A stretch of DNA of 64,000 nucleotides, from contig MWBZ01000001.1 in NCBI GenBank assembly GCA_002069765.1, positions 62,001 through 126,000 of the forward strand. The letters run 5' to 3'. Positions 1-64,000 of the stretch are shown one piece after another. The stretch is from a bacterium ADurb.Bin243 (lineage in GTDB: Bacteria > Muiribacteriota > UBA9980). The notes under the pieces are model-generated. The model made no database searches. It had not been told where the DNA came from and saw only the letters and a program-made list of their open reading frames with translations. Both the position numbers and the translations under genes were made by a program. Position 1 is the first letter of the stretch; every line of letters starts with the position of its first letter.

Positions 1-590
1 TGTTCATAACTCCGGTAATCTCCACGGAACCTTCGCTGGACCGGGTTGAAAACATCGAAGCCGACCTTCTTGAAAAAACCGAAAACCGCTCGGCCTCGAT
101 CAGCTCTAATTCGCTTAACGTCATGGATAAAAATACCGATTATTATTTCGGCGCTCCCGACAAGCCTTCGCTGGGATGCGAAAATACGATCAATCTGCCC
201 GAACTTACCGCCGAAGTAAAACTGATGCCGCCCCCCGCGCCCGTAACCGGGGAAATAAAATTTTCAGACGTTCCCGCAAGCTATACTAACCGGGCAATCG
301 TCGAAATTGCCGCCGCACAGCCATGCGAAATAAATACCGGTTCAGTCCGGCTCGCGCAATCGACAAAAGAAATAGAAACAAAAGAAACCGAAATCTTCAA
401 AGATAAAACGGCTGCCGTACAAACTTTCTTACAGACGGCGGAAATCCAGCACAATTCCTCCGCGGCCGCAGAAACTCTAACGACCGCGCGTTCCGATTAT
501 AATGAAAAATTAAAGCAGATACTTAATCGCATAAGAGAAGCCAGAAAGACCGGCTCTTCAGACACCTCGCCGGTAAATATCAGTCAATAA
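1..590 (+). CDS. C-terminal part of an unidentified protein (5' end outside window)
   Basis: The frame is open from base 3 to the TAA at 588-590, so this is the 3' part of a longer gene; the ATG at 123 is probably internal. About 195 residues are visible. They are polar, rich in Glu, Thr, Ala and Pro, with a Pro-rich patch (MPPPAPV) and a final charged segment likely to be helical. I recognise no domain. A strong terminator follows 84 bp later, so this gene ends its transcription unit. Function unknown. Confidence 0.6.
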   Translation, partial: FITPVISTEPSLDRVENIEADLLEKTENRSASISSNSLNVMDKNTDYYFGAPDKPSLGCENTINLPELTAEVKLMPPPAPVTGEIKFSDVPASYTNRAIVEIAAAQPCEINTGSVRLAQSTKEIETKETEIFKDKTAAVQTFLQTAEIQHNSSAAAETLTTARSDYNEKLKQILNRIREARKTGSSDTSPVNISQ

Positions 591-673
591 ATTACTGTTC
601 ATTTTTTAATCACTGGCGGTTTAATGCTCATTAAATGCACTAAATGCTGGGCGGTTATAAAAATAAAAGCGGC

Positions 674-700
674 AAAAACGCCTTAAAAGGCGTTTTTTTT
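674..700 (+). terminator. Intrinsic terminator after the partial gene
   Basis: An 11-bp stem (AAAAACGCCTT paired with AAGGCGTTTTT) with a 2-base loop runs straight into eight T residues. It closes the upstream unit just before the sigma-54 promoter. Confidence 0.9.
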
Positions 701-703
701 ATT

Positions 704-719
704 TGGCACGGTTATTGCA
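704..719 (+). promoter_or_regulatory. Sigma-54 (RpoN) promoter
   Basis: TGGCACG-N4-TTGCA with GG at 705-706 and GC at 717-718, exactly 10 bases apart, matches the -24/-12 consensus closely. It lies just downstream of a terminator and 32 bp before the first mini zinc-ribbon gene. Transcription should therefore need an NtrC-family activator; one is encoded at 34961 in this window, but no link between them is shown. Confidence 0.85.
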
Positions 720-751
720 CTAAGACATTGCAGGAAAAAGAGGTGATTTAA

Positions 752-883
752 ATGACTAATTTAAAATGTGAAAAATGCGGCTCAGAATCTGTATTAAATC
801 ATTTAAACTATTGCGAATGCATTGAATGCGGCAATACATTTTTAAACGATTTAGGTTTCTGGATTAACTTTTATAAATACTAG
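752..883 (+). CDS. 43-residue zinc-ribbon protein, copy 1
   Basis: ATG follows the ribosome site AGAGGTGAT by 5 bases and the frame closes at TAG 881-883. The product has CEKC near the N-terminus and a second cluster, CEC then CIEC, forming CxxC-x13-CxxC with one extra Cys; this suggests one bound zinc. A short aromatic tail (FWINFYKY) follows. Gene-finders may miss it because of its length. It is the first gene after the sigma-54 promoter and is duplicated immediately downstream. The function is unknown; a small nucleic-acid- or protein-binding adaptor is possible but is inference. Confidence 0.75.
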   Translation: MTNLKCEKCGSESVLNHLNYCECIECGNTFLNDLGFWINFYKY

Positions 884-941
884 ACGTTCAAGCTGGGAAC
901 AATTACTTAAAAACAACCAGCCTGACAAAGAGGTGATTTAC

Positions 942-1073
942 ATGACTGATTTAAAATGCGAAAAATGCGGCTCGGAAACAATTTTGACTCATCTCGCCTT
1001 CAACGAATGCGGCGAATGCGGCGAAACATTTTTAAATGGACTCGAAGAGTGGTTTTTTAACATAAGTTTTTAA
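942..1073 (+). CDS. 43-residue zinc-ribbon protein, copy 2
   Basis: This has the same length, ribosome site (AGAGGTGAT) and layout as the gene at 752. The zinc site is cleaner here: CEKC at 6-9 and CGEC at 23-26. The two proteins share the opening MT(N/D)LKCEKCGSE but differ in the loop and tail, where this copy has EEWFFNISF. That looks like two diverged paralogues kept under selection for the cysteines. No separate promoter is evident, so both are probably transcribed together from 704-719. Function unknown. Confidence 0.75.
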   Translation: MTDLKCEKCGSETILTHLAFNECGECGETFLNGLEEWFFNISF

Positions 1074-1100
1074 GCCGGTTAAAAAAATAACCGTTCACAC

Positions 1101-1129
1101 TTGAAATTAACGTCAAAATATGTTAAAAT
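1101..1129 (+). promoter_or_regulatory. Sigma-70-type promoter for the 60-residue gene
   Basis: TTGAAA (1101-1106), a 17-bp spacer and TAAAAT (1124-1129), 46 bp before the ATG at 1175. Confidence 0.7.
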
Positions 1130-1174
1130 AAAAATATAAGGATTTAAAAACTCGAAACAGGGAGGGGTGGTTTA

Positions 1175-1357
1175 ATGAGTAGCGTAAATTCAGTAAGCGC
1201 TCAAATGTACATGGCGCTTGAAATGCTTAAAAAGTCAGGTCAAATACAGGAGCAAACCGCCGAAAAACTTCTGGAGCAGGCAAATAAACAGATGAAGTTC
1301 AATATTACCGAAAAGTTGAGCGGTTCAGAAGACGGCTCTATAGATATAAAAGCCTGA
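1175..1357 (+). CDS. 60-residue small protein, possibly YjfB-like
   Basis: Good start signals: GGGAGGGGTGG about 8 bases before ATG, and its own promoter at 1101-1129. The protein is one Met/Leu/Gln-rich amphipathic helix followed by a short tail ending DGSIDIKA. Length, helical body and the IDI(K/R) tail recall the YjfB putative-motility family (PF14070), which has not been tied to a defined activity. The match is by eye and weak. It stands alone between its promoter and the terminator at 1454-1495, next to the chemosensory cluster. Confidence 0.6.
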   Translation: MSSVNSVSAQMYMALEMLKKSGQIQEQTAEKLLEQANKQMKFNITEKLSGSEDGSIDIKA

Positions 1358-1453
1358 TCGCCAGCTCCATAGAATCAAACCGATTCCCTTGCCGGCAGGT
1401 CTGCCGCCGGTCTTAATTTTCGATTGCAAAACAAAATTTAATAATGTTGAATT

Positions 1454-1495
1454 AAAATCCGTTGAAGGCCATACTGATTGCCTTTAGCGGATTTT
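1454..1495 (+). terminator. Stem-loop terminator after the 60-residue gene
   Basis: A 16-bp stem with two mismatches (AAAATCCGTTGAAGGC with GCCTTTAGCGGATTTT) and a 10-base loop; the T-rich end of the right arm acts as the tail. Confidence 0.65.
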
Positions 1496-1547
1496 GATTA
1501 ACCCGCAGTTAATGCTCCCGAGGTTTTTCAATTAATGTAAATTTATC

Positions 1548-1576
1548 TTGATTTAAAGTGTTAATTCTGGTATATA
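1548..1576 (+). promoter_or_regulatory. Extended -10 promoter for the Skp-like gene and perhaps the chemosensory run
   Basis: TTGATT (1548-1553), 17 bp, then TATATA (1571-1576) preceded by TGG, giving an extended -10. It lies 21 bp before the proposed TTG start at 1598. Confidence 0.6.
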
Positions 1577-1597
1577 TATACACGGGTGGTGATAAAA

Positions 1598-2725
1598 TTG
1601 AATTCATTCAAAAAATTTTTCGGCGCTATGATAATTGCGATTTTTATTTCTATGGCCCTGCTATGCAGCATAGCTGCGGCTGAATCAAAAAAAGAAGGCG
1701 GAAAAGAACAGGACGCCTGGCAGAATTTTAAAATGGGCTATGTAGATATGGCCGCCATTCTGGCTTTTCACCCATTAATGCAATATTATTCCTACGACGC
1801 CAATATTTTTCTAAGGCCCTTAAAAGGCGGCATCTCAAAAACCGAATTTTTAAAGCAAATACGCGATAGACAGGAAAAATATAAAATTTTAAAAGAAAAT
1901 ACCGAACTTGAAATAAAAAAAATACAGGCCTCCCTGGATTTAATAGAATCGGAAATCAATAAGCTGAGGGTTAAAGTAAGCCGCGAACAGGCGGTAGCGA
2001 ATCAGGCATACTCCGAAGAATATACCAAGCTTACCGATGAAAACACCCGCAGGACAAGAACCAACGAATATCACAACCAGCTGTCCAAACTCGACCGCGA
2101 TTATTACGACGAAAAGAAAAAGCTCGACGACCAGAAACAGAAAAAATACGATGAGATGAACAACGTCATTCTAAAAATAAGCGAAGTGGATTATCTCAAC
2201 GACGTCGACAGTAAAAATTTCTTCAACTCTATTCTCGACGAAATCGATGAAGCGCTTAAAGAAGTGGCCGCCGAAAAGAAAATTCCCGTAATTTTAAATT
2301 CTAATTATATCTCGATGTTCACCCCAAACGAAATGATAACGTTCAATAATTACGAAACCCCGGTTTCGACCATAAAGACCAATATCCCTCCCATGGCCAA
2401 TTACAGCTATCTCATCGAAAACGTCGACGGGCCGGCCGATACCATGGCTACCAATGAAATAACCGCCAGAAAAGAATACGTCAAAAACGAATGCACAAAG
2501 CTCATGAACCGGCGCATAGAAATAGCCAGGCTGTTCGCGCGCTATCAGGTGCTGAACAGAATGGTCGTTTGCGGCGGGGTAGATCTCACCGCCGCCGTCC
2601 TGGAAAAACTGCTGAAAAAGCATGCCGTAGCGGATTACAAGATACCGGTCATCACAGAAACTTTAAACGGCCTGCTGATAAAAAATACAAGGCCCGAAAC
2701 GCCCGTGCTGATGCAGGGCCATTAA
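1598..2725 (+). CDS. Secreted Skp/OmpH-like coiled-coil protein
   Basis: I start this at TTG 1598, six bases after GGTGGTG; an upstream in-frame GTG at 1586 lies inside that ribosome site. The N-terminus is a signal peptide (basic start, hydrophobic stretch, cut near AAAES). The mature protein opens with GYVDM.., the usual start of Skp/OmpH chaperones. A long charged coiled coil follows at about residues 90-200, then a region with LNSNYI like the Skp pattern. A second helical part ends DLTAAVLEKLL, like the Skp DLT motif. At about 375 residues it is twice the length of normal Skp, so the role (periplasmic holdase for outer-membrane proteins) is inferred. It precedes the receiver-phosphatase gene by 43 bp. 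Confidence 0.6.
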   Translation: MNSFKKFFGAMIIAIFISMALLCSIAAAESKKEGGKEQDAWQNFKMGYVDMAAILAFHPLMQYYSYDANIFLRPLKGGISKTEFLKQIRDRQEKYKILKENTELEIKKIQASLDLIESEINKLRVKVSREQAVANQAYSEEYTKLTDENTRRTRTNEYHNQLSKLDRDYYDEKKKLDDQKQKKYDEMNNVILKISEVDYLNDVDSKNFFNSILDEIDEALKEVAAEKKIPVILNSNYISMFTPNEMITFNNYETPVSTIKTNIPPMANYSYLIENVDGPADTMATNEITARKEYVKNECTKLMNRRIEIARLFARYQVLNRMVVCGGVDLTAAVLEKLLKKHAVADYKIPVITETLNGLLIKNTRPETPVLMQGH

Positions 2726-2768
2726 TAACCGGGATCCCGTTTATATTCAAATAAGGAGCTAAGCTTTA

Positions 2769-3965
2769 ATGGAAGCCGCTAATCATATAAGCTCTATAAA
2801 GCCTTTTAAAATTTTAATAGTCGATGACGAAGCTTACATCATCGATTTTTTAAAAGAAGCTCTTCTTTTCTGGGGCTACGAAGTAATTTCGGCTTTCACG
2901 GCGCAGGAAGCGTTCGAAATCATAAAAACCAACGACATTACGCTGCTGATAACCGACATAAAAATGGAAGCTTCCGACTCAGGGCTGCGCCTGGTAGAAG
3001 ACGCCAGGGCGCTTTTTCCAAATTTGCTTATAATCCTGGTTACGGGCAGTTTTGTCGATGACAATACGATGAAATTCTGCGAAACGAACTCGGTTTCTTT
3101 TCTGCAAAAGCCTATCCGCGCAAACGAATTAAAGATTCTTATCAACAATACCTTCTGCCAGCACCAGAAAGAAATCGAATTAAAAAGCGATATCGAAGCG
3201 GCAAAAAAAATCATAGAAAACACCTTTCCGAAAAAAAATCCGGAAAACAGCAAAATAGATATTTTCAGCATCTATAAGCCCGTTTACGATATCGGCGGTG
3301 ATTTTTACGATTTCATCGATCTCGGCGGGGGAAAATTGTTATTTTATCTTTGCGACGTGCAGGGCCACGGAGTGCACGCTGCAATCTTCGCGAACACCAT
3401 CCGCATCTTTTTAAGAGCGTTCGCCGAAACCACCGAAGGTCTCGATAATATCGTAAAAAGGCTCAACGCCTCCATGTGCGCCGAAACGCATTCAAACCTT
3501 ATGGCCACGGCCTTTTTTGCCTGCTACGACACGGAAAGCGGCACTTTATCGTTCGTGAACGCCGGCCATGAGCCGCCTCTTTTATACAGGGCCGCCGCCG
3601 GCTCGTTCGAGCGCCTCGAATCAGGCGGCACTATTATAGGCATTTTTGAATCGGCGGAATACCTCATGCACAAGACCGTTCTGGAACCCGACGACATTTT
3701 ATTCCTTTATACCGACGGCGTCTGCGATAATTATAATATAAATTTTCAAAATTTTTCGATCGACAAAATCAACGAAATTATTACCGCCAATAAAAACGAA
3801 AATTCTCAGCATATCGGCCGCCAGATTTTAAACAGGATTCAAAAACACCTGGGCGGCAATCCTCAACACGACGACCTGGCTTTCATTTTGCTTAAAATCA
3901 ACGCCTGCCGGGCGGATAACGAAAATCACAACGACAAGGACAGTGTGAAATTTTATGGAAATTAA
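2769..3965 (+). CDS. Response regulator with SpoIIE/RsbU-type PP2C phosphatase output
   Basis: The receiver domain covers about residues 15-135 with the phospho-acceptor D63 (ITDIKM) and the conserved K114 (QKP). After a helical linker, a SpoIIE-type PPM phosphatase fills about 175-385. All metal-binding motifs are visible: DIGGDFYD, DVQGHG, YTDGVCD and QHDDLAF. Proteins of this type dephosphorylate STAS-domain antagonists; here the activity is presumably set by receiver phosphorylation. The next gene, a STAS protein, overlaps it by 11 bp and is the obvious substrate. Ribosome site AAGGAGCT before ATG. With the genes to 5505 it forms a partner-switching module at the head of a chemosensory cluster. 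Confidence 0.92.
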   Translation: MEAANHISSIKPFKILIVDDEAYIIDFLKEALLFWGYEVISAFTAQEAFEIIKTNDITLLITDIKMEASDSGLRLVEDARALFPNLLIILVTGSFVDDNTMKFCETNSVSFLQKPIRANELKILINNTFCQHQKEIELKSDIEAAKKIIENTFPKKNPENSKIDIFSIYKPVYDIGGDFYDFIDLGGGKLLFYLCDVQGHGVHAAIFANTIRIFLRAFAETTEGLDNIVKRLNASMCAETHSNLMATAFFACYDTESGTLSFVNAGHEPPLLYRAAAGSFERLESGGTIIGIFESAEYLMHKTVLEPDDILFLYTDGVCDNYNINFQNFSIDKINEIITANKNENSQHIGRQILNRIQKHLGGNPQHDDLAFILLKINACRADNENHNDKDSVKFYGN

Positions 3966-4317
3966 CACCATCAAAGGCGATAATTACATCGTATTCCAGA
4001 TCATCGGCAATTTCGATCAGCAGGGAGCGATGTATCTTCGAAACAAGCTGATAAACGAATATCACATCGGCGAAGAAGTGCCTGAAGACCTTCCGCACGT
4101 TATCTTCGATTTCGCTCAGATAGAGTCCATTTCTTCATCAGGCATAGGGCTTCTGGCCTCTCTGCAAAGGACGTTCAACAAATCGAACAAACTCCTGTCG
4201 CTCACGAAGATACCTCATTCGCTTCAGCAGATATTAAGGGTGGCTAATTTAATAGGCGTATTCACGATTTACAAAAACGTAGAAGAAGCGATCGCAAATA
4301 AACAGCCCGGAAGTTAA
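3955..4317 (+). CDS. STAS-domain anti-sigma-factor antagonist (RsbV/SpoIIAA type)
   Basis: A single 120-residue STAS domain with the central motif ESISSSGIGLL, where a serine before Gly-Ile-Gly is the residue normally phosphorylated by an RsbW-type kinase. The start overlaps the phosphatase stop by 11 bp (translational coupling). In the family the unphosphorylated form binds and sequesters the partner kinase. The RsbW-like protein is encoded next (4339), so kinase, antagonist and phosphatase lie together. No sigma factor is in the window, so the final target is unknown. Confidence 0.88.
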   Translation: MEINTIKGDNYIVFQIIGNFDQQGAMYLRNKLINEYHIGEEVPEDLPHVIFDFAQIESISSSGIGLLASLQRTFNKSNKLLSLTKIPHSLQQILRVANLIGVFTIYKNVEEAIANKQPGS

Positions 4318-4338
4318 TTTTATCTAGGAGAGATTACG

Positions 4339-5151
4339 ATGCCAAACAGAATGACAGGGAGCATACTGGTTATCGACGACGACGAATCGATATTAAGGCT
4401 GCTTTCCAAATTCTTAAAATCCGAAGGACACAACGTGGTGGCTGAAATCAACGGTAACACCGCGCTCGAGATTTTCAAGGCTCAAAAATTCGACGCCGTG
4501 ATAACCGATATGTACATGCCGGAACTCGACGGTCTGGATATTATCAGAAATATCAAAGACATCAATCAGAGCATTCCAATAATAGTCCTTACGGCCGCGG
4601 GCTCCATAACCAACGTCGTGCAGTCGCTCAAGCTCGGCGCCTTTAATTATATGACCAAACCCGTCAATATAAACGAGGTCCGTGAAATAATCCAGAAGGC
4701 CTTTTTAACCAACGCCGCCTCCAGGCAGCAGAAAAATTTCTATACATTCCTGCAGTCGGCGGTAAGCGTTTTTAAAATCAAATCCGCAGTCGAGCACCTC
4801 GAGGAAATCTCATACTACCTCAACAGCATGCTGGTATTTTACGGTTTCAGTTCCAACTGGCAGATACAACTCGCCCTCACTGAGGCTTTCACTAATGCCG
4901 TATGCCACGGCAACGGCAGCGACCCCGATAAGTTCGTCACCTGCGAAATAGCCTTCGGCAGAGACGACGTAAAAATAACCATCGAAGACGAAGGCCCGGG
5001 ATTTAAAGTGCCCGATCTTAAAAGCTACAAATTAAACGACGACATATACGCGGGATCCGGACGCGGGATTTTTCTGATAAATTCATACATGGATTCCATT
5101 GAATTCAACGAAAAAGGCAACCGGATAACGATGTCGAAAAAAAGAGATTAA
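4339..5151 (+). CDS. Receiver fused to RsbW-like HATPase (anti-sigma kinase)
   Basis: The N-terminal receiver (residues 10-125) has D57 (ITDMYMP) and K107 (TKP), so it should be phosphorylatable. After a linker, a GHKL ATPase of the anti-sigma/RsbW class fills about 150-268. Its N-box is EAFTNAVCHGN, the G1 box DEGPGF and the G2 box GSGRGIFLI; no phospho-acceptor histidine domain is present. Known relatives phosphorylate STAS antagonists and bind sigma factors or other partners. Having a receiver on both this kinase and the phosphatase at 2769 is unusual and suggests control of both arms by one phosphorelay, most likely the CheA kinases downstream (inference). Ribosome site AGGAGAG. Confidence 0.9.
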   Translation: MPNRMTGSILVIDDDESILRLLSKFLKSEGHNVVAEINGNTALEIFKAQKFDAVITDMYMPELDGLDIIRNIKDINQSIPIIVLTAAGSITNVVQSLKLGAFNYMTKPVNINEVREIIQKAFLTNAASRQQKNFYTFLQSAVSVFKIKSAVEHLEEISYYLNSMLVFYGFSSNWQIQLALTEAFTNAVCHGNGSDPDKFVTCEIAFGRDDVKITIEDEGPGFKVPDLKSYKLNDDIYAGSGRGIFLINSYMDSIEFNEKGNRITMSKKRD

Positions 5152-5166
5152 CAAGGCGGTGCGGTA

Positions 5167-5505
5167 ATGTCATTAAAAACCCGGAACAAAGACGGAATAC
5201 TTATATTCGACATAGACGGCGACGATCTGGCTACTTTCAAAGACGATCTCAGAATCATAATTGAAGAAGCCGCAAAAAAAACAAATAAAATAATTATTAA
5301 TTTAAAAGAACTGCAGAACATCAACTCTCATTTAATCGGAGTTATTTCATCGTCGAAACGAATGTTGTCCGGATTGCACGGCGATCTCGTAGTGATCAAC
5401 GCATCGGAAAAAATACAAAATATCTTTAAAGTCGTCCATCTCGATAAAATTATTAAAATAACTACGAGCGAAAGCGAAGCCGTCAGTTATTTAAAAAAAA
5501 TATAA
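5167..5505 (+). CDS. Second STAS-domain protein
   Basis: A 112-residue STAS fold with the phospho-site region reading NINSHLIGVI, which keeps the serine but lacks the usual Gly after it. It starts 15 bp after the RsbW-like kinase gene with GGCGGTG as ribosome site. It is clearly diverged from the STAS protein at 3955, so the two may answer different partners. It separates the partner-switching genes from cheW and is in the same tight run. Confidence 0.82.
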   Translation: MSLKTRNKDGILIFDIDGDDLATFKDDLRIIIEEAAKKTNKIIINLKELQNINSHLIGVISSSKRMLSGLHGDLVVINASEKIQNIFKVVHLDKIIKITTSESEAVSYLKKI

Positions 5506-5529
5506 ATTTACAGTTTAATTGGAGGCGTT

Positions 5530-6006
5530 ATGTCGACTGAAGAAAAAAAGGGATTAAAGCAGCAGCAGCTGGTAAGCTTCCGGCTCGGCGTAGAAGAATA
5601 CGGCGTGAGCATAATGAAGGTCCAGGAAATAATCAGGATGCAGGAAATAACGAAAGTCCCTCAAATGCCTGACTTTATAGAAGGAATTATAAACCTGCGC
5701 GGCAACGTCATTCCAATAATAGACCTCAGGAAGCGCTTCGGCCTTTCATGCGCCGAAAAAACCATCGATTCAAGAATCGTAGTGGTGTCGGTCCGCGAAA
5801 GGATCGTAGGCATAATAGTGGACGGCGTGTCAGAAGTTTTAAGGCTTTCTGAAGAACAGATAGAGCCTCCGCCGCCCGCGGTTTCGACGGCGGGCCGTGA
5901 GTATATCAAAGGCGTCGGAAAGCTCGAAAAAAGGCTGCTCATCCTGCTCGACATAGATAAAATATTGTCGTCCGAAGAGCATAACGTAATAGAAAGCGCT
6001 ATTTAG
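5530..6006 (+). CDS. cheW: CheW chemotaxis coupling protein
   Basis: A 158-residue single CheW domain with the typical motifs VSFRLGVEEYGV near the start, GIINLRGNVIPIIDLRKRFG in the middle and KGVGKLEKRLLILLDIDKIL near the end. CheW links CheA to chemoreceptors in the signalling array. Ribosome site GGAGGCGTT. No receptor gene is in the window, so the array's receptors must be encoded elsewhere. First classic chemotaxis gene of the run, 24 bp after the STAS gene. Confidence 0.95.
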   Translation: MSTEEKKGLKQQQLVSFRLGVEEYGVSIMKVQEIIRMQEITKVPQMPDFIEGIINLRGNVIPIIDLRKRFGLSCAEKTIDSRIVVVSVRERIVGIIVDGVSEVLRLSEEQIEPPPPAVSTAGREYIKGVGKLEKRLLILLDIDKILSSEEHNVIESAI

Positions 6007-6042
6007 CGAATAATATTTAACAAGACAGGCGGTGCGTTTAAT

Positions 6043-6891
6043 TTGGCCGAAATAAATTATGCCCCTCTAACAATGGGAGAGTTCCAACTCTTCGCCAAGC
6101 TGATATATAAAATCGCGGGAATACATCTTAAAGAATCCAAGATGGCGCTTGTTTCCAACCGTCTCAGGAAGCGCCTTCATACTCTCAATCACAGCTCCTA
6201 CCGCGAATATTACGATTATATTTCCAGAAACGACGTCAAAGCGCAGGATGAAATAACTCATTTCATCGACGCTATCACTACCAACGAAACATATTTCTTC
6301 CGCCATGAAACCGATTTCGATTTTTTGAGGAATATAATAATACCGGAAGTGGAAAAGAGGCAAATCGCCAGAAATAAGACCATCAAAATATGGTCCGCCG
6401 CATCTTCCACCAGCGAAGAGCCTTATTCGATCGCGATGACCGTAGCCGAAGTTCTCGGCGGCGATCCATGCTGGAATATCCAGATACTCGCCTCCGATAT
6501 AAACGTCACGGTGCTCAATTTCGCCGAAAAAGCCGTTTACGGGCCCTACGCGGTGTCCCGCCTCAACAACTACGCCATAAACAAATACTTCGACCGCCAG
6601 AAATCCCTGGCTCCGCACAGCGAAGAAAAATATATAGTGAAGCCGCAGTTTAAAAAAATGGTCAAATTCAGGCGCCACAATCTTAAAGAAAACATGTCGC
6701 TGATGAAGTTCGACTGCATATTCTGCCGCAACGTCTTAATCTATTTCGACAACGAATCCAAGACGCATGTGATAGAAAACCTTTACAATGCGTTAAACGA
6801 CGATGGATATTTAATTTTAGGACACGCCGAAAGCCTTATGAGAATCAAATCCAAGTTCAAATACGTGAGGCCTTCGGTTTATAAACGCTAG
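6043..6891 (+). CDS. cheR: CheR protein-glutamate O-methyltransferase
   Basis: It starts with TTG 6043, nine bases after AGGCGGTG. The small N-terminal helical domain (about 10-80) is followed by the SAM-dependent methyltransferase domain with TTNETYFFR, the SAM loop (read here SSTSEEPYS), DIN and IFCRNVLIYFD. The SAM loop departs from the usual GCSTGEEPYS at the Cys and Gly positions; the Glu-Glu-Pro-Tyr core is kept, so activity is still likely. CheR methylates receptor glutamates using S-adenosylmethionine and works against CheB (15555). The 282-residue length is normal. Confidence 0.94.
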   Translation: MAEINYAPLTMGEFQLFAKLIYKIAGIHLKESKMALVSNRLRKRLHTLNHSSYREYYDYISRNDVKAQDEITHFIDAITTNETYFFRHETDFDFLRNIIIPEVEKRQIARNKTIKIWSAASSTSEEPYSIAMTVAEVLGGDPCWNIQILASDINVTVLNFAEKAVYGPYAVSRLNNYAINKYFDRQKSLAPHSEEKYIVKPQFKKMVKFRRHNLKENMSLMKFDCIFCRNVLIYFDNESKTHVIENLYNALNDDGYLILGHAESLMRIKSKFKYVRPSVYKR

Positions 6892-6966
6892 GATCGCTTT
6901 TCAGCGGCCGCTGCCACGCATGATGTTTTTAAGATTTTAAGGTAAAATAAAAAGGATGCAAATTTT

Positions 6967-9465
6967 ATGGAAGAAACGATTCAGGTAAAAATGTCGCATT
7001 TAAATAAACTGCTCGACCAGACCGGCGAAGTAATAATCACCGGCACCAGACTCGCAATTCTGGAAAAAGAAGTCGAGGAGGCTTATATAAAGCAATGGCC
7101 AGTAAGCAAGCTGATTTTAAATATCGTCAAGCAGATCACCATCGCTTCCAGGCAAACCGCGAATAATCTTCATAAAACGGTAATGGACGTCCGGCAGGTC
7201 GAATTCAAAGACACCATGACCACGCTTCAGCGCCTTATACGCGATCTTGCCAGAACGCAGGAAAAAAAGATAAAGTTTAAATCCAGCGGAAGTGAAACTC
7301 TGGTGGATAAAGCCATAATAGAAGAGCTCAACGGCGCCCTCATACATCTTATCAGAAACGCGGTGGACCACGGCGTCGAAACACCCGACGAGCGCGAAAT
7401 GAAAAACAAGCCGGCCGAAGGCACCATTACCATTAACGTCTATAAAAAAGACAGGTTCATTTACATAGACGTCGAAGACGACGGCGCCGGCATCGACGTT
7501 GAAAGGGTTTGCGCGAAAGCAATCGAGCGCGGCCTTGCCACCCAGGAAAAGATCGAAAAAATGACCGAATCCGAAAAATATGATTTTATTTTCCTGCCCG
7601 GCTTTTCCACGCGCGAAAAAGTGTCGGAGGTCTCCGGGCGAGGCGTCGGAATGGACGTGGTTAAAACGAGCGTGGAGCGCTTAAAAGGCAGCATAAAAAT
7701 AGAGTCCAGATTAAACGAGGGCACGAGATTTTTATTTAAAATACCTATTATTTCGGCGGTAAATATCACGGACGCCTTAATGATAGAAGTAGATAACGTA
7801 ATTTACGCCATCCCCATTTCAATGGTCGTAGCGACGCTTTCGGTAAACGAAAAAGACTTCAAATCGGTGGCGAACCAGACTTCCATAATCTTTCGAGGCG
7901 GCACTCTTCAGATTTACGATCTCACTTCTATCCTCAACATGAATTACAGCTGCGCCGACCCTGAAACCACTAAAAATATAGTCGTGATACGCGAACGCGA
8001 AGAGATGATCGCGATACGCGTCAATAAGTTCCTGCCGCCTCAAAAAGTCGTAATCAAGCTTTTAGACGACTGTTTCGGCAAAGTGCGCGGAATTTCCGGA
8101 ACAACGCTTTTAAGCGGCGACAACGTCGGCCTTATCATAGACGTGCCCGAATTAATCAATCTGGCGCTCGGCCGGGAATCGGCCTCCGCCGCCGCATCGG
8201 CTTCGGACATTACGCCCGGCGCCGCCGCAGAAGCCTCAAAAACCGACGCATCGGTGATCGCCGCCATAGAAAAGCATGCGATCAAAAAGAAGACGGAAAA
8301 AAGCATGACTAAATTCAAGGTGGAAATCGATTCAGACATAGACCCCATGACCAAAGTCGAGATCGCCCTTAATTACCAGGGTAAACTTCTGGACGCTTTC
8401 AACAGCGGCAAACCCGTTTACGAAGTGGACCTCATGCTCGAAACCGATATTATCAAAGCTCAAAAAACGCGTTTCGACATTTATCAGGTGGCAAAATCCT
8501 GCGGAGACCTGCTCTGCGTGGTGCCTATAACCACGGCCATACCTGACAACATAAAAGATTTTTCGCCGGAAAATTTCGACATGCGCATCAAATTTTTCAT
8601 ACTTTCCAATTACAGCCCCGACGAAATAGCGGCAAAACTATCTACCGCGCGTTCAAACGTCAGGACCGTCGGCATAGTGGTAAAAGAAGAGCAGGAGACG
8701 CCTTCGGAAAAAATATTCAACGAAGTGGAGCTTCTCGAAGATTACGAATCGTTCGCCATAGACTCTCAAAAAAATATATCGGCCATGGCAAATAGTATTA
8801 TCAGGCTGGAAGAAAACGCTGCCGACTCCGACGCCATCAAGGAAATTTTCAGGGCCGTCCATACGCTGAAAAGCGCCACCGCCATGCTCGGCATAAAAAA
8901 CATGTCGGAAGTCGCCCACGATATAGAAACCATTCTGGACCGCGTAAGAAGCGGCCTGGACATCATAACCGAAGAAAAAGTCGAGCTCCTTTTTAACGTG
9001 CTCAAGTATTTCGAAGAATGCATGAAGTCCATTAACATAGGCATCAAGCCGGTTCTGTCCAACTCCGAAATAAAAGAGCAGATAGTCAAATTCAAAGACG
9101 AAGGCCCTTCGAAAAAACTCGTGCGCGTAATCGACGTAAAAACCGAAAAATTCCAGATCACTTCCTATGAAAATCTTGTAATCTCGGACAAAAAGGCCTC
9201 CGGCATGAAAATGTACTCCATACTCGTAGAATTCATACCCGATCTTCCAATGAAAATGGTCAACGCGTTCATGCTTTTTAAAAGCCTCAAGGAACACGGA
9301 GAAATCGTTAAAACTATTCCTACGATGGAAGAAATAGATCAGGGCAATTTCGAACTGTATTTTAAAATTTTATTCATCAGCAAAAACGATCCGGCAAGCT
9401 TTGAAGCTGCCTTCAAAACGGAAGAAATAAAAAATCACGACATATCTTTATATGACGAAAGGTAG
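6967..9465 (+). CDS. cheA: CheA-family kinase with permuted domains (P3-P4-P5 then HPt)
   Basis: The 832 residues begin directly with the CheA dimerisation domain (P3). The ATPase P4 follows with N-box LIRNAVDHG near 127-136, G1 DDGAG near 171 and G2 GRGVGMD near 224, then a CheW-like P5 ending near 402. The HPt domain, normally first, lies at about 580-690 with AVHTLKS and phospho-His H632. On each side of it are P2-like modules (about 440-560 and 700-832) that match the modules around the second HPt of the neighbouring kinase at 9475. All catalytic motifs look intact. It should phosphorylate its own C-terminal HPt, then CheY, CheB or the receivers at 2769 and 4339. No N-terminal HPt was lost by a frameshift that I can see: the upstream 75 bp is non-coding with its own ribosome site. 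Confidence 0.9.
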   Translation: MEETIQVKMSHLNKLLDQTGEVIITGTRLAILEKEVEEAYIKQWPVSKLILNIVKQITIASRQTANNLHKTVMDVRQVEFKDTMTTLQRLIRDLARTQEKKIKFKSSGSETLVDKAIIEELNGALIHLIRNAVDHGVETPDEREMKNKPAEGTITINVYKKDRFIYIDVEDDGAGIDVERVCAKAIERGLATQEKIEKMTESEKYDFIFLPGFSTREKVSEVSGRGVGMDVVKTSVERLKGSIKIESRLNEGTRFLFKIPIISAVNITDALMIEVDNVIYAIPISMVVATLSVNEKDFKSVANQTSIIFRGGTLQIYDLTSILNMNYSCADPETTKNIVVIREREEMIAIRVNKFLPPQKVVIKLLDDCFGKVRGISGTTLLSGDNVGLIIDVPELINLALGRESASAAASASDITPGAAAEASKTDASVIAAIEKHAIKKKTEKSMTKFKVEIDSDIDPMTKVEIALNYQGKLLDAFNSGKPVYEVDLMLETDIIKAQKTRFDIYQVAKSCGDLLCVVPITTAIPDNIKDFSPENFDMRIKFFILSNYSPDEIAAKLSTARSNVRTVGIVVKEEQETPSEKIFNEVELLEDYESFAIDSQKNISAMANSIIRLEENAADSDAIKEIFRAVHTLKSATAMLGIKNMSEVAHDIETILDRVRSGLDIITEEKVELLFNVLKYFEECMKSINIGIKPVLSNSEIKEQIVKFKDEGPSKKLVRVIDVKTEKFQITSYENLVISDKKASGMKMYSILVEFIPDLPMKMVNAFMLFKSLKEHGEIVKTIPTMEEIDQGNFELYFKILFISKNDPASFEAAFKTEEIKNHDISLYDER

Positions 9466-9474
9466 AGCTTAAAA

Positions 9475-12400
9475 ATGCCTGTAAACGACGATTTAAAAGA
9501 AAGCCAGGACCTGTTTTTGGCCGAGTCCGGAGATTATCTCGAACTCCTGAACTCGGAGCTTTTAAAACTCGAAAAGCTTAAAAATCGCGAAAACGAAACG
9601 GAAAGCATCAATAACATGTTCCGCGCCGCGCACAGCATCAAAGGCATGTCCGGCATGATGGGCTACAATAAAATAAACCGCCTTACCCACAAGATGGAAA
9701 ACGTCATGGACAATATCCGCCAGGGTAAGCAGAAGTTCACAGACGAGGTTATAGAAGTCCTTTTCCAGTGCTTCGACCTGCTTACCGCTCTTGTGGGAGC
9801 GGTTTCTTCGGGCGAGCCGGAAGACGAATCGGTAGATATCGATACCGTCGTAACCGATATCGAATGCATTATGGCGTCTAAACCGCTCGCATCGAAAAAC
9901 GCGGCCCAGGCCGCTAAAATCGCCGCGGCGGCCGCGCCGTCCGTTAATGATTCCGGCCTTCCTATGGCCAACTTAACGCTTTCGCTTTCGCCGGAAGTCC
10001 TTGAAACGCTGGGCGAGTTTGACGACCTGAACCTTTTCATAGCGGAGCGTTCGCCCGACAACATTTTTGAAATTTCCTTCCTTCTGGACAGGGACTGCTA
10101 CCAAAAATATCTAAAACCGCAAACTCTATTTGAAATGCTTAAAGAAAACGGCGATATTGTTTTTCTGTCGCCGTATCTCAAGAACCTTCACGATATCTCG
10201 CAAATCGACCTTCAAAACGACGATATAAAAGTCAACCTGGTCTATCAAACGATGGACGGAATCGACGAATTAAAAGAAAAGCTCCAGAACGACTCCATAA
10301 GCATAAGGGATATAAGAAAGCCGATGCCGCAAAGCATGTCGGCTAAAACTTCGTCCGGACAATCGATCGACCGCTCTTCCTACCTGGATATTTTCATAGA
10401 GGAATCCTACGAAGAAATAGAGCAGATGAACGAAGCGCTTCTAAAGCTCGAAAAAGACCCTCAAAATAGCGAACATATAAGCACGGTTTTGCGTGTCATG
10501 CACAGTATAAAAAGTTCGTCGGCTGCGGTAGGTTTCAAAAACATATCTTCGCTCGCGCATATAGCCGAAAGCCTTCTGGTGCAGATTAAAAACAAGCAAA
10601 GCATCGTCAACTCGGAGCTGATATCGGTTCTTCTCAACGTCGCCGATAAAATGAGAAACGTTCTTGCCGTGGCGAAACAAAACGGCCCTGAAATAGAGTT
10701 CGCCGCGGAAATAGAAAGGCTCAAAATAATAACTTCGGCTTACGGCGGAAGCGAAGCCGGAGAACCTGAAGTCCGCTATGAAATGTCCTCGAAACCACAT
10801 GAATTCAAACTTAACGAATACGAAAACGCCATAATTTCAGAAGCTCTCGATTTGAAAAAAAAGGCGTGTCTCGTAGAAGTGACCATCGAGCCCGACGCGC
10901 CGATGAAAGCTATGCGTTATTTGCTGGTTTTAAGCAACTATAAAGAAAACGGCGACGTCATAAAAATTTATCCGGAATCGGAAGACGAATTTGAAAAGCT
11001 CAACACCGACGCATTTTCATTCATTTATTTGAGCCAGGAATCCGACTTTTCCAAAATCCAAAAATTAGGCGACGTCGATCAGATAAAGGAAATAAATGTT
11101 CAGGAATACCTGATCAAATCGTCGTCCGAACATCAGAAAGAGCAGCAGGCGCAAACGGCCATTTCCACGGCCAGAAACGCCGCAGCTATCGAAAAACCTC
11201 AACAGCAGAGCGCCGCCGATCCGGACAGTTCGGCTTCGATGGCGAACCAGACGCTTCGCGTAGATTTAAGCAAACTCGACAATCTTATAAATCTTATAGG
11301 CGAACTGGTCATCATAAAAGCCAATTTTTTTCAAATTTCAAACCAGCTGAGCAAAATTTTTCAAAATAAAAAATTCATATTCACTCTCGAAGACATGACA
11401 TATAACATCGAAAGAAAAAGGGACGAGCTCTTCAACGAAGCAGCCGACATAGAAAAACTCATGCTGGCTTTGAGCGCGCAGCCTGCGGCGCCGGAAGGCG
11501 GAAAGAAAGAAAGCCGCCGTTCGATCGAAGCGAGGCGCAGCGATTCGGCCGATTATCTTACGATCATAAATACTCTGCAGCTAAACAACGCAAAAAACTC
11601 CGCGTTTCTCGAAAATATTCTTCCCACGCTGAAATTAGTTCAAAACGAATTGAAGTCGCTCTTTAAAAACGAAAGTTATATATTCGACTTCAACGCCGCG
11701 GCGTATAAACTCGGCAAAATCATCAACAACCTTCAAACCGGCATAATGGACACTCGAATGGTGCCCGTAGGACAGCTTTTCAAACGCTTCCAGCGCGTCG
11801 TACGCGATCTGGCCAAAGCGCAGAATAAAAAAGTCAACCTCGTCATACGCGGCGAAGAAACCGAACTCGACAAAAAAGTTATCGACGAACTTGGAAATCC
11901 TCTGACTCATATAATCAGAAATTCTGTCGATCACGCGCTGGAGCTTCCCGAAGAAAGGACGAAAGCAGGCAAAGACGACACCGGAACTATAATCTTAAAC
12001 GCTTATCACGAAGGCTCGAATATATGCATAGATATCCAGGACGACGGCCGCGGTATAAGAAGCGATAAGGTGCTCAAAAAAGCCGTCGAAAAGGGAATAG
12101 TTTCCGAAGCGGAAGCGGCGGGACTTTCAAAGCAGGAGATTGTAAACCTTATTTTCATGCCCGGATTTTCTACCGCCGAAAAAGTCACTGACATATCGGG
12201 ACGCGGCGTCGGCATGGATATAGTAAAAAAAGCCATCGAAAACTTAAAAGGCTCTATCACCATAAACACCGAAGAAGGCGTCGGAACGCTCATAACGATA
12301 AGGCTTCCGCTAACGCTGGCCATACTTTCGGCGCTTTTAGTAAAAATAGACGACGCCATATTCGCGATTCCGCTCGAATCAGTGCTCGAAATAACCAAGG

Positions 12401-12729
12401 TTCCGAGCAGGGAAATACATACCGTCGAAGGCGAGCTGACCATAAAACTCAGAAATAAAATTCTTTCGGTAACGCAGCTTTCAGAAGTCATCGGCATACC
12501 GCAAAAAGCTAAAATAGAAGACGTTTTAACGGTCGTGGTAATCACGTCCTCGAACAGGCTTGTAGGAATCTGCGTCGACGAACTTATCGGCAAGGAAGAA
12601 ATCGTTATAAAATCGCTTTCAGAAGATTTTAAAAACGTCGAAGGCATATCCGGCGCTTCGGTATTAGGCGACGGAACGGTCTCGCTGATACTCGACGTGC
12701 CCGCTATAATAAAAAGAGTTTTAAAATAA
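9475..12729 (+). CDS. cheA: CheA-family histidine kinase with two HPt domains
   Basis: A 1084-residue protein, much longer than usual CheA. Order: HPt1 (AAHSIKG, H53), a P2-like module (about 165-285), HPt2 (VMHSIKS, H343), a second P2-like module (about 450-550), an Ala/Gln-rich linker, P3 (about 590-790 with a long insertion), P4 (N-box HIIRNSVDH around N816, G2 GRGVGMD from 909) and P5 to the C-terminus. Both HPt domains keep the His-x2-Lys pattern. It starts 9 bp after the permuted kinase gene. Two HPt sites may serve different receivers (inference). The pair of kinases share a P2-HPt-P2 cassette placed at opposite ends. Confidence 0.93.
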   Translation: MPVNDDLKESQDLFLAESGDYLELLNSELLKLEKLKNRENETESINNMFRAAHSIKGMSGMMGYNKINRLTHKMENVMDNIRQGKQKFTDEVIEVLFQCFDLLTALVGAVSSGEPEDESVDIDTVVTDIECIMASKPLASKNAAQAAKIAAAAAPSVNDSGLPMANLTLSLSPEVLETLGEFDDLNLFIAERSPDNIFEISFLLDRDCYQKYLKPQTLFEMLKENGDIVFLSPYLKNLHDISQIDLQNDDIKVNLVYQTMDGIDELKEKLQNDSISIRDIRKPMPQSMSAKTSSGQSIDRSSYLDIFIEESYEEIEQMNEALLKLEKDPQNSEHISTVLRVMHSIKSSSAAVGFKNISSLAHIAESLLVQIKNKQSIVNSELISVLLNVADKMRNVLAVAKQNGPEIEFAAEIERLKIITSAYGGSEAGEPEVRYEMSSKPHEFKLNEYENAIISEALDLKKKACLVEVTIEPDAPMKAMRYLLVLSNYKENGDVIKIYPESEDEFEKLNTDAFSFIYLSQESDFSKIQKLGDVDQIKEINVQEYLIKSSSEHQKEQQAQTAISTARNAAAIEKPQQQSAADPDSSASMANQTLRVDLSKLDNLINLIGELVIIKANFFQISNQLSKIFQNKKFIFTLEDMTYNIERKRDELFNEAADIEKLMLALSAQPAAPEGGKKESRRSIEARRSDSADYLTIINTLQLNNAKNSAFLENILPTLKLVQNELKSLFKNESYIFDFNAAAYKLGKIINNLQTGIMDTRMVPVGQLFKRFQRVVRDLAKAQNKKVNLVIRGEETELDKKVIDELGNPLTHIIRNSVDHALELPEERTKAGKDDTGTIILNAYHEGSNICIDIQDDGRGIRSDKVLKKAVEKGIVSEAEAAGLSKQEIVNLIFMPGFSTAEKVTDISGRGVGMDIVKKAIENLKGSITINTEEGVGTLITIRLPLTLAILSALLVKIDDAIFAIPLESVLEITKVPSREIHTVEGELTIKLRNKILSVTQLSEVIGIPQKAKIEDVLTVVVITSSNRLVGICVDELIGKEEIVIKSLSEDFKNVEGISGASVLGDGTVSLILDVPAIIKRVLK

Positions 12730-12759
12730 CAGCTCATGCATTAAAAAAAAGGAAAAAAT

Positions 12760-13629
12760 ATGAACGACATAGAATTGTTAGATGAAGAATTTATTCAAAT
12801 GCAGCTTACTTATCTAGACGAATCGATCGATAAAATCGCCGATTTTGTCGATGTTTTGCTGGATAAATCAAGAGAAGACATCGACGGGTTCGACGTAAAC
12901 GACACCTTCAGGCTCGTCCACGGATTGAAGGGCACCGCGGGAACTTACGGATTCAAGCCGGTCAGCGATGTAGCCGCCACGCTCGAAAATCTTTTGTCGC
13001 TGATACGCGAAAAAAAATTTATATTGACAATTGATGCCTTATCTTTTATAATTGACTCGCTCGAGCTGATTGTTGAGATTTTCAGTACAATTAAAGCCAA
13101 TTATAAAAAAACGAAACAGTTGAGCTATCAAAACATTAATTGCGCCGAAAAATTCAAGGATATAATCGTAAATTATCCTGTAATCGTCAAAACGCTTTTT
13201 AAATCGGAAGGCTCCAAGGCCGTTCCTTTTAAAGTAAAAACGGCGGCGCGGAACGATGAAAGGACGCGGGAAACGGGAGTGAGGAAACGGGCGGTTATCG
13301 CTTATAACGCCAGGTTTACCAAAAACATAATCGCTAAGTTTCTCGAAAGCCAAAACTACGAGGTGTTTGAAACAAAATCAGCGCTGGAAGCACTTACGCA
13401 TATTTGCAATAAAGGATGCGACATCGTATTCACTTTTCAGGTGCTGGAAAAATTCAATGGACGTTCGCTTTGCGCGGTCTTAAAGCTTAACGACGAATTT
13501 TCAGGCATTGACGTGGTCTTTTTGACTTCGGACAAAAATTTCAATCAGGATCAGCTAATGATCAAACCTGACCACCTGATAATAATTGACGACAATCTTG
13601 AAGCGAATTTGAACAAAATAATAAAATAA
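12760..13629 (+). CDS. HPt domain fused to a degenerate receiver
   Basis: Residues about 5-110 form an HPt domain with LVHGLKGTAG and likely phospho-His H54. Residues about 173-289 have a receiver fold but lack the key residues: the acidic pair is replaced (VIAYNARF), the phospho-acceptor position reads VFTFQVLE without Asp, and no Lys-Pro follows the last strands. It is thus a pseudo-receiver, probably a binding module. The HPt could be phosphorylated by P4 of either CheA in trans. Base composition is more AT-rich than its neighbours in the 3' half. It starts 30 bp after the second cheA gene. Confidence 0.82.
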   Translation: MNDIELLDEEFIQMQLTYLDESIDKIADFVDVLLDKSREDIDGFDVNDTFRLVHGLKGTAGTYGFKPVSDVAATLENLLSLIREKKFILTIDALSFIIDSLELIVEIFSTIKANYKKTKQLSYQNINCAEKFKDIIVNYPVIVKTLFKSEGSKAVPFKVKTAARNDERTRETGVRKRAVIAYNARFTKNIIAKFLESQNYEVFETKSALEALTHICNKGCDIVFTFQVLEKFNGRSLCAVLKLNDEFSGIDVVFLTSDKNFNQDQLMIKPDHLIIIDDNLEANLNKIIK

Positions 13630-13669
13630 CCGCGCCGGGTTTATTCAGTAAAATATAAGGAGAAGCTTA

Positions 13670-14305
13670 ATGGCCGATAATAATTTTCTGATAGACGAAA
13701 AAAAGCTCGATCAAATAAGGATTATAGCTGAAGTCAGCGCCGAAAACGCTTCGGGAGTAATATCGAAATGGTTGAAAAACGATATCGTCCTTAACGTTTT
13801 AAACGTGAATATGACCACGCTCGAAGAAATCGGCCGCAACATGAAGCTTAGCGAAGAGATAGTTTTCGCCGCCGCCACGGGCCTGATAGGCGATATCCAG
13901 GGGCACTTCTTATTCATTTTCAAAATGGAAGACGCCTTTAAAATGGTAGATATGGTCTTGAAACGCCCTATCGGAACCACATGCGAAGCCGACGAAGTAG
14001 TGCAGTCGGTCGTTCTGGAAACATGCAATATAGTCGGCTCCTCGTTTTCAAACTCTCTGGTCAACCTTCTAAGGATCAAACTGCTGCCTTCGGCTCCAGT
14101 AGTTTGCTGCGATCTCGGCGGCGCGGTAATGTCAAACGTTTTTTCAGAATATTCCATGTACGGCGACAATTTGTTTTTCATCGACACCGAATACCTTCAG
14201 TCAGAAAATAAAATATCGGGGTATTTTTTCATACTTCCCACCCCCGACTCTCTGTCTGTAATGTTAAAATCGCTGAACAACGGCACTAGTGGAGACAATA
14301 AATGA
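13670..14305 (+). CDS. cheC: CheC-type CheY-P phosphatase
   Basis: A 211-residue CheC/FliY-family protein. The phosphatase motif ExxN-x22-P is present once: E117 and N120 in VVLETCNIVG, with a proline at the expected distance (LLPSAP). The family dephosphorylates CheY-P and CheC also binds CheD, whose gene overlaps this one by 4 bp (ATGA). A CheX gene lies further down (16677), so the cluster encodes two phosphatases of this class, which fits several receivers needing reset. Ribosome site AAGGAGAAG. Confidence 0.88.
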   Translation: MADNNFLIDEKKLDQIRIIAEVSAENASGVISKWLKNDIVLNVLNVNMTTLEEIGRNMKLSEEIVFAAATGLIGDIQGHFLFIFKMEDAFKMVDMVLKRPIGTTCEADEVVQSVVLETCNIVGSSFSNSLVNLLRIKLLPSAPVVCCDLGGAVMSNVFSEYSMYGDNLFFIDTEYLQSENKISGYFFILPTPDSLSVMLKSLNNGTSGDNK

Positions 14306-14796
14306 GCGAAGAGAACATTATAAACGTAAATATGGCCGCGATGAACGTGGCGACCCCTCCCAGGCATTTAAGGACGGTCCTCGGCTCCTGCGTGGGAGTG
14401 TTCTTATACGAGCCCAGACTTAAACTTGGAGGCCTGGTGCATATCATGTTGCCGGACGCTCCGGAAGGCGCCGCGCCGGGCAGTTTCAATCCGGCCAAAT
14501 TCGCCACCAGCGGAATTCCGGCCCTTATAGATTTAATGCAGAAAGAAGGCGCCGTCAAAAAAAATCTCGTCTGTAAAATATGCGGCGGCGCTAAGATGTT
14601 CGCCGGCTTCAGCGCCAATTCGGTAGTAGATATCGGTTCGCGCAATCAAACCGCCGTTATCGACACGCTCGCCAAAGCGGGTTTGAAAATAGTAGCCAAA
14701 GACGTCGGCGGGACCAGCGGGCGCAAAATACTGGCCGACCTCGAAACCGGCCTGATTAAAATAATGCATTTCAACGTAGGCGAAAAAGTTATTTAA
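14302..14796 (+). CDS. cheD: CheD chemoreceptor glutamine deamidase
   Basis: 164 residues with the CheD active-site pattern: C30 in LGSCVGVFL and H47 in GLVHIMLP. CheD deamidates receptor glutamines and is controlled by CheC in Bacillus and Thermotoga. The ATGA overlap with cheC supports the same pairing here. Its presence implies that methyl-accepting receptors exist in this genome although none is in the window. Length is normal for the family. Confidence 0.93.
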   Translation: MSEENIINVNMAAMNVATPPRHLRTVLGSCVGVFLYEPRLKLGGLVHIMLPDAPEGAAPGSFNPAKFATSGIPALIDLMQKEGAVKKNLVCKICGGAKMFAGFSANSVVDIGSRNQTAVIDTLAKAGLKIVAKDVGGTSGRKILADLETGLIKIMHFNVGEKVI

Positions 14797-14807
14797 AGGC
14801 GGAAGCG

Positions 14808-15146
14808 ATGAATTCTGAAATTAAGGGAAACGTTATAATTTTCAATATCGAAGAAACATTAGACGACGTTTTTGCCGCTTTTTTTTACGACGAACTTATT
14901 TCTTACGTTAATTCGAAATATTACAATTACGTTATAGACATAGCGGCCGGCGTTAAAGTAGAATCGGTGAAATGCCTCGTCATATTGTTGTCTTTAGCCT
15001 CATTTTGCGCAAAAAACAAAGGCGTTCTGGTTATTTCTACCGTCAATCAAGAATTCAGCCAGTTGCTCAAGCTGAGCAAACTCGCGGATAATTTTAAAAT
15101 GTTCGAAACGATAGAAAAAGCTATGGCTAAATTCACTAAAAAATAA
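14808..15146 (+). CDS. Third STAS-domain protein of the cluster
   Basis: 112 residues with the alternating strand/helix pattern of a STAS domain and the phospho-site region VESVKCLVILLSL, where a serine is kept but the usual Ser-Gly is not. It starts 11 bp after cheD and 22 bp before cheY. A STAS protein between CheD and CheY is not a normal chemotaxis gene and repeats the partner-switching theme from 2769-5505. Divergence of the motif means phosphorylation is uncertain. Confidence 0.72.
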   Translation: MNSEIKGNVIIFNIEETLDDVFAAFFYDELISYVNSKYYNYVIDIAAGVKVESVKCLVILLSLASFCAKNKGVLVISTVNQEFSQLLKLSKLADNFKMFETIEKAMAKFTKK

Positions 15147-15168
15147 AAATCAGGGGGGAAGTCATTAA

Positions 15169-15537
15169 ATGCCTAAAAGAATACTTATAGTCGACGACGC
15201 TTTGATTATGCGCATGATGATAAAAGACATTCTAACGGTATCCGGCGGCTATGAAATTTGCGGCGAAGCGGCTGACGGCCTGGAAGCCATAGAAAAATAC
15301 AAAGAGCTGAAGCCCGACCTGGTCACCATGGATATAATAATGCCTAAATGCACGGGTATAGAAGCTTTAAAAGAAATTATACGCAACGATAAAAGCGCCA
15401 AGGTTATAGTCATCACCGCTATAGATCAGCGCGAAGCCCTTATGGACGCCATAAAAAGCGGCGCCAAAGATTTCATAGTCAAGCCGTTCGACGAAGAAAG
15501 AGTAATTTCGGCTGTTTCAAAAGCCTTAAAAATTTAA
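15169..15537 (+). CDS. cheY: CheY-like single-domain response regulator
   Basis: 122 residues, a lone receiver: acidic pair in ILIVDDAL, phospho-acceptor D55 (TMDIIMP), Thr in VITAID and K105 (IVKPF). In flagellated bacteria CheY-P binds the motor switch; no flagellar genes are visible here, so the target may be different. Ribosome site AGGGGGGAAG. It lies immediately before cheB, a common pairing. Confidence 0.93.
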   Translation: MPKRILIVDDALIMRMMIKDILTVSGGYEICGEAADGLEAIEKYKELKPDLVTMDIIMPKCTGIEALKEIIRNDKSAKVIVITAIDQREALMDAIKSGAKDFIVKPFDEERVISAVSKALKI

Positions 15538-15554
15538 AGGTCGGTGTGATCGAT

Positions 15555-16649
15555 ATGGAAAAGAATAAAATATCGGCCCTTGTCGTTGACGATTCTCCGC
15601 TGATGCGAAAAATTATCGCCGACATTTTAAACGCTTCGGGAAAGGTCACCGTTTTAGACACCGCGCAAAACGGGCAAATAGCCCTGCAGAAAATAGAAGC
15701 GCTCAATCCCGACGTAATTACGCTCGACGTAGATATGCCCGTCATGGACGGGTTCACATGCCTTAAAAGCATAATGGAAAATAAGCCGCGCCCGGTAGTT
15801 ATGCTCAGCGGCCTCACTCAGGAAGGCGCTCTGCTTACCATACGCTGCCTCGAAGCCGGGGCTTTCGATTTCGTTTCCAAGCCGCTAGGCGGCCTTTCAA
15901 AAGACATCGAAAAAGTGGCGTCTGAAATCATAGAAAAAGTGATCGAAGCTTTTAATAACAAGCACAGGATCGCTCTAAAAAAACTCACGCTGAAGCGCGA
16001 ACCCGCACTCGAAACGGTTAAGCCTATAATATCGCCCGAGAAAAAAAATCTGATGGCGCGTCCGGCTGCGAGCGTTTCGTCGTGCATAGTGGGAATCGGC
16101 ATATCCACCGGAGGGCCGGTGGCCTTAAGGCAGGTCATCCCCATGCTTCCGCCGGATTTTCCCGCCACCGTGCTTGTGCAGCACATGCCGGACACTTTCA
16201 CTAAAGCTTTCGCCGGAAGGCTTAATTCCGAATCGCAGGTAGAAGTCAAGGAAGCCGAAGACGGCGATCTCATCAAAGTGGGCAGGGTGCTCGTTGCTCC
16301 CGGCAATTTTCATATGCGCGTAAAAAAAGACCGCGGATTTTTAAAGGTAAGCCTTTCAAAAGAAGATCCGGTATCGGGCCACAGGCCCTCGGTAGATGTG
16401 TTATTTAAATCTCTCGCGGAAGAAGTGGGCGCAAAAACGGTAGCGGTCCTTATGACCGGAATGGGGCGCGACGGCGCGACGGGCCTCGGCCTTATACGGC
16501 AGGCGGGCGGCCACACGCTCGCCCAGGATGAAACGTCATGCACCGTTTTCGGCATGCCTAAAGTGGCCATCAAAGAAAACGCGGCCTGCGAAGTGGTGCA
16601 TCTTTCAAAAATAACTTCACGGCTTTTGTCTTTAACAAATCAAAAATAA
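15555..16649 (+). CDS. cheB: CheB receptor methylesterase/deamidase
   Basis: I start at ATG 15555; an in-frame GTG nine bases upstream (15546) sits within the AAAGGTCGGTG ribosome site. The N-terminal receiver has D58 (TLDVDMP). The C-terminal esterase keeps the catalytic triad S184 (GISTGGP), H210 (VQHMP) and D306 (GRDGA). It removes methyl groups added by CheR (6043) when phosphorylated by CheA. About 364 residues, normal length. It starts 17 bp after cheY. Confidence 0.95.
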   Translation: MEKNKISALVVDDSPLMRKIIADILNASGKVTVLDTAQNGQIALQKIEALNPDVITLDVDMPVMDGFTCLKSIMENKPRPVVMLSGLTQEGALLTIRCLEAGAFDFVSKPLGGLSKDIEKVASEIIEKVIEAFNNKHRIALKKLTLKREPALETVKPIISPEKKNLMARPAASVSSCIVGIGISTGGPVALRQVIPMLPPDFPATVLVQHMPDTFTKAFAGRLNSESQVEVKEAEDGDLIKVGRVLVAPGNFHMRVKKDRGFLKVSLSKEDPVSGHRPSVDVLFKSLAEEVGAKTVAVLMTGMGRDGATGLGLIRQAGGHTLAQDETSCTVFGMPKVAIKENAACEVVHLSKITSRLLSLTNQK

Positions 16650-16676
16650 AATAAATAAACGAGGAGCATTCGCTAA

Positions 16677-17144
16677 ATGAAAATCGAGTATATCAACCCG
16701 TTTCTGGAAGCTTCAGTGTACGTATTAGAGCAGTTTATGCAGGGTGTCAGCATTGAAAAAACCAAACTCACGGTCATTTCAGAGCCTCTCGCCTCTCTGG
16801 GCGTAGCGGCTCTCGTGGGCTTAACGGGTCAGCTCAAAGGGCGCGTAATTTATGACATGACTCAGGAAACCGCCCTGCAGGTCGTATCTAAAATGAATTT
16901 CGAAGAATTCAAAGAATTCAACGAACTGGCACGCTCTACCATCAACGAGCTGTCTAACATGATCACCGGAACCGCCGTAGCAAAGCTTTCCGGACTCGGT
17001 TATAAATTCGACCTCACTCCGCCTTCGCTTTTTACGGGTAATAAAGTCCTCATAACCGACGCTTTGCAGTTAAAGCACCTTGTAGTTCCGGTTATAACTC
17101 CCTGCGGCACGATATTATTAAACCTCGGGCTGACCGATAAATAA
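16677..17144 (+). CDS. cheX: CheX-type CheY-P phosphatase
   Basis: 155 residues of the CheX family. The motif STINELSN carries the Ser-x3-Glu-x2-Asn core, followed by prolines 21-22 residues later (DLTPPS). CheX is a homodimeric CheY-P phosphatase, best known in Thermotoga and Borrelia. Ribosome site GAGGAGCA. This is the second phosphatase of the cluster after CheC and the last clearly chemotaxis-related gene. Confidence 0.88.
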   Translation: MKIEYINPFLEASVYVLEQFMQGVSIEKTKLTVISEPLASLGVAALVGLTGQLKGRVIYDMTQETALQVVSKMNFEEFKEFNELARSTINELSNMITGTAVAKLSGLGYKFDLTPPSLFTGNKVLITDALQLKHLVVPVITPCGTILLNLGLTDK

Positions 17145-17166
17145 TCCATGAAACGAAGTGATGTAA

Positions 17167-17799
17167 ATGCTTTACGAAAAGCTTAAACCTCTCATAGAAA
17201 AAACGCTCGGATTTCACGTAAAAAACGCTCCGGGCGTTATAATGGGAGTGTATATGGTGGATTACGCTTACGAGCTGCTGGACTCGCTTTATCCCGACCG
17301 CGACTCTTACGTTCTAAACGCCATATGCGAAACCAGGGTATGCCTCATAGACGCTATCCAGGTTTTAACCGGCTGTACGGTCGGAAACAAATACCTGCGA
17401 CTCGATGCTCTCGATATAGGCCGTTACGCTCTCACGCTTTACAATCGCGATACCGCCCTCGGATTCAGGGTATATATGGATCTCGGCAAAATCGATAAAA
17501 ACGTATATCCGGAGCTTTTCGCATTTTTCAACAAGAGCCGCGATTACAAAAGCGCTTCCCGCTCCACGCTTTCGGAAAAGACCATAGATGAATTTTATAA
17601 AGCCGAAAGAAGCGTGCTTTCGTTTCAAAAAGTAAAAGTGAATCTGCCTGCAAAAGACGATTTAGCGCCTGCCGCCGTCTGCGCGATATGCCGCGAATCG
17701 TTTCTTATCGCCTGCAGCGACGACCTTCAAAATCCGGTGTGCGGCTACTGCTCAAAACTCGCTCAAAATAAGGCCGTACCGTTCCAGATTACGGAGTGA
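17167..17799 (+). CDS. FmdE-like protein with C-terminal zinc ribbon
   Basis: 210 residues resembling the FmdE family (named for a formylmethanofuran dehydrogenase subunit). The body keeps the CxxDAIQxLTGCT pattern (CLIDAIQVLTGCT). The usual HGHxCPG start is changed to FHVKNAPG, losing the Cys. The tail is a zinc ribbon with CAIC and CGYC. FmdE-like proteins are widespread in non-methanogens and most have no known activity. It follows cheX by 22 bp and abuts the DUF1786 gene. Confidence 0.8.
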   Translation: MLYEKLKPLIEKTLGFHVKNAPGVIMGVYMVDYAYELLDSLYPDRDSYVLNAICETRVCLIDAIQVLTGCTVGNKYLRLDALDIGRYALTLYNRDTALGFRVYMDLGKIDKNVYPELFAFFNKSRDYKSASRSTLSEKTIDEFYKAERSVLSFQKVKVNLPAKDDLAPAAVCAICRESFLIACSDDLQNPVCGYCSKLAQNKAVPFQITE

Positions 17800-17801
17800 T
17801 A

Positions 17802-18953
17802 ATGCGTATGCCTAAAATTTTAGCCATAGACATAGGTATGGGAACCTCGGACGTTTTTTTGTATGATTCCGGAAAAAACATGGAAAACTGCATTAAATTC
17901 GTCGTTCCGACGCCGCTTAGAAGATATTTAAAGATGCTCAAGGGCATAAGCTTCGAAAACAAGCGCAACATATATATATGCGGCGAAACCATCGGCGGCG
18001 GCCCTCTGGCGCACAAGCTGACCACGCTCATAGAAGACGGAAAAGCCGACGTTTATATAACGCCCAAAGCAGCCTACACGGTAAAAAACGACCACGACGA
18101 AGTCAGGGAGATGGGCTATAAAATCATCGGCGAAACCATTTTCGACATTTTCCAAAAAGAGCCGTCCAAAAATTTTATCATCGATGGCAACGATATCTAT
18201 ATGCGTTTTACCGAGTTCGAAGCGCCTTTTTTAAGAGAATTCTTCGCCAACAGCGCCGAAAACATAGACGAATTCGACGGCATCTGCGTATGCGCCCAGG
18301 ACCACGGCCAGTGCAAAAAAGAAATCTCCGACAGAATACACCGTTTCAGCGAGTTTCGAAAAATATTGAACCGCGAAACCCCTCCGTCGCCTTATCTTTT
18401 TTGTAATAAAAACGGCGAAATTCCCGGCACCTTCTTAAGGCTCACTTCCATAGAAAACGCCATCTCAAAGAGTTTTCCCGCAATGAAAAGCATAGTCATG
18501 GATTCTTCGCCGGCCGCTCTTCTGGGCTGTCTAGCTTACGACGACGAGCATTTCGAACTGCACAAACAAAGGCTGGAACAGCCCTATCTGATGGTCAACA
18601 TGGGCAACAACCACGCCATCTTCGTAATCGCTAAAAACGAGCGCATACTGGCTTTTTACGAACACCATTCGTGGGTTTACGACGAAGATCCGGCGAAGCT
18701 GGAAAGCCATATAAGAAACTTCTGCGACGGCGCCCTTTCGTCCGAAGAAGTTTTTAACGACGAAGGAAACGGCGCGGAGTATTTCGATCCGCCGGGGTTT
18801 AAAAATATCAAAAATATTATAGTCACAGGCCCTAACCGCAACATATTCGCCCGCACATCGTTAAAAGTCCATTACTCGGCGGTCGCCGGCGATATGATGA
18901 TGTCCGGCCCTATCGGAATGATAAAGGCTTTCAAAAAGCTTTACGGGCTTTAA
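17802..18953 (+). CDS. DUF1786 protein (ASKHA-like fold)
   Basis: ATG 17802 is 5 bases after GGAG and 2 bp beyond the FmdE stop; the in-frame GTG at 17796 overlaps the ribosome site and ATG 17808 is another option. The N-terminus AIDIGMGTSDVFLYD looks like an actin/hexokinase-type phosphate loop. The run ICGETIGGGP, ITPKAAYTV and the following segments match the DUF1786 family, once annotated as putative pyruvate formate-lyase activators without evidence. About 383 residues. Its function is unknown; the pairing with FmdE and a permease suggests one physiological unit. Confidence 0.8.
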   Translation: MRMPKILAIDIGMGTSDVFLYDSGKNMENCIKFVVPTPLRRYLKMLKGISFENKRNIYICGETIGGGPLAHKLTTLIEDGKADVYITPKAAYTVKNDHDEVREMGYKIIGETIFDIFQKEPSKNFIIDGNDIYMRFTEFEAPFLREFFANSAENIDEFDGICVCAQDHGQCKKEISDRIHRFSEFRKILNRETPPSPYLFCNKNGEIPGTFLRLTSIENAISKSFPAMKSIVMDSSPAALLGCLAYDDEHFELHKQRLEQPYLMVNMGNNHAIFVIAKNERILAFYEHHSWVYDEDPAKLESHIRNFCDGALSSEEVFNDEGNGAEYFDPPGFKNIKNIIVTGPNRNIFARTSLKVHYSAVAGDMMMSGPIGMIKAFKKLYGL

Positions 18954-19006
18954 ACCTGCCCGCGCAAAAATAAAGCGCAACCGCGCTTAGAACGGAAGAA
19001 TTAATT

Positions 19007-20143
19007 TTGGACTTGATTCTGGAAATACTTATTAAAGGCTCAAAAGGCGGACTTTTTCAGCTCTGGGAATTCCTCGGAGAATTTTTAATCGGCGCTTTCC
19101 TTCCGGCGTTCTTAATCTCCGGCGCCATAAAGGTTTTTATACGCGAACGCAGCATAACTTATTATCTCGGCCCTAAAGTAAATTCTTTCGTCTCCTATTC
19201 CATAGCCTCAGTGGCAGGGTTCCTGTTTTCGGCGTGCTCCTGCGGAGTCATACCGCTTTTTGCGTCTATCTTCCGCCATGGCGCGGGCATAGGTCCTGCC
19301 ATGGTTTTTTTGACCACCGGCCCCGCCATAAATTTATTGGCCGTAATACTCACCGGGCAGATATTCGGACTTAAAATGATGACATACAGAACGTTTTACG
19401 CCGTATTGCACGGCTTTATAATGGGCTGGATTTTCGCGTTAGTTTATAGAAATGAACCGCGTGAGGCGAGCGTCGATCAGGGCGTAAAACTCGTAGACGA
19501 CGAACTGATAGCCGATAAAGATTACGACAGCCTCAAAGACGAAGAGCTGGACGAAGAATATATAGAAAAGCCCGTGCGCACTATCGCCTGGCTTTTCATT
19601 CTTTTATTCGCGATGATGGTCATAGGGCAGCTCGACAACTACGGCGCAATTCATTCGGCCATTAAAATAGATATCTGGCTGAAGCTGGGCCTTATGTTTT
19701 TAAATCTGGCGCTTCTGGGCATATTCATTTTCAAAAATTTTACCCGCGAAGAATATATGTGCTGGTTCGAAAGAACAGGGCATTTCATTTATAAAATATT
19801 AAAACCGCTTATCATAGGCCTTTTTTTTATAGGCTTCGCAAAAGAATTCGTCACGATGTCGCTAATCGTCAAATACCTCGGCAGCAATAATCTTTCGAGT
19901 TGCATGACTTCGTCCGTAATCGGCGCGTTCATGTACTTCGGCACCTGCGTATCGGTTGTTATCGTCAAATTCCTGATGGACTTCGGCATGGCCGACGGCC
20001 CCGCGCTTTCGCTTTTCCTCGCCGGCCCGACGGTTTCTTTTTCTTCCATGCTGGCCCTGATAACCATAATGGGTTACCGAAAAACCGCTTTATTCGTTTT
20101 GATAATAGTTGTTCTATCCGCGCTCGCGGGGTTGACTTATTAA
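19007..20143 (+). CDS. YraQ/ArsP-type permease (DUF318)
   Basis: A TTG start at 19007 follows GGAAGA by 8 bases. The 378-residue protein has about eight hydrophobic segments in two halves around a charged loop (about 155-190). The first half has the family hallmark CSCGVIPL after a segment rich in small residues; the second half has a similar GTCVSVVIVKFL. Relatives include organoarsenical exporters and many uncharacterised permeases, so the substrate is open. It is 53 bp after the DUF1786 gene and may belong to the same unit. Confidence 0.88.
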   Translation: MDLILEILIKGSKGGLFQLWEFLGEFLIGAFLPAFLISGAIKVFIRERSITYYLGPKVNSFVSYSIASVAGFLFSACSCGVIPLFASIFRHGAGIGPAMVFLTTGPAINLLAVILTGQIFGLKMMTYRTFYAVLHGFIMGWIFALVYRNEPREASVDQGVKLVDDELIADKDYDSLKDEELDEEYIEKPVRTIAWLFILLFAMMVIGQLDNYGAIHSAIKIDIWLKLGLMFLNLALLGIFIFKNFTREEYMCWFERTGHFIYKILKPLIIGLFFIGFAKEFVTMSLIVKYLGSNNLSSCMTSSVIGAFMYFGTCVSVVIVKFLMDFGMADGPALSLFLAGPTVSFSSMLALITIMGYRKTALFVLIIVVLSALAGLTY

Positions 20144-20197
20144 TTAAGGCCCTTTAAAAATCAATAGGTTTCCGGCCGGGCGGTCAGCGTTGACATT

Positions 20198-22489
20198 ATG
20201 TTTTTCACAAAAAAAATACAAGGCGCGCTTATGTTTAAAATAATAAAATTTCTAATATTGTCAGCCGTCATCACATCGGCGGTTTTGTTGCGATTTTCGC
20301 CGCCGGCGTGCGCCGAAGGTAAAATTAAAATTTCTGTATGGGACTTCCCTCGTATAACGCTTCCTAAAAAACCGAACGACCGTTTTTTATGGCTCCGTGA
20401 AATCTGCGACGAATTCGAAAAGCTTAATCCCGAAGTATCGGTGGAACTCACAAAGCTCACATGGAACCAGGGCGGGGAAAAAATCAAAATCGCCGTATTC
20501 GCGGGAGTGCCTCCCGATATATCGTCTTCCGACCTTCCGCTCAAATATATCCACAGCGGCCTTATCGAGCCGGTCGACGATTATATTACGCCGCAGGACG
20601 CCTCCGATTATTTCGAATCGGCGATCAGTTCCTTTAAAACAGGCGGCAAAACTTACGGTTTTGCATGGGCGCAGAAGACCGACTATATTTATTTGAATAA
20701 GGCGCTCTTCGCTAAAGCCGGCGCCGCTCTTCCGCGGGACGGAATGTGGAGCGTCGAAGAATTCCGTTCGGCCATGAAAACCATAGCTTCGGCCCTTAAA
20801 ATAAGACCTTTCGGATTTTCGGCGGAGCGCGAGCAGACGTCGGAACTCCCGTTTCTTTTCATGTACGGCGGCGGTTATTTAGATTTCAAAAACGCCGCCG
20901 GCGGAGTAAGCCTTCTGCATGATTTCATATACCGCGATAAAATATCGCCGGCTGAAACTGGCGGCCTGAAAACACGCGATATATGGATAGATTTTAAGGA
21001 AAAGCAGGCGCTCGCGGCCGCGCCGTTTGGAATCTGGGCTATCCCGGCCCTTGCCAGGGAAAAAAAAATAGATTTCGATATTGCGCAATACCCTTATTTA
21101 AACGACAGGCGCTCGCTCTCCCATTCTTCGGTAATAGGCTATTTCGTTTTCAGGCAGAGCGATTCAGTCAAACGCGATTACTGCATAAAACTCGCGAAAT
21201 TCATAACAAACGCGGAAAACCAGAAAGTCCTCAAATATTACGGGCAGTTTCCGACCCGCAAATCGGCCGCCTCCATATACGAAAACGACGCGCTTATGAA
21301 AAAAGCCTTCGATTTATTTGAATATGCGGCGCCAGCGGCGGCTCATCCGCTGCTTCCCAAAATAGACGAACATATCAAATCCGAATGCCAGAAAATACTT
21401 CTGGACGGAGGTCTGGACGCTGCAAAAATCGCTTCGAAAACGGCCGAAACCGGCGCTTATATCGCCGGGATTATCGCGAGCGGCGCCGCGGCGAACAAAG
21501 ACCTTAAATCGCCGGCAGCCGGCGATTCGCCCTCCGCGAAGACCGGCGGCGGGATTCTTATCGCGGCTATATTCATAGCCCTGGCGGGCGTTTTGCTTAG
21601 CTTCAACAAAAAGTTGTCGGGCGATCTCGTTAAAAACAGATGGGCTTATTTTTTTATGGCGCCCGCGGTAGCGGTTTTTCTTGTGTTTTTTATCTTTCCT
21701 CTCGCGCGGGGTGTTCTGATATCTTTTCAAAGCTACTCTTTCTCCGGCGGCTGGTTCGATAACTTCTGCGGGCTTGAAAATTTTACTTATGCTCTAAACG
21801 ACGCGGTTTTCATCAAATCCATGTTCAACACTTTTTTATATACGGTTATAGTCGTGCCCGCCAATATATGCATCGCGCTGGTTCTTGCGGTTTTGGTCTA
21901 CAGGCTTTCGGAGCGCGTTCAGACCTGGTTCAAAGGCGCTTTTTATCTTCCGGGGGTCATTTCGATAGTGACTCTGAGCATCGTATGGCGCTATATTTTC
22001 GATTTTAAATCCGGCATTCTAAACGCGGCGCTCGCCGCTTTTTCGGTCCAGCCGGTCGGATGGCTTACCAGCGAAGAGATGTCGCTTTTTTCGATAATAG
22101 TTTTTACCATACTAAAAGGGCCTGGCGGGGCTTTATTGATTTATCTCACGGCCCTGTGCAATATTCCGAAGGATTACTTCGAAGCCGCCGCGGTGGACGG
22201 GGCGGGGCCGGTCAGAACGTTCGTCAAAATAACGTTTCCGCTGTTACTGCCTCAAACCATGTTTTTAGCCATAAGCCTCACGATAGATGCGATGCAGGTT
22301 TTCGCTCCCGTCATGCTTCTGACGGAAGGCGGGCCCGCGAACTCTTCGGAAGTGGTAATGCACAGAGTTTACAAGGAAGCCTTCAACAATTTAAACATGG
22401 GAGCGGCTTCGGCTATGTCGCTGATTTTATTCGTTTTCATCCTCGCCGCTTCGGTATTGCAGTATAAATATTTCAAATACGATTATTGA
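20198..22489 (+). CDS. ABC sugar importer: solute-binding protein fused to MalF-type permease
   Basis: Residues 1-430 are a family-1 extracellular solute-binding protein after a signal peptide (cut near ACAEG). A membrane anchor at about 452-468 then leads into a MalF-type permease with six further hydrophobic segments. The EAA loop (YFEAAAVDGAGPVRTFVKITFP) near residue 660 marks the ATPase contact. ATG 20231 is an alternative start that leaves a shorter signal peptide; neither has a strong ribosome site. Fusing binding protein and permease in one chain is rare. No ATPase gene is nearby, so a shared MsmX-like ATPase is needed. With MurQ downstream the likely substrate is N-acetylmuramate or a related amino sugar (inference). 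Confidence 0.88.
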   Translation: MFFTKKIQGALMFKIIKFLILSAVITSAVLLRFSPPACAEGKIKISVWDFPRITLPKKPNDRFLWLREICDEFEKLNPEVSVELTKLTWNQGGEKIKIAVFAGVPPDISSSDLPLKYIHSGLIEPVDDYITPQDASDYFESAISSFKTGGKTYGFAWAQKTDYIYLNKALFAKAGAALPRDGMWSVEEFRSAMKTIASALKIRPFGFSAEREQTSELPFLFMYGGGYLDFKNAAGGVSLLHDFIYRDKISPAETGGLKTRDIWIDFKEKQALAAAPFGIWAIPALAREKKIDFDIAQYPYLNDRRSLSHSSVIGYFVFRQSDSVKRDYCIKLAKFITNAENQKVLKYYGQFPTRKSAASIYENDALMKKAFDLFEYAAPAAAHPLLPKIDEHIKSECQKILLDGGLDAAKIASKTAETGAYIAGIIASGAAANKDLKSPAAGDSPSAKTGGGILIAAIFIALAGVLLSFNKKLSGDLVKNRWAYFFMAPAVAVFLVFFIFPLARGVLISFQSYSFSGGWFDNFCGLENFTYALNDAVFIKSMFNTFLYTVIVVPANICIALVLAVLVYRLSERVQTWFKGAFYLPGVISIVTLSIVWRYIFDFKSGILNAALAAFSVQPVGWLTSEEMSLFSIIVFTILKGPGGALLIYLTALCNIPKDYFEAAAVDGAGPVRTFVKITFPLLLPQTMFLAISLTIDAMQVFAPVMLLTEGGPANSSEVVMHRVYKEAFNNLNMGAASAMSLILFVFILAASVLQYKYFKYDY

Positions 22490-22494
22490 TTTAT

Positions 22495-23322
22495 ATGAGA
22501 TTGGATTTAAAAAACATTTTAATATATTCAGTTTTAAGCATATGGGCCGCCTTCACGCTGTTTCCGATTGCATATATGCTTTATTCTTCTTTTTTGAGCC
22601 CGGAAGATATAAAGATCGGAAGCATATCGTTTTTTTCGAATATTACAAAGCTCACAACGGTTAATTACAGCGAGCTGTTCGCCGGCTCGATGATTTCAAG
22701 GTGGTTCGTAAACTCTCTTTTTATATGCCTGGTCATCACCTTCGCGCAGCTTATAATAAACGGCATGGCCGGATACGCCCTGGCGAAGAAAAAATTCGTT
22801 TTAAACGACGTCATGTTCTGGAGCTTCGTCGCTGTAATGATGGTGCCTTCCCAGATAATCTGCATTCCGATATTCATAATGATCTGCGATTTAAAGCTGG
22901 TCGACACATTTCTGGCGGTGATCCTGCCTTCGCTGGTATCGCCTTTCGGAGTTTTCATGATGCGCCAGTACATGCAGGGCGTCCCCGACGAGGTGCTGGA
23001 TTCGGCTCGCATAGACGGCTGCTCGGAACTCGGCACTTTTTTCAGGATCGTGGTTCCCATGAGCCTTCCGGCTTTTTCCACGCTCGGGATCTTCGTTTTT
23101 ATATCCAACTGGAACGCTTTTTTATGGCCGCTGCTTGTTTTGTTTTCGGAAGAAAAATACACGCTGGCGGTCGGACTGGCCACTCTGCAGGGACAGCACA
23201 CCATAGATTACGGCCTTCTCATGGCCGGGGCCTTCGTTTCGGCCGTGCCGATCATAATGATTTTCGCTTTCTTCTCTAAATATATAATAAAAGGCGCTAC
23301 CGAAGGAGCTGTTAAAGGATGA
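22495..23322 (+). CDS. MalG-type ABC sugar permease
   Basis: About 275 residues with six hydrophobic segments. The ATPase-contact EAA loop reads LDSARIDGCSELGTFFRIVVP. The ATG at 22495 follows the fusion gene's stop by 5 bp; the in-frame TTG at 22486 overlaps that stop. It is the partner of the MalF domain at 20198. Its end overlaps the kinase gene by 4 bp (ATGA), so importer and kinase are translationally coupled. Confidence 0.93.
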   Translation: MRLDLKNILIYSVLSIWAAFTLFPIAYMLYSSFLSPEDIKIGSISFFSNITKLTTVNYSELFAGSMISRWFVNSLFICLVITFAQLIINGMAGYALAKKKFVLNDVMFWSFVAVMMVPSQIICIPIFIMICDLKLVDTFLAVILPSLVSPFGVFMMRQYMQGVPDEVLDSARIDGCSELGTFFRIVVPMSLPAFSTLGIFVFISNWNAFLWPLLVLFSEEKYTLAVGLATLQGQHTIDYGLLMAGAFVSAVPIIMIFAFFSKYIIKGATEGAVKG

Positions 23323-24308
23323 CGAACGCGCATTCTCTTTACGCCGGGTTCGACCTGGGCGGAACTAAAATATCAATGACGCTCGCCGACCGGCGGGGCG
23401 AAGTCGTGCGGCGCGAAAAACTCAAAACGCCGTCGAATATCTCTACGGCCGGAGGCATGGGCGTCGCCGGAAACGTAATAACTCTTATTGCCAGAAGCGG
23501 TTTTCTGCCCGATATCGCCGCGATGACATTCGCTATAGCCGGTTATTCCAACAAAAGCGAGCTTTACGATTTCGAGCAGACGCTGCGGGCCGAATTTTCC
23601 AACGTAAAATCGCTCAATTTCATGCCGGATTACAAAATATTTCTTCATTCGGACTGGTCAGATTTCACTATTGAAAAGGAAAACGGCGGCGATAACGCCG
23701 TAAAAGCTATAATTATCTGCGGAACCGGCTCGGTCGTCATGGCCTGCGCTAAAAACGAATCGGGCGCATACGAAGTGCATAAAATTTTCGGCGGCGGGCC
23801 CGTAACTTCGGACCCCGGTTCGGGCTTCGATCTCGGCCTGAGGTTTTTAAGGCGCTACGGCATCGAGTGCGCGCTGGGCACGCTCGACGAACGGGTTTAC
23901 GGCATAGCCCGCGCCAGCGGCTATGAAGATATCGCCTCTATGGCCGAAGAAACGAGGCTGACCGGCCCCGGCGCAGCCTCGAGAATAGCCGCTTTCGCCC
24001 CCCTGATGCTTGAAGTCTCCGAAAATGTAGAAGGAACGCCGTATTTCGAAGAAACTCTCGCCGCCGCAAGAAACATCGCCATGGGAATGCGCCACATTTT
24101 TAAAAATAATTTGAAGAATCCTATTGACAAACCGGTCAAAATATTATTTAATGGTAGTGTTTTACTGAGGTCCGAATTTTACCGCAATATAATGAAAGAG
24201 TATTTAAAAAGTTATATAAACGCCCCGAAAATTGATTTTTTCGAAGTAACGGAAGACGTTTCGCTCATCTGCGCGAGATATTCCATTGAAATGTGCCCGG
24301 AGGACTGA
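23319..24308 (+). CDS. BadF/BcrA-type ATPase, probable amino-sugar kinase
   Basis: 329 residues with the ASKHA phosphate loop AGFDLGGTKISM, the second motif IICGTGSVVMA and GGGPVTSDPGSGFDLG, typical of eukaryotic-type GlcNAc kinases and the clostridial MurK branch of BadF/BcrA. MurK-type enzymes phosphorylate N-acetylmuramate and GlcNAc at O6. Position between an ABC importer and MurQ makes MurNAc the best substrate guess. This would supply MurNAc-6-phosphate when the sugar enters unphosphorylated through an ABC system rather than a PTS. Substrate assignment is inference. Confidence 0.85.
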   Translation: MTNAHSLYAGFDLGGTKISMTLADRRGEVVRREKLKTPSNISTAGGMGVAGNVITLIARSGFLPDIAAMTFAIAGYSNKSELYDFEQTLRAEFSNVKSLNFMPDYKIFLHSDWSDFTIEKENGGDNAVKAIIICGTGSVVMACAKNESGAYEVHKIFGGGPVTSDPGSGFDLGLRFLRRYGIECALGTLDERVYGIARASGYEDIASMAEETRLTGPGAASRIAAFAPLMLEVSENVEGTPYFEETLAAARNIAMGMRHIFKNNLKNPIDKPVKILFNGSVLLRSEFYRNIMKEYLKSYINAPKIDFFEVTEDVSLICARYSIEMCPED

Positions 24309-24309
24309 C

Positions 24310-25239
24310 ATGGCTATCGAATATAAAGACTTAAAAACCGAAATGCGAAATCCCGAATCCCGCGATCTTGACACGATGCCGGTAAAGGAAATACTGAACC
24401 TTTTTTACAGGCAGGATCTCGCGGCGGCCGAAGCCGTAAAAAAAGAGCATAAAAACATAAGCGCCGCCATCGACATCATACACCGCTCGCTGGAACTTAA
24501 CGGCCGTATATTTTACGCGGGGGCCGGAACGTCAGGCCGGCTTGGAGTTTTAGACGCTTCCGAGATCAAACCCACTTTCGGAGTAACCCGGAAAATGTTC
24601 ATAGGGCTTATCGCGGGCGGGCGCAAAGCGCTCACAACTTCTATAGAAGGCGCAGAAGACGACCGCGAAGCGGTTATAAGGGAATTGAAAAAGCATAAAT
24701 TCGCAGCCAATAAAAACGATGTCGTGGTCGGAATCACCGCGTCAGGCATGACTCCCTACGTTCTTTCAGCCTTGAACTATGCCAGGAGCGAAAGCTGCTG
24801 CACGGTTCTTCTCACATGCAATAAAAACGTCGCGCAGCAATACCGCGGTGAGTTCGACGTGATCATAGCTCCGGATGTCGGAAGCGAAATCATCTCAGGC
24901 TCTACCCGGCTTAAATCCGGCACCGCCACAAAAATGATACTCAATATGCTTTCAACGGTATCTATGATCAAATTGGGAAAAGTATATCAAAACTACATGG
25001 TCGATCTGATCCCGGCATGCAAAAAACTTATAAACCGGGCCGAAAGAATATTATCCGATCTGTGTTCCATAGACATGAGCGAAGCTCAAAAAATATACCG
25101 CCAGTCGGGTTATAACCTCAAAGCGGCTATACTGATGAAAGAAAAGTCGGTTTCTCTCGGCGGCGCCAGGCTGTTATTAAAAAAAAGCGGCGGCCACTTA
25201 AGAAGCGCCCTGGCTTATGAAGAGCTTAAAACCAAATAA
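24310..25239 (+). CDS. murQ: N-acetylmuramic acid 6-phosphate etherase
   Basis: ATG 24310 follows CGGAGGAC and is 1 bp after the kinase stop; an earlier in-frame ATG at 24286 lies inside the kinase gene and lacks a ribosome site. The SIS fold is clear: GAGTSGRLGVLDASEIKPTFG, the AGG(R)KAL.. EGAEDD segment and GITASGMTPYVL. MurQ removes the lactyl ether from MurNAc-6-P, giving GlcNAc-6-P and D-lactate. About 309 residues, normal length. It completes an import-phosphorylate-cleave route for peptidoglycan sugars. Confidence 0.95.
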   Translation: MAIEYKDLKTEMRNPESRDLDTMPVKEILNLFYRQDLAAAEAVKKEHKNISAAIDIIHRSLELNGRIFYAGAGTSGRLGVLDASEIKPTFGVTRKMFIGLIAGGRKALTTSIEGAEDDREAVIRELKKHKFAANKNDVVVGITASGMTPYVLSALNYARSESCCTVLLTCNKNVAQQYRGEFDVIIAPDVGSEIISGSTRLKSGTATKMILNMLSTVSMIKLGKVYQNYMVDLIPACKKLINRAERILSDLCSIDMSEAQKIYRQSGYNLKAAILMKEKSVSLGGARLLLKKSGGHLRSALAYEELKTK

Positions 25240-25295
25240 AAACTCAGGCGGCCGGCGCCGCATGCCCTGAAAATTTTAGTAAAGCGATAACAAAA

Positions 25296-26036
25296 ATGAA
25301 AGAAAAACTAATAAATTTCATAAAAAATACTATCGAAAATAAACTTTTTAAAACGGCTTCCGAACATTTTTTCAAGCCTTTGATCGCCACAATGGCGCTG
25401 GCCGTTCTTTTTTATATAATAATTTACGCCCAGAACGAAAGCACGGGAATCATGGACGGTTTTTTCGTTTATTACGCTCTACTGGCGCCGTTTTTAATAA
25501 ATTCTGCAATTTCATTCGCCAGGCTCGAAAAGAGAAAAAAATTCGCGGCCTACGGCCTGAGCGTGGTAGCCGTGCCGTTTCTGGCGGTCAACTTCTACTG
25601 GCTGTCGTCGAAATATTCAAATATGCCTGAATTTTACAGAGCTTTCAACGAAAGCGGCTCCTTTTTTATGCTCTACATGCTTTACTCGGTTTTTTTCGTC
25701 ATAGGCGGCGTATTTATCGGCCTGATCGACGAATTTATAACTTCGGAATCGGCCGCCGTTTTAAAATATCCGGAATCGGGCCCCATAAGCAAATCCAAAA
25801 GACGCAAGCTCAAAAAGAAAAAACGCGAAGTAGCTAAAGGCGGCGCGGTTTCGCATGAAATACTCGACGAGATAATCGGCGAAAACCAGGACGATGCAGA
25901 AGATGAAGATGACTCCGGCAAAGCGCCGTTAAATGAAGCGGAAGAAGACGATTCGCCTGACGATGAAACCGAAGACGGTTCTTCCGGCGGCGGATCCAAT
26001 CACGAAACGCCGGTAAAAACCGTCAAAAAGAAATAA
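25296..26036 (+). CDS. Membrane protein with acidic cytoplasmic tail, unknown function
   Basis: 246 residues: four likely membrane segments at about 28-48, 55-72, 85-105 and 117-140, then a short basic stretch (SKSKRRKLKKKKR) and a long acidic tail rich in Asp/Glu/Ser/Gly. The basic-acidic tail is low complexity and presumably cytoplasmic. I recognise no family. It sits between murQ (57 bp upstream) and the kinase-FGE gene (19 bp downstream) and is more likely tied to the latter by spacing. Confidence 0.75.
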   Translation: MKEKLINFIKNTIENKLFKTASEHFFKPLIATMALAVLFYIIIYAQNESTGIMDGFFVYYALLAPFLINSAISFARLEKRKKFAAYGLSVVAVPFLAVNFYWLSSKYSNMPEFYRAFNESGSFFMLYMLYSVFFVIGGVFIGLIDEFITSESAAVLKYPESGPISKSKRRKLKKKKREVAKGGAVSHEILDEIIGENQDDAEDEDDSGKAPLNEAEEDDSPDDETEDGSSGGGSNHETPVKTVKKK

Positions 26037-26055
26037 CGGCCTCGAGCGCAATCAT

Positions 26056-28761
26056 ATGAACGACAACATTAAAGACCGCAGCTCCCGTATGGACAATAAC
26101 GAAACTTTCATAGAAAATATTTCAGAAGGGCCCGATAATACCGCGCAGCCACAAAGTTCCTCCGGCCCGGCCACTTTCGTCGAATCTCCGCCGGCCTGCG
26201 GCGAAGCAAAAACAATAAACTCCGCGAGTTTTATTATTCTTAACGGCACGGTTTATAATCTTCTCAAACAGCTCGAAGTTTTTTCAGCCGAATCGGACAT
26301 TTTCCTCATCCAGAAGCCGTCCGGCGAAAAATTCATTCTTAAACATTACCGTTTCGGCATAAAGCCTAAAGAAGAAATTTTAGCGATTATAAAAACGCTT
26401 CCCCGAAAAAGCGCCGTCGAAATAATCGACTACGGGCTCTCCGGCGACGGGCGTTTTTATGAAATCCAGCCTTATTTTCCGGCCGGTTCCTTACGCGATC
26501 ATCTAAAAAAATCAGGGCGCGCAAGCGAAGAATTCATAAAAGAATTTATCAAAAGCCTCAACGGCTGCCTTTATGAAATACATTCAAAAAACGTAATACA
26601 CCGCGACATCAAACCCGATAACATTCTCATAAAAAGTTTTGCCCCTCTGCAATTAACGCTGACGGATTTCGGAATTTCATCGGTATCCGAAGCGGCTTTG
26701 CATCAGACTAATATGAACAGGACGATTTCCTATTCATCTCCCGAATCCATGAGCGGCGTCATTTCAAAAGCGACCGACTACTGGTCGCTCGGCCTGATAA
26801 CGCTGGAATTGATTTTAAACAGGCATCCGTTCGAAGCCGTCGACGATAAAACTCTTATCTACTGGCTCGCCACAAGGCCGGTTCCGGGCGTGAAAGACGC
26901 AGGAATTTTTACCGGATTGATCAAAGGCTTGCTTACTCGTAATCCTGATAAACGCTGGGGGTTCGACGAGGTCGAACGTTTTCTGGCCTCGCCGGAGAAG
27001 CGAATAGCCGATTATTTTGAAGAAGACGATTTCGCCGAAGGCCCCGGTCCGGACCAGACAGGACGGCCGGAACCTTCGCGGGGACGCAAATGCAGGCCAT
27101 ATAAATTCGCGGGCCAGGATTATTACGCGCTGGAAGAACTAAGCCTGGCAATGGCCCTAAACCACGCCTCCGCCATGGCCGATTTCATTTCCGGCAGGCT
27201 GAGAAACTGGATAAGCCGGGAGCTAGGTGACGAGCGCGCCAGGTTTCTTATCGAAGACCTGGCGGCAGACGCTTCGGCCGGGCCCGACGAAAAACTGTTC
27301 GAATTTTTCTGCCGGGTCAACGAAAAATTTCCTTTTATTTACAAAGGCGTGCTGGTAAGTTTCGACTGGCTGGCCGATACGGCTCTTAAAATATTGAGGC
27401 GCGAATCGTCGGAAGAAGAAAAAAAACTGTTCGGAGAGCTCGCCGATATAAGAATAATCGAAAAGCGTTATGAAATAAGCGGCGAAGAAGACTTATATAA
27501 AAGCATCCTGCCCATAGCGGACGATTTAAGGCGTGCCGCCGGAAATATCGAAAAACGGGCAAAAATTATTCTGGCGTCTTATTCGAAGCCTTTTAGAGAA
27601 AAACTCGAATCCAAAATCAGGGCGTTTTTAAACGACAATGTCATAATAAAGCCTTTCGAATCGGGCGGCGAAAAGCAGGGCGCCTCGATCGAAAAGACCG
27701 CCGAAAAATTAACCGCCATAGCTGCCGGCGGGCCTTATACGCTGTTCGAGCTCGTCGAAGCCGTCGAAACGCCTTTCGGCTGCGCCATAAGCAAATCTTC
27801 TCTGGAAAAGGCTTATGACAGTTTCAAAAAACTCGTCGACGGTTTTTTTAGAAATATCGGCCGCGGGGCATTTGCCGCCAATGCCGGAAAATATTTCGCG
27901 CAGGCAAACCCGCCTGCGAACGCGAACCCCGAATCGATTTACAGGGCGATATTTCAATTATACGAGCGCGGGCCCGAATACGACTATAAATTTTACAACC
28001 GGCTTATCGAATTAAACGGCATCCTGCTTACTTACAAAAGAAAAATCGAAACGCTTAAGGCCACCGAACTGAGCGTGACTATCGGCGAAAACATATCCAT
28101 AGAACTGTCGAGAATTCCGGCCGGTTCGTTCATGATGGGCTGCGACGACGGCTTCGACGACGAAAAACCCGTGCACCTGGTAACTATCACACGGCCTTTC
28201 TATATCGGAAAATATCCGCTGACCCAGAGGCAATGGGAAAAAATCATGGGGTGCAATCCGTCTTATTTCAAAAGAGGCGGCGATCATCCCGTAGAAAAAA
28301 TATCATGGAACGACTGCGTCGAATTCATCGGTAAATTAAACTCCCTTAATGCCGCCGACGGCATTTTCAGGCTTCCGAGCGAGGCCGAATGGGAATACGC
28401 CGCGCGCGGAGGCTGCACCGACAAATATTACTGGGGGGCCGATCCGGCCGCAGCCGGCGATTACTGCTGGCACAGGGGCAACTCCAATCTGGAAACCCGC
28501 ATATGCGGCCAGAAGCTCCCTAACGGCTTCGGTCTTTTCGATACGGCCGGAAACGTCCGAGAATGGTGCGGCGATTGGTACGCGCCTTACTCGCGTGGAG
28601 AAGCGGTAAATCCGGCCGGGCCGCCGCACGGAAATTTGCGTGTCGCGCGCGGAGGCGACTGGAGTTACGACGCGGCGGATTGCACCTGCTGCGGCAGGGA
28701 TTATCTGGAGCCGGCCTTTCGCGACGCGAACCTCGGCTTCAGGCTTCTGCTAGAATTTTGA
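26056..28761 (+). CDS. Ser/Thr protein kinase fused to a formylglycine-generating-enzyme-like domain
   Basis: 901 residues. A Hanks-type kinase lies at about 65-320 with the ATP lysine in FILKHY, HRDIKPDN with catalytic D184, DFG and SPE. The glycine-rich loop is not recognisable (LEVFSAESDIF). A helical middle region of about 350 residues follows. The C-terminus (about 680-901) is an FGE-sulfatase/SUMF1 fold: IPAGSFMMG, RLPSEAEWEYAARGG, GNVREWCGDWY and RGGDWSYDAADCTCCGR. The domain in such fusions is often a non-catalytic binding fold. There is no transmembrane segment. Downstream genes encode an FHA protein and a radical-SAM protein. A MITE separates it from the next gene. Confidence 0.9.
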   Translation: MNDNIKDRSSRMDNNETFIENISEGPDNTAQPQSSSGPATFVESPPACGEAKTINSASFIILNGTVYNLLKQLEVFSAESDIFLIQKPSGEKFILKHYRFGIKPKEEILAIIKTLPRKSAVEIIDYGLSGDGRFYEIQPYFPAGSLRDHLKKSGRASEEFIKEFIKSLNGCLYEIHSKNVIHRDIKPDNILIKSFAPLQLTLTDFGISSVSEAALHQTNMNRTISYSSPESMSGVISKATDYWSLGLITLELILNRHPFEAVDDKTLIYWLATRPVPGVKDAGIFTGLIKGLLTRNPDKRWGFDEVERFLASPEKRIADYFEEDDFAEGPGPDQTGRPEPSRGRKCRPYKFAGQDYYALEELSLAMALNHASAMADFISGRLRNWISRELGDERARFLIEDLAADASAGPDEKLFEFFCRVNEKFPFIYKGVLVSFDWLADTALKILRRESSEEEKKLFGELADIRIIEKRYEISGEEDLYKSILPIADDLRRAAGNIEKRAKIILASYSKPFREKLESKIRAFLNDNVIIKPFESGGEKQGASIEKTAEKLTAIAAGGPYTLFELVEAVETPFGCAISKSSLEKAYDSFKKLVDGFFRNIGRGAFAANAGKYFAQANPPANANPESIYRAIFQLYERGPEYDYKFYNRLIELNGILLTYKRKIETLKATELSVTIGENISIELSRIPAGSFMMGCDDGFDDEKPVHLVTITRPFYIGKYPLTQRQWEKIMGCNPSYFKRGGDHPVEKISWNDCVEFIGKLNSLNAADGIFRLPSEAEWEYAARGGCTDKYYWGADPAAAGDYCWHRGNSNLETRICGQKLPNGFGLFDTAGNVREWCGDWYAPYSRGEAVNPAGPPHGNLRVARGGDWSYDAADCTCCGRDYLEPAFRDANLGFRLLLEF

Positions 28762-28791
28762 GCGCTAACAATGTAGCATTATTAACGGTTG

Positions 28792-28799
28792 AAAAAGGT
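28792..28799. repeat. 8-bp target-site duplication, left copy (MITE 1)
   Basis: AAAAAGGT directly left of the element; identical to the bases directly right of it at 29006-29013. Confidence 0.85.
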
Positions 28800-29005
28800 G
28801 GTTCTTTTTCATATCGTATGGGTAAAATATTATAATTAAGTTAAGAGTTCAGAGTGGAGAGTTGAGAACTAAAGGACTTTTGGAAAATTCGATAAGGCGT
28901 TTCTTTTATATATAGAGCTCGCAGGGCGAGCCCCAGCCTTCACTATTCACTATCCACTCTACACTATTCACTGATAAACTTACCCACATGAAATGAATAA
29001 GAGCC
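28800..29005. mobile_element. MITE-like element, copy 1 (ISL3-type ends)
   Basis: A 206-bp non-coding element. Its left end reads GGTTCTTTTTCATATCGTAT and the reverse complement of its right end GGCTCTTATTCATTTCATGT; about 21 of the first 26 bases agree, giving terminal inverted repeats. GG(C/T)TCTT ends and 8-bp duplications are typical of the ISL3 family. A second copy is at 45185-45399. There is no transposase, so it needs one supplied in trans. It interrupts the space between the kinase-FGE gene and the coiled-coil gene, and the duplicated target contains the latter's ribosome site (AAGGTG), so both copies of that site survive. Confidence 0.85.
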
Positions 29006-29013
29006 AAAAAGGT
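29006..29013. repeat. 8-bp target-site duplication, right copy (MITE 1)
   Basis: AAAAAGGT; it forms the ribosome site for the ATG at 29019. Confidence 0.85.
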
Positions 29014-29018
29014 GAAAT

Positions 29019-30548
29019 ATGAGCGGGCCTAAAGGTTTCGAATTAAAATATATACTCAATTCAGTTTGGTTCTGCCGCGATGAAATATCGTCGCTTATGG
29101 AACGCCTTAATTCATTCGGCGCAGAAATTTCCGCTGGCGGCTTCAAAACCGCCCCGCCCACCCGGGCCTGCCTGAAAGATTTCGACGCGCTGTTCGGCGC
29201 GGCAAAGCAGATAGCCGGCCGTGCAAAAGCCATAGACGGCGTGGATATATATAAAAGACGGTCCGAAGCCGAATCGCTTCTGGCCGAAATGAAAAAAATA
29301 GCGTTCGGCGTTTTAGAGATGAAGAAAAATATATTCCATGAAATATTAAAGCTTCGCGGCGAAGTGCATCAAAAAATCAAGAATTTTGAAAACATTAAGA
29401 AAAACGTCGCTTCCGCCCATTTATCCTGCGGTATCGGCATTAACGGCAGCAAAATATCCGAAGCCGGAAAAAAACTCCAGGAAATATCCGCCATAGATAT
29501 TAACGGGTGCCCCGCCATAGATTATGACGGTTTTAATTACTCCGAAATTGCCCGTTTTGAAGCTGGCCTGGAGGAAGCGGAAATGGAAATGAAAAAAAGA
29601 TACCGCGAAGCTATGGCGTATATCGAATCGCTCCGCCTGGAAAGCTGCGAAGAACTTTTAAGCGGCGTTGAAATAAAAAAATATAAAACCGCGGCGGAGC
29701 TTTTCGAAGTAAACAAAAGCTTTACTTCAAATAAAGAAAACGGCGTTGAAGTACTCGAAAAATCGATGTCATTAATTTCAAAATTTTCCGTTTTAAACGG
29801 CGGAAGAAAAGTGCCGGAACTGCTGGCCGGATACGATGCGATAAGAGCGGAAGAAAACGACCAGAGGCGGGCCATGCTCGCGGCCGATTTCGCCCTTCAC
29901 TGCGAAAGGCTTCTTAAATCCGAAACCGCGTCCGCCGCGTTATTCGAAGAAACAGCCGCCATTCGAGCCAGGCTGCAACCGCTGGCGCCGCGAAAAGCGG
30001 CTCTAATAGACATTGAAATTAAAAACGCCCGCGAATCAGAAGATATCGCAGTCCTGGAAAAAATCAAAGCCTCCGCCGCGGCCGTTTTAGAAGAAGAATT
30101 AACGGCCTGCGAAAACCGGCTCATGGGTGAGATAATAAAAGCGGCGTTCAACGAAATAGGCTATGAAACGCAAGAAAAATTCAGCACTCTTCTTGTAAAA
30201 AATCAAAAAATGTTCATAAGCAAGCCGTCGATGAAAAATTATATGGTGCAGGTGGTTTCCAATTCAAGCGGCCGCATGCTGCAAATGCAGATAGTAAGGC
30301 TCGCGGGCGGCTCCGAATCCGCCGAAGCTCTTAAACGCCATGAAATACGAGATATTGAAGCCGAAACCGAATTTTGCGCCGATTACGAAGAAGCGCTAAA
30401 AATACTCGCCGGACGCGGCGTAGAAGTTACGCATAAGATGCGCATGAAACCGGGGGAAGTCAAAGTCCAAACTATAAAAAATCCCGAATCGAAGGAAATT
30501 CGTCCGGACGCGGCAGCTAATTTACAAAAAACGCCGCGCAAGCTTTGA
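29019..30548 (+). CDS. Coiled-coil protein beginning MSGPK, unknown function
   Basis: 509 residues, mostly long charged helices with no signal peptide or membrane segment, so probably a cytoplasmic scaffold or effector. The first residues MSGPKG recall other uncharacterised coiled-coil proteins that share an MSGPK start; that is from memory only. The C-terminal 110 residues (from EIGYETQEKF) change to a strand-rich pattern and may be a small separate domain. It lies between the kinase-FGE gene and the radical-SAM gene. Its ribosome site is inside the MITE target duplication. Confidence 0.75.
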   Translation: MSGPKGFELKYILNSVWFCRDEISSLMERLNSFGAEISAGGFKTAPPTRACLKDFDALFGAAKQIAGRAKAIDGVDIYKRRSEAESLLAEMKKIAFGVLEMKKNIFHEILKLRGEVHQKIKNFENIKKNVASAHLSCGIGINGSKISEAGKKLQEISAIDINGCPAIDYDGFNYSEIARFEAGLEEAEMEMKKRYREAMAYIESLRLESCEELLSGVEIKKYKTAAELFEVNKSFTSNKENGVEVLEKSMSLISKFSVLNGGRKVPELLAGYDAIRAEENDQRRAMLAADFALHCERLLKSETASAALFEETAAIRARLQPLAPRKAALIDIEIKNARESEDIAVLEKIKASAAAVLEEELTACENRLMGEIIKAAFNEIGYETQEKFSTLLVKNQKMFISKPSMKNYMVQVVSNSSGRMLQMQIVRLAGGSESAEALKRHEIRDIEAETEFCADYEEALKILAGRGVEVTHKMRMKPGEVKVQTIKNPESKEIRPDAAANLQKTPRKL

Positions 30549-30582
30549 ACGCAAAAATAAAAAGTCGGCTCATAAAAAGCAT

Positions 30583-31212
30583 ATGGACATTTACATCAAT
30601 AAAATCCACTATCCGGTCAATAATCTCGGCGCAGGAACGCGCCTCGGAATATGGTTTCAGGGCTGCCCGATCCGCTGCCCAGGCTGCGTAAATCCCGACA
30701 CATGGGAGGCCGCGGAAGAATACAGACTCGATTACACTGAGTTCATAAATACGCTCGTAAATTTTGAAAATCTGCAAGCGGCGGACGGCGTGACCATCAC
30801 AGGAGGCGAACCTTTCGCTCAGCCGGAAGCGCTTTTCGAACTGACGCGTTTTTTAAGAAACTTTATAAAAGGAGATATACTCGTCTATTCGGGATACGCG
30901 TATAAAGAACTCAAAAAAAAGCATGCGGGCATATTGAAGGCTATCGACGTATTGATTTCAGAGCCTTTTATAGAATCGGCCGGAGACCGCCTTCTATGGC
31001 GCGGCTCAGACAATCAGAAAATAAGGCTGCTTTCCAAAAGAGCCGCCGCCGTTTACGGGCGCGGAATCGACAGGGCCGAATGGAAAGGCCGGCGCATGCA
31101 ATTTTCGCTCGTAGGCGATTGTTTATACATGATAGGAATACCGGGCCGCGGCGACATGGAAAAATTATACGAATATATGAAAATGCGGGGGATCGATTGT
31201 GAACATCCGTAA
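30583..31212 (+). CDS. Radical-SAM activase-like protein (NrdG/4Fe-4S single-cluster type)
   Basis: 209 residues with the cluster-binding motif GCPIRCPGC (Cys-x3-Cys-x2-Cys) near residue 30, then TITGGEPFAQPEAL as the SAM-binding strand. The layout is like activating enzymes of anaerobic ribonucleotide reductase, but no nrdD is nearby. Inside a kinase/FHA/chaperone group it more likely modifies a local protein partner (inference). It starts 34 bp after the coiled-coil gene and overlaps the FHA gene by 14 bp. Confidence 0.85.
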   Translation: MDIYINKIHYPVNNLGAGTRLGIWFQGCPIRCPGCVNPDTWEAAEEYRLDYTEFINTLVNFENLQAADGVTITGGEPFAQPEALFELTRFLRNFIKGDILVYSGYAYKELKKKHAGILKAIDVLISEPFIESAGDRLLWRGSDNQKIRLLSKRAAAVYGRGIDRAEWKGRRMQFSLVGDCLYMIGIPGRGDMEKLYEYMKMRGIDCEHP

Positions 31213-31816
31213 AATTTGCCCGGTATGCTCCGGGGAGTGCGAACTCAGCGATCTTATATGCCTTGCGTGCGGCTCCGACATAAGCGCTGCGGCGCCGGTT
31301 CAGGCAAGGCCGGCGGGGGAAATCGAAAACGGCGCCGCTACGGCGGCGTCCTCAGCTGCCGCTGAATTTAAAATATGCCCGGGCTGCGGCGCTTCAAACG
31401 CCTCCTACTCCATGCTTTGCAATAACTGCGGGCGCGACTTATCGGCGGCCGGCGAAACCGGGCCGGCCCTGATTTTATATTCGGCCGAAGACGGAATCGA
31501 AATAACCATAAAAGGCGAAACGGTTTTCGGACGCTGCGCCAGGTGCCTTACGCAGGACCAGCGCGAACGGTCTTTATGCAGAAACTCGCGCGAAAAATTC
31601 GATTTTATCGACTGCGAAAGGTTCAATACCGTTTCACGGCGGCACTTAATATTTAAGCTTGAAAACGGCGTTTTTTACGTGAAAATCCATCCGGACGCCA
31701 AAAATCCAGCTTTGCTGAATTCCGTCCGGCTCACGCCGGACGCCGAATGCCCCCTCGCCGCCGGCGACGTCCTTCAGGTGTCGAGCAAATTAAAATTAAG
31801 CGTCCTGATCAAGTAA
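31199..31816 (+). CDS. Double zinc-ribbon protein with FHA domain
   Basis: GTG start at 31199, eight bases after GCGGGG and inside the previous gene. Two zinc ribbons come first (CPVC..CLAC at about 8-30; CPGC..CNNC at about 60-80), separated by an Ala-rich linker. An FHA-like domain follows at about 95-205 with TVFGR, a Cys-rich insertion, the SRRH core typical of phosphothreonine binding and a closing strand pattern. The insertion with four Cys inside the FHA fold (CARCLTQDQRERSLC) is unusual. Likely a reader of the Ser/Thr kinase encoded at 26056 (inference). Confidence 0.82.
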   Translation: MNIRKICPVCSGECELSDLICLACGSDISAAAPVQARPAGEIENGAATAASSAAAEFKICPGCGASNASYSMLCNNCGRDLSAAGETGPALILYSAEDGIEITIKGETVFGRCARCLTQDQRERSLCRNSREKFDFIDCERFNTVSRRHLIFKLENGVFYVKIHPDAKNPALLNSVRLTPDAECPLAAGDVLQVSSKLKLSVLIK

Positions 31817-31820
31817 ATTC

Positions 31821-31849
31821 TTGCAAATTGTCCTTAATTTTTGTATAAT
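31821..31849 (+). promoter_or_regulatory. Sigma-70 promoter before the HycI-like gene
   Basis: TTGCAA (31821-31826), 17 bp, TATAAT (31844-31849), preceded by TTG. It separates the HycI-like and TerB-DnaJ genes from the FHA gene as a distinct unit. Confidence 0.75.
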
Positions 31850-31874
31850 GATAAAATAAAATAAGCAAGCGGGA

Positions 31875-32495
31875 ATGATTAAATTGAACGAAAAAACGAA
31901 CGTTAAAACGCTTGACGGGATTTTCGCCTCAATAAACGAAACCGTCGGCAAATCATCGAAAATTGTCTTTATGGGCATCGGAAACTTCAATAGATGCGAC
32001 GACGCGATAGGCGCGCACATAATCAGTTCGGTCGTAGAAAGCCGTCTGGACGCTGAAAATTACAGTAATTCATTAAAATTTGCATCGGCGGACCATTCAA
32101 AACAAATTATGGTCATATCGGCCGCCACCACTCCGGAAAATTTCGTCGACGACATAATAGATTTCAAACCTGAAACCATTTTTTATATAGACTGCGCCAA
32201 TTTCGACGACGCGCTAGCCGCGCCCGGAGAAGCCCGCCTTTTTTACGAAGACTCGCTGGCGCACTCTAAAGCCGCTATTTCAACCCACTCGATGTCGATA
32301 AACCTGCTCATCGAAATTTTCAAGCATAAAATACCCGCGGCCCAAAATATATTCGTTGGCATAAAGCCCGAAAGCATAGAATACGATTACTCGCCGGATT
32401 ATATTAAGAACATAACTCCGTCCGTGCTGGCCTGCGGCGAAAAAATAATCGAATATTTTAAAACCGTAATATTGCGTAATATGGAGGCAGTTTAA
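31875..32495 (+). CDS. HycI/HybD-type hydrogenase-maturation-peptidase family protein
   Basis: About 206 residues. The start may be ATG 31875 or, with better spacing from GCGGGAATG, TTG 31884. Family signs: FMGIGNFNRCDDAIG near the N-terminus with the Asp expected to bind nickel, YIDCANF, STHSMSINLLIE and GIKPESIEYDYSP. In hydrogenase systems the enzyme trims the C-terminus of the large subunit. No hydrogenase gene is in the window, and a second metal ligand in the middle is not evident to me, so its substrate is uncertain. It overlaps the next gene by one base. Confidence 0.8.
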   Translation: MIKLNEKTNVKTLDGIFASINETVGKSSKIVFMGIGNFNRCDDAIGAHIISSVVESRLDAENYSNSLKFASADHSKQIMVISAATTPENFVDDIIDFKPETIFYIDCANFDDALAAPGEARLFYEDSLAHSKAAISTHSMSINLLIEIFKHKIPAAQNIFVGIKPESIEYDYSPDYIKNITPSVLACGEKIIEYFKTVILRNMEAV

Positions 32496-33475
32496 TGGGC
32501 GGAGGCGGAGCTATCCTGGGCGGCCTTTTCGGTCTCATGCTCGGCGGCCCGATCGGCGGAATAATAGGCGCAGTATTCGGAAACGCCATCAGCGAAACAG
32601 GCACGGCCGAAAACGGCCGCGGCGCGGCGGAATGCCCCGGTTGCGGCGCAAACGTGCTTGTCGGCGGCCGCGGGCGCTGGATATGCCCTAATTGCCGCAC
32701 CGCATTCATTTACGACGGGCGCGACGTCCTTCCGGATTCGGAAGCGGGTTACGGCGGTTATGAAAAAAACCGCGCAGGCGAAGATTTTAACCGCGAGCAA
32801 TCGCAGGAAATATTTTTTCTCGTCGTTTTTTCCCTTCTGGCGCTCATGGCCAAGGCGGACGGGATCGTTTCGCGGGAAGAAATAAAGCTGGTGGACGATT
32901 TTATAAAAAAAGACCTTCAGCTTTCTTCCGAAAAACGCGATATGGCCATTAAAATATTCAATGCCGCAAAGGATTCCGGCTATTCGTTCGAAGGGCTGGC
33001 GTCTCAGTTTTATTCGATTTTTAAAAACGAGCGCAACGTTTTAATGACCATGTTCGGCCTTCTGGTACATCTCGCTTACTCAGACGGAGAGTTTCATCCA
33101 AACGAAGAGCGCCTTATCATAAGCGCTAAAAATATTTTTAAAATAAGCGATTACGAATACGAATCATATAAAACCCGCTACGGTTCCGGACAAAATTCAT
33201 CCGGCGGGCGCGATAATTTTGAAAGCGGCCACAGCGAAGGGTCTATTGCCTCTCCTGCCAAGGCCGGCGCGGAATCTTATTACGCGGTTTTGGGCTGCCA
33301 GCCTTCCGACAGCATAGAAAAAATCAAAGAAGCATATAAAAAAATGGTCAAGGACTACCATCCGGACAACATTATAGCCAAAGGCCTTCCCGAAGACTTC
33401 GTCAAATTCGCCACTCAAAGATTTCAGCAGATACAGGACGCCTACGAAAAAATTAAAAAGGCCAGAAATTTTTAG
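32495..33475 (+). CDS. TerB-DnaJ co-chaperone with N-terminal glycine zipper and zinc ribbon
   Basis: 326 residues, start fixed by ATGGAGG eight bases upstream. Order: a Gly-rich hydrophobic segment (about 1-32, possible membrane insertion), a zinc ribbon (CPGC..CPNC at about 47-67), a TerB-like helical domain (about 103-228; KADGIVSREE and YSDGEFHPNEE repeat the acidic metal-like motif) and a C-terminal J domain with YHPDN. The TerB-J order is that of DjlA. J domains stimulate DnaK; the zinc ribbon and TerB part presumably bind a client. It closes the 25-33 kb group. Confidence 0.88.
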   Translation: MGGGGAILGGLFGLMLGGPIGGIIGAVFGNAISETGTAENGRGAAECPGCGANVLVGGRGRWICPNCRTAFIYDGRDVLPDSEAGYGGYEKNRAGEDFNREQSQEIFFLVVFSLLALMAKADGIVSREEIKLVDDFIKKDLQLSSEKRDMAIKIFNAAKDSGYSFEGLASQFYSIFKNERNVLMTMFGLLVHLAYSDGEFHPNEERLIISAKNIFKISDYEYESYKTRYGSGQNSSGGRDNFESGHSEGSIASPAKAGAESYYAVLGCQPSDSIEKIKEAYKKMVKDYHPDNIIAKGLPEDFVKFATQRFQQIQDAYEKIKKARNF

Positions 33476-33478
33476 CCT

Positions 33479-34945
33479 ATGAATATTATAAATTTCGGAA
33501 GCAAATATAAAATTTTATGGAAGCTTGGGCTTCTCGTTCTGGCCATGTTTTTTTTAATAACGCTTTTGAGCCTCATTACCATTTACAACATAACGCTTCT
33601 GGATAAAAACGCGGATATAATAAGCAGCTACAACGAAACGCTGAAGCTCGTCGAAAGCCTTCAGATAAAATCCAACGACCTTTTGAACAATGAAAAAGCC
33701 AAGGAAATAATGTTCGATCAGAACCTCGTCGAAAAATACAAGGACTTCGACAATTACATCGAGCAGTTCATGGCCCAGGCAAAAAAAGCCGTTTCGAACC
33801 GCGATTTAAAGAAAACGCTCAGCAGGCTTAACAGCTCGCGCGAAAACTTCAACTCGCTGCTAAAAACCACATACCAGGCCTACGACGACGAGTTCGACGT
33901 ATGGGACACCGCCGAAATCCCAATGACCAAGCTTATCAGCAAACGCGAGGGCCTTCATAAAGACATAGAGGAACTGCTTATCAAAAATAACGCCCTGATC
34001 AACAGCATGACGGTCAATTCGTCGAAGGAAAGCCGCATAATCGTAAGCTATATGATAGCCATAGTCTGCGTCATTTTTATATGCCTGATGTGGTTTTCGT
34101 ACTATCTCACTCGCCGCGTGACATTTCCCATAAACCGCCTTATAATAGCGGCCCGCGAAATCGGGGCGGGCAACCTGGATTATAAAATAGACCTGAAGGG
34201 CTACGACGAGATCGGCGAATTAGGCCATACCCTCAACCAGATGACGGACTCGCTTAAAGAGTCCAATGAAAGGTTAAAATCCATGCTGCAGCTTGCGGTC
34301 ACCGTCGCCCACGAAGTTAGAAACCCCATAGCCGGCATTGGAAACGCAGTCCAGGTAATATCTTCGAAGTTTCCCAAAGAAGACCCGTACCGTGAAATCA
34401 TAAACGAAATGACGGGCCAGATAAACCGCGTGGACGAAATAATATCGAACCTTCTCAACTACGCCCGCCCCGTGCCGCTTAATCTGGCGAAGTGCCGCAT
34501 ACGCGAAACCCTTCTCAACATAATTAATTTCGTTAAAACCTCGGGCAGTCCGGATTCGATAACCGAAACAATCGACATGCCGCAGGAAACCGACCCTGTT
34601 TTAAATATCGACATAAAACAGTTCACGCAGGTATTCATGAACGTCGTGATCAACGCTTATCAGGCGCTTTCCGGAGTCGCCGGCGCTGAAATCAAAATCA
34701 GGACCTTCATAGAAAGTAAAAAAATGATGATAGAAGTCATAGATAACGGCCCCGGCGTGGCCGCGGAAATAGCCCATAAAATTTTCGAGCCGTTCTTCAC
34801 CACCAAGCATAAAGGCTCGGGCCTTGGCCTGGCCGTATCGCAAAAAATCGTTAGAAGCATGAACGGGGACATAACCGTAAGCTCCGTCCCCGGCAAAGAA
34901 ACTAAATTTACCATAATGCTGCCGGTCTGCGAAGACGCCGGCTAA
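33479..34945 (+). CDS. Membrane sensor histidine kinase (HAMP, HisKA, HATPase)
   Basis: 488 residues. Two membrane segments (about 14-38 and 185-206) flank a periplasmic helical sensor of about 145 residues. A HAMP domain follows (about 205-260), then HisKA with H278 in VAHEVRNP and an HATPase with an N-box around VINAYQAL, DNGPGV and GSGLGLAVSQKI. The next gene is its NtrC-family partner, 15 bp away. The helical sensor gives no clue to the signal. Confidence 0.93.
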   Translation: MNIINFGSKYKILWKLGLLVLAMFFLITLLSLITIYNITLLDKNADIISSYNETLKLVESLQIKSNDLLNNEKAKEIMFDQNLVEKYKDFDNYIEQFMAQAKKAVSNRDLKKTLSRLNSSRENFNSLLKTTYQAYDDEFDVWDTAEIPMTKLISKREGLHKDIEELLIKNNALINSMTVNSSKESRIIVSYMIAIVCVIFICLMWFSYYLTRRVTFPINRLIIAAREIGAGNLDYKIDLKGYDEIGELGHTLNQMTDSLKESNERLKSMLQLAVTVAHEVRNPIAGIGNAVQVISSKFPKEDPYREIINEMTGQINRVDEIISNLLNYARPVPLNLAKCRIRETLLNIINFVKTSGSPDSITETIDMPQETDPVLNIDIKQFTQVFMNVVINAYQALSGVAGAEIKIRTFIESKKMMIEVIDNGPGVAAEIAHKIFEPFFTTKHKGSGLGLAVSQKIVRSMNGDITVSSVPGKETKFTIMLPVCEDAG

Positions 34946-34960
34946 AATAAAAAGGTGCGT

Positions 34961-36421
34961 ATGAAAAATATACTTATAGTCGATGACGAAAAACTTCTGC
35001 GGTGGAGCCTTTCAACGGAGCTCAAAGAGCTCGGCTTTAACGTTTATTCTCACGAATTCGCCGAAGAAGGATATAAAATATTCAAGGAAAAAGCCGTGGA
35101 CATTTGCGTGCTGGATATAAGACTGCCGGACTATTCGGGCATAGAGCTTTTAAGAAAGATCAAACAGGCGCAGCCCGATACTTACGTAATAATGATAACA
35201 GCGTTCGCCGAAGTGGAAACTGCCGTAGAAGCGCTTAAGCTCGGCGCTTTCGATTATCTTATAAAGCCTTTCAGCCTCGAAAAACTAAAACACCTCATCA
35301 ATAAAATAATCGAAACTAACGACCTGAAAAAAGAGATAACTTTCCTCAAGCAGAAAGAGCAGAAGCACTTTCAGCAGGAAAGGATGCTCAGCGAAAACCC
35401 TGAAATGAAAAAAATATTCGATTTGATAAATAAACTCGCCGACATTCCCATATCCACCGTAATAATAACAGGCGAAACCGGCACGGGCAAAAGCCTGATA
35501 GCCCGCTCGATACATTACAAAGGGCTGAGGCAGTCCAAGCCCTTCGTAGAAATCAACTGCAGCGCCATATCCGAATCGCTTCTCGAATCGGAGCTGTTCG
35601 GGCACGAAAAAGGCGCTTTCACAAACGCCATAGTCCAGAAGAAAGGCCTTGTAGAAATAGCCGACGGCGGAACGCTTTTCCTCGACGAAATAGGCGAAAT
35701 GAGCCTCCCGCTCCAATCGAAGCTTTTAAAAGTGATCGAAGACAAGGTTTTCAAAAGGGTAGGCGGCGTCAAGGACATTTCCGTCGACGCCCAGATCATA
35801 GCGGCCACAAATAAAGACCTTCAAAAGGAAATAAAGGAAAACAAGTTCCGCGAAGACCTTTACTTCAGGCTCAACGTAATTCCCATACATATTCCGCCGC
35901 TGCGAGATAGAATCGACGATATAATAATACTGGCCGACCATTTCATAAGCCATTACAACTCGATTTTCAAGAAAAAGGTCGTAAAGCTTTCCGACGAAGC
36001 GTGCGAACTCATGAAAAACTACGCCTGGCCCGGCAACGTGCGTGAGCTTAAAAACGTGATAGAGCGGGCCATCCTTCTTGAAAGCAGCGAATATATTCTC
36101 GCCGATCATCTGCACCTTAAACCGGGGCCGAACGCCACCAGGGCTGAAGCGCTCGCGCGCGACAGAAAGAGCCTGAACGCTTCGTTTCTTTCGGAAATGG
36201 ATTACAGCATAGATAAAAAAGGAATCGATATAGACTCGCTGCTTACGGCGGTGGAGAAAAAGATAATACAAAAAGCCCTTGAAATGAGCGGCGGCAACCA
36301 GTCCCATACGGCAAGGCTGCTCGGCCTGAACCGCGACACGTTCAGATACAAAATGAAAAAGCTGGAAATAATAGCGTTGCCGCAGCACGCCGACGATCAA
36401 GCCGGCGAGGAAATAGATTAG
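34961..36421 (+). CDS. NtrC-family sigma-54-dependent response regulator
   Basis: ATG 34961 follows AAAGGTG; the in-frame GTG at 34955 is within that site. Receiver with D52 (VLDIRLP) and K in IKPF; AAA+ domain with Walker A GETGTGKS, Walker B TLFLDEIGEM and the sigma-54 contact loop GAFTNA at 218-223, a change from the usual GAFTGA at position five. The C-terminus is a Fis-type HTH (GGNQSHTARLLGLNRDTFRYKM). It pairs with the kinase at 33479. A good sigma-54 promoter exists at 704-719, but no target is proven. Confidence 0.94.
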   Translation: MKNILIVDDEKLLRWSLSTELKELGFNVYSHEFAEEGYKIFKEKAVDICVLDIRLPDYSGIELLRKIKQAQPDTYVIMITAFAEVETAVEALKLGAFDYLIKPFSLEKLKHLINKIIETNDLKKEITFLKQKEQKHFQQERMLSENPEMKKIFDLINKLADIPISTVIITGETGTGKSLIARSIHYKGLRQSKPFVEINCSAISESLLESELFGHEKGAFTNAIVQKKGLVEIADGGTLFLDEIGEMSLPLQSKLLKVIEDKVFKRVGGVKDISVDAQIIAATNKDLQKEIKENKFREDLYFRLNVIPIHIPPLRDRIDDIIILADHFISHYNSIFKKKVVKLSDEACELMKNYAWPGNVRELKNVIERAILLESSEYILADHLHLKPGPNATRAEALARDRKSLNASFLSEMDYSIDKKGIDIDSLLTAVEKKIIQKALEMSGGNQSHTARLLGLNRDTFRYKMKKLEIIALPQHADDQAGEEID

Positions 36422-36424
36422 CAA

Positions 36425-36440
36425 ACGCCTTTCGGGCGTA
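36425..36440 (+). terminator. Possible weak terminator after the response regulator
   Basis: A 5-bp stem ACGCC/GGCGT with a TTTCG loop followed by ATTTAAG; no long T run. Confidence 0.35.
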
Positions 36441-36486
36441 TTTAAGAAAATATTTATTAAAAAATGTCATAAAGGGGGAATTTATT

Positions 36487-37626
36487 ATGGAAAGACCGAC
36501 ATCCCGAAATTCGAGTAAAATTATATTCCTGGCGCTGGCGGCTTTGCTGGCTTTTTATTCCGCCGCGCATGCGGCCGACGGCTATTTATATAAAATTTGC
36601 GTAAACCAGAAATACGGCTTCATCGACAAAACCGGAAAGGTCGTCATAAAGCCGGCTTTCGAATCGGCTGCCGATTTCAGCGAGGGCATGGCGGTAATCA
36701 CCTCAGGCGATAAAACCGGATTCGTTTCGGCTTCCGGAAATCTCGCCATAAAACTGCAATACGACGCGGCGCGTAATTTCTCCGAAGGCCTCGCAGCCGT
36801 AAGAATAGCCGGCAAATGGGGTTATATAAATAAAAAAGGCGAAACTATAATCGCGCCCAGATACGAAACCGCTTCCAATTTTTCAGAAGGCCTGGCGGCC
36901 GTAAAAAAAGACGGCGTTTACGGGTTCATCGATACGCGCGGCGAAGAAGCGCTGGGTTTCAAATACGAATGGGTTTCGGAGTTTAAAGACGGACTGGCGC
37001 GCTTCAAAAAAGACGGCAAATACGGATTCATCGACAAAACCGGAAAAATATCTATCAAAGCGGCTTTCGAATCGGCCGACGATTTTTACGCCGGCTACGC
37101 GATCGTAATGCAAAACGGCCGCTACGGCCTTATAGATAAAAAAGCGGCTTTCGCCGCGCAGCCAGTCTATGATTATATATCCCGTTTCAAAGAAGGCGCC
37201 GCATTTTTCGAAGAAAACAAAAAATTCGGCTTTGTCGGCGGAGACGGTAAAGTAATAGTCAAGCCTCAATTCGACGGAGTATCGGTATTCAGCGAAGGAC
37301 TGGCTCTGGCAAAAACGGGCAAGTACTATAAATATATCGACAAAACCGGAAAAACCTTTCTGGTGCCTGGTTTCAAATTCAAAGACGCGGCCATTTTCAT
37401 AGAAGGGCTCGCCCGCATAACGCTGGATAAAAAAAATGTATTCATAGACAGGCAGGGACGGACGGTTATAGATTTCAAAGATAAAAAATGCTTTTTTACC
37501 GATTTTAAAAACGGGCTGGCTTCCGGTTATATACAGGACAAAAACGTTTATATAAATAAGGCCGGCAAAATAATATGGGCCGACACTTTTAAAGACAACG
37601 CCATCGAAGTGAAAAAAAATAAATAA
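36487..37626 (+). CDS. Secreted WG-repeat protein
   Basis: 379 residues with a signal peptide (cut near AHAADG) and about eleven repeats of the type YGFIDKTGKVVI.PAFE.A.DFSEGLA, the WG/KWG beta repeat. The repeats fill the whole mature protein. Such proteins are common in Bacteroidetes and deep-branching lineages and are thought to bind other molecules, but no activity is established. Ribosome site AAAGGGGG. It stands between the two-component pair and the PfkB gene and probably has its own transcript. Confidence 0.92.
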   Translation: MERPTSRNSSKIIFLALAALLAFYSAAHAADGYLYKICVNQKYGFIDKTGKVVIKPAFESAADFSEGMAVITSGDKTGFVSASGNLAIKLQYDAARNFSEGLAAVRIAGKWGYINKKGETIIAPRYETASNFSEGLAAVKKDGVYGFIDTRGEEALGFKYEWVSEFKDGLARFKKDGKYGFIDKTGKISIKAAFESADDFYAGYAIVMQNGRYGLIDKKAAFAAQPVYDYISRFKEGAAFFEENKKFGFVGGDGKVIVKPQFDGVSVFSEGLALAKTGKYYKYIDKTGKTFLVPGFKFKDAAIFIEGLARITLDKKNVFIDRQGRTVIDFKDKKCFFTDFKNGLASGYIQDKNVYINKAGKIIWADTFKDNAIEVKKNK

Positions 37627-37764
37627 GAAAATTAAATTTTTCAAAAAAATTGAACTTTCAACCCGTCAGGTAAAATAATATTAAGTTATGTTAAGTTATT
37701 GAAAACTTATCCATAAAATTCTCGCGAGCCCGGCCAGGCTTATCTGTGCCGTTTTTATAAATAC

Positions 37765-37769
37765 GGAGG
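37765..37769 (+). promoter_or_regulatory. Ribosome site that fixes an ATT start
   Basis: GGAGG ends five bases before ATT at 37775. No ATG, GTG or TTG lies at a suitable distance in frame; the first in-frame TTG is at 37808, 38 bases downstream. Confidence 0.65.
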
Positions 37770-37774
37770 AAAAT

Positions 37775-38686
37775 ATTTCCACGTTCCCTCAAATACTGGT
37801 TTCCGGATTGATAAATTTCGAAACCACTTTAAAAATAGATAAATTTCCGCTCGAATATTTTCCGGTTACCTACCCGTTCGGCGGCGTAAACTCGACCGTT
37901 TCGGGCGTGGGCTATAACGCGGCCCTGGCGCTCGCGACGCTCGGCGCCCGCGTCAGGCTGCTTTCCATTACAGGCGTTGACGACGTATCGTCGGTCATCG
38001 AGGCGCAGATGAAAAAACGCCGAATAGAAACAGATTTCATCATAAAATCTATTCAAAGCACTCCGCAGTCGGTAATCGTCTTTGAAAACGGCGGCAGGCG
38101 TCAGATACACGTCGATTTAAAAGATATCCAGGCCGCTTTATACCCGCCGGACCTTTTTATAAAGGCGGCCGAAGGCTGCGATGCGCTTGTTCTATGCAAT
38201 ATCAATTTTTCCCGCCCGATGCTTTTCGAAGCTAAAAAAATGAATAAAAAAATCGCCACCGACGTTCATGCGCTTTCATCGCCCGAAGACGATTATAACA
38301 ACGATTTTATTCGCCATAGCGATATTTTATTTTTAAGCGACGAACATATCGGTGACGGCGCAAGGGATTTCGCGGCCGAACTGGCGCGGCGCTATTCTAA
38401 CGAAATAATCGTAATCGGCAGGGGCGCGAAAGGCGCGCTTTTATACGTAAAAAAAGATAACGCCTTCAGGCATTTCGACGCGCTAAACCTGCGGCCTGTA
38501 ATAAACACCATAGGCGCCGGCGACGCTTTGTTTTCAGCGTTCGTTTACTTTTACGTCAAAACCGGCGATCCTTATTTTTCGATGACGCGCGCGTCGGCTT
38601 TCGCGTCTTATAAGATAGGCGCCAATGGCGGCGCCGAAGGTTTTCTTACCGAAGAAGCGCTGGAAGAAAAATTTTCACGCGTATAA
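37775..38686 (+). CDS. PfkB-family sugar kinase, probable ATT start codon
   Basis: I extend this to ATT 37775 because GGAGG sits 5 bases upstream and the added residues (STFPQILVSGL) supply the first strand of the PfkB fold, which would be cut by a TTG 37808 start. The protein of about 303 residues has GGVNSTVSGVGYNAALALATLGA as the substrate region, a lid, and the catalytic GAGDALFSAF motif near the end with the base Asp. Ribokinase-family members act on sugars or nucleosides; the substrate is not predictable here. It precedes the RND adaptor by 40 bp but is probably unrelated to it. Confidence 0.88.
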   Translation: MSTFPQILVSGLINFETTLKIDKFPLEYFPVTYPFGGVNSTVSGVGYNAALALATLGARVRLLSITGVDDVSSVIEAQMKKRRIETDFIIKSIQSTPQSVIVFENGGRRQIHVDLKDIQAALYPPDLFIKAAEGCDALVLCNINFSRPMLFEAKKMNKKIATDVHALSSPEDDYNNDFIRHSDILFLSDEHIGDGARDFAAELARRYSNEIIVIGRGAKGALLYVKKDNAFRHFDALNLRPVINTIGAGDALFSAFVYFYVKTGDPYFSMTRASAFASYKIGANGGAEGFLTEEALEEKFSRV

Positions 38687-38726
38687 AATTGAATTGTAAA
38701 TAAAAATAGAAAGGGATGGTAACAAA

Positions 38727-39968
38727 TTGTTTACTAAGTTCAAAAAATTCATAATTCTTGCCGTATTTTTCGCCGTCGCCCTCGGCATTTTAAGTTTTTT
38801 AAAAAACGCCGAAAAAAAGAAAACGGCGGGCGGACGCAACCAGAAAAACGGGGCAGCCGAAATTATCGTAAAAACCGTTCCGGTAATTATCGATACGGTC
38901 GAAACGATTATAGACATTAACGGCAGGCTTTTTTCAGACCTCGAAACGACCGTCAGCGCCGAAGTTGACGGCGTGGTGGAAAGCACCGCTAAAGAAATGG
39001 GCGAATCCATATCCTCCGGCGAAATGCTGGTTAAAATAAAAGACATCGAATATGAAATCAAATACAGGCAGGCTAATTTAGACTACATGCAGGCGCTGAC
39101 GAAACTTTCCATCGAAACATCTTCAGTGAACGTAAATACAGTCAATATAGAAAACATAAGCTCCGTAAAAAAAGCCCGCGCCAATTACGAAAACGTAAAA
39201 TCCAGCTCATGGCGCATAGCGGAGCTGCGCAAGAACGACCTCACTTCAAAACAGCTACAGGACGACATCGAAAGCAAACTCAAAGCCGCCGAGGCGGATC
39301 TGCAATACGCCCGCGACGACGCTAAAACTCAGGTGCTCAGCCTTCAGGGTAAAAACGCCGCGCTGGACCTGGCTAAAAAGAAACTCGCAGACACGCGGGT
39401 CCTGGCGCCTTACGCCGGCATCGTTCAAAAAAGGCTGGTTTCTGCCGGAGAATACGTCAGGGTAGGAACTCCGCTTTATTCGATCATAAAAAGCAATCCC
39501 ATTAAATTTATCGGCGGCATACCCGAAAATTACGTTTCTGAAATCGCGATAGGCAAGACGGTCGAAGTCACGGTAGACGCGGCAAACGGAATGTTCACCG
39601 GCAAAATCACCAGGATAAGCCCGTCTTCGAGCGCCGAAAACCACTCCGTGGACATCGAAGTTTCCATCGAAAACGCCGGAGGCGTCCTTAAACCCGGATA
39701 CTTCGCCGAATCCAAGATCATACTCAACACCAACCCCAGAGGCATAATCATTCCTACGGAAGCGCTTTATATATTCGCGGGCGTGGAGAAAGTCTTCGCC
39801 GTTAAAGACGGCAAGGCTCATGAAAAAAAGATAAAATTAGGAAGGCGCTACGTAGACAGGATTGAAGTGAAAAGCGGGCTGAACGGCGACGAAAACGTCG
39901 CGGTTTCAAACGTATCCCAGCTCTACGACGGCGTTACGGTAAAAAAGCCTGAAGAAGCTAAACAGTAA
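38727..39968 (+). CDS. RND efflux periplasmic adaptor (membrane fusion protein)
   Basis: TTG 38727, after AAGGGATGG. 413 residues: one N-terminal membrane anchor, then paired beta-barrel and lipoyl halves around a coiled-coil hairpin of about 110 residues (about 130-220), with LADTRVLAPYAGIVQKRLVSAGEYV as the lipoyl motif and a conserved C-terminal domain. It connects an inner-membrane RND pump to an outer-membrane channel. The pump gene follows 57 bp later; no TolC-like gene is in the window. Confidence 0.93.
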   Translation: MFTKFKKFIILAVFFAVALGILSFLKNAEKKKTAGGRNQKNGAAEIIVKTVPVIIDTVETIIDINGRLFSDLETTVSAEVDGVVESTAKEMGESISSGEMLVKIKDIEYEIKYRQANLDYMQALTKLSIETSSVNVNTVNIENISSVKKARANYENVKSSSWRIAELRKNDLTSKQLQDDIESKLKAAEADLQYARDDAKTQVLSLQGKNAALDLAKKKLADTRVLAPYAGIVQKRLVSAGEYVRVGTPLYSIIKSNPIKFIGGIPENYVSEIAIGKTVEVTVDAANGMFTGKITRISPSSSAENHSVDIEVSIENAGGVLKPGYFAESKIILNTNPRGIIIPTEALYIFAGVEKVFAVKDGKAHEKKIKLGRRYVDRIEVKSGLNGDENVAVSNVSQLYDGVTVKKPEEAKQ

Positions 39969-39980
39969 AGGAAGGTAACC

Positions 39981-40024
39981 GCGAGTGATATATATAAAAA
40001 ATGAAATTAAGCGAGTGATGTATA
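39981..40024 (+). repeat. Short direct repeat before the RND pump gene
   Basis: GCGAGTGAT followed by (A/G)TATA occurs at 39981 and again at 40011, 30 bp apart. The second copy acts as the ribosome region for ATG 40026. The first could drive a very short leader reading frame. Confidence 0.5.
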
Positions 40025-40025
40025 A

Positions 40026-43000
40026 ATGTCGATAGCCAGCACATGCGTTAAAAGGCCCGTTTTTACTACTATGCTTATGGTGCTTCTTATAGTGCTGGGC
40101 GTTTTTTCCTTCGCGCGGCTCGGCGTCGATTTGATGCCTAACGTGGATATGCCCATGGTAGCCGTCAGAACGGCCCTTCCCGGAGCGAGCCCTGAAGAGG
40201 TCGAAACGGAAATAACCAAAAAAATAGAAGAAGCGGTAAATACCGTCTCAGGCATAGACGAGCTGCGTTCAACTTCGACGGAAGGCTCGTCCATGGTAAT
40301 GGTGACTTTCGTGCTTGAAAAGAACGGCGATGTGGGCGCTCAGGAAGTCCGAGACAAGGTTTCCGCCATATTAAAAAGGCTTCCTAACGGAATCGACCCG
40401 CCGACGGTTTCGCGCATGGACCCTTCGGCAAGGCCTATCATGACGATAGTGGTTTCAGGCCAGCGCAACATGCTGGAACTGACCGAAATAGCGAGCAAAG
40501 ACATCAAAGAATCGCTCGATTCCATAAACGGCGTCGGCGAAGTCAGCGTCAACGGAGGCCGCGCAAGAGTAATCAACGTGGTCATAGATAAAAACCGTCT
40601 CGAGCAGTTCAACCTCGCCATCAGCACGGTTAAAAACGCGATCATTTCGCAGAATATGGAAGTCCCGATCGGGCGCATAACGCAAAAGACCGTCGAATAC
40701 GGCCTCAGGGCGCTCGGAAGAGTCACCGGCATGCAGGATTTCAATTCCATGATAGTGGCGTGGATTAAAAACAGGCCCATAACCATAGCCGATCTTGGAT
40801 ATGCGGAAAATTCCGAAGAAGAGCCCCGCTCCATATCGCGGCTCGACGGAAGGCCTTCGGTTTCGCTTACCATCAAAAAGCAGTCGGGCACAAACACGGT
40901 CAAAGTAGTTGACGCGGTAATGGCTAAGATCAAAGCCATTCAACAATCCCTCCCTTCCGATATAAAGCTCGACATAGTAGGCGACCAGTCCCGGTTTATA
41001 AGGGGCTCGATCGAAGAAGTAGAACTGCATCTCGTGCTCGGCGGGCTTCTGGCTTCGCTGGTCGTATGGATATTCATGGGCAACTTCCGGGCCACCCTCA
41101 TTGCGGCCATATCGATCCCCACTTCTATAATAGCCACTTTCACGCTCATGCTCTATATGAACTTCACGCTCAACAACATGACTCTTTTAGGGCTCGCCCT
41201 GGCGGTGGGCATTGTCATAGACGACGCCATAGTCGTGCTGGAAAACATTTTCAGGGTAATGCACGAAAAGAAGCTTTCGCCCATGCAGGCGGCCGTGGAA
41301 GGCACTTCGGAAATCGCCCTGGCAGTAATGGCTACGACGCTTTCGCTCATGGTAATATTTCTTCCGGTCGCATTCATGTCGGGCATGGTCGGGCGTTTTT
41401 TTCAGAGCTACGGACTTACGGTGGCCTTCGCGATAGGCGTTTCGCTTCTGGTGGCCTTTACCGCTACCCCGATGCTATGTTCCGTTCTTTTCAAAAAATC
41501 CGATAAGCTCGAAAGCGACGAAAAAGATGAGCTGTGGATAAATAAAGTTATCAAAAAAAGCTACGGCTGGCTCGTCAGATGGTCGCTCGACAATAAGCTG
41601 ATCATTGTCTTGTGCACGGTTTTTACAATTTACCTCATCTTTCCCCTCCTTAATTATATCGGAAAAGATTTTATGCCGCAGGACGACACTTCAGAGTTCC
41701 AGGTGAGCCTTACCACGCCTTCGGAATGGAGCCTGGAAAGGGTCGACAGGCTATTTCTTGAAGTCGAAGAAAAAATAAAGAAGATAAAAGGCGTTAAATC
41801 GCTTCTTACCAATATCGGCGGCTCCGATTCCGGCACAGTTTCCAAAGGCGAAATCCTCGTAGTGGTAGAAGATATCAAAAACAGAAACTATCCCATGACC
41901 GATCTTATGCAGAAAGTAAGACGCATAATGGCCGATTACAAAGAAATCCGAACCGGCGTGCAGATCGCGGGCGGAGCGGGCGGCGGCATGGGCGGCGGCG
42001 GACGCAACACCAAATTCAGCGTCAGCGTTTCAGGCCCGGAACTTGACGTTCTCAGCCGCGCCACCGATAAAATGGTCGAAGAGATGAAAAAAATAAGGGG
42101 ATTCGTAGACCCCGACACCAACGCCGACAATACCAAACCGGAGTTCCGCATAGCCATAAACAGGCAAAAAATGGCGGAGATGGGCTTTCAGGTTTCCGAC
42201 CTTTCAACGGCGATGAAAACCCTTATCGGCGGCGAAAAAGTATCGCGGTTCAAAGACGGCGACGAACAATACGACATCATTTTAAGGCTGATGGAAAAAG
42301 ACAGAAATATCCCCGAGCTCATAAACGAAATTAAGCTCCAGAACCGTTCCGGAAAGCTTATTCCCATAAGCAATTTCATCAAGATCGATTCCAGCGTGGG
42401 CCCCACGCGAATCGAGCGGATAAACCGCGAAAGGCAGATAAGCATAGGCGCCGATCTGGACGACAAAGTGAAGCCTTTAAACGAAGCGCTCGCCGATATC
42501 AAAAAGGTGTTTAACGAATTAAACCTACCTCCCGGTTACAGGCTCAATTCACTGGGCCAGGCTAAAATATACGGCGAAACCATGATCAATTTCATAATGG
42601 CTTTCGCGCTGAGTTTCATACTTATGTATATAGTTCTGGCCTCGCAATTCGAAAGCTTCCTGCACCCCGTCACCATACTTCTTACGCTGCCGCTTTCGCT
42701 GCCGTTCGCGATCGTATCGCTTCTGATGACGGGCGAAACGCTGAACGTTTACAGCATACTGGGGCTTTTCATGCTCTTCGGAATAGTGAAGAAAAACGCC
42801 ATACTCCAGATCGACTACACCAATACTCTGCGGGAACGCGGAATGAATATAATAGAGGCCATCGTACAGGCGAACGTCACAAGGGTCAGGCCGATCATCA
42901 TGACCACGCTCACGCTTATAGCGGGCATGCTGCCTATCGCCCTCGGAAAAGGGCCCGGCGCGGCTTCTCGCGCGTCCATGGCTAAAGTTATCATAGGTGG

Positions 43001-43112
43001 ACAGTTTTTATGCCTGCTGCTCACGCTTCTAGTAGTCCCGGTGGCTTATTACATGTTCGACAAAGCCGGAATATGGCTCAAAAAAAAGTTCTGGCCTGAA
43101 CAGGAACAATAA
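40026..43112 (+). CDS. RND-family efflux transporter (AcrB/HAE1 type)
   Basis: 1028 residues, the normal length, with an N-terminal membrane helix, large periplasmic loops and two groups of six membrane segments. Typical motifs: RPVFTTMLM at the start, LPGASPEEVE, and in the fourth segment GIVIDDAIVVLEN with the proton-carrying Asp pair. A Gly-rich insertion (about 645-660) interrupts the second periplasmic half. It should export hydrophobic compounds by proton antiport with the adaptor at 38727. Substrates cannot be read from sequence. Confidence 0.95.
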   Translation: MSIASTCVKRPVFTTMLMVLLIVLGVFSFARLGVDLMPNVDMPMVAVRTALPGASPEEVETEITKKIEEAVNTVSGIDELRSTSTEGSSMVMVTFVLEKNGDVGAQEVRDKVSAILKRLPNGIDPPTVSRMDPSARPIMTIVVSGQRNMLELTEIASKDIKESLDSINGVGEVSVNGGRARVINVVIDKNRLEQFNLAISTVKNAIISQNMEVPIGRITQKTVEYGLRALGRVTGMQDFNSMIVAWIKNRPITIADLGYAENSEEEPRSISRLDGRPSVSLTIKKQSGTNTVKVVDAVMAKIKAIQQSLPSDIKLDIVGDQSRFIRGSIEEVELHLVLGGLLASLVVWIFMGNFRATLIAAISIPTSIIATFTLMLYMNFTLNNMTLLGLALAVGIVIDDAIVVLENIFRVMHEKKLSPMQAAVEGTSEIALAVMATTLSLMVIFLPVAFMSGMVGRFFQSYGLTVAFAIGVSLLVAFTATPMLCSVLFKKSDKLESDEKDELWINKVIKKSYGWLVRWSLDNKLIIVLCTVFTIYLIFPLLNYIGKDFMPQDDTSEFQVSLTTPSEWSLERVDRLFLEVEEKIKKIKGVKSLLTNIGGSDSGTVSKGEILVVVEDIKNRNYPMTDLMQKVRRIMADYKEIRTGVQIAGGAGGGMGGGGRNTKFSVSVSGPELDVLSRATDKMVEEMKKIRGFVDPDTNADNTKPEFRIAINRQKMAEMGFQVSDLSTAMKTLIGGEKVSRFKDGDEQYDIILRLMEKDRNIPELINEIKLQNRSGKLIPISNFIKIDSSVGPTRIERINRERQISIGADLDDKVKPLNEALADIKKVFNELNLPPGYRLNSLGQAKIYGETMINFIMAFALSFILMYIVLASQFESFLHPVTILLTLPLSLPFAIVSLLMTGETLNVYSILGLFMLFGIVKKNAILQIDYTNTLRERGMNIIEAIVQANVTRVRPIIMTTLTLIAGMLPIALGKGPGAASRASMAKVIIGGQFLCLLLTLLVVPVAYYMFDKAGIWLKKKFWPEQEQ

Positions 43113-43128
43113 GCCGGCCGAAAACCGG

Positions 43129-43365
43129 TCATCGTTCTATATATTCAACATCAAATATATTAGAAGTTTTTAATATTTCTTTAGCGCGGCCCAGGTCGCG
43201 CTTTTTTATTTTAACGATTATCGCGCAATCGGAAGTAAGCCATTCCGGCGCGGGATCGAGAGTCACGCAATCCAGACAAGCTTCGAGAAGAGAATGTATT
43301 TTAATATTCTTCGGCACGGAACCGCCGAAAATATAGGCGAACTCGCCTGCATTATTATTATTCAT
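43129..43365 (-). CDS. DUF3343-like small protein
   Basis: 78 residues with one conserved stretch (DPAPEWLTSDCAIIVKI) that matches the pattern of DUF3343, small Se/S-carrier-like proteins with one conserved Cys. It lies directly downstream of a YedF-like DsrE gene on the same strand, 75 bp apart; DUF3343 and YedF are often neighbours. The N-terminus (MNNNNAGEF) is poorly supported by a ribosome site. It converges with the RND pump gene, only 16 bp away. Confidence 0.65.
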   Translation of the reverse strand: MNNNNAGEFAYIFGGSVPKNIKIHSLLEACLDCVTLDPAPEWLTSDCAIIVKIKKRDLGRAKEILKTSNIFDVEYIER

Positions 43366-43440
43366 AATTCATGAGCCAAACAGGTTAACGCCCCGGCCCA
43401 AAAGTTACGGCCGTTAATTTTAAGCGCCGCTATCATTTAA

Positions 43441-43779
43441 TTAAGGCTTAATGACATGGATTTTTTCATCGGCGAGCGCGGCGCAGAGAGCTTTCATATT
43501 GCCCGGTTCGCCCGCGGCGATTTTATCTTTAAGCCCGAAATAATCTAGGCATGTGCCGCATGAATAAATTTTCACGCCGTCGTTTATAAAATCGCCCAGA
43601 ACGTCTAAGACGTGAGACTTTTCACTTGCGAGTTTTACCGCTGAATTTACAAGGAATATCGCCTTGACTTTGATATTTTCCGCTTTAATGGTAAGGAGAA
43701 AATTTCTTGAAAGAATTTTCCCCAGCTCCTCCGATCCCACGCCGATAGACTCAGAATTCAAATAAATTATATTTTCCAT
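43441..43779 (-). CDS. DsrE/YedF-like protein (C-terminal half of YedF)
   Basis: 112 residues matching the C-terminal DsrE-like domain of YedF: IYLNSESIGVGSEELGKIL at the start, FLVNSAVKL, the CGTCLDYFGLKDK motif with two cysteines and NMKALCAAL. Full-length YedF carries an N-terminal TusA domain, absent here. YedF-like proteins occur with selenium-metabolism genes, but selD or selA are not in the window, so that link is only contextual. Ribosome site AGGGGGCG. Followed on the same strand by the DUF3343-like gene. Confidence 0.82.
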   Translation of the reverse strand: MENIIYLNSESIGVGSEELGKILSRNFLLTIKAENIKVKAIFLVNSAVKLASEKSHVLDVLGDFINDGVKIYSCGTCLDYFGLKDKIAAGEPGNMKALCAALADEKIHVIKP

Positions 43780-43844
43780 ATCGCCCCCTAAAAAAATAAA
43801 GATACCCGTAATTTTTTCTGTTGTATTTTATCACAAACATAAAG

Positions 43845-43874
43845 AAAAAAACAGGTTTTTCAACCTGTTTTTTT
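43845..43874. terminator. Strong bidirectional intrinsic terminator
   Basis: A 13-bp perfect stem (seven A, CAGGTT / AACCTG, seven T) with a TTTC loop, so a T tract follows in either direction. It ends the endonuclease gene read on the - strand. Confidence 0.9.
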
Positions 43875-43902
43875 AAAATTTATTTAATTTTATATTTTAT
43901 TC

Positions 43903-44955
43903 TTAGAAGTTCTTTATTTTATCTACGAAATCCGGACGATCGACGAACGGGTTTCTGTTGCCCTGATAACCGCAGACTTTTTCATTACGGTCTTTTTCTT
44001 CTTGAGTGACGGGATATTTCGCATGCCATTCGCGCAGCACTTTTTCTTCGGCGTCTTTAATCTGAAGATTATATCTTACCGAGAAGTAGAAGTAAGCACG
44101 AGCGACTTTGCCGCGATGATCTTCGCGGGGCATAAAGGTGTCGCCGTCGAATGAAGAACCGCCCTGGGCCCATTTAGGGTTGGTTACGTTACCGAACGGG
44201 TAGCTGGAACGGGTAGAGTTTGCGAACGTGTCGGTAGGATAGAGATGATTGATGTCGCTTTTTGCGGGTTCGCTGCCAGCGCCAAGAGATTTAGGCCAGG
44301 TGTGTTCGGTATTCATGGCCTGCGGCGGGTTTGCGCTAGGAGTGCTGTTGCAGCTGACCTGGCGAGCGGTATAAACGCATCTTACTTTGCCGCCTTCGTT
44401 GTCTACATCGGAAAACATAGCCTGACGAATGCCGTTATAGCCGAGCGATCTGTGGTTGCCCACTAAATCATGGAGTTTTTCTTTGAGCGCTTCATTAGAA
44501 AGAGAGTTGCATGAATCGAAAGAACCGGTGGTAGCGGCTAATTTATCTATGTCTTTTTTGAGGATTTCGAGTTTAGGAGATTCGGAAGCTCTTGTAACGT
44601 CGAAAACTGTGTTCAACTCACCCAACTGAGCGCTGATATCGTAATGTTTGGAGGATGCTTTTAAAACAGGAGCGCGGTCGCCGGCAGGATTGATCACTTC
44701 AGAAATTTCATTGATTCTTCTTTTTATAAAAAACGAAGTGGCTGGAGAAAGCTCGCCGCTGGAAGTGGTGGAATCGATGTTTGTCATTATATTGGATATG
44801 ATCTGGTTTCTGTAAATAGTGCCATAATTGGGATCCGGAGGCGGAAAATTACCCTGTTCTTCATCGTCTTCGACTTCAGCGAACGACAGGTTGAATGCGG
44901 TTAATAATACTAAAAGAACTAATAACATGGACCTTAACAGTTGATTTTTCTTCAT
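43903..44955 (-). CDS. Secreted endonuclease I (EndA/Dns family)
   Basis: 350 residues with a clear signal peptide (cut near SFAEV). The nuclease core is in the C-terminal 200 residues: a GYNG..AMF start, NTEHTWPKS with the catalytic His, DINHLYPTD and a final GNRNPFVDRPD motif. EndA-type enzymes cut DNA outside the cytoplasm with a metal ion. The N-terminal 120 residues before the core have no recognised domain, longer than in the E. coli enzyme. Codon use is plainer and less GC-rich than its neighbours, so transfer is possible. It has its own promoter and terminator. Confidence 0.92.
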   Translation of the reverse strand: MKKNQLLRSMLLVLLVLLTAFNLSFAEVEDDEEQGNFPPPDPNYGTIYRNQIISNIMTNIDSTTSSGELSPATSFFIKRRINEISEVINPAGDRAPVLKASSKHYDISAQLGELNTVFDVTRASESPKLEILKKDIDKLAATTGSFDSCNSLSNEALKEKLHDLVGNHRSLGYNGIRQAMFSDVDNEGGKVRCVYTARQVSCNSTPSANPPQAMNTEHTWPKSLGAGSEPAKSDINHLYPTDTFANSTRSSYPFGNVTNPKWAQGGSSFDGDTFMPREDHRGKVARAYFYFSVRYNLQIKDAEEKVLREWHAKYPVTQEEKDRNEKVCGYQGNRNPFVDRPDFVDKIKNF

Positions 44956-45026
44956 ACGGCATACCTTCCTTCAATGTGCTTACTTTTACTTTTTTATTTA
45001 TATTTTCCAAAGTAAATTACGCAATA

Positions 45027-45055
45027 ATTTTACTAAAAAATATCGATTCTGTCAA
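45027..45055 (-). promoter_or_regulatory. Sigma-70 promoter for the endonuclease gene
   Basis: On the - strand TTGACA (45055-45050), 17 bp, then TAAAAT (45032-45027), about 70 bp before the start codon at 44955. Confidence 0.85.
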
Positions 45056-45093
45056 GTAATTAATTCAGAAAAAAACGCGCGGCGGTATATAAA

Positions 45094-45135
45094 AAACGAA
45101 AGCCCTCAACCACAGATGATTTCAGACTTTCGTTT
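45094..45135 (-). terminator. Inverted repeat, possible terminator for the hydrolase gene
   Basis: AAACGAAAG and CTTTCGTTT form a 9-bp stem with a 24-base loop; on the - strand the right arm continues CTTTCGTTTTTTAT. It lies downstream of the hydrolase gene at 45402-46508, now separated from it by MITE copy 2. The large loop makes it uncertain. Confidence 0.4.
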
Positions 45136-45184
45136 AACTGCTCTTTGTTTTTTTCTACTTAATTATTTTTGTGATATACTTATT

Positions 45185-45399
45185 GGTCCTTTTTCATATC
45201 GTATGGGTAAAATATTTAAATTTAAGTAAGAGTTCAGAGTGGAGAGTTGAGAACTAAAGGACTTTTGGAAATTTCGATAAGTCTTTTTTTAATATTTTAT
45301 ATATAAAGCTCGCAGGGCGAGCCCCAGCCTTAACTATTCGCTATCCACTATGCACTTGTATTCACTGATAAACTTACCCACATGAAATGAATAAGAGCC
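45185..45399. mobile_element. MITE-like element, copy 2 (ISL3-type ends)
   Basis: 215 bp, nearly the same sequence as 28800-29005 over most of its length, with small insertions near the middle. Ends GGTCCTTTTTCATATC and, reversed, GGCTCTTATTCATTTC. Flanks read TACTTATT on the left and T-CTTATT on the right, an 8-bp target duplication with one base lost. The right-hand flank contains the TAA stop of the hydrolase gene (45402-45404), so insertion was at the very end of that gene. It is non-coding. Together with the inverted repeat and endonuclease promoter it accounts for the 446-bp gene-free stretch 44956-45401. Confidence 0.85.
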
Positions 45400-45401
45400 T
45401 C

Positions 45402-46508
45402 TTATTGCCCTTCGACTTTAATTATACCCGCTTCGTCGATTTTTTTTACTCCGGCGGTTATCAGGTCTTCCGGCTTCATTTTAGCGGCATTCGCCTTGAA
45501 CACGCCGCTATAAAAAAGCATCGTCTGGTGTCCGTTGGGATATCTGTAAGCCGAATATCCATGAATGCAATGGCTGAAAACATTTACTTCCGCCGTAAGG
45601 CCTATATTTTCGATCATCTGCGCAAGCGTGGCCAGCTCGCCGTCGGCGACCTTTACTTTATTGCCCGATGCGTCTTTTTTTGTATAGAAGTAATAAGAAT
45701 TACATACGTCGTTTTTATTGGTGTTGAGGTTGAATTTTAGCCCGGCCGCCTTTATTCTTTCTTTATTTTCTTCGAAAAACTTCAGCGCGTAAGGAAACGT
45801 GCCGAGATCGGTCTGCATGCCGCCAGCCGCGGTGAAACATTCAGGATTGCGAAACGCCGTTATAAGGGCTACGGCCCCGCCGCCGCAAGCGCCGTCTATA
45901 GCCCTGAAATCTCTTGAAGGTATCGTCCTGTAATTTTCATCAAGAAACGCGAATAATTCTTCAGTGATGAACTTATCATAATTTAAATCGCGTCCGGAAG
46001 AAGGATGCCACAAATCGACCGCTATAAAATCTTCAAAAGGGTTTTCCATGAGTTTTTCATTAAACCATTTTAATTCTTTATCGTTTATAGCATATTCGAA
46101 ATCCTTCTTTACAAGCTGCTGTTTAGAAAGGTTATCCATGACGCGCGGCAGTTTGCACCAAACGGAAAAATATAGAGGCTCCGCTCCAGCGCCTCGTCTG
46201 GCGCCTGAAGCGCCGCAAAGCATCAAAACTACTCCGTATTTTTTATCCGAAATTTCATAATCGGAAGGAAGGATCACTTTAAATGGAATCGAATAATTTT
46301 TATACTTCGACTTTATCCTTTTATATTCAACTTTTCTTTTGCATTTAATGGGGCTTTTGCGCGCTTCGATGCTGTCCCACGCCTCTTCATAGGCCTTAGC
46401 CGGCTTAACCGCGGGAGAGGCCAAAAAAAGCCCGGCCGCAATAACGAACGCACCCATAACTTTTGCGCATGGCTTAATAAACGGGCCGGCGCATGTGCCG
46501 AACAACAT
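45402..46508 (-). CDS. Secreted alpha/beta hydrolase of esterase-D type with Cys nucleophile
   Basis: ATG at 46508, just after GAGGTGAT; an in-frame GTG at 46517 is within that site. The 368 residues carry a signal peptide (cut near KAYEE) and an esterase-D/feruloyl-esterase-like fold: VVLMLCGASG as the oxyanion strand, a nucleophile elbow reading GACGGG where relatives have GxSxG, and a late SHCIHGYS that may hold the catalytic His. Cys (C208) thus replaces Ser, as in dienelactone hydrolase. Whether it is active is unknown. MITE copy 2 lies against its stop codon. Confidence 0.75.
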   Translation of the reverse strand: MLFGTCAGPFIKPCAKVMGAFVIAAGLFLASPAVKPAKAYEEAWDSIEARKSPIKCKRKVEYKRIKSKYKNYSIPFKVILPSDYEISDKKYGVVLMLCGASGARRGAGAEPLYFSVWCKLPRVMDNLSKQQLVKKDFEYAINDKELKWFNEKLMENPFEDFIAVDLWHPSSGRDLNYDKFITEELFAFLDENYRTIPSRDFRAIDGACGGGAVALITAFRNPECFTAAGGMQTDLGTFPYALKFFEENKERIKAAGLKFNLNTNKNDVCNSYYFYTKKDASGNKVKVADGELATLAQMIENIGLTAEVNVFSHCIHGYSAYRYPNGHQTMLFYSGVFKANAAKMKPEDLITAGVKKIDEAGIIKVEGQ

Positions 46509-46635
46509 AAATATCACCTCATATTACGCTAAAATATGCCGTTAACTTAAATATAGCCTTAAACCGAGATCCAATGCAAGAGCATATTTTACAATAAAAA
46601 TTAAAAAACTCTAAAACCGTTTAATATTTTTTGAG

Positions 46636-46664
46636 TTGATTTTTAGCGTCAAAACTATTATAAT
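46636..46664 (+). promoter_or_regulatory. Sigma-70 promoter for the GH3 gene
   Basis: TTGATT (46636-46641), 17 bp, TATAAT (46659-46664). It shows that the region before 46693 is leader and not coding. Confidence 0.8.
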
Positions 46665-46692
46665 GATAAAAAAAACAAAGGCAGGGGTTATT

Positions 46693-47847
46693 GTGTTATT
46701 ATCGTTAATGAAAAAATTTATTCCGGTTATTATTCTTCTGGCGCTGTCAATAAAACTCGCGGCCTGCGCCGGCGACGCCGACAGCCGCTGGCTTCTGACG
46801 GACGACGAACTTAAAGATAAAATAGCGCAGATGTTGATAATGGGCTTCAGAGGCACCGAAGCCACCGAAGAATCGGCCATCGTAAAAACCCTTAAAGCCC
46901 ATGCTATCGGAGGCGTTATATTGTTCAACTACGACGTGCCTTCAAAAAGCTCGCCGCGAAACATCGTCGGCCCGGCGCAAACCTCGGCGCTTATAAGCTC
47001 GCTAAAGAAATATTCACGCAAGCCGCTTTTCGTGGCGGTAGATCTCGAAGGCGGCAGGGTCAACCGGCTCAAGCCGGAATACGGATTTGCCGATTTCCCT
47101 TCGGCGCAGGCGCTCGGCGAAAAAAACGACGTCGCCTACACCAGAGCGGTTTCCGAAAGCATAGCCGTTGAAATTTCGGCGCTGGGCTTTAATATAAATT
47201 TCGCGCCCGTCGCCGACGTAAACGTCAATCCCAAAAATCCTGTAATCGGAGCGCTGGGCCGGTCTTTTTCCGCGAACGCCGAAACGGTCGCGCTCCACTG
47301 CGAATCTTTCATAGCCGGCCACAAAAGCCTCGGAATAATTAATTCGCTGAAACACTTTCCCGGCCACGGAAGTTCGACCGCGGACAGCCATCTCGGCATG
47401 GCAGACGTTACGGCTACGTATAAAGATATCGAGCTTATCCCATACGATAAGCTGGTTAAAAACGGCGAGATGGACATGGTCATGACCGCCCACATAATAA
47501 ACCGCAATATAGACCCCGTCTATCCGGCCACGCTTTCGTCTAAATATATCAAAGGCATACTCCGCACGCGCCTGGGTTTTAAAGGCATCGTAGTTTCCGA
47601 CGATATGCACATGGCGGCCATCAGCGCCAATTACGGCTATGAGGAGGCCCTCGTCAGGGCCGTGAACGCAGGATGCGACCTTTTGATCATATCAAATAAC
47701 AATTCCTTTTTCGACGATAACGCTTGTGAAAAAGCCGTGGAGGCTATTTTCAAAGCGGTCAGAAGGGGCGAAATACCTCAATCGGCCATAACCGAATCTT
47801 ATGAGCGCATAATAGCGATGAAAAATAAATACGCGATAACCAGATAA
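46693..47847 (+). CDS. Beta-N-acetylhexosaminidase lipoprotein (GH3, NagZ-like)
   Basis: GTG 46693 follows AGGGG by 5 bases; ATG 46708 is another option. The N-terminus is a lipoprotein signal with lipobox LAAC, so the enzyme is outside the cytoplasm, unlike E. coli NagZ. GH3 motifs: FVAVDLEGGRVNR, the KHFPGHGSSTADSHLG loop with the NagZ-type general acid His, and the nucleophile Asp in GIVVSDDMHM. It cleaves GlcNAc from peptidoglycan fragments, leaving MurNAc. That fits the MurNAc-type uptake and MurQ operon at 20.2-25.2 kb, though the genes are far apart. Confidence 0.92.
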   Translation: MLLSLMKKFIPVIILLALSIKLAACAGDADSRWLLTDDELKDKIAQMLIMGFRGTEATEESAIVKTLKAHAIGGVILFNYDVPSKSSPRNIVGPAQTSALISSLKKYSRKPLFVAVDLEGGRVNRLKPEYGFADFPSAQALGEKNDVAYTRAVSESIAVEISALGFNINFAPVADVNVNPKNPVIGALGRSFSANAETVALHCESFIAGHKSLGIINSLKHFPGHGSSTADSHLGMADVTATYKDIELIPYDKLVKNGEMDMVMTAHIINRNIDPVYPATLSSKYIKGILRTRLGFKGIVVSDDMHMAAISANYGYEEALVRAVNAGCDLLIISNNNSFFDDNACEKAVEAIFKAVRRGEIPQSAITESYERIIAMKNKYAITR

Positions 47848-47923
47848 AAGCCCGGCGCGCGGAGGCAGTAAAACGGCGGCGGCATATACCGGCCGCACCC
47901 GCGGGGACGGTCATAATTTTATG

Positions 47924-47953
47924 TTGAATATTTATCGCGCTTTATGTTATAAT
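47924..47953 (+). promoter_or_regulatory. Extended -10 promoter for asnS
   Basis: TTGAAT (47924-47929), 18 bp, then TGTTATAAT with the -10 hexamer at 47948-47953. Confidence 0.75.
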
Positions 47954-47986
47954 ATAATGACTAAAAAAATATAGGGGGGAATTTTC

Positions 47987-49300
47987 TTGTCAGACGCTCT
48001 AACAATACATGACATTCTGATAAAAGACCTGCCGAAGCACGAAGCTAAAACAGTCAGAATAAAAGGGTGGCTCTATAACCGCCGGCACAAAGGCAAACTG
48101 GCGTTCCTTGTGGTGCGCGACGGCAGCCAGATGTGCCAGGCAACCGTATTCAAAGGCGACGTTACCGAAGAAGTTTTCGAGCTCTGCGCTCAAAAGCTCA
48201 CCCAGGAATCTTCCGTAATCGTCGAAGGCGTCGTGCGCGCCGACCAGCGCGCCCCGCTCGGTTTCGAAATATCGGTCAAAAATGTCGTCGCCGTCCAGAT
48301 TGCCCAGGAATATCCGATCCAGCCCAAAGAGCACGGCGTGGACTTTTTAATGAACAAGCGCCATCTGTGGCTTCGCTCTTCAAAGCAGTGGGCCATGATG
48401 CAGATCAGAAACGAGTTTTTAAAAGCCACCCGCGATTTCTTCTACGACAACGACTTCACATGCATCGACGCGCCCATATTTACTCCTTCCGCATGCGAAG
48501 GCACCACCAACCTCTTCGAAGTCACTTACTTCGAAGATAAAGCCTACCTTTCGCAGTCCGGCCAGCTTTATATGGAAGCGGCGGCTATGGCAATGGGTAA
48601 GGTTTACTGCCTCGGCCCGACTTTCAGATCTGAAAAATCCAAAACCAGAAGGCATCTGACCGAATTCTGGATGATCGAGCCGGAAGTGGCTTACGCTACG
48701 CTTGACGACATAATGGTCCTGGCCGAAAATTACGTTTCATACGCCGTCGGCCGCGTCGTAGAAAAATGCAGGCCGCACCTGGAAATACTCGAACGCGACA
48801 TAACCAAACTCGAAAATATCAAAGCGCCTTTCTACAGGTTGTCCTACGATGACGCCGTAAAATTCTTAAAAGATAAAGGCATGCCGTTCGAATACGGCAA
48901 CGATCTGGGCGCTCCCGATGAAACCGCCATATCCGAAAACTACGACAGACCCGTTTTCATACACCGCTATCCAACCGCCTGCAAAGCGTTTTACATGGCG
49001 CCGGACCCGGAAAAACCTCATCTCGCCCTCTGCGCCGATTTGATCGCGCCGGAAGGCTACGGCGAAATAATCGGCGGCAGCCAGCGCGCCGACGATATAG
49101 ACTATCTGCTGAAAAAAATAGCCGAACACAAGCTGCCGGCTGAAATATTCGACTGGTACCTCGATTTAAGAAAATACGGCTCGGTGCCGCATTCGGGTTT
49201 CGGCCTGGGCATCGAACGCACTCTTTCATGGATATGCAAAGTCCCGCATGTGCGCGAGTGCATACCGTTCCCGCGTCTCATGGAAAGGATTTATCCTTAA
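47987..49300 (+). CDS. asnS: Asparaginyl-tRNA synthetase
   Basis: TTG start at 47987, 7 bases after GGGGGGAA. 437 residues: an N-terminal OB-fold anticodon-binding domain (about 20-105) and the class II catalytic core with motif 2 near [21 protein letters not shown] and motif 3 [12 protein letters not shown], ending PRLMERIYP. The [13 protein letters not shown] stretch separates it from aspartyl-tRNA synthetase. It charges tRNA-Asn directly. Three hairpins follow before the next gene. Confidence 0.96.
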
Positions 49301-49304
49301 CAGA

Positions 49305-49371
49305 CGGCGAAAAACGCCGCCCGAAGATACGGGCGTGCCGCAATTAAACGCGCCGGCCATGCGGCCGGCGC
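49305..49371 (+). other. Three consecutive hairpins after asnS
   Basis: CGGCG-A5-CGCCG (49305-49319), CGCCCG-6-CGGGCG (49318-49335) and GCGCCGGCC-4-GGCCGGCGC (49350-49371). The first two share bases 49318-49319, so they may be alternatives. None is followed by a T run. The third ends 9 bases before the ribosome site of the next gene. Possible terminator/attenuator region or simply GC-rich spacer. Confidence 0.5.
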
Positions 49372-49389
49372 CACATTACGGAGGCAAAA

Positions 49390-49722
49390 ATGAAGCTCGA
49401 CTTCAACAGAGTATTTCAAATTTTAGTCACTATCGTTCTTATTTACGTAATTTTAATTTTAAACACGCTTTATCAGGGAAAGCCTTCGCTCGCCCAGGGC
49501 GGCTCTTCGTCTTACGTTTCACAGGCGCCTGAAGTTCCGACTTTTCCGGTTAAAATAACCAATCTGGAACAGTTCAGCCCGAAGTTCGTTTCGGCTTTTT
49601 CCGTCAATAAAGAAAACCAGTTCGTCGTAGTCGACAACCTCAACAGAAGCATAGTTTTTTATGAAATCACATGGAACGGCCCTACGGCCTCGATACAGGT
49701 AAAGGCCAACACGGGCTTTTAA
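49390..49722 (+). CDS. Small membrane-anchored protein, unknown
   Basis: 110 residues: one N-terminal membrane segment (about 9-27), a Ser/Gly/Pro-rich linker, and a C-terminal strand-rich part (FVVVDNLNRSIVFYEITW). The pattern suggests a small secreted or anchored domain. No family recognised. Ribosome site GGAGGCAAAA is good. It lies after asnS and 10 bp before the propeller gene, with which it is likely co-expressed. Confidence 0.75.
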   Translation: MKLDFNRVFQILVTIVLIYVILILNTLYQGKPSLAQGGSSSYVSQAPEVPTFPVKITNLEQFSPKFVSAFSVNKENQFVVVDNLNRSIVFYEITWNGPTASIQVKANTGF

Positions 49723-49732
49723 CCGCTGAATT

Positions 49733-50869
49733 ATGTGCAAAAAAAGAAAAATCAATTCATTAACTATTTTAAATAAAACGCGGGGTTACGGCGCTTCGCG
49801 CTCGAAACTCAAAAACGGGTTTTACGCGCTGATTTTCGCCGGCCTTATGGCCGCGGGTTTAGCGGCGGCGTTTTTCTTCGCCGCACCGCAGCCGCTCGCC
49901 GCGTCTATAAACTCCCTCGCCGGTTTTTCATCCGACGTAAACGATTACACGTTCGAATTTTACGACGCCGACAACGGGCTCGTCAACCCTTATATAACGG
50001 CCCTTACCGGCGACGGCAAAGGCGCGTTGTACGTCGGGACCTGGAGCGGCGTAATGAAGTTCGACGGCTCTATTTTCTCAAAAATAGAAGGCGCCGGCGG
50101 AAGAGTAGAAGGCGTAGCGCCCCAGTACATCAGCGCGCTTTATTACGACACGCCTTCGGAAACGCTCTGGATAGGCTCTATGTTCAACAAGAACGCCGGG
50201 CTTTTCAAGTACCGCGGCGGCCACTTTACGAGGTACTCCGCCATCGACGGCCTGCCGTCCGACAACATCAGCTCTATCTGCGCGAGCGGCGGCAAAATTT
50301 ACGCGGGAACCTGGGGAGGCGGCGTCGCCGTTTTCGACCAGAACCGCTTCGAAACGCTGTCAAAGAAAAACGGCCTGTCCGACAACTATATAAGCTCTCT
50401 TGCATATAGCGAAAAAACCTCTTCGCTCTGGGCCGGTTCTAAATTCAGCGGGGCCAATCTTATAAAAGACGGAAAAATAACGGTGATGGACGATCACACC
50501 TCGACTCTCGTAAATAATTACGTCCACCGCATAGTCATCGATGAAGCCCAAAACACCGTTTATTTCGGAACTTCCGGCGGAGTTTCAAAGTTCAACGGCG
50601 CCGCATGGCAGAATATAATAACCGGGCCTGACGCGCTGTGCAACAATTTTATAAAAGACATCCACATAAGCAATTCCAAATCTTACGACAAAGCCGTATT
50701 GTATTTCATGTCGGCCGGAGATTTATCGATTTCTTGCGACAACGCTTTTTACAACATCAATATAAAAAAATTGAGCGGCCGCGACCTGGAACTGAACGCG
50801 GTTTACGCCGACGACAATTATATTTACTTAGCTACAGACAGGGGGTTGTGTAAAATTGGCAGAAGATAA
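49733..50869 (+). CDS. Membrane-anchored beta-propeller protein (two-component-regulator-propeller repeats)
   Basis: 378 residues. A basic N-terminus and one membrane segment (about 30-52) precede repeats of the type GLPSDNISSICASGGKIYAGTWGGG, five or six in number, as in the sensor half of hybrid two-component proteins. Here no kinase part is present, so it is a stand-alone propeller outside the membrane. Ligand unknown. It overlaps the following TPR gene by 14 bp. The start is not strongly marked by a ribosome site. Confidence 0.83.
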   Translation: MCKKRKINSLTILNKTRGYGASRSKLKNGFYALIFAGLMAAGLAAAFFFAAPQPLAASINSLAGFSSDVNDYTFEFYDADNGLVNPYITALTGDGKGALYVGTWSGVMKFDGSIFSKIEGAGGRVEGVAPQYISALYYDTPSETLWIGSMFNKNAGLFKYRGGHFTRYSAIDGLPSDNISSICASGGKIYAGTWGGGVAVFDQNRFETLSKKNGLSDNYISSLAYSEKTSSLWAGSKFSGANLIKDGKITVMDDHTSTLVNNYVHRIVIDEAQNTVYFGTSGGVSKFNGAAWQNIITGPDALCNNFIKDIHISNSKSYDKAVLYFMSAGDLSISCDNAFYNINIKKLSGRDLELNAVYADDNYIYLATDRGLCKIGRR

Positions 50870-51422
50870 TAAAAGCGCATTTAAAATACCTCGCAAAGAG
50901 GTCAATGTAATGAAAAAGCCCAAGGAGCCGCTCGGCGTGGTTGTGGTAACCGAAAAATACCGCATAGTCGGCGACGTGCATCTAACCGAAAACACCAGGC
51001 TCTCCGATATGCTCAATATCGACACCAGCAAAAAAGATTTCATCCCCATCACAAACGCCAGGATTTACTCCGCTATGGATGAAAAACTGCTGTTTTCAAA
51101 AGATTTTCTTTTAATAAACAGGCAGTTCATAATTACGGTTTACGTCGAGGAGAGCTCTTATAAACAGATAAAAGAAGTCATTTCGGTGGCTTCCACTCTT
51201 ATTTCCCAGCGGCAGTTCGACGACGCCATAATAGAAGCCAAACGCGCTCTGAATATCAACAACAGCGACCCGGAAGCGCATTTCGTTCTGGGCATCGCGT
51301 TCGCAAAAAAAAGCATGCTTTCGGAAGCATACGAAGAATTCAAGCTGGCTTCGGCTTTCGCGCCTAAAAATTCTGAAATCGAACACCGCGCTATGGAAAT
51401 GATGGCGAAAATCAACATATAA
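50856..51422 (+). CDS. TPR protein with conserved N-terminal domain
   Basis: TTG 50856 follows GGGGGTTG and overlaps the propeller gene by 14 bp. 188 residues: a strand-rich N-terminal domain (about 20-95; YRIVGDVHL, FIPITNARIY) then one or two TPR-like repeats at about 115-188 (AHFVLGIAFAKKSMLSEAYEEFKLA). No signal peptide or membrane segment. Another HTH-TPR protein at 55972 has a similar repeat, so this lineage uses short TPR adaptors. Function unknown. Confidence 0.8.
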   Translation: MAEDNKSAFKIPRKEVNVMKKPKEPLGVVVVTEKYRIVGDVHLTENTRLSDMLNIDTSKKDFIPITNARIYSAMDEKLLFSKDFLLINRQFIITVYVEESSYKQIKEVISVASTLISQRQFDDAIIEAKRALNINNSDPEAHFVLGIAFAKKSMLSEAYEEFKLASAFAPKNSEIEHRAMEMMAKINI

Positions 51423-51463
51423 GGCTTAAACGCCAAACCCGTTCGCGGCCGGCGGCTGAACGC

Positions 51464-52108
51464 TTAACTTTTTTCAGCCGCCGACAGCTCTTCGGCCATT
51501 TTATTTAATTTGACGATATCGGCCACGTAGTTCCTGCATGACGCGTAATTTGACGCCGTGGCGTAAAACGGCGACCTGCCGGCCGCATGGGCCGAGCTAA
51601 TTTTATCTATGTGTTTTTTTATCGCCGGGCAAATATAATCCAGCAGAGGCCCTTTTTCGAACACCCCGGCCCGGGCCGGCAAGTATTCATAATCGATCCA
51701 CTTCGAATCTATTCCCGCCATTTTTTCGTCGGAGCCGCTGATATAAATCTTTGAATCGGCAAACTGGCTCATCAATTCTACGCTTTTCGGCTTACCGCTT
51801 TCGCAGATAATTTCTAAATATATGCAATAATTTTTATTTATGAAAACAAAAACGGTTTCGCCGAGTTTTTTTGTTTCGTCAGCGGCGCTTTTTTCAAGAA
51901 TGCAAAGCCTGTCGAATCCGGCGAGCCCCAGATATTCAAAGCACGGCAGAAGCATGCCCGCAGCCGCCGGAATGCGCGCCGCGCAATACTCTTCATATTT
52001 TTCGCCTGAGCGCTTATAGCCTTCCACCTCGAATTTATTTCTACGTGTAAAGAAAAAGTTGAACGCTATCGCGAACAGCAAAAAGGAGGCGAGAATATAA
52101 TTGATCAA
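51464..52108 (-). CDS. Single-membrane-segment protein, unknown
   Basis: TTG at 52108 (- strand) after GGGAG. 214 residues with one N-terminal membrane segment (about 3-20) and a soluble cytoplasmic-looking domain: strand-helix pattern with FVFINKNYCIYLEIICES in the middle, then a Cys/Tyr-containing C-terminal helix. I recognise no family. It sits 25 bp downstream of the GNAT gene on the same strand, so both may be one transcript. Confidence 0.7.
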   Translation of the reverse strand: MINYILASFLLFAIAFNFFFTRRNKFEVEGYKRSGEKYEEYCAARIPAAAGMLLPCFEYLGLAGFDRLCILEKSAADETKKLGETVFVFINKNYCIYLEIICESGKPKSVELMSQFADSKIYISGSDEKMAGIDSKWIDYEYLPARAGVFEKGPLLDYICPAIKKHIDKISSAHAAGRSPFYATASNYASCRNYVADIVKLNKMAEELSAAEKS

Positions 52109-52133
52109 AACGAATCTCCCTGGTTCTAAAGGA

Positions 52134-52697
52134 TTAAATTTTTTTATTCATTATAAGCCTGTCGCGGCCCGAACCGTAATAATCTTTAACGCTTTCACTT
52201 ACCGAATAGCCGTTTTTACGGTAAAAAGCCGCGGCGCGCAAATTATCTTCCGCCACGCTCAAATCTATGGCTGAAATTAAGTAATCGAGTCGCAGGGCCT
52301 TTTCGCAACGGTTTAAAAACCATGAAGCGGCGCCGCGCGAGCGAAGTGCTTCATCGACGTAAAATCCGAAAAGATGCGCATGGCCGCGATCGGAAAAAGA
52401 CCTTATAAACTCTGCGGCGCCGTAAACCCGGCGGCGGCCGTCGAAATCGAAACCGGCTGGCGGGGCTGCCGTTTCAAGCTCTTCGAGCGGCGAGGTTTCA
52501 AGTATTTTAAAGCCGCCTGAGCCGTTATCGGGCGGCGCGAAAGTTAATTCGAGAGTGAACAGTTTGGCGTAATGCGCTAAAGGCTGCAGCGTGTACGCAT
52601 TAATTGCGGACTCGCCCATGACGAGATTTTCGATAGCTTCGAGTTCGCTTAATTTACCCGGCGGAATATGAAAATTTTCTACTACGGTTATCCACAT
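52134..52697 (-). CDS. GNAT-family N-acetyltransferase
   Basis: 187 residues. The acetyl-CoA site is visible: strand HLFGFYVDEALRSRGAASWFL with RxxGxA, then DLSVAEDNLRAAAFYRKNGY. The N-terminal half is less typical and may form the acceptor site. Substrate unknown. Its start region overlaps the -35 box of the divergent lipoprotein gene (52795), so the two genes share a 97-bp control region. Confidence 0.85.
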   Translation of the reverse strand: MWITVVENFHIPPGKLSELEAIENLVMGESAINAYTLQPLAHYAKLFTLELTFAPPDNGSGGFKILETSPLEELETAAPPAGFDFDGRRRVYGAAEFIRSFSDRGHAHLFGFYVDEALRSRGAASWFLNRCEKALRLDYLISAIDLSVAEDNLRAAAFYRKNGYSVSESVKDYYGSGRDRLIMNKKI

Positions 52698-52702
52698 TTT
52701 AA

Positions 52703-52731
52703 TTGACCTTTTTATAAAAAAATGATATACT
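52703..52731 (+). promoter_or_regulatory. Extended -10 promoter for the lipoprotein gene
   Basis: TTGACC (52703-52708), 17 bp, TGATATACT with the -10 hexamer at 52726-52731. Confidence 0.75.
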
Positions 52732-52794
52732 CGCTAAGATTTTAACATAATCCGGATAAGCTTTTCAAGATTATTTTTAACGAGGTAACATAGA

Positions 52795-53361
52795 ATGCCA
52801 GACAAAACCAATATCAGACTTATATTCATTTCTTTTGCGCTTATTTGCCTTTGCCTTTTTGCGGCCGCATGCATCAATACCCGTTCGGCCGACGCGCGCG
52901 TCACGCTTTTTCTCACTATGGTCAAATCGGGCAATTTCAAAGACGCGCTTACATACGTCGATTCCAAACCGTTTACGAAATCGGTCCTGAAAAAAATAGC
53001 CATGCTCCCCGATGCGGCCCTGCTGGAAATCCTTAAATTATCAAAAGTCGCCGACGAAGTTAAAAACGGTTTTTTAACCAACAGCGAAGCGAAAATGAGC
53101 GAATTGAAAAAAAGCATACAGGAGCTGATGGCGAACGATCCTAATATCGTCGAAATGACCCTCAAAGAAATGTCGGCTCACATACAAAACAAGGACATCG
53201 ACGTAATCGCCCAGAATCTCGGCGAATCGACGGGCGAAGTGCATGTGCGCTTCAGCGAAACCGGCGTCCACAGCGAAGTCATAGTGTTTTATGTAGCCAG
53301 GATAGAAAGCCAGTGGCAAATATCGGCCATGGAAGAAATAATAACCGGTTGGATTTATTGA
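52795..53361 (+). CDS. Lipoprotein of unknown function
   Basis: 188 residues with a lipoprotein signal (lipobox AAAC at about 22-25). The body is alpha-helical with a strand-rich C-terminal end (GEVHVRFSETGVHSEVIVFYVARIESQWQI), a shape common in DUF4878-type and SnoaL-like proteins where a helical part precedes a curved sheet. No catalytic motif recognised. Own promoter at 52703-52731; cysK follows 22 bp later and may be read through. Confidence 0.75.
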   Translation: MPDKTNIRLIFISFALICLCLFAAACINTRSADARVTLFLTMVKSGNFKDALTYVDSKPFTKSVLKKIAMLPDAALLEILKLSKVADEVKNGFLTNSEAKMSELKKSIQELMANDPNIVEMTLKEMSAHIQNKDIDVIAQNLGESTGEVHVRFSETGVHSEVIVFYVARIESQWQISAMEEIITGWIY

Positions 53362-53383
53362 TATAATAAAAGAGGATCCGAAC

Positions 53384-54310
53384 ATGAATATAACAGCTCC
53401 CATTTTATCGCGCATAGGCGCAACTCCTATAATGCGAGTTTTAAAAGATAAAGCCGAAACGGCCGGCAGAAAAATATTCGCCAAAATAGAATCGGCCAAT
53501 GCCGGATTTTCCGTCAAAGACCGTATAGCCGCCTATATGATCAAAGCCGCCATAGCCGAAAAAAAGATAAACGAAAACACGGTGGTGGTGGAACCCACGT
53601 CCGGAAATACCGGGATCGGCCTCGCGCTCGTATGCGCGGCCCTGAAAATCAAGCTCAAACTTGTAATGCCGGAAACGATGACTATAGAACGCCGGGCCGT
53701 ATTAAAGCACCTCGGCGCCGAAATCGTCTTAAGCGAAGGCGCTAAAGGCATGCGCGGAGCCATAGAAACCGCTAAAGCCATAACCGAAGAAAACCCCGGC
53801 GGATATTTCATGCCGCAGCAGTTCGAAAATCCAGCCAATCCGCAGGCGCACCGTGAAACGACCGCGCCGGAATTTCTCAATTTCATGAACCAGTATTCAA
53901 TCAAGCCGCACGCTCTGGTTTTTGGCGTGGGCACGGGCGGAACTCTTACGGGCGTTTCCGAGGTAATAAAAAAGGCATACCCCGATGTTATGATTTGCGC
54001 CGTAGAACCCGAGGCTTCGCCGGTTTTATCTGGAGGCGCACCGGGCGCGCATAAGATACAGGGCATAGGCGCCGGCTTCGTTCCAAAAATATTAAACGTT
54101 TCCATCATAGATAAAATAATAAAAGTAAGCAATGAAACCGCTTTCGAATATTGCAGGGCGCTGGCTTCCAGCGAAGGCCTGCTGGCCGGCATTTCATCGG
54201 GCGCGGCGGCCGCGGCGGCCTGCGAAGCGGCAAAAGCCCTTCCGCACGGTTCTAACGTATTCACTTTATTTCCAGATTCCGCGGAGCGCTATCTTTCAAT
54301 ACTCCAATAA
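53384..54310 (+). CDS. cysK: Cysteine synthase (O-acetylserine sulfhydrylase)
   Basis: 308 residues of the fold-type-II PLP family. K45 in FSVKDRIA is the PLP lysine; PTSGNTGIGLA binds the substrate carboxylate and GTGGTLTG the cofactor phosphate. The ending (FPDSAERYLS) is standard. It makes cysteine from O-acetylserine and sulfide. No cysE is near. It shares no obvious link with neighbours. Confidence 0.95.
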   Translation: MNITAPILSRIGATPIMRVLKDKAETAGRKIFAKIESANAGFSVKDRIAAYMIKAAIAEKKINENTVVVEPTSGNTGIGLALVCAALKIKLKLVMPETMTIERRAVLKHLGAEIVLSEGAKGMRGAIETAKAITEENPGGYFMPQQFENPANPQAHRETTAPEFLNFMNQYSIKPHALVFGVGTGGTLTGVSEVIKKAYPDVMICAVEPEASPVLSGGAPGAHKIQGIGAGFVPKILNVSIIDKIIKVSNETAFEYCRALASSEGLLAGISSGAAAAAACEAAKALPHGSNVFTLFPDSAERYLSILQ

Positions 54311-54379
54311 TTAAAGAACGATTTTAATACTTTTTCCATTTTAAATTTTGATTTATTAACGGAAAGGCTGGTACTATTA

Positions 54380-55975
54380 ATGAAAGTCATTATTAAAGAA
54401 ATGTTCCGCCGTCGCGCAGGCATAAGGCCCTGCGCAGCCGTCGCTCTCGGCGCGGCCTGCTTATGCCTGGCGTTTCTGCTTATGACGGGCGCGGCATTGG
54501 CGCACGAAGAGCTCGGCTCCGACGAAATACTTATAAAAGTCCTGCACACCAACGATACTCACGCCCACGCAGACAGCCACGTAGTCAATTATAATAACGC
54601 TACGGATGAAGTCGGCGGCCTGGCGCGCCTTACCGCTTTCGTAAAGTCCGTGCGGGCGGCCCACAAAAACGTTTTGCTTCTCTCGGCCGGCGACGTCTTC
54701 CAGGGCACGATGTTTTTTAATTTCTTTAAAGGCCTTGCCGACTATGAATGCATGAATATCGCCGGGTTCGACGCGATGTGCCTGGGCAACCACGAGTTCG
54801 ACGAAGGCCCTGAATGGCTTTTGAAAGCCCTCAACAACGTTAAATTTCCGGTAGTCAACTGCAACGTGATTTTCGGCGGCACATATAAAGGCGCTTCAAA
54901 AGCGATCAGCCCCTATATTATCAAAGGGACGGGCGGTCTGAAAATAGCCATTATAGGCGTTCTTACTAAAGAGCTCTTCACTCTTGTAAACGTGAAAAAT
55001 CTCATAGATATTAAAGTGAGCGATCCGGTAGAAGCCGTTACTCCGATAGTAAAAAAATTAAGGCCCGAAGTCGATATGATACTCATTTTATCCCATATGG
55101 GCCTCAAAGAAGACCTGGAGCTCGCTGAACTCGTAGAAGACATAGACCTGATCGTCGGCGGCCACTCGCATTCGATGCTGGTTTCGCCCGTGGTATTACG
55201 CACGTCCAAGGGAAAACAGGTAGTCATAAACCAGGCCTTTGAAAAGGGCGAATATGTGGGCGAAGTAGATATGGCTTACTCCAGGGCCTCAAAAAAATGG
55301 CGCCTGGTCGAAGGCCGTCTTAACAGAATGGATAAAAACATTCCAAAAGACACGCAAGTCAATGAGATCATTTCCAGATACGGCGAAAAAATAGCCAGAG
55401 AAGTCCGTATAGAAATCGCCGAAACCCTCACGCCATTAATAGGCGACAAAGACTCGGTAAGGGCCCATGAAACCAACCTGGGCAATCTTATAGCCGACGC
55501 CATGCAAAAGCACTCTCAGGCCGATATAGCCGTCATAAACGGCGGCGGCATACGCAACGGAATCGCCAAAGGTAAAATAACCATAGAAAACTGCGTAAAC
55601 GTATTTCCTTTCAGCAATACCATAACGAAACTCACCGTAAAAGGCTCCACATTACGCGAGGCATTTACCATGATCGCCAAAGCGCGCATGAAAGGCACCT
55701 GCGGCTGTTTTCTTCACGTATCGAAAGGCGTGAAGGTTAAATACAGCGAAGGCAAAGTCGTAGAGCTTTCTTTAAACGGCCAGCCCATAAATGATAACAA
55801 TCTTTACACGATCGCCATGAGCGATTTTACCGCCGCCGGCGGCGACGGTTTCACCATGTTTTCTTCAGTGCCGGAGCGCTTCAGCGACGGCGTAAAAATA
55901 AACGACGTTTTAGTCGAATATGTAAAAAATTTAAAAACAATCAATCTCGAAGCGGAAGGGAGAATCATTCAATGA
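54380..55975 (+). CDS. 5'-nucleotidase/2',3'-cyclic phosphodiesterase (UshA family)
   Basis: 531 residues with a signal peptide (cut near ALAHE). The metallophosphatase domain shows LHTNDTHAH, SAGDVFQGT, GNHEFDEG, ILSHMG and GGHSHSML. The C-terminal nucleotide-binding domain has NLIADAM, INGGGIRNGI and SDFTAAGGDGF. Such secreted enzymes release nucleosides and phosphate from nucleotides. Ribosome site GGAAAGG. The last 4 bp overlap the next gene. Confidence 0.94.
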   Translation: MKVIIKEMFRRRAGIRPCAAVALGAACLCLAFLLMTGAALAHEELGSDEILIKVLHTNDTHAHADSHVVNYNNATDEVGGLARLTAFVKSVRAAHKNVLLLSAGDVFQGTMFFNFFKGLADYECMNIAGFDAMCLGNHEFDEGPEWLLKALNNVKFPVVNCNVIFGGTYKGASKAISPYIIKGTGGLKIAIIGVLTKELFTLVNVKNLIDIKVSDPVEAVTPIVKKLRPEVDMILILSHMGLKEDLELAELVEDIDLIVGGHSHSMLVSPVVLRTSKGKQVVINQAFEKGEYVGEVDMAYSRASKKWRLVEGRLNRMDKNIPKDTQVNEIISRYGEKIAREVRIEIAETLTPLIGDKDSVRAHETNLGNLIADAMQKHSQADIAVINGGGIRNGIAKGKITIENCVNVFPFSNTITKLTVKGSTLREAFTMIAKARMKGTCGCFLHVSKGVKVKYSEGKVVELSLNGQPINDNNLYTIAMSDFTAAGGDGFTMFSSVPERFSDGVKINDVLVEYVKNLKTINLEAEGRIIQ

Positions 55976-56436
55976 AAGAATATATGAACAATATCGAGCT
56001 CGCCGAATATCTCGGAGTGGATGAAAACACGATCAAAAATTTTTTTCCGGCCCCTCCTTCGTTCAAGCTCGGAGAATTTGAAAAATACAAAAGAAGCGAC
56101 GTCGACAGATGGGTCGACGAACTCAATAACGAGCAGGCCGAGCAGAAGATGATAATCGCGGAAACCAACCTTGAAAAGGCTAAAATCAAGCTTCGTGAAA
56201 AGGAATATGAAGAAGCCAGCAAACTGGCGCGCGAATCTATACTTCAGAACCCTAAAGCTCCCGACGCTCATTTTATTTACGGCATAATACTTGTCAAACT
56301 CGAAAAATGGGCCGACGGCGAATTCGAGCTCAGGAAAGCCTATAAATTAAATCCCAAGGCCGACTGGCGCGACGAAGCGACATACCAGATTTCTTTGTGC
56401 CAGAAAAGCCTCGGCACATATTACGCCAAAGAATAA
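55972..56436 (+). CDS. HTH (excisionase-type) protein with TPR tail
   Basis: 154 residues. The N-terminal 45 residues look like an excisionase/MerR-type winged helix (NNIELAEYLGVDENTIKNFF); the rest is a coiled segment and one to two TPR repeats (AHFIYGIILVKLEKWADGEFELRKAYKLNPKA). HTH plus TPR in one short protein is unusual. The ATGA overlap with the nucleotidase gene means they are co-translated. It could be a regulator that responds to a protein partner, but that is inference. Confidence 0.75.
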   Translation: MKEYMNNIELAEYLGVDENTIKNFFPAPPSFKLGEFEKYKRSDVDRWVDELNNEQAEQKMIIAETNLEKAKIKLREKEYEEASKLARESILQNPKAPDAHFIYGIILVKLEKWADGEFELRKAYKLNPKADWRDEATYQISLCQKSLGTYYAKE

Positions 56437-56445
56437 ACATATAGT

Positions 56446-56474
56446 TTGACATATATTTTTCGATATGATAAAAT
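56446..56474 (+). promoter_or_regulatory. Sigma-70 promoter
   Basis: TTGACA (56446-56451), 17 bp, TAAAAT (56469-56474), about 70 bp before ATG 56544. Confidence 0.85.
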
Positions 56475-56543
56475 TAGGTTTATTCAAAACATGACTACAC
56501 AAAAAGTAAAAAAAATTTTTATATAATGTTTGGGGGATTAATA

Positions 56544-57347
56544 ATGAAAGTAAAAATTTTAAAGTCGTTGGCGCTGGCGATAGCGTTGTTATTTATAGCG
56601 GGCTTTAACGGAAGCGTTTCGGCCGAAGAAAAAAAAGCGAAAGCGCCTGCAAAAAAAGCCGCTAAAACTGAAAAGAAAGCGCCGAAAGCCGATAAAAAAG
56701 CGGCCGATTCAAAGAAAGCCGCTGAAGAAGCCGAATTAAAAGCCATTTACGACCAGAAAATGATCGACGCGGTCAAACTTTTTTCACAGAAAAAAAGCGA
56801 ACTGTCTAAAAAAACACGCGCCGAGCTCGAAGATATTTTAACCATATCCGCCACGCAGGCGCGCGAAGGAAATTATGAAGACGCTATTTTCGTAATAGAA
56901 GAAATCGAAACTGTGCTTTCCGGCCGCGGCAAGCAGACAAAAAACATCAAAGTAGAAGACGCTTCCACCGGAGAAGTCAAAAATTACCAGTTCGACGTCA
57001 ATAAAGAAAATAAAGTAGTTTCGGCTAACGATGCGGACGCTTCCTCAGCTCCCGCCGTAGAAGAAGAAAGCGCCGAAGCTTCGGCTTCCACGCCGCCGGA
57101 CGGAAAATTTTCGTTAGAAAGGCTTTCCGCCGAAGAGCAGAAGCTATATAAAGACCTGGTAGAAGTCCTGCCTATCGCCGAATTCGAGTTCAATAAAAAG
57201 AAAGACCCCGATACCGCCAGACGCCTGATGCGTCTCAGAAGGGTTTTCTATACTCTCAAGAAAAAAGGCATGGGCCATGAAGTCGACGAACAGATAATCA
57301 ACGAACTTATCGTCGAAAACAAAAAAAGCCCTAAAAAAAGCAAATAA
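56544..57347 (+). CDS. Secreted Lys/Ala-rich protein, unknown
   Basis: ATG 56544 follows GGGGG by about 10 bases; an ATG at 56526 lies upstream of that site. A signal peptide (cut near VSAEE) is followed by a low-complexity Lys/Ala/Pro region (about 30-70) that could contact peptidoglycan or other polyanions. Two helical regions (about 75-125 and 185-265) are joined by an acidic Ser/Ala linker. No family recognised. Monocistronic, with a strong promoter. Confidence 0.75.
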   Translation: MKVKILKSLALAIALLFIAGFNGSVSAEEKKAKAPAKKAAKTEKKAPKADKKAADSKKAAEEAELKAIYDQKMIDAVKLFSQKKSELSKKTRAELEDILTISATQAREGNYEDAIFVIEEIETVLSGRGKQTKNIKVEDASTGEVKNYQFDVNKENKVVSANDADASSAPAVEEESAEASASTPPDGKFSLERLSAEEQKLYKDLVEVLPIAEFEFNKKKDPDTARRLMRLRRVFYTLKKKGMGHEVDEQIINELIVENKKSPKKSK

Positions 57348-57479
57348 AGTAAACTTACCATCCATCTGACGCTCTTTGTTTTGCTATAATTATTATACCG
57401 AAGGCAAAAGGAAAAAATCCTTAGCCGTTTCAGGCATAATTAAAAGATATCACTAATAACAGGCGAGGTGTTGCTATAA

Positions 57480-58289
57480 ATGAAAAAATGCCCTAACTGC
57501 AATGAAACCGATCTTATCGCTCAAAAAATATCCGCAAGCGTAGAAGTCGACGCTTGTCCTAAGTGCGGCGGCGTGTGGTTCGAAAAAGGCGAAGTAGGCG
57601 ACTTCACGAATTTCGCCAAAGACATTCCCGATATAGCCCGTCTCGCCAAAGAAGCTAAAGCGAGCGCAAAAAAATGCCCGCAATGCCTTATTAGCATGAA
57701 AGAAATGAAATACACGGGCTCTTCTCAGCTCATGATAGACTATTGCGAAGCCTGCAACGGCGTATGGTTCGACGGCGGCGAATTGGGCGAACTAAAAAAC
57801 ATAGCGGGCAAGCTCGAAGACGTAAAGCTCAGAATCAGCCGCGAGGTATGGAACCTGCGTTTCAGCCTTCATCAGCGAAGCGCGCTGACCTGCCCTAAAT
57901 GCAAAGAAAAAACGCTGCACACTTTCAATACTTCCGAAGGCGTCACCGTAGATTTATGCGATAAATGCCGCGGAATGTGGATGGACAGGGGCGAAACCGC
58001 CAGGGCCGCCGAGCTGGAAACCGATTTCCCCGACTACAGGGCCGTGGCCCAGACCGCGGTTTTAACGTCTTTAGTCTGCCCGAGCTGCTCCAATAAGCTT
58101 CACACGATGAAATACTCTCCCAAAAGCGATCTTATGATCGAGTACTGCCAGAAGTGCGGCGGCATGTTTTTAGACGCGGGCGAAATGGCCAAAGTCGAAA
58201 CGATCAGCGCAAACGCCGAAAGCGCCGGCAAAAAGCTCGTGCGCTGCCTTAAGCAAATGCACGACGAAGGCTACGTAAAGTTAATGTAA
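57480..58289 (+). CDS. Protein with four TFIIB-type zinc ribbons
   Basis: 269 residues made of four copies of a zf-TFIIB unit: CPNC..CPKCGGVWFEKGE, CPQC..CEACNGVWFDGGE, CPKC..CDKCRGMWMDRGE and CPSC..CQKCGGMFLDAGE. Units one and two, and two and four, share more than the others. The family usually has one or two units; four is long. No signal peptide. Likely a protein- or nucleic-acid-binding cytoplasmic protein; actual role unknown. An extended -10 promoter (TGCTATAAT at 57382-57390) lies upstream; ribosome site AGGCGAGGTG. Confidence 0.88.
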   Translation: MKKCPNCNETDLIAQKISASVEVDACPKCGGVWFEKGEVGDFTNFAKDIPDIARLAKEAKASAKKCPQCLISMKEMKYTGSSQLMIDYCEACNGVWFDGGELGELKNIAGKLEDVKLRISREVWNLRFSLHQRSALTCPKCKEKTLHTFNTSEGVTVDLCDKCRGMWMDRGETARAAELETDFPDYRAVAQTAVLTSLVCPSCSNKLHTMKYSPKSDLMIEYCQKCGGMFLDAGEMAKVETISANAESAGKKLVRCLKQMHDEGYVKLM

Positions 58290-58345
58290 TAAATATAAAA
58301 CCGTTTTATAAAAACATTCGCTATTTTTAAGCGGGAGGATGTCTT

Positions 58346-59464
58346 ATGGCGCTATTTGGTGGTCCTAAAGTTTCAGTCGGGCTCGACGTGGGAACCAACT
58401 GGATAAAAATCGTTTCAGCGGTCATGGGCGGCGGCGGCAGGCCGCAGGTAAATAAAGCCGTTTGCGTCAAAAATTTCCCTGACGCGCGCGAAGCCATAAA
58501 AAAAGCGTTCAGCGAAAACAATATAAAACCGACCGTCGTTGTCGCCTGTCTCGACAGCCAGGACGCCGAAATGATGGTACAGGAGTTCATAGTTAAAACG
58601 GCAAAAGAAGCCGAGCGCCTTGCCGAAGTAAAAATGCGCGAGTTCAATCTCAACGAATTTTCAATTAATTACTCCCTTCTCAGAGGCCCGATCCCCGGCG
58701 CCGACGGAAGCCCGATTTATCCGGTGCTCTATGTTTCGGCCGAAAAATCAAAGGTCGCCGAATTTCAATCGTTACTGCGCTCGGCAGGCATTAACATGGA
58801 CAGCCTCGTAATGGACGTAGACCAGCTGGCCGCGATAAACGCGCTGGAATTAGACCAGGCCGCGGTCGGAACTACCTGTCTTATAGAAGGCGGAGCCACT
58901 ACTACCAATATTTCCGTATTAAAAGACGGCACGCTCAGATATACAAACATAATAAGAGAGGACGGCGGCGTTATCTTCACAAACCGCGTCGCTCAGGAAT
59001 TAAATATTTCGCGCGAGCAGGCCGAAGAGCTCAAGATCAAAAACGGCATCGACGTTGGCAGTTCAGGACGCTCCACGAACGCGTCTTCAAACTTCGGCAC
59101 GTCCCTCGAACTCGACGATATAAGCCAGACCGGCGGAAGTTCCGCGTCCAACGATGAAAACTTCAAATACTTAAACGCTTTCAAAGCCGAAATCGAGCGT
59201 TATCTGGACAAAATAATACACATCATAAAAGATTATCAGGATAAAAACTCCGATCCGGTAAAAGAAATAGTTCTTACCGGCGGGCTGGCGTGCGTAAAAA
59301 ACATCTGCGGATTCGCAAAAAATTACTTCAGCGCCAATAATTTAAAAGTAAATTCCGTTTCGCTTGCGGATTCTCCGTTTTTAAGCTCCATCAACTGCCC
59401 CGAAGAAGAACGCCAGGCATACACGGTGGCGCTGGGCCTCGCTCTGCGCGGCTTTGCCGAATAA
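58346..59464 (+). CDS. pilM: PilM-like actin-fold ATPase
   Basis: 372 residues. N-terminal VSVGLDVGTNWIKIV is the ASKHA phosphate loop with the PilM-type opening, followed by VACLDSQDAEMMVQEF and later CLIEGGATTTNISV and VLTGGLACVKNI. PilM is the cytoplasmic ATPase that docks PilN in type IV pili and type II-like systems. pilN, pilO, pilP and pilQ are not adjacent, so it is an orphan here. A disordered Ser-rich insertion lies at about 235-270. Ribosome site GCGGGAGG. Confidence 0.88.
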   Translation: MALFGGPKVSVGLDVGTNWIKIVSAVMGGGGRPQVNKAVCVKNFPDAREAIKKAFSENNIKPTVVVACLDSQDAEMMVQEFIVKTAKEAERLAEVKMREFNLNEFSINYSLLRGPIPGADGSPIYPVLYVSAEKSKVAEFQSLLRSAGINMDSLVMDVDQLAAINALELDQAAVGTTCLIEGGATTTNISVLKDGTLRYTNIIREDGGVIFTNRVAQELNISREQAEELKIKNGIDVGSSGRSTNASSNFGTSLELDDISQTGGSSASNDENFKYLNAFKAEIERYLDKIIHIIKDYQDKNSDPVKEIVLTGGLACVKNICGFAKNYFSANNLKVNSVSLADSPFLSSINCPEEERQAYTVALGLALRGFAE

Positions 59465-59565
59465 AACGGCCGCGACTGCAAAGCGATTAAAGCCTAAACC
59501 GCCGGTTAGCGGACCTTTTTACTTAAGAATGGCTCGGTTTTATCGGTCATTTATTCGCCAATCTA

Positions 59566-59594
59566 TTGACAGCTTCACTAAAAATTAATATAAT
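59566..59594 (+). promoter_or_regulatory. Perfect-consensus sigma-70 promoter
   Basis: TTGACA (59566-59571), exactly 17 bp, TATAAT (59589-59594). The expected start of transcription (about 59600) is at the left arm of the hairpin at 59591-59638. Confidence 0.85.
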
Positions 59595-59638
59595 TAAAAT
59601 GAGGGCGTTAACAATTTTCCTCGCCCTCATTTTAATTA
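59591..59638 (+). other. 17-bp perfect stem-loop at the 5' end of a leader RNA
   Basis: TAATTAAAATGAGGGCG (59591-59607) pairs fully with 59622-59638 around a 14-base loop. Because the promoter's start point lies in the left arm, the stable GAGGGCG part would form the 5' end of the transcript. It could also act as the terminator of pilM. Together with 59691-59741 it fills the 304-bp gene-free stretch 59465-59768. Confidence 0.6.
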
Positions 59639-59690
59639 ATTCAAGATATAAATTTTTCATGCTTATATTTTTTTACCCGGCTAACTATTA

Positions 59691-59741
59691 AAAAAATGAG
59701 ACTTTTTTCATAATAGCTTTACTTCAAACGATCTCATTTTT
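59691..59741 (+). other. Second inverted repeat in the FecR leader
   Basis: AAAAATGAGA (59692-59701) pairs with TCTCATTTTT (59732-59741), loop 30 bases. It ends 10 bp before the ribosome site AAGGA. Possibly a leader regulatory fold or an attenuator. Confidence 0.5.
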
Positions 59742-59768
59742 AACTTATGAAAGGAACCGGTGGTCTTT

Positions 59769-60461
59769 ATGAAATTCTTAAAAATTTTATCTTTAACTAT
59801 CGCGGTAATATTCGCCGCATATTCATTAAACGCCTGCGGCGGCGGTTCGAGCGCCGATATTAAAGCGAAACTCACTTTTATTTCCGGCACGGTAGAATCC
59901 ATGGCGGCCGGCGCGTCAGAATGGAAAGCTATGGCGGTAAACAGCGAGCTTTCAATGTCCGACACCGTTAAAACAGGCGAAAAATCCAGCGCAAAAATCG
60001 ATTTTTCCGACGGCGTTAAAATTTTTATAGAAGAAAACACCAGCGTCAAATTAAAAGAAATCAAAAAACCTTCCGAAAAAAGCACTCTCGACATAGTAGT
60101 CGAAATAATAAAGGGCGCTATTTTCTTCGACGTGACCAAACGCGAAAACAGCAAATTCGAAATGGAAACTTCCACTGCGGTAGCAGGCGTTAAGGGCACT
60201 AAAGGCATAGTCAGCTTCAAAGACGACAAAACGCTCGTAATGGTTACCGAAGGCCGCGTAGAAGTCAGCATCAAAAAAGCACCGGTAGATAAAGTAATGC
60301 TCGAAGCGGACGATTCCATAGAGTTCGGCGATGTTTCCGCCCTGACGGAAAAGGCTAAAATAGACTATTCCAAAGTTAAGTTTTCGGGCTCGCCGCTTAT
60401 GAAAACGTTAACGCCAGACGATCTTATAAAAAAAGTCGATGTGATTAAAAGCAATAATTAA
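59769..60461 (+). CDS. FecR-domain lipoprotein
   Basis: ATG 59769, after AAGGAACCGG. 230 residues with a lipoprotein signal (lipobox NAC then Gly). A FecR domain fills about 60-190: TVKTGEKSSAKIDFSDGVKIFIEENTS, GAIFFDVTK and AGVKGTKG. In TonB systems FecR is an anti-sigma protein, but secreted FecR-domain proteins without a membrane-crossing regulator, as here, are common and probably bind other envelope parts. A long structured leader precedes it. Confidence 0.88.
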   Translation: MKFLKILSLTIAVIFAAYSLNACGGGSSADIKAKLTFISGTVESMAAGASEWKAMAVNSELSMSDTVKTGEKSSAKIDFSDGVKIFIEENTSVKLKEIKKPSEKSTLDIVVEIIKGAIFFDVTKRENSKFEMETSTAVAGVKGTKGIVSFKDDKTLVMVTEGRVEVSIKKAPVDKVMLEADDSIEFGDVSALTEKAKIDYSKVKFSGSPLMKTLTPDDLIKKVDVIKSNN

Positions 60462-60492
60462 CGGCTTGCTTTAAGCCTTAAAGCAATACATG

Positions 60493-60543
60493 AAATGGTC
60501 AACGCGCCGCACGCCATAAGGCACTTCGGCGCGTTGACCATTT
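60493..60543. terminator. 17-bp perfect inverted repeat after the FecR gene
   Basis: AAATGGTCAACGCGCCG (60493-60509) pairs with CGGCGCGTTGACCATTT (60527-60543) around a 17-base loop. Very stable; the right arm ends in ATTT only, so it may be a factor-independent terminator in either direction or a protein-binding site. Confidence 0.6.
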
Positions 60544-60621
60544 ATAATATAATATTCGCTTATTAAAATCATTTTTTTCTCGATAAATAATATGATTATT
60601 TTTCATTATAGTTTATAAATT

Positions 60622-61449
60622 ATGAATATATTAAAATTTTTCACTTACGGCAAAACAAGTACGTTTATTTATATCGCTTTGATTTGTTTTATATTTTTCG
60701 GCGCGGGCTGTATAAACAGCAAATCCGGCGAATCGGAATTTATCGCTAATCCAAATGTCAGATTCGATCCGCTTTTAAGCGTCAACGTCGTCAACAAGTA
60801 CGGCTCGAGTTCGGAAACAGAGCTATGCGAGATAGTATTTTCACGGACCCGCGATATGCAGAGCCCCTTCAAGCGTTTCAGGCTTTATAAAAACAACGTG
60901 TTCGAGCTGGGCGGGTTCGGCGCCGGCGACGAGTTTTATATAGGCGCATTCATCGATCTGGACTCGAATTTATCTCCGTCGTTCGGATACGAACCTGTAG
61001 GCGGCGCTTATGCCGAAGAAGCCATAAGCCTTTGCCAGCCGCCCGAAGTAAATTTCAACGACGGCAAAAAGGAATCGGCTTATAAAATTATCATAAAAAA
61101 AGATGAGGTAACAAAAGTAGAGCTTAAAATGCTTCGACCGATAACGGGGCGCGCGCCGTTTAACGGAGCGCTCGGCCTGACCACGCTTCCTGAATTTTCA
61201 TGGAAAGCTCCCGCCGGAATAAACGCCTTTAAGATAACCGTCTACGGCGGAGAAAAAGCGAACGCTTACTGGCAGGCGCTAACATATTCGGAAAAGATAA
61301 AATATTCTATTTTAAGCGGAAACAACGACTACGCGTTGATCCCGGCAGCTCTGCTTCCGGCCGATTCGCGCCATAAATGGTCGTTGATCGGCTACGACAG
61401 CCAAAACGATATGTGGGCCTATGCGCCGGGTTATTTATTTCTGCCATGA
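60622..61449 (+). CDS. Lipoprotein of unknown function
   Basis: 275 residues, lipoprotein signal with lipobox GAGC near residue 30. The first half looks strand-rich (FDPLLSVNVVNKY..., a possible immunoglobulin-like domain), the second half ends with FSWKAPAGINAFKITVYG, a pattern typical of fibronectin-like domains in surface lipoproteins. No ribosome site is strong. No family assigned. Probably surface exposed. Confidence 0.7.
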   Translation: MNILKFFTYGKTSTFIYIALICFIFFGAGCINSKSGESEFIANPNVRFDPLLSVNVVNKYGSSSETELCEIVFSRTRDMQSPFKRFRLYKNNVFELGGFGAGDEFYIGAFIDLDSNLSPSFGYEPVGGAYAEEAISLCQPPEVNFNDGKKESAYKIIIKKDEVTKVELKMLRPITGRAPFNGALGLTTLPEFSWKAPAGINAFKITVYGGEKANAYWQALTYSEKIKYSILSGNNDYALIPAALLPADSRHKWSLIGYDSQNDMWAYAPGYLFLP

Positions 61450-61514
61450 ACGCTTAAGGCGTCATAATTATTGATTTTATTTTTACAATCCTTTATTATT
61501 TCGGATAAATTTGG

Positions 61515-61520
61515 TATAAT
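61515..61520 (+). promoter_or_regulatory. Extended -10 element before the deacetylase gene
   Basis: TGGTATAAT with TATAAT at 61515-61520; no clear -35 box. About 160 bp of leader to the ATG at 61682. Confidence 0.5.
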
Positions 61521-61681
61521 ATAAAAAACGAAAATTAATTCGCTTCAAACGCATGCCTTAATCGTACGGCTGAAGGCGAGCAATTACAAAAAAATACGGA
61601 GCGGTTAAACTGCCTATAATTTATGGGATTTTTTTGACGATTTATATTATTAAAAAGTTACACACATGGAGAGTGCGCAAA

Positions 61682-63097
61682 ATGAAAACAGCAAAAATAT
61701 ATTCAATGATAAGCCTTTTAACGCTTGCATTGCTATCGGCCGCTTTTACGGGCCCGATTCCCGCCGAGGCAGGTCCGCAGGCCCCCAGGGCCGGTTTCGA
61801 ATACGATTATCAGAGCTGGGTTACCAACGCCGGCATGCATCTGGAAAAAGGCCAGCACGCGAACGCTCTTCTGTGTCTTTTCAAGGCCCGCCGCCTGAAG
61901 CCGGGCCGGGAAATAGACGAAATGATCGAAAAAACGAAAAACGAGCTCAACAAGCCGTCCGCGAACGCCGTGCTTCAGCCGATTCCGCTTTCGGACGAAA
62001 GGATAGTGGCTCCGGTTCGTAATTCAGCCTATTCGCGAAGCAAATCTAAAGGAAAACGAATACAGTTTTTTAAAAAAAATTACGGTTTTTTGATATTCCC
62101 GCCTGAAACAATGAATTTGCGCGACGGCGATTATTTCGATTATATTGGCGAAACCGCTTCCGGCGATGTTAAAGAAGAAAAGACGGACGCGGTTTCTTCG
62201 CAGGCGACGCTCATCCATGAACGAAAAGCGAAAAAAGAAGAAGATTTAGACGAAGAAGAAACCGGCGGCGAACAGTCCGCAACGGCTAAGGCTCCGGATG
62301 TAATAAAGGAATATTTCGTGGATATACAATCGGACGAAGAAGCCTCATTCGAAGGCCAGACGATTTTAAGGCGCGGCAAAAAGCACGGCAAAATGATCGC
62401 GCTCACATTCGATGACGGCCCCCACCCCACTTACACTCCGAAACTTCTCAAAATACTCAAGGCCAACGACGCAAAAGCAACGTTTTTCATGCTTGGCAGC
62501 AGGATCAACGAGTTTCCGAAAGTGGCGGCAAAGGTGCACGCCGACGGCCATGAAATAGCCAACCACAGCTATTCGCACCCATTTTTAACCAGGACCAAAC
62601 AGGAAAAAATCGACAAAGAGCTTTCGCGCACCGAAGAGGCTATCAAAAAAATAACGAAGTTCAGGGAAGTCTGGTTTTTCAGGCCGCCATACGGCGCTCT
62701 TCCTAAATATGTTATCAAAAAGGCCGAAGACGAAGGGTTCCATATAATAATGTGGTCGCTCGATTCAAAAGATTACCAGGGCCATTCGGTGGATTATATG
62801 CTCGACAAAATATTAAAACGGGTAAAAAGCGGCGACGTAATGCTGTTTCACGACATCCACTCGAACACGGTGAAGCTTATGGCGGAACTGATACCTATAT
62901 TGAAAAAAGCGGGGTTCAAGTTCGTAAGCCTCAACGAAATTTACGAGCTCAACTACGAAGAGCAGAAACCGGAAAAATCTCCGGCCGAAGATAAAACACA
63001 GGAGGTCAACCTTATAGCAGGCCAAAAATCCACGCAGGAAATAAATATCGGCCGCAAATCGAAAACCCCGGAAGAAAAAACTATATTAAAAAAATAA
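61682..63097 (+). CDS. Secreted polysaccharide deacetylase (NodB type)
   Basis: ATG 61682 is eight bases after GGAGAG; upstream in-frame codons lack a ribosome site. 471 residues: signal peptide (cut near AEAGP), a short helical repeat-like region (about 40-80), a charged linker, and the NodB domain at about 235-430. It shows TFDDGPHP, the metal motif NHSYSH, RPPYGAL and the final LFHDIHS. These enzymes remove acetyl groups from chitin, peptidoglycan or biofilm polysaccharide. The long N-terminal extension is unusual. Maf follows 22 bp later. Confidence 0.92.
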   Translation: MKTAKIYSMISLLTLALLSAAFTGPIPAEAGPQAPRAGFEYDYQSWVTNAGMHLEKGQHANALLCLFKARRLKPGREIDEMIEKTKNELNKPSANAVLQPIPLSDERIVAPVRNSAYSRSKSKGKRIQFFKKNYGFLIFPPETMNLRDGDYFDYIGETASGDVKEEKTDAVSSQATLIHERKAKKEEDLDEEETGGEQSATAKAPDVIKEYFVDIQSDEEASFEGQTILRRGKKHGKMIALTFDDGPHPTYTPKLLKILKANDAKATFFMLGSRINEFPKVAAKVHADGHEIANHSYSHPFLTRTKQEKIDKELSRTEEAIKKITKFREVWFFRPPYGALPKYVIKKAEDEGFHIIMWSLDSKDYQGHSVDYMLDKILKRVKSGDVMLFHDIHSNTVKLMAELIPILKKAGFKFVSLNEIYELNYEEQKPEKSPAEDKTQEVNLIAGQKSTQEINIGRKSKTPEEKTILKK

Positions 63098-63119
63098 AAT
63101 ATAGAAATGAGCGCAGAAA

Positions 63120-63758
63120 ATGAAAAATATCAAATCCATAACCGATGAAAAATCTAAAGTAAAGATATTACTCGCCTCCAAATCGCCAAGAAGGCAGGAA
63201 TTACTGAAAAACATCAATCTCGACTTCGAAGTAGCCGTTTCAAATTTCGACGAAAAAAGCATTTCTGCAAAAGACAGGCAGCCGGGCAATTACGCGGGCG
63301 AGCTGGCTTTGCGCAAGGCGGAAACCGTCGCGGACTCGATAAAAGCCGAGAAGGGCATGGAATATTTAGTAATAGGCGCCGATACGATAGTGGTTTTAAA
63401 CGGTGAAGTCCTCGGGCAGCCCGCCGGCGCCGACGACGCCCGACGCATGTTGAAACTGCTTTCAGGCACCGCGAATCAGGTTATAACGGGAGTCGCGGTC
63501 ATAAGCCTTAAGGACGGCCAGAAAACGATCCATAAAGCATTTGAAAGCACGCTCGTATATTTCAAGCAGCTCGCCGAAAGCGAAATAGAAAGATATATAG
63601 CCACCGGAGAGCCGCTCGACAAAGCGGGCGCATACGGCATCCAGGGGCTCGCCTCGCTTTTCGTGGAAGAAATAGAAGGCTGCTATTTCAACGTGGTGGG
63701 ACTTCCGATAATGCGGCTTTCCAAATTATTTAAGCTGCACGGGTATTCTTTAATTTAA
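63120..63758 (+). CDS. maf: Maf-family nucleoside-triphosphate pyrophosphatase
   Basis: 212 residues with the Maf signature ILLASKSPRRQELL, the catalytic Asp in IGADTIVVL, LSG..VITGVAV and GAYGIQGLASLFV..GCYFNVVGLP. Maf proteins hydrolyse dTTP/UTP or modified nucleotides and affect cell division when overproduced. A 20-residue N-terminal extension (MKNIKSITDEKSK) is present; ATG 63120 is preceded only by a weak site. Co-transcription with the deacetylase is likely. Confidence 0.93.
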   Translation: MKNIKSITDEKSKVKILLASKSPRRQELLKNINLDFEVAVSNFDEKSISAKDRQPGNYAGELALRKAETVADSIKAEKGMEYLVIGADTIVVLNGEVLGQPAGADDARRMLKLLSGTANQVITGVAVISLKDGQKTIHKAFESTLVYFKQLAESEIERYIATGEPLDKAGAYGIQGLASLFVEEIEGCYFNVVGLPIMRLSKLFKLHGYSLI

Positions 63759-63851
63759 ACGCGTTAAAAAAACTATAAAAATAAAAAAACTCTTGTAAAT
63801 TTTTCAAATTTGATATATCCTTGTTTTTAATAAAAGCCGGGGGTATTTTAA

Positions 63852-64000
63852 ATGTCGAAAAATAAAAGAGTTTTTTTTATTTATATGCCGTTATTAACCG
63901 CTGCCGCTGCAATTTTTGCATTATCCCTCACCTTGGCGCCGCTATGCATGGCGCAAAACGACCAGCCCGACGCCACGCCCGAAGCCGCACCGCCTAAAAT
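63852..64000 (+). CDS. N-terminal end of a secreted protein (3' end outside window)
   Basis: ATG 63852 is ten bases after GCCGGGGG. The visible 49 residues are a signal peptide (basic start, long hydrophobic core, cut near CMAQN) followed by a Pro/Ala/Asp-rich mature start. The frame is open to the end of the window. Identity cannot be judged. Confidence 0.7.
   Translation, partial: MSKNKRVFFIYMPLLTAAAAIFALSLTLAPLCMAQNDQPDATPEAAPPK

Follow-up and report, generated by a model that had tools for sequence, protein, structure and literature searches.

A CheA-type kinase gene with its P2-P1-P2 arm behind the P5 domain, conserved within one genus of Muiribacteriota

We analysed a stretch of 64,000 nucleotides (hereafter the window) from the metagenome-assembled genome (MAG) of bacterium ADurb.Bin243. 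Among named genomes, its closest relatives are Candidatus Wallbacteria GWC2_49_35 and UBP16_UBA6123. The window carries a che cluster in which two cheA genes, separated by 9 bases, follow cheW and cheR (Table 1), and the two cheA genes are side by side in all four genomes of the genus that were examined. The cluster also includes genes for STAS and SpoIIE/anti-sigma-like proteins; directly 5' of cheW (2769-5505) there is a set of partner-switching genes, encoding a REC-SpoIIE phosphatase, a STAS protein, a REC-HATPase (anti-sigma-like) protein and another STAS protein. The gene downstream of cheA2 (12760-13629) is the third consecutive HPt-bearing gene, and its receiver-like domain, with DIVFTFQ around the expected phospho-Asp, may be a pseudo-receiver. 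Because no MCP match was found within the che cluster (there are nine elsewhere in the genome), we infer rather than observe that the first CheA is coupled to receptors. Flagellins as well as type IV pilus/T2SS-type ATPases are encoded in the genome, so either output is possible.

Table 1. Features of the che cluster and of the two CheA proteins; positions are those of the window
Feature	Position	Strand	Basis
CheW	5530..6006	+	Pfam
CheR methyltransferase	6043..6891	+	Pfam
Permuted CheA (P0001, 832 aa), P3-P4-P5-P2-P1-P2	6967..9465	+	Pfam, translation
P3 dimerisation domain (H-kinase_dim), ~85 aa, extreme N-terminus	6967..7221	+	Pfam 3-94, E 5.5e-5; own HMM 1e-17
P3-P4 hinge motif RQVE replacing RMxP	7192..7203	+	alignment of 114 CheAs
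P4 kinase domain; N, G1, F and G2 boxes intact	7219..7758	+	Pfam, alignments, Foldseek
P4-P5 hinge KIPIISAVNITDALM, without PLTLA motif, two residues longer	7738..7782	+	alignment of 114 CheAs
P5 CheW-like domain	7759..8178	+	Pfam 4.7e-15
Hypervariable flexible tether from P5 to arm, residues 405-447	8179..8307	+	identity, pLDDT
First P2-like domain (P2a), predicted response-regulator docking	8308..8700	+	second Pfam P2 stretch, CheA2 collinearity, AlphaFold2 alpha/beta fold
P1 / HPt domain	8722..9066	+	Pfam 1.1e-11; AlphaFold2 helix bundle matching 1tqg, 3kyi, 2ld6
His632 codon, predicted phospho-acceptor	8860..8862	+	translation, alignment with T. maritima P1
Second P2 domain (P2b), preceded by SYENLVI helix	9160..9462	+	Pfam 1.8e-22; Foldseek 1u0s TMt 0.91
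CheA2, canonical order, duplicated arm: P1-P2-P1-P2-P3-P4-P5, 1084 aa	9475..12729	+	Pfam, BLASTP
CheA2 P2a-P1b-P2b arm, residues 197-545, homologue of the C-terminal arm of permuted CheA	10063..11109	+	BLASTP
HPt + weak receiver-like domain protein	12760..13629	+	Pfam Hpt 3.6e-10; Response_reg 30.0 bits, cut-off 30.2
CheX/CheC-like phosphatase, weak match	13670..14305	+	CheX 1.2e-5, 25.7 bits, below cut-off 27
CheD	14302..14796	+	Pfam
CheY-like stand-alone receiver (putative)	15169..15537	+	ORF; matches receiver profile seeded from itself
CheB	15546..16649	+	Pfam
CheX	16677..17144	+	NCBIfam CheX_Thtogales 1.3e-27, 96.5 bits, below equivalog cut-off 280

The first cheA gene is an intact open reading frame on the forward strand, with an ATG start and 832 codons that translate into 832 residues, and its domains are arranged as P3-P4-P5-P2-P1(HPt)-P2. 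Specifically, Pfam placed H-kinase_dim at residues 3-94, HATPase_c at 125-260, CheW at 270-398, Hpt at 596-675 (E 1.1e-11) and P2 at two stretches, the better one being 750-826; P3 barely passes (24.0 bits vs a cut-off of 23), and P4 and P5 are also above cut-off. The domain search thereby bore out the order given in the preliminary description, including a chain that begins at the dimerisation domain. An in-frame TAA at 6943, 24 bases 5' of the start, leaves room for at most eight extra residues before 6967, and an overlooked N-terminal HPt, which would have undone this order, is therefore ruled out. The HPt had also been placed at the C-terminus; it does lie behind P5, but it is not the last domain, since P2b (750-826) follows. 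The P2-P1-P2 arm thus sits entire behind P5, with a P2 on both sides of the HPt.

In the translated sequence the histidine at residue 632 falls within AVHTLKSATAMLG. A phmmer search against the PDB matched the HPt region to T. maritima CheA P1 (2ld6, E 4.6e-12; 1tqg, E 1.3e-11), and in the alignment H632, K635, H651 and E654 pair with the four residues H, K, H and E in the T. maritima stretch HTLKGMAGTMGFSSMAKLCHTLENILD, which in T. maritima make up the P1 active-site network. The AlphaFold2 model of the arm (mean pLDDT 78) has a helix bundle with H632 in helix two; Foldseek matched the HPt model to 1tqg (TMt 0.88 at 1.2 Å) and 3kyi (0.84), and the P2 model to the T. maritima P2 of 1u0s (TMt 0.91, 1.2 Å). 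Judged by alignment and model, H632 is in a genuine CheA-type HPt, and both the fold around it and its position behind P5, as originally proposed, are found here.

The core of the protein matched the CheA structures 3ja6 and 1b3q by phmmer (E about 1e-71), and alignments to T. maritima CheA and across the 114 CheAs show an ATP site with complete N, G1, F and G2 boxes. A full-length AlphaFold2 model (mean pLDDT 73) matched CheA structures 1b3q, 3ja6 and 8oz9 over the core (Foldseek), and its pTM of 0.37 means that the relative placement of the domains is not interpretable. Residues 404-449 were modelled at pLDDT < 50, and residues 405-447 are only 23-49% identical between orthologues or in comparison with a paralogue (see below); as modelled, these ~43 residues are a flexible tether by which the arm hangs on P5.

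The permuted CheA was found at full length in all four genomes of the genus examined, the other three copies being 98, 83 and 82% identical to that of the window, and genome G001 has a second permuted copy, a paralogue with 61% identity (L041:8674-11151). The stretch VHTLKSATAMLG is unchanged in the four orthologues and the paralogue, and the HPt core is nearly invariant across these five proteins, the HPt being among their best-conserved parts. Where synonymous distances could be estimated, dN/dS between orthologues was about 0.03-0.1 in the folded domains (0.065-0.076 in P4), values that are rough since many synonymous distances are saturated. The substitution pattern indicates that the folded domains of the permuted CheA are under strong purifying selection. 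The G001 paralogue lies outside a che cluster, with no CheW, CheR or CheA2 gene adjoining; it is followed by a gene for a STAS-like protein (L041:11241-11672) and is possibly tied to partner-switching regulation.

To place these proteins among other CheAs, nearly all strong matches from 37 genomes of the same phylum were taken, giving 114 distinct CheA regions that were included in a tree and assigned an architecture with rebuilt domain HMMs. The HPt is behind P5 in five of the 114, i.e. the four orthologues and the paralogue, and these form one clade in the P4-P5 tree (support 100/100); no independent permutation was seen among the 114 regions. Moreover, a profile search of 40 genomes of the phylum gave no additional close relative of the permuted CheA. 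A search of genome contigs reached members of the genus alone, and the plasmid collection had no record at 80% coverage, the two top matches having the ordinary domain order on inspection. Of the literature on permuted or C-terminal-HPt CheAs, only one source, a survey of 13,673 CheAs, was directly relevant in its main text (PMC10782961), where missing P2, duplicated Hpt, CheW or P2, added receivers, CheC/X fusions and bipartite forms are described; a P1 behind P5 is unmentioned in that main text. The P3-P4-P5 order, the ATP boxes, an HPt in the same chain and a location in a che cluster were all found in the protein of the window, while P1 and P2 are not N-terminal to P3 and the RMxP hinge is absent. 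It is a genuine, conserved and lineage-restricted variant that belongs to the CheA family by its core domains, not by their order.

The preliminary description did not cover the relationship of the arm to the next gene. BLASTP aligned residues 484-829 of the permuted CheA collinearly with residues 197-545 of CheA2 (E 2.7e-22 over 359 columns), and residues 66-401 with the C-terminal core of CheA2 (E 4e-71). Written by blocks, CheA2 is P1a-[P2a-P1b-P2b]-[P3-P4-P5] and the permuted CheA is [P3-P4-P5]-[P2a-P1b-P2b], so that the permuted protein has the architecture of its neighbour in circularly permuted form, minus P1a. In the P1-P2 arm tree the second arm of CheA2 is the sister (84/87), a placement that is weakly resolved, as the AU test did not reject the alternatives (p 0.14-0.15), and a tree of the HPt alone left the origin of the arm unresolved. 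Derivation of the permuted arm from the second arm of CheA2 is the favoured origin on these sequence comparisons, and the simplest route would be tandem duplication followed by fusion. The two neighbours share the same domain set and the collinear P2a-P1b-P2b arm, but CheA2 has its arm at the N-terminus, an extra P1 and a longer P3 region (P4 begins ~175 residues after the first residue of P3, compared with ~85), with an additional P3-profile match. Its hinges are standard, i.e. an RMVP motif and a P4-P5 junction without insertion.

Both hinges around P4 are changed in the permuted CheAs, which likewise goes beyond what had been noted before. At the P3-P4 hinge RQVE was found in 5/5 permuted and 0/109 other CheAs of the alignment, where RMxP or a motif near it is present in nearly all. 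At the P4-P5 junction all five permuted proteins have IISAVNITD, with two extra residues, where most others have LT-LA; the shorter form was present in 104 of the 109. The P3-P4 and P4-P5 linkers are described as critical to kinase function in E. coli CheA (PMC10653900). With both hinges altered, the permuted lineage may have undergone a retuning of the control that receptors exert on P4. The hinge changes and the permutation belong to one lineage and so count as a single event, which is no statistical proof that they are associated.

Taken together, we think it likely that the gene encodes a functional CheA-type kinase whose P2-P1-P2 arm has moved from before P3 to behind P5; this reading draws on the domain order, the intact kinase and HPt residues, the flexible tether, conservation, the single origin and the arm homology with CheA2, as seen in sequences and models. 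By its conserved parts the protein would form dimers by way of P3 and take its place in chemoreceptor/CheW arrays by way of P5, and P4 would phosphorylate H632 on the tethered P1. CheY/CheB-type regulators encoded in this cluster would dock on the P2 domains on either side of P1 and receive the phosphate from P1. Next to the canonical CheA2 it probably acts as a second kinase input to a shared regulator pool. The permutation would have arisen once, in the ancestor of the genus, when a CheA core and a copied arm of the neighbour came together by duplication and fusion, and receptor control of P4 may have been retuned in the same lineage, as the hinges suggest. We put forward only tentatively, as something possible that we would not yet call probable, that the arm leaves the array from P5 near the CheW ring, that receptor control of P4 is rewired along with this, with new P3-P4 and P4-P5 hinges, and that presentation or sequestration of P1 is unlike that of every characterised CheA. 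The earlier statement that trans-phosphorylation geometry and the packing of arrays have to be different was too strong: in E. coli CheA both P1 and P2 are carried on long disordered linkers (PMC10653900), which leaves such a difference unproven, and the array-building P3-P4-P5 core is retained here. The ~43-residue tether is comparable in kind to the E. coli linkers, and reach of P1 to P4, in cis or in trans, is therefore plausible.

The same disorder is what makes a neutral permutation a real, if somewhat doubtful, contender. Here, attachment of the arm to P5 instead of P3 would make no difference and the hinge changes would be unrelated drift; canonical P1/P2 linkers are disordered (PMC10653900), the tether is long and disordered too, and the main text of the survey reports that an HPt set free from the kinase can function (PMC10782961). 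The order has nevertheless been retained down to 61% identity, and the near-universal P4 hinges are both changed in exactly the permuted clade, although this is one statistical event and not five. Decay, with the protein surviving as a scaffold of HPt and P2 domains or as a sink for phosphate, might fit the long branch that leads to the permuted clade (1.14 vs 0.66 for CheA2 in the P4-P5 tree) and the altered hinges, yet it is highly improbable and was rejected since the ATP-binding boxes are all intact and dN/dS in P4 is as low as given above. With the P1 residues also intact, the HPt well conserved and purifying selection strong, the original view of a permuted and not a decayed kinase holds. 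An artefact of assembly or gene calling, i.e. a broken CheA joined to a fragment of a neighbouring gene, would be conceivable in a source assembly of 317 contigs, but there is an upstream stop, the operon spacing is normal and the same architecture recurs in four genomes and in the paralogue, in separately deposited MAG records; the orthologues rule it out for practical purposes.

A division of labour between the two kinases is a further reading, and we consider it unlikely. Instead of being a self-sufficient kinase, the permuted protein would have its HPt phosphorylated mainly by CheA2 in mixed complexes, by analogy with CheA3/CheA4, or, as a variant of the same joint reading, the permuted P4 would mainly serve the P1 domains of CheA2 or the HPt-receiver protein. 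It could account for the adjacency of the cheA genes in 4/4 genomes and for the third HPt-bearing gene that follows; R. sphaeroides, where two CheAs act as one (main text of PMC10782961), is a precedent, and a related family pairs a CheA with a kinase-less HPt-P2-CheW gene. The permuted CheA and CheA2, however, each have complete kinase boxes and HPts, unlike CheA3/CheA4, and the P3-to-P4 spans (~175 vs ~85 residues) together with the second P3 match in CheA2 disfavour heterodimers. Moreover, the 61% paralogue has no CheA2 adjoining.

Compared with canonical CheA of E. coli and T. maritima, the permuted CheA has the same P3-P4-P5 core, the P1 H/K/H/E residues and a che cluster around it, and its P2 domains are of the T. 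maritima type; it differs in the arm behind P5, the two P2 domains flanking P1, RQVE for RMxP and the two extra residues between P4 and P5. CheA3/CheA4 of R. sphaeroides are likewise encoded by adjacent cheA genes in which P1 and the kinase core are distributed in an unusual way, but there one protein is without P1 and the other without a functional kinase, whereas here both are complete and the order, not the partition, has changed. In bipartite CheAs, where the HPt has its own gene in the operon (main text of PMC10782961), P1 is also not N-terminal to P3; in the five permuted proteins it is in the same ORF and covalently tethered to P5. CheAY and the Tfp/ChpA type have, as here, an extra domain behind P5, but theirs is a receiver and the HPt stays N-terminal.

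A conserved natural permutation implies that the attachment point of the substrate arm is evolvable. It offers a natural test of how freely the arm can be attached and of whether receptors act on the access of P1 or directly on P4, a matter still debated for the regulation of CheA (PMC10653900). The hinge changes that accompany the permutation point to particular residues for such tests.

Other partitions of CheA were seen in the same phylum. In another family (L131-L139, L141 and L142; e.g. L132:8303-9820 and L134:8439-9959) a canonical CheA gene is followed directly by an HPt-P2-CheW gene without P3 or P4 at 11/11 loci examined; the three domains of this companion were confirmed by Pfam in two loci, and in L135 its HPt has no His and no Pfam match. 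Bipartite CheAs, with P3-P4-P5 lacking an HPt and the HPt in an adjacent gene, were found at L072:3830-5416 (with 5433-6905), L070:3734-6282 and L099:2653-5284. Finally, the ORFs L114:4485-5855 and L116:4431-5801 encode an HPt and then a CheW-like domain and overlap the preceding P4-P5 ORF by ~220 bases, an unusual split of CheA.
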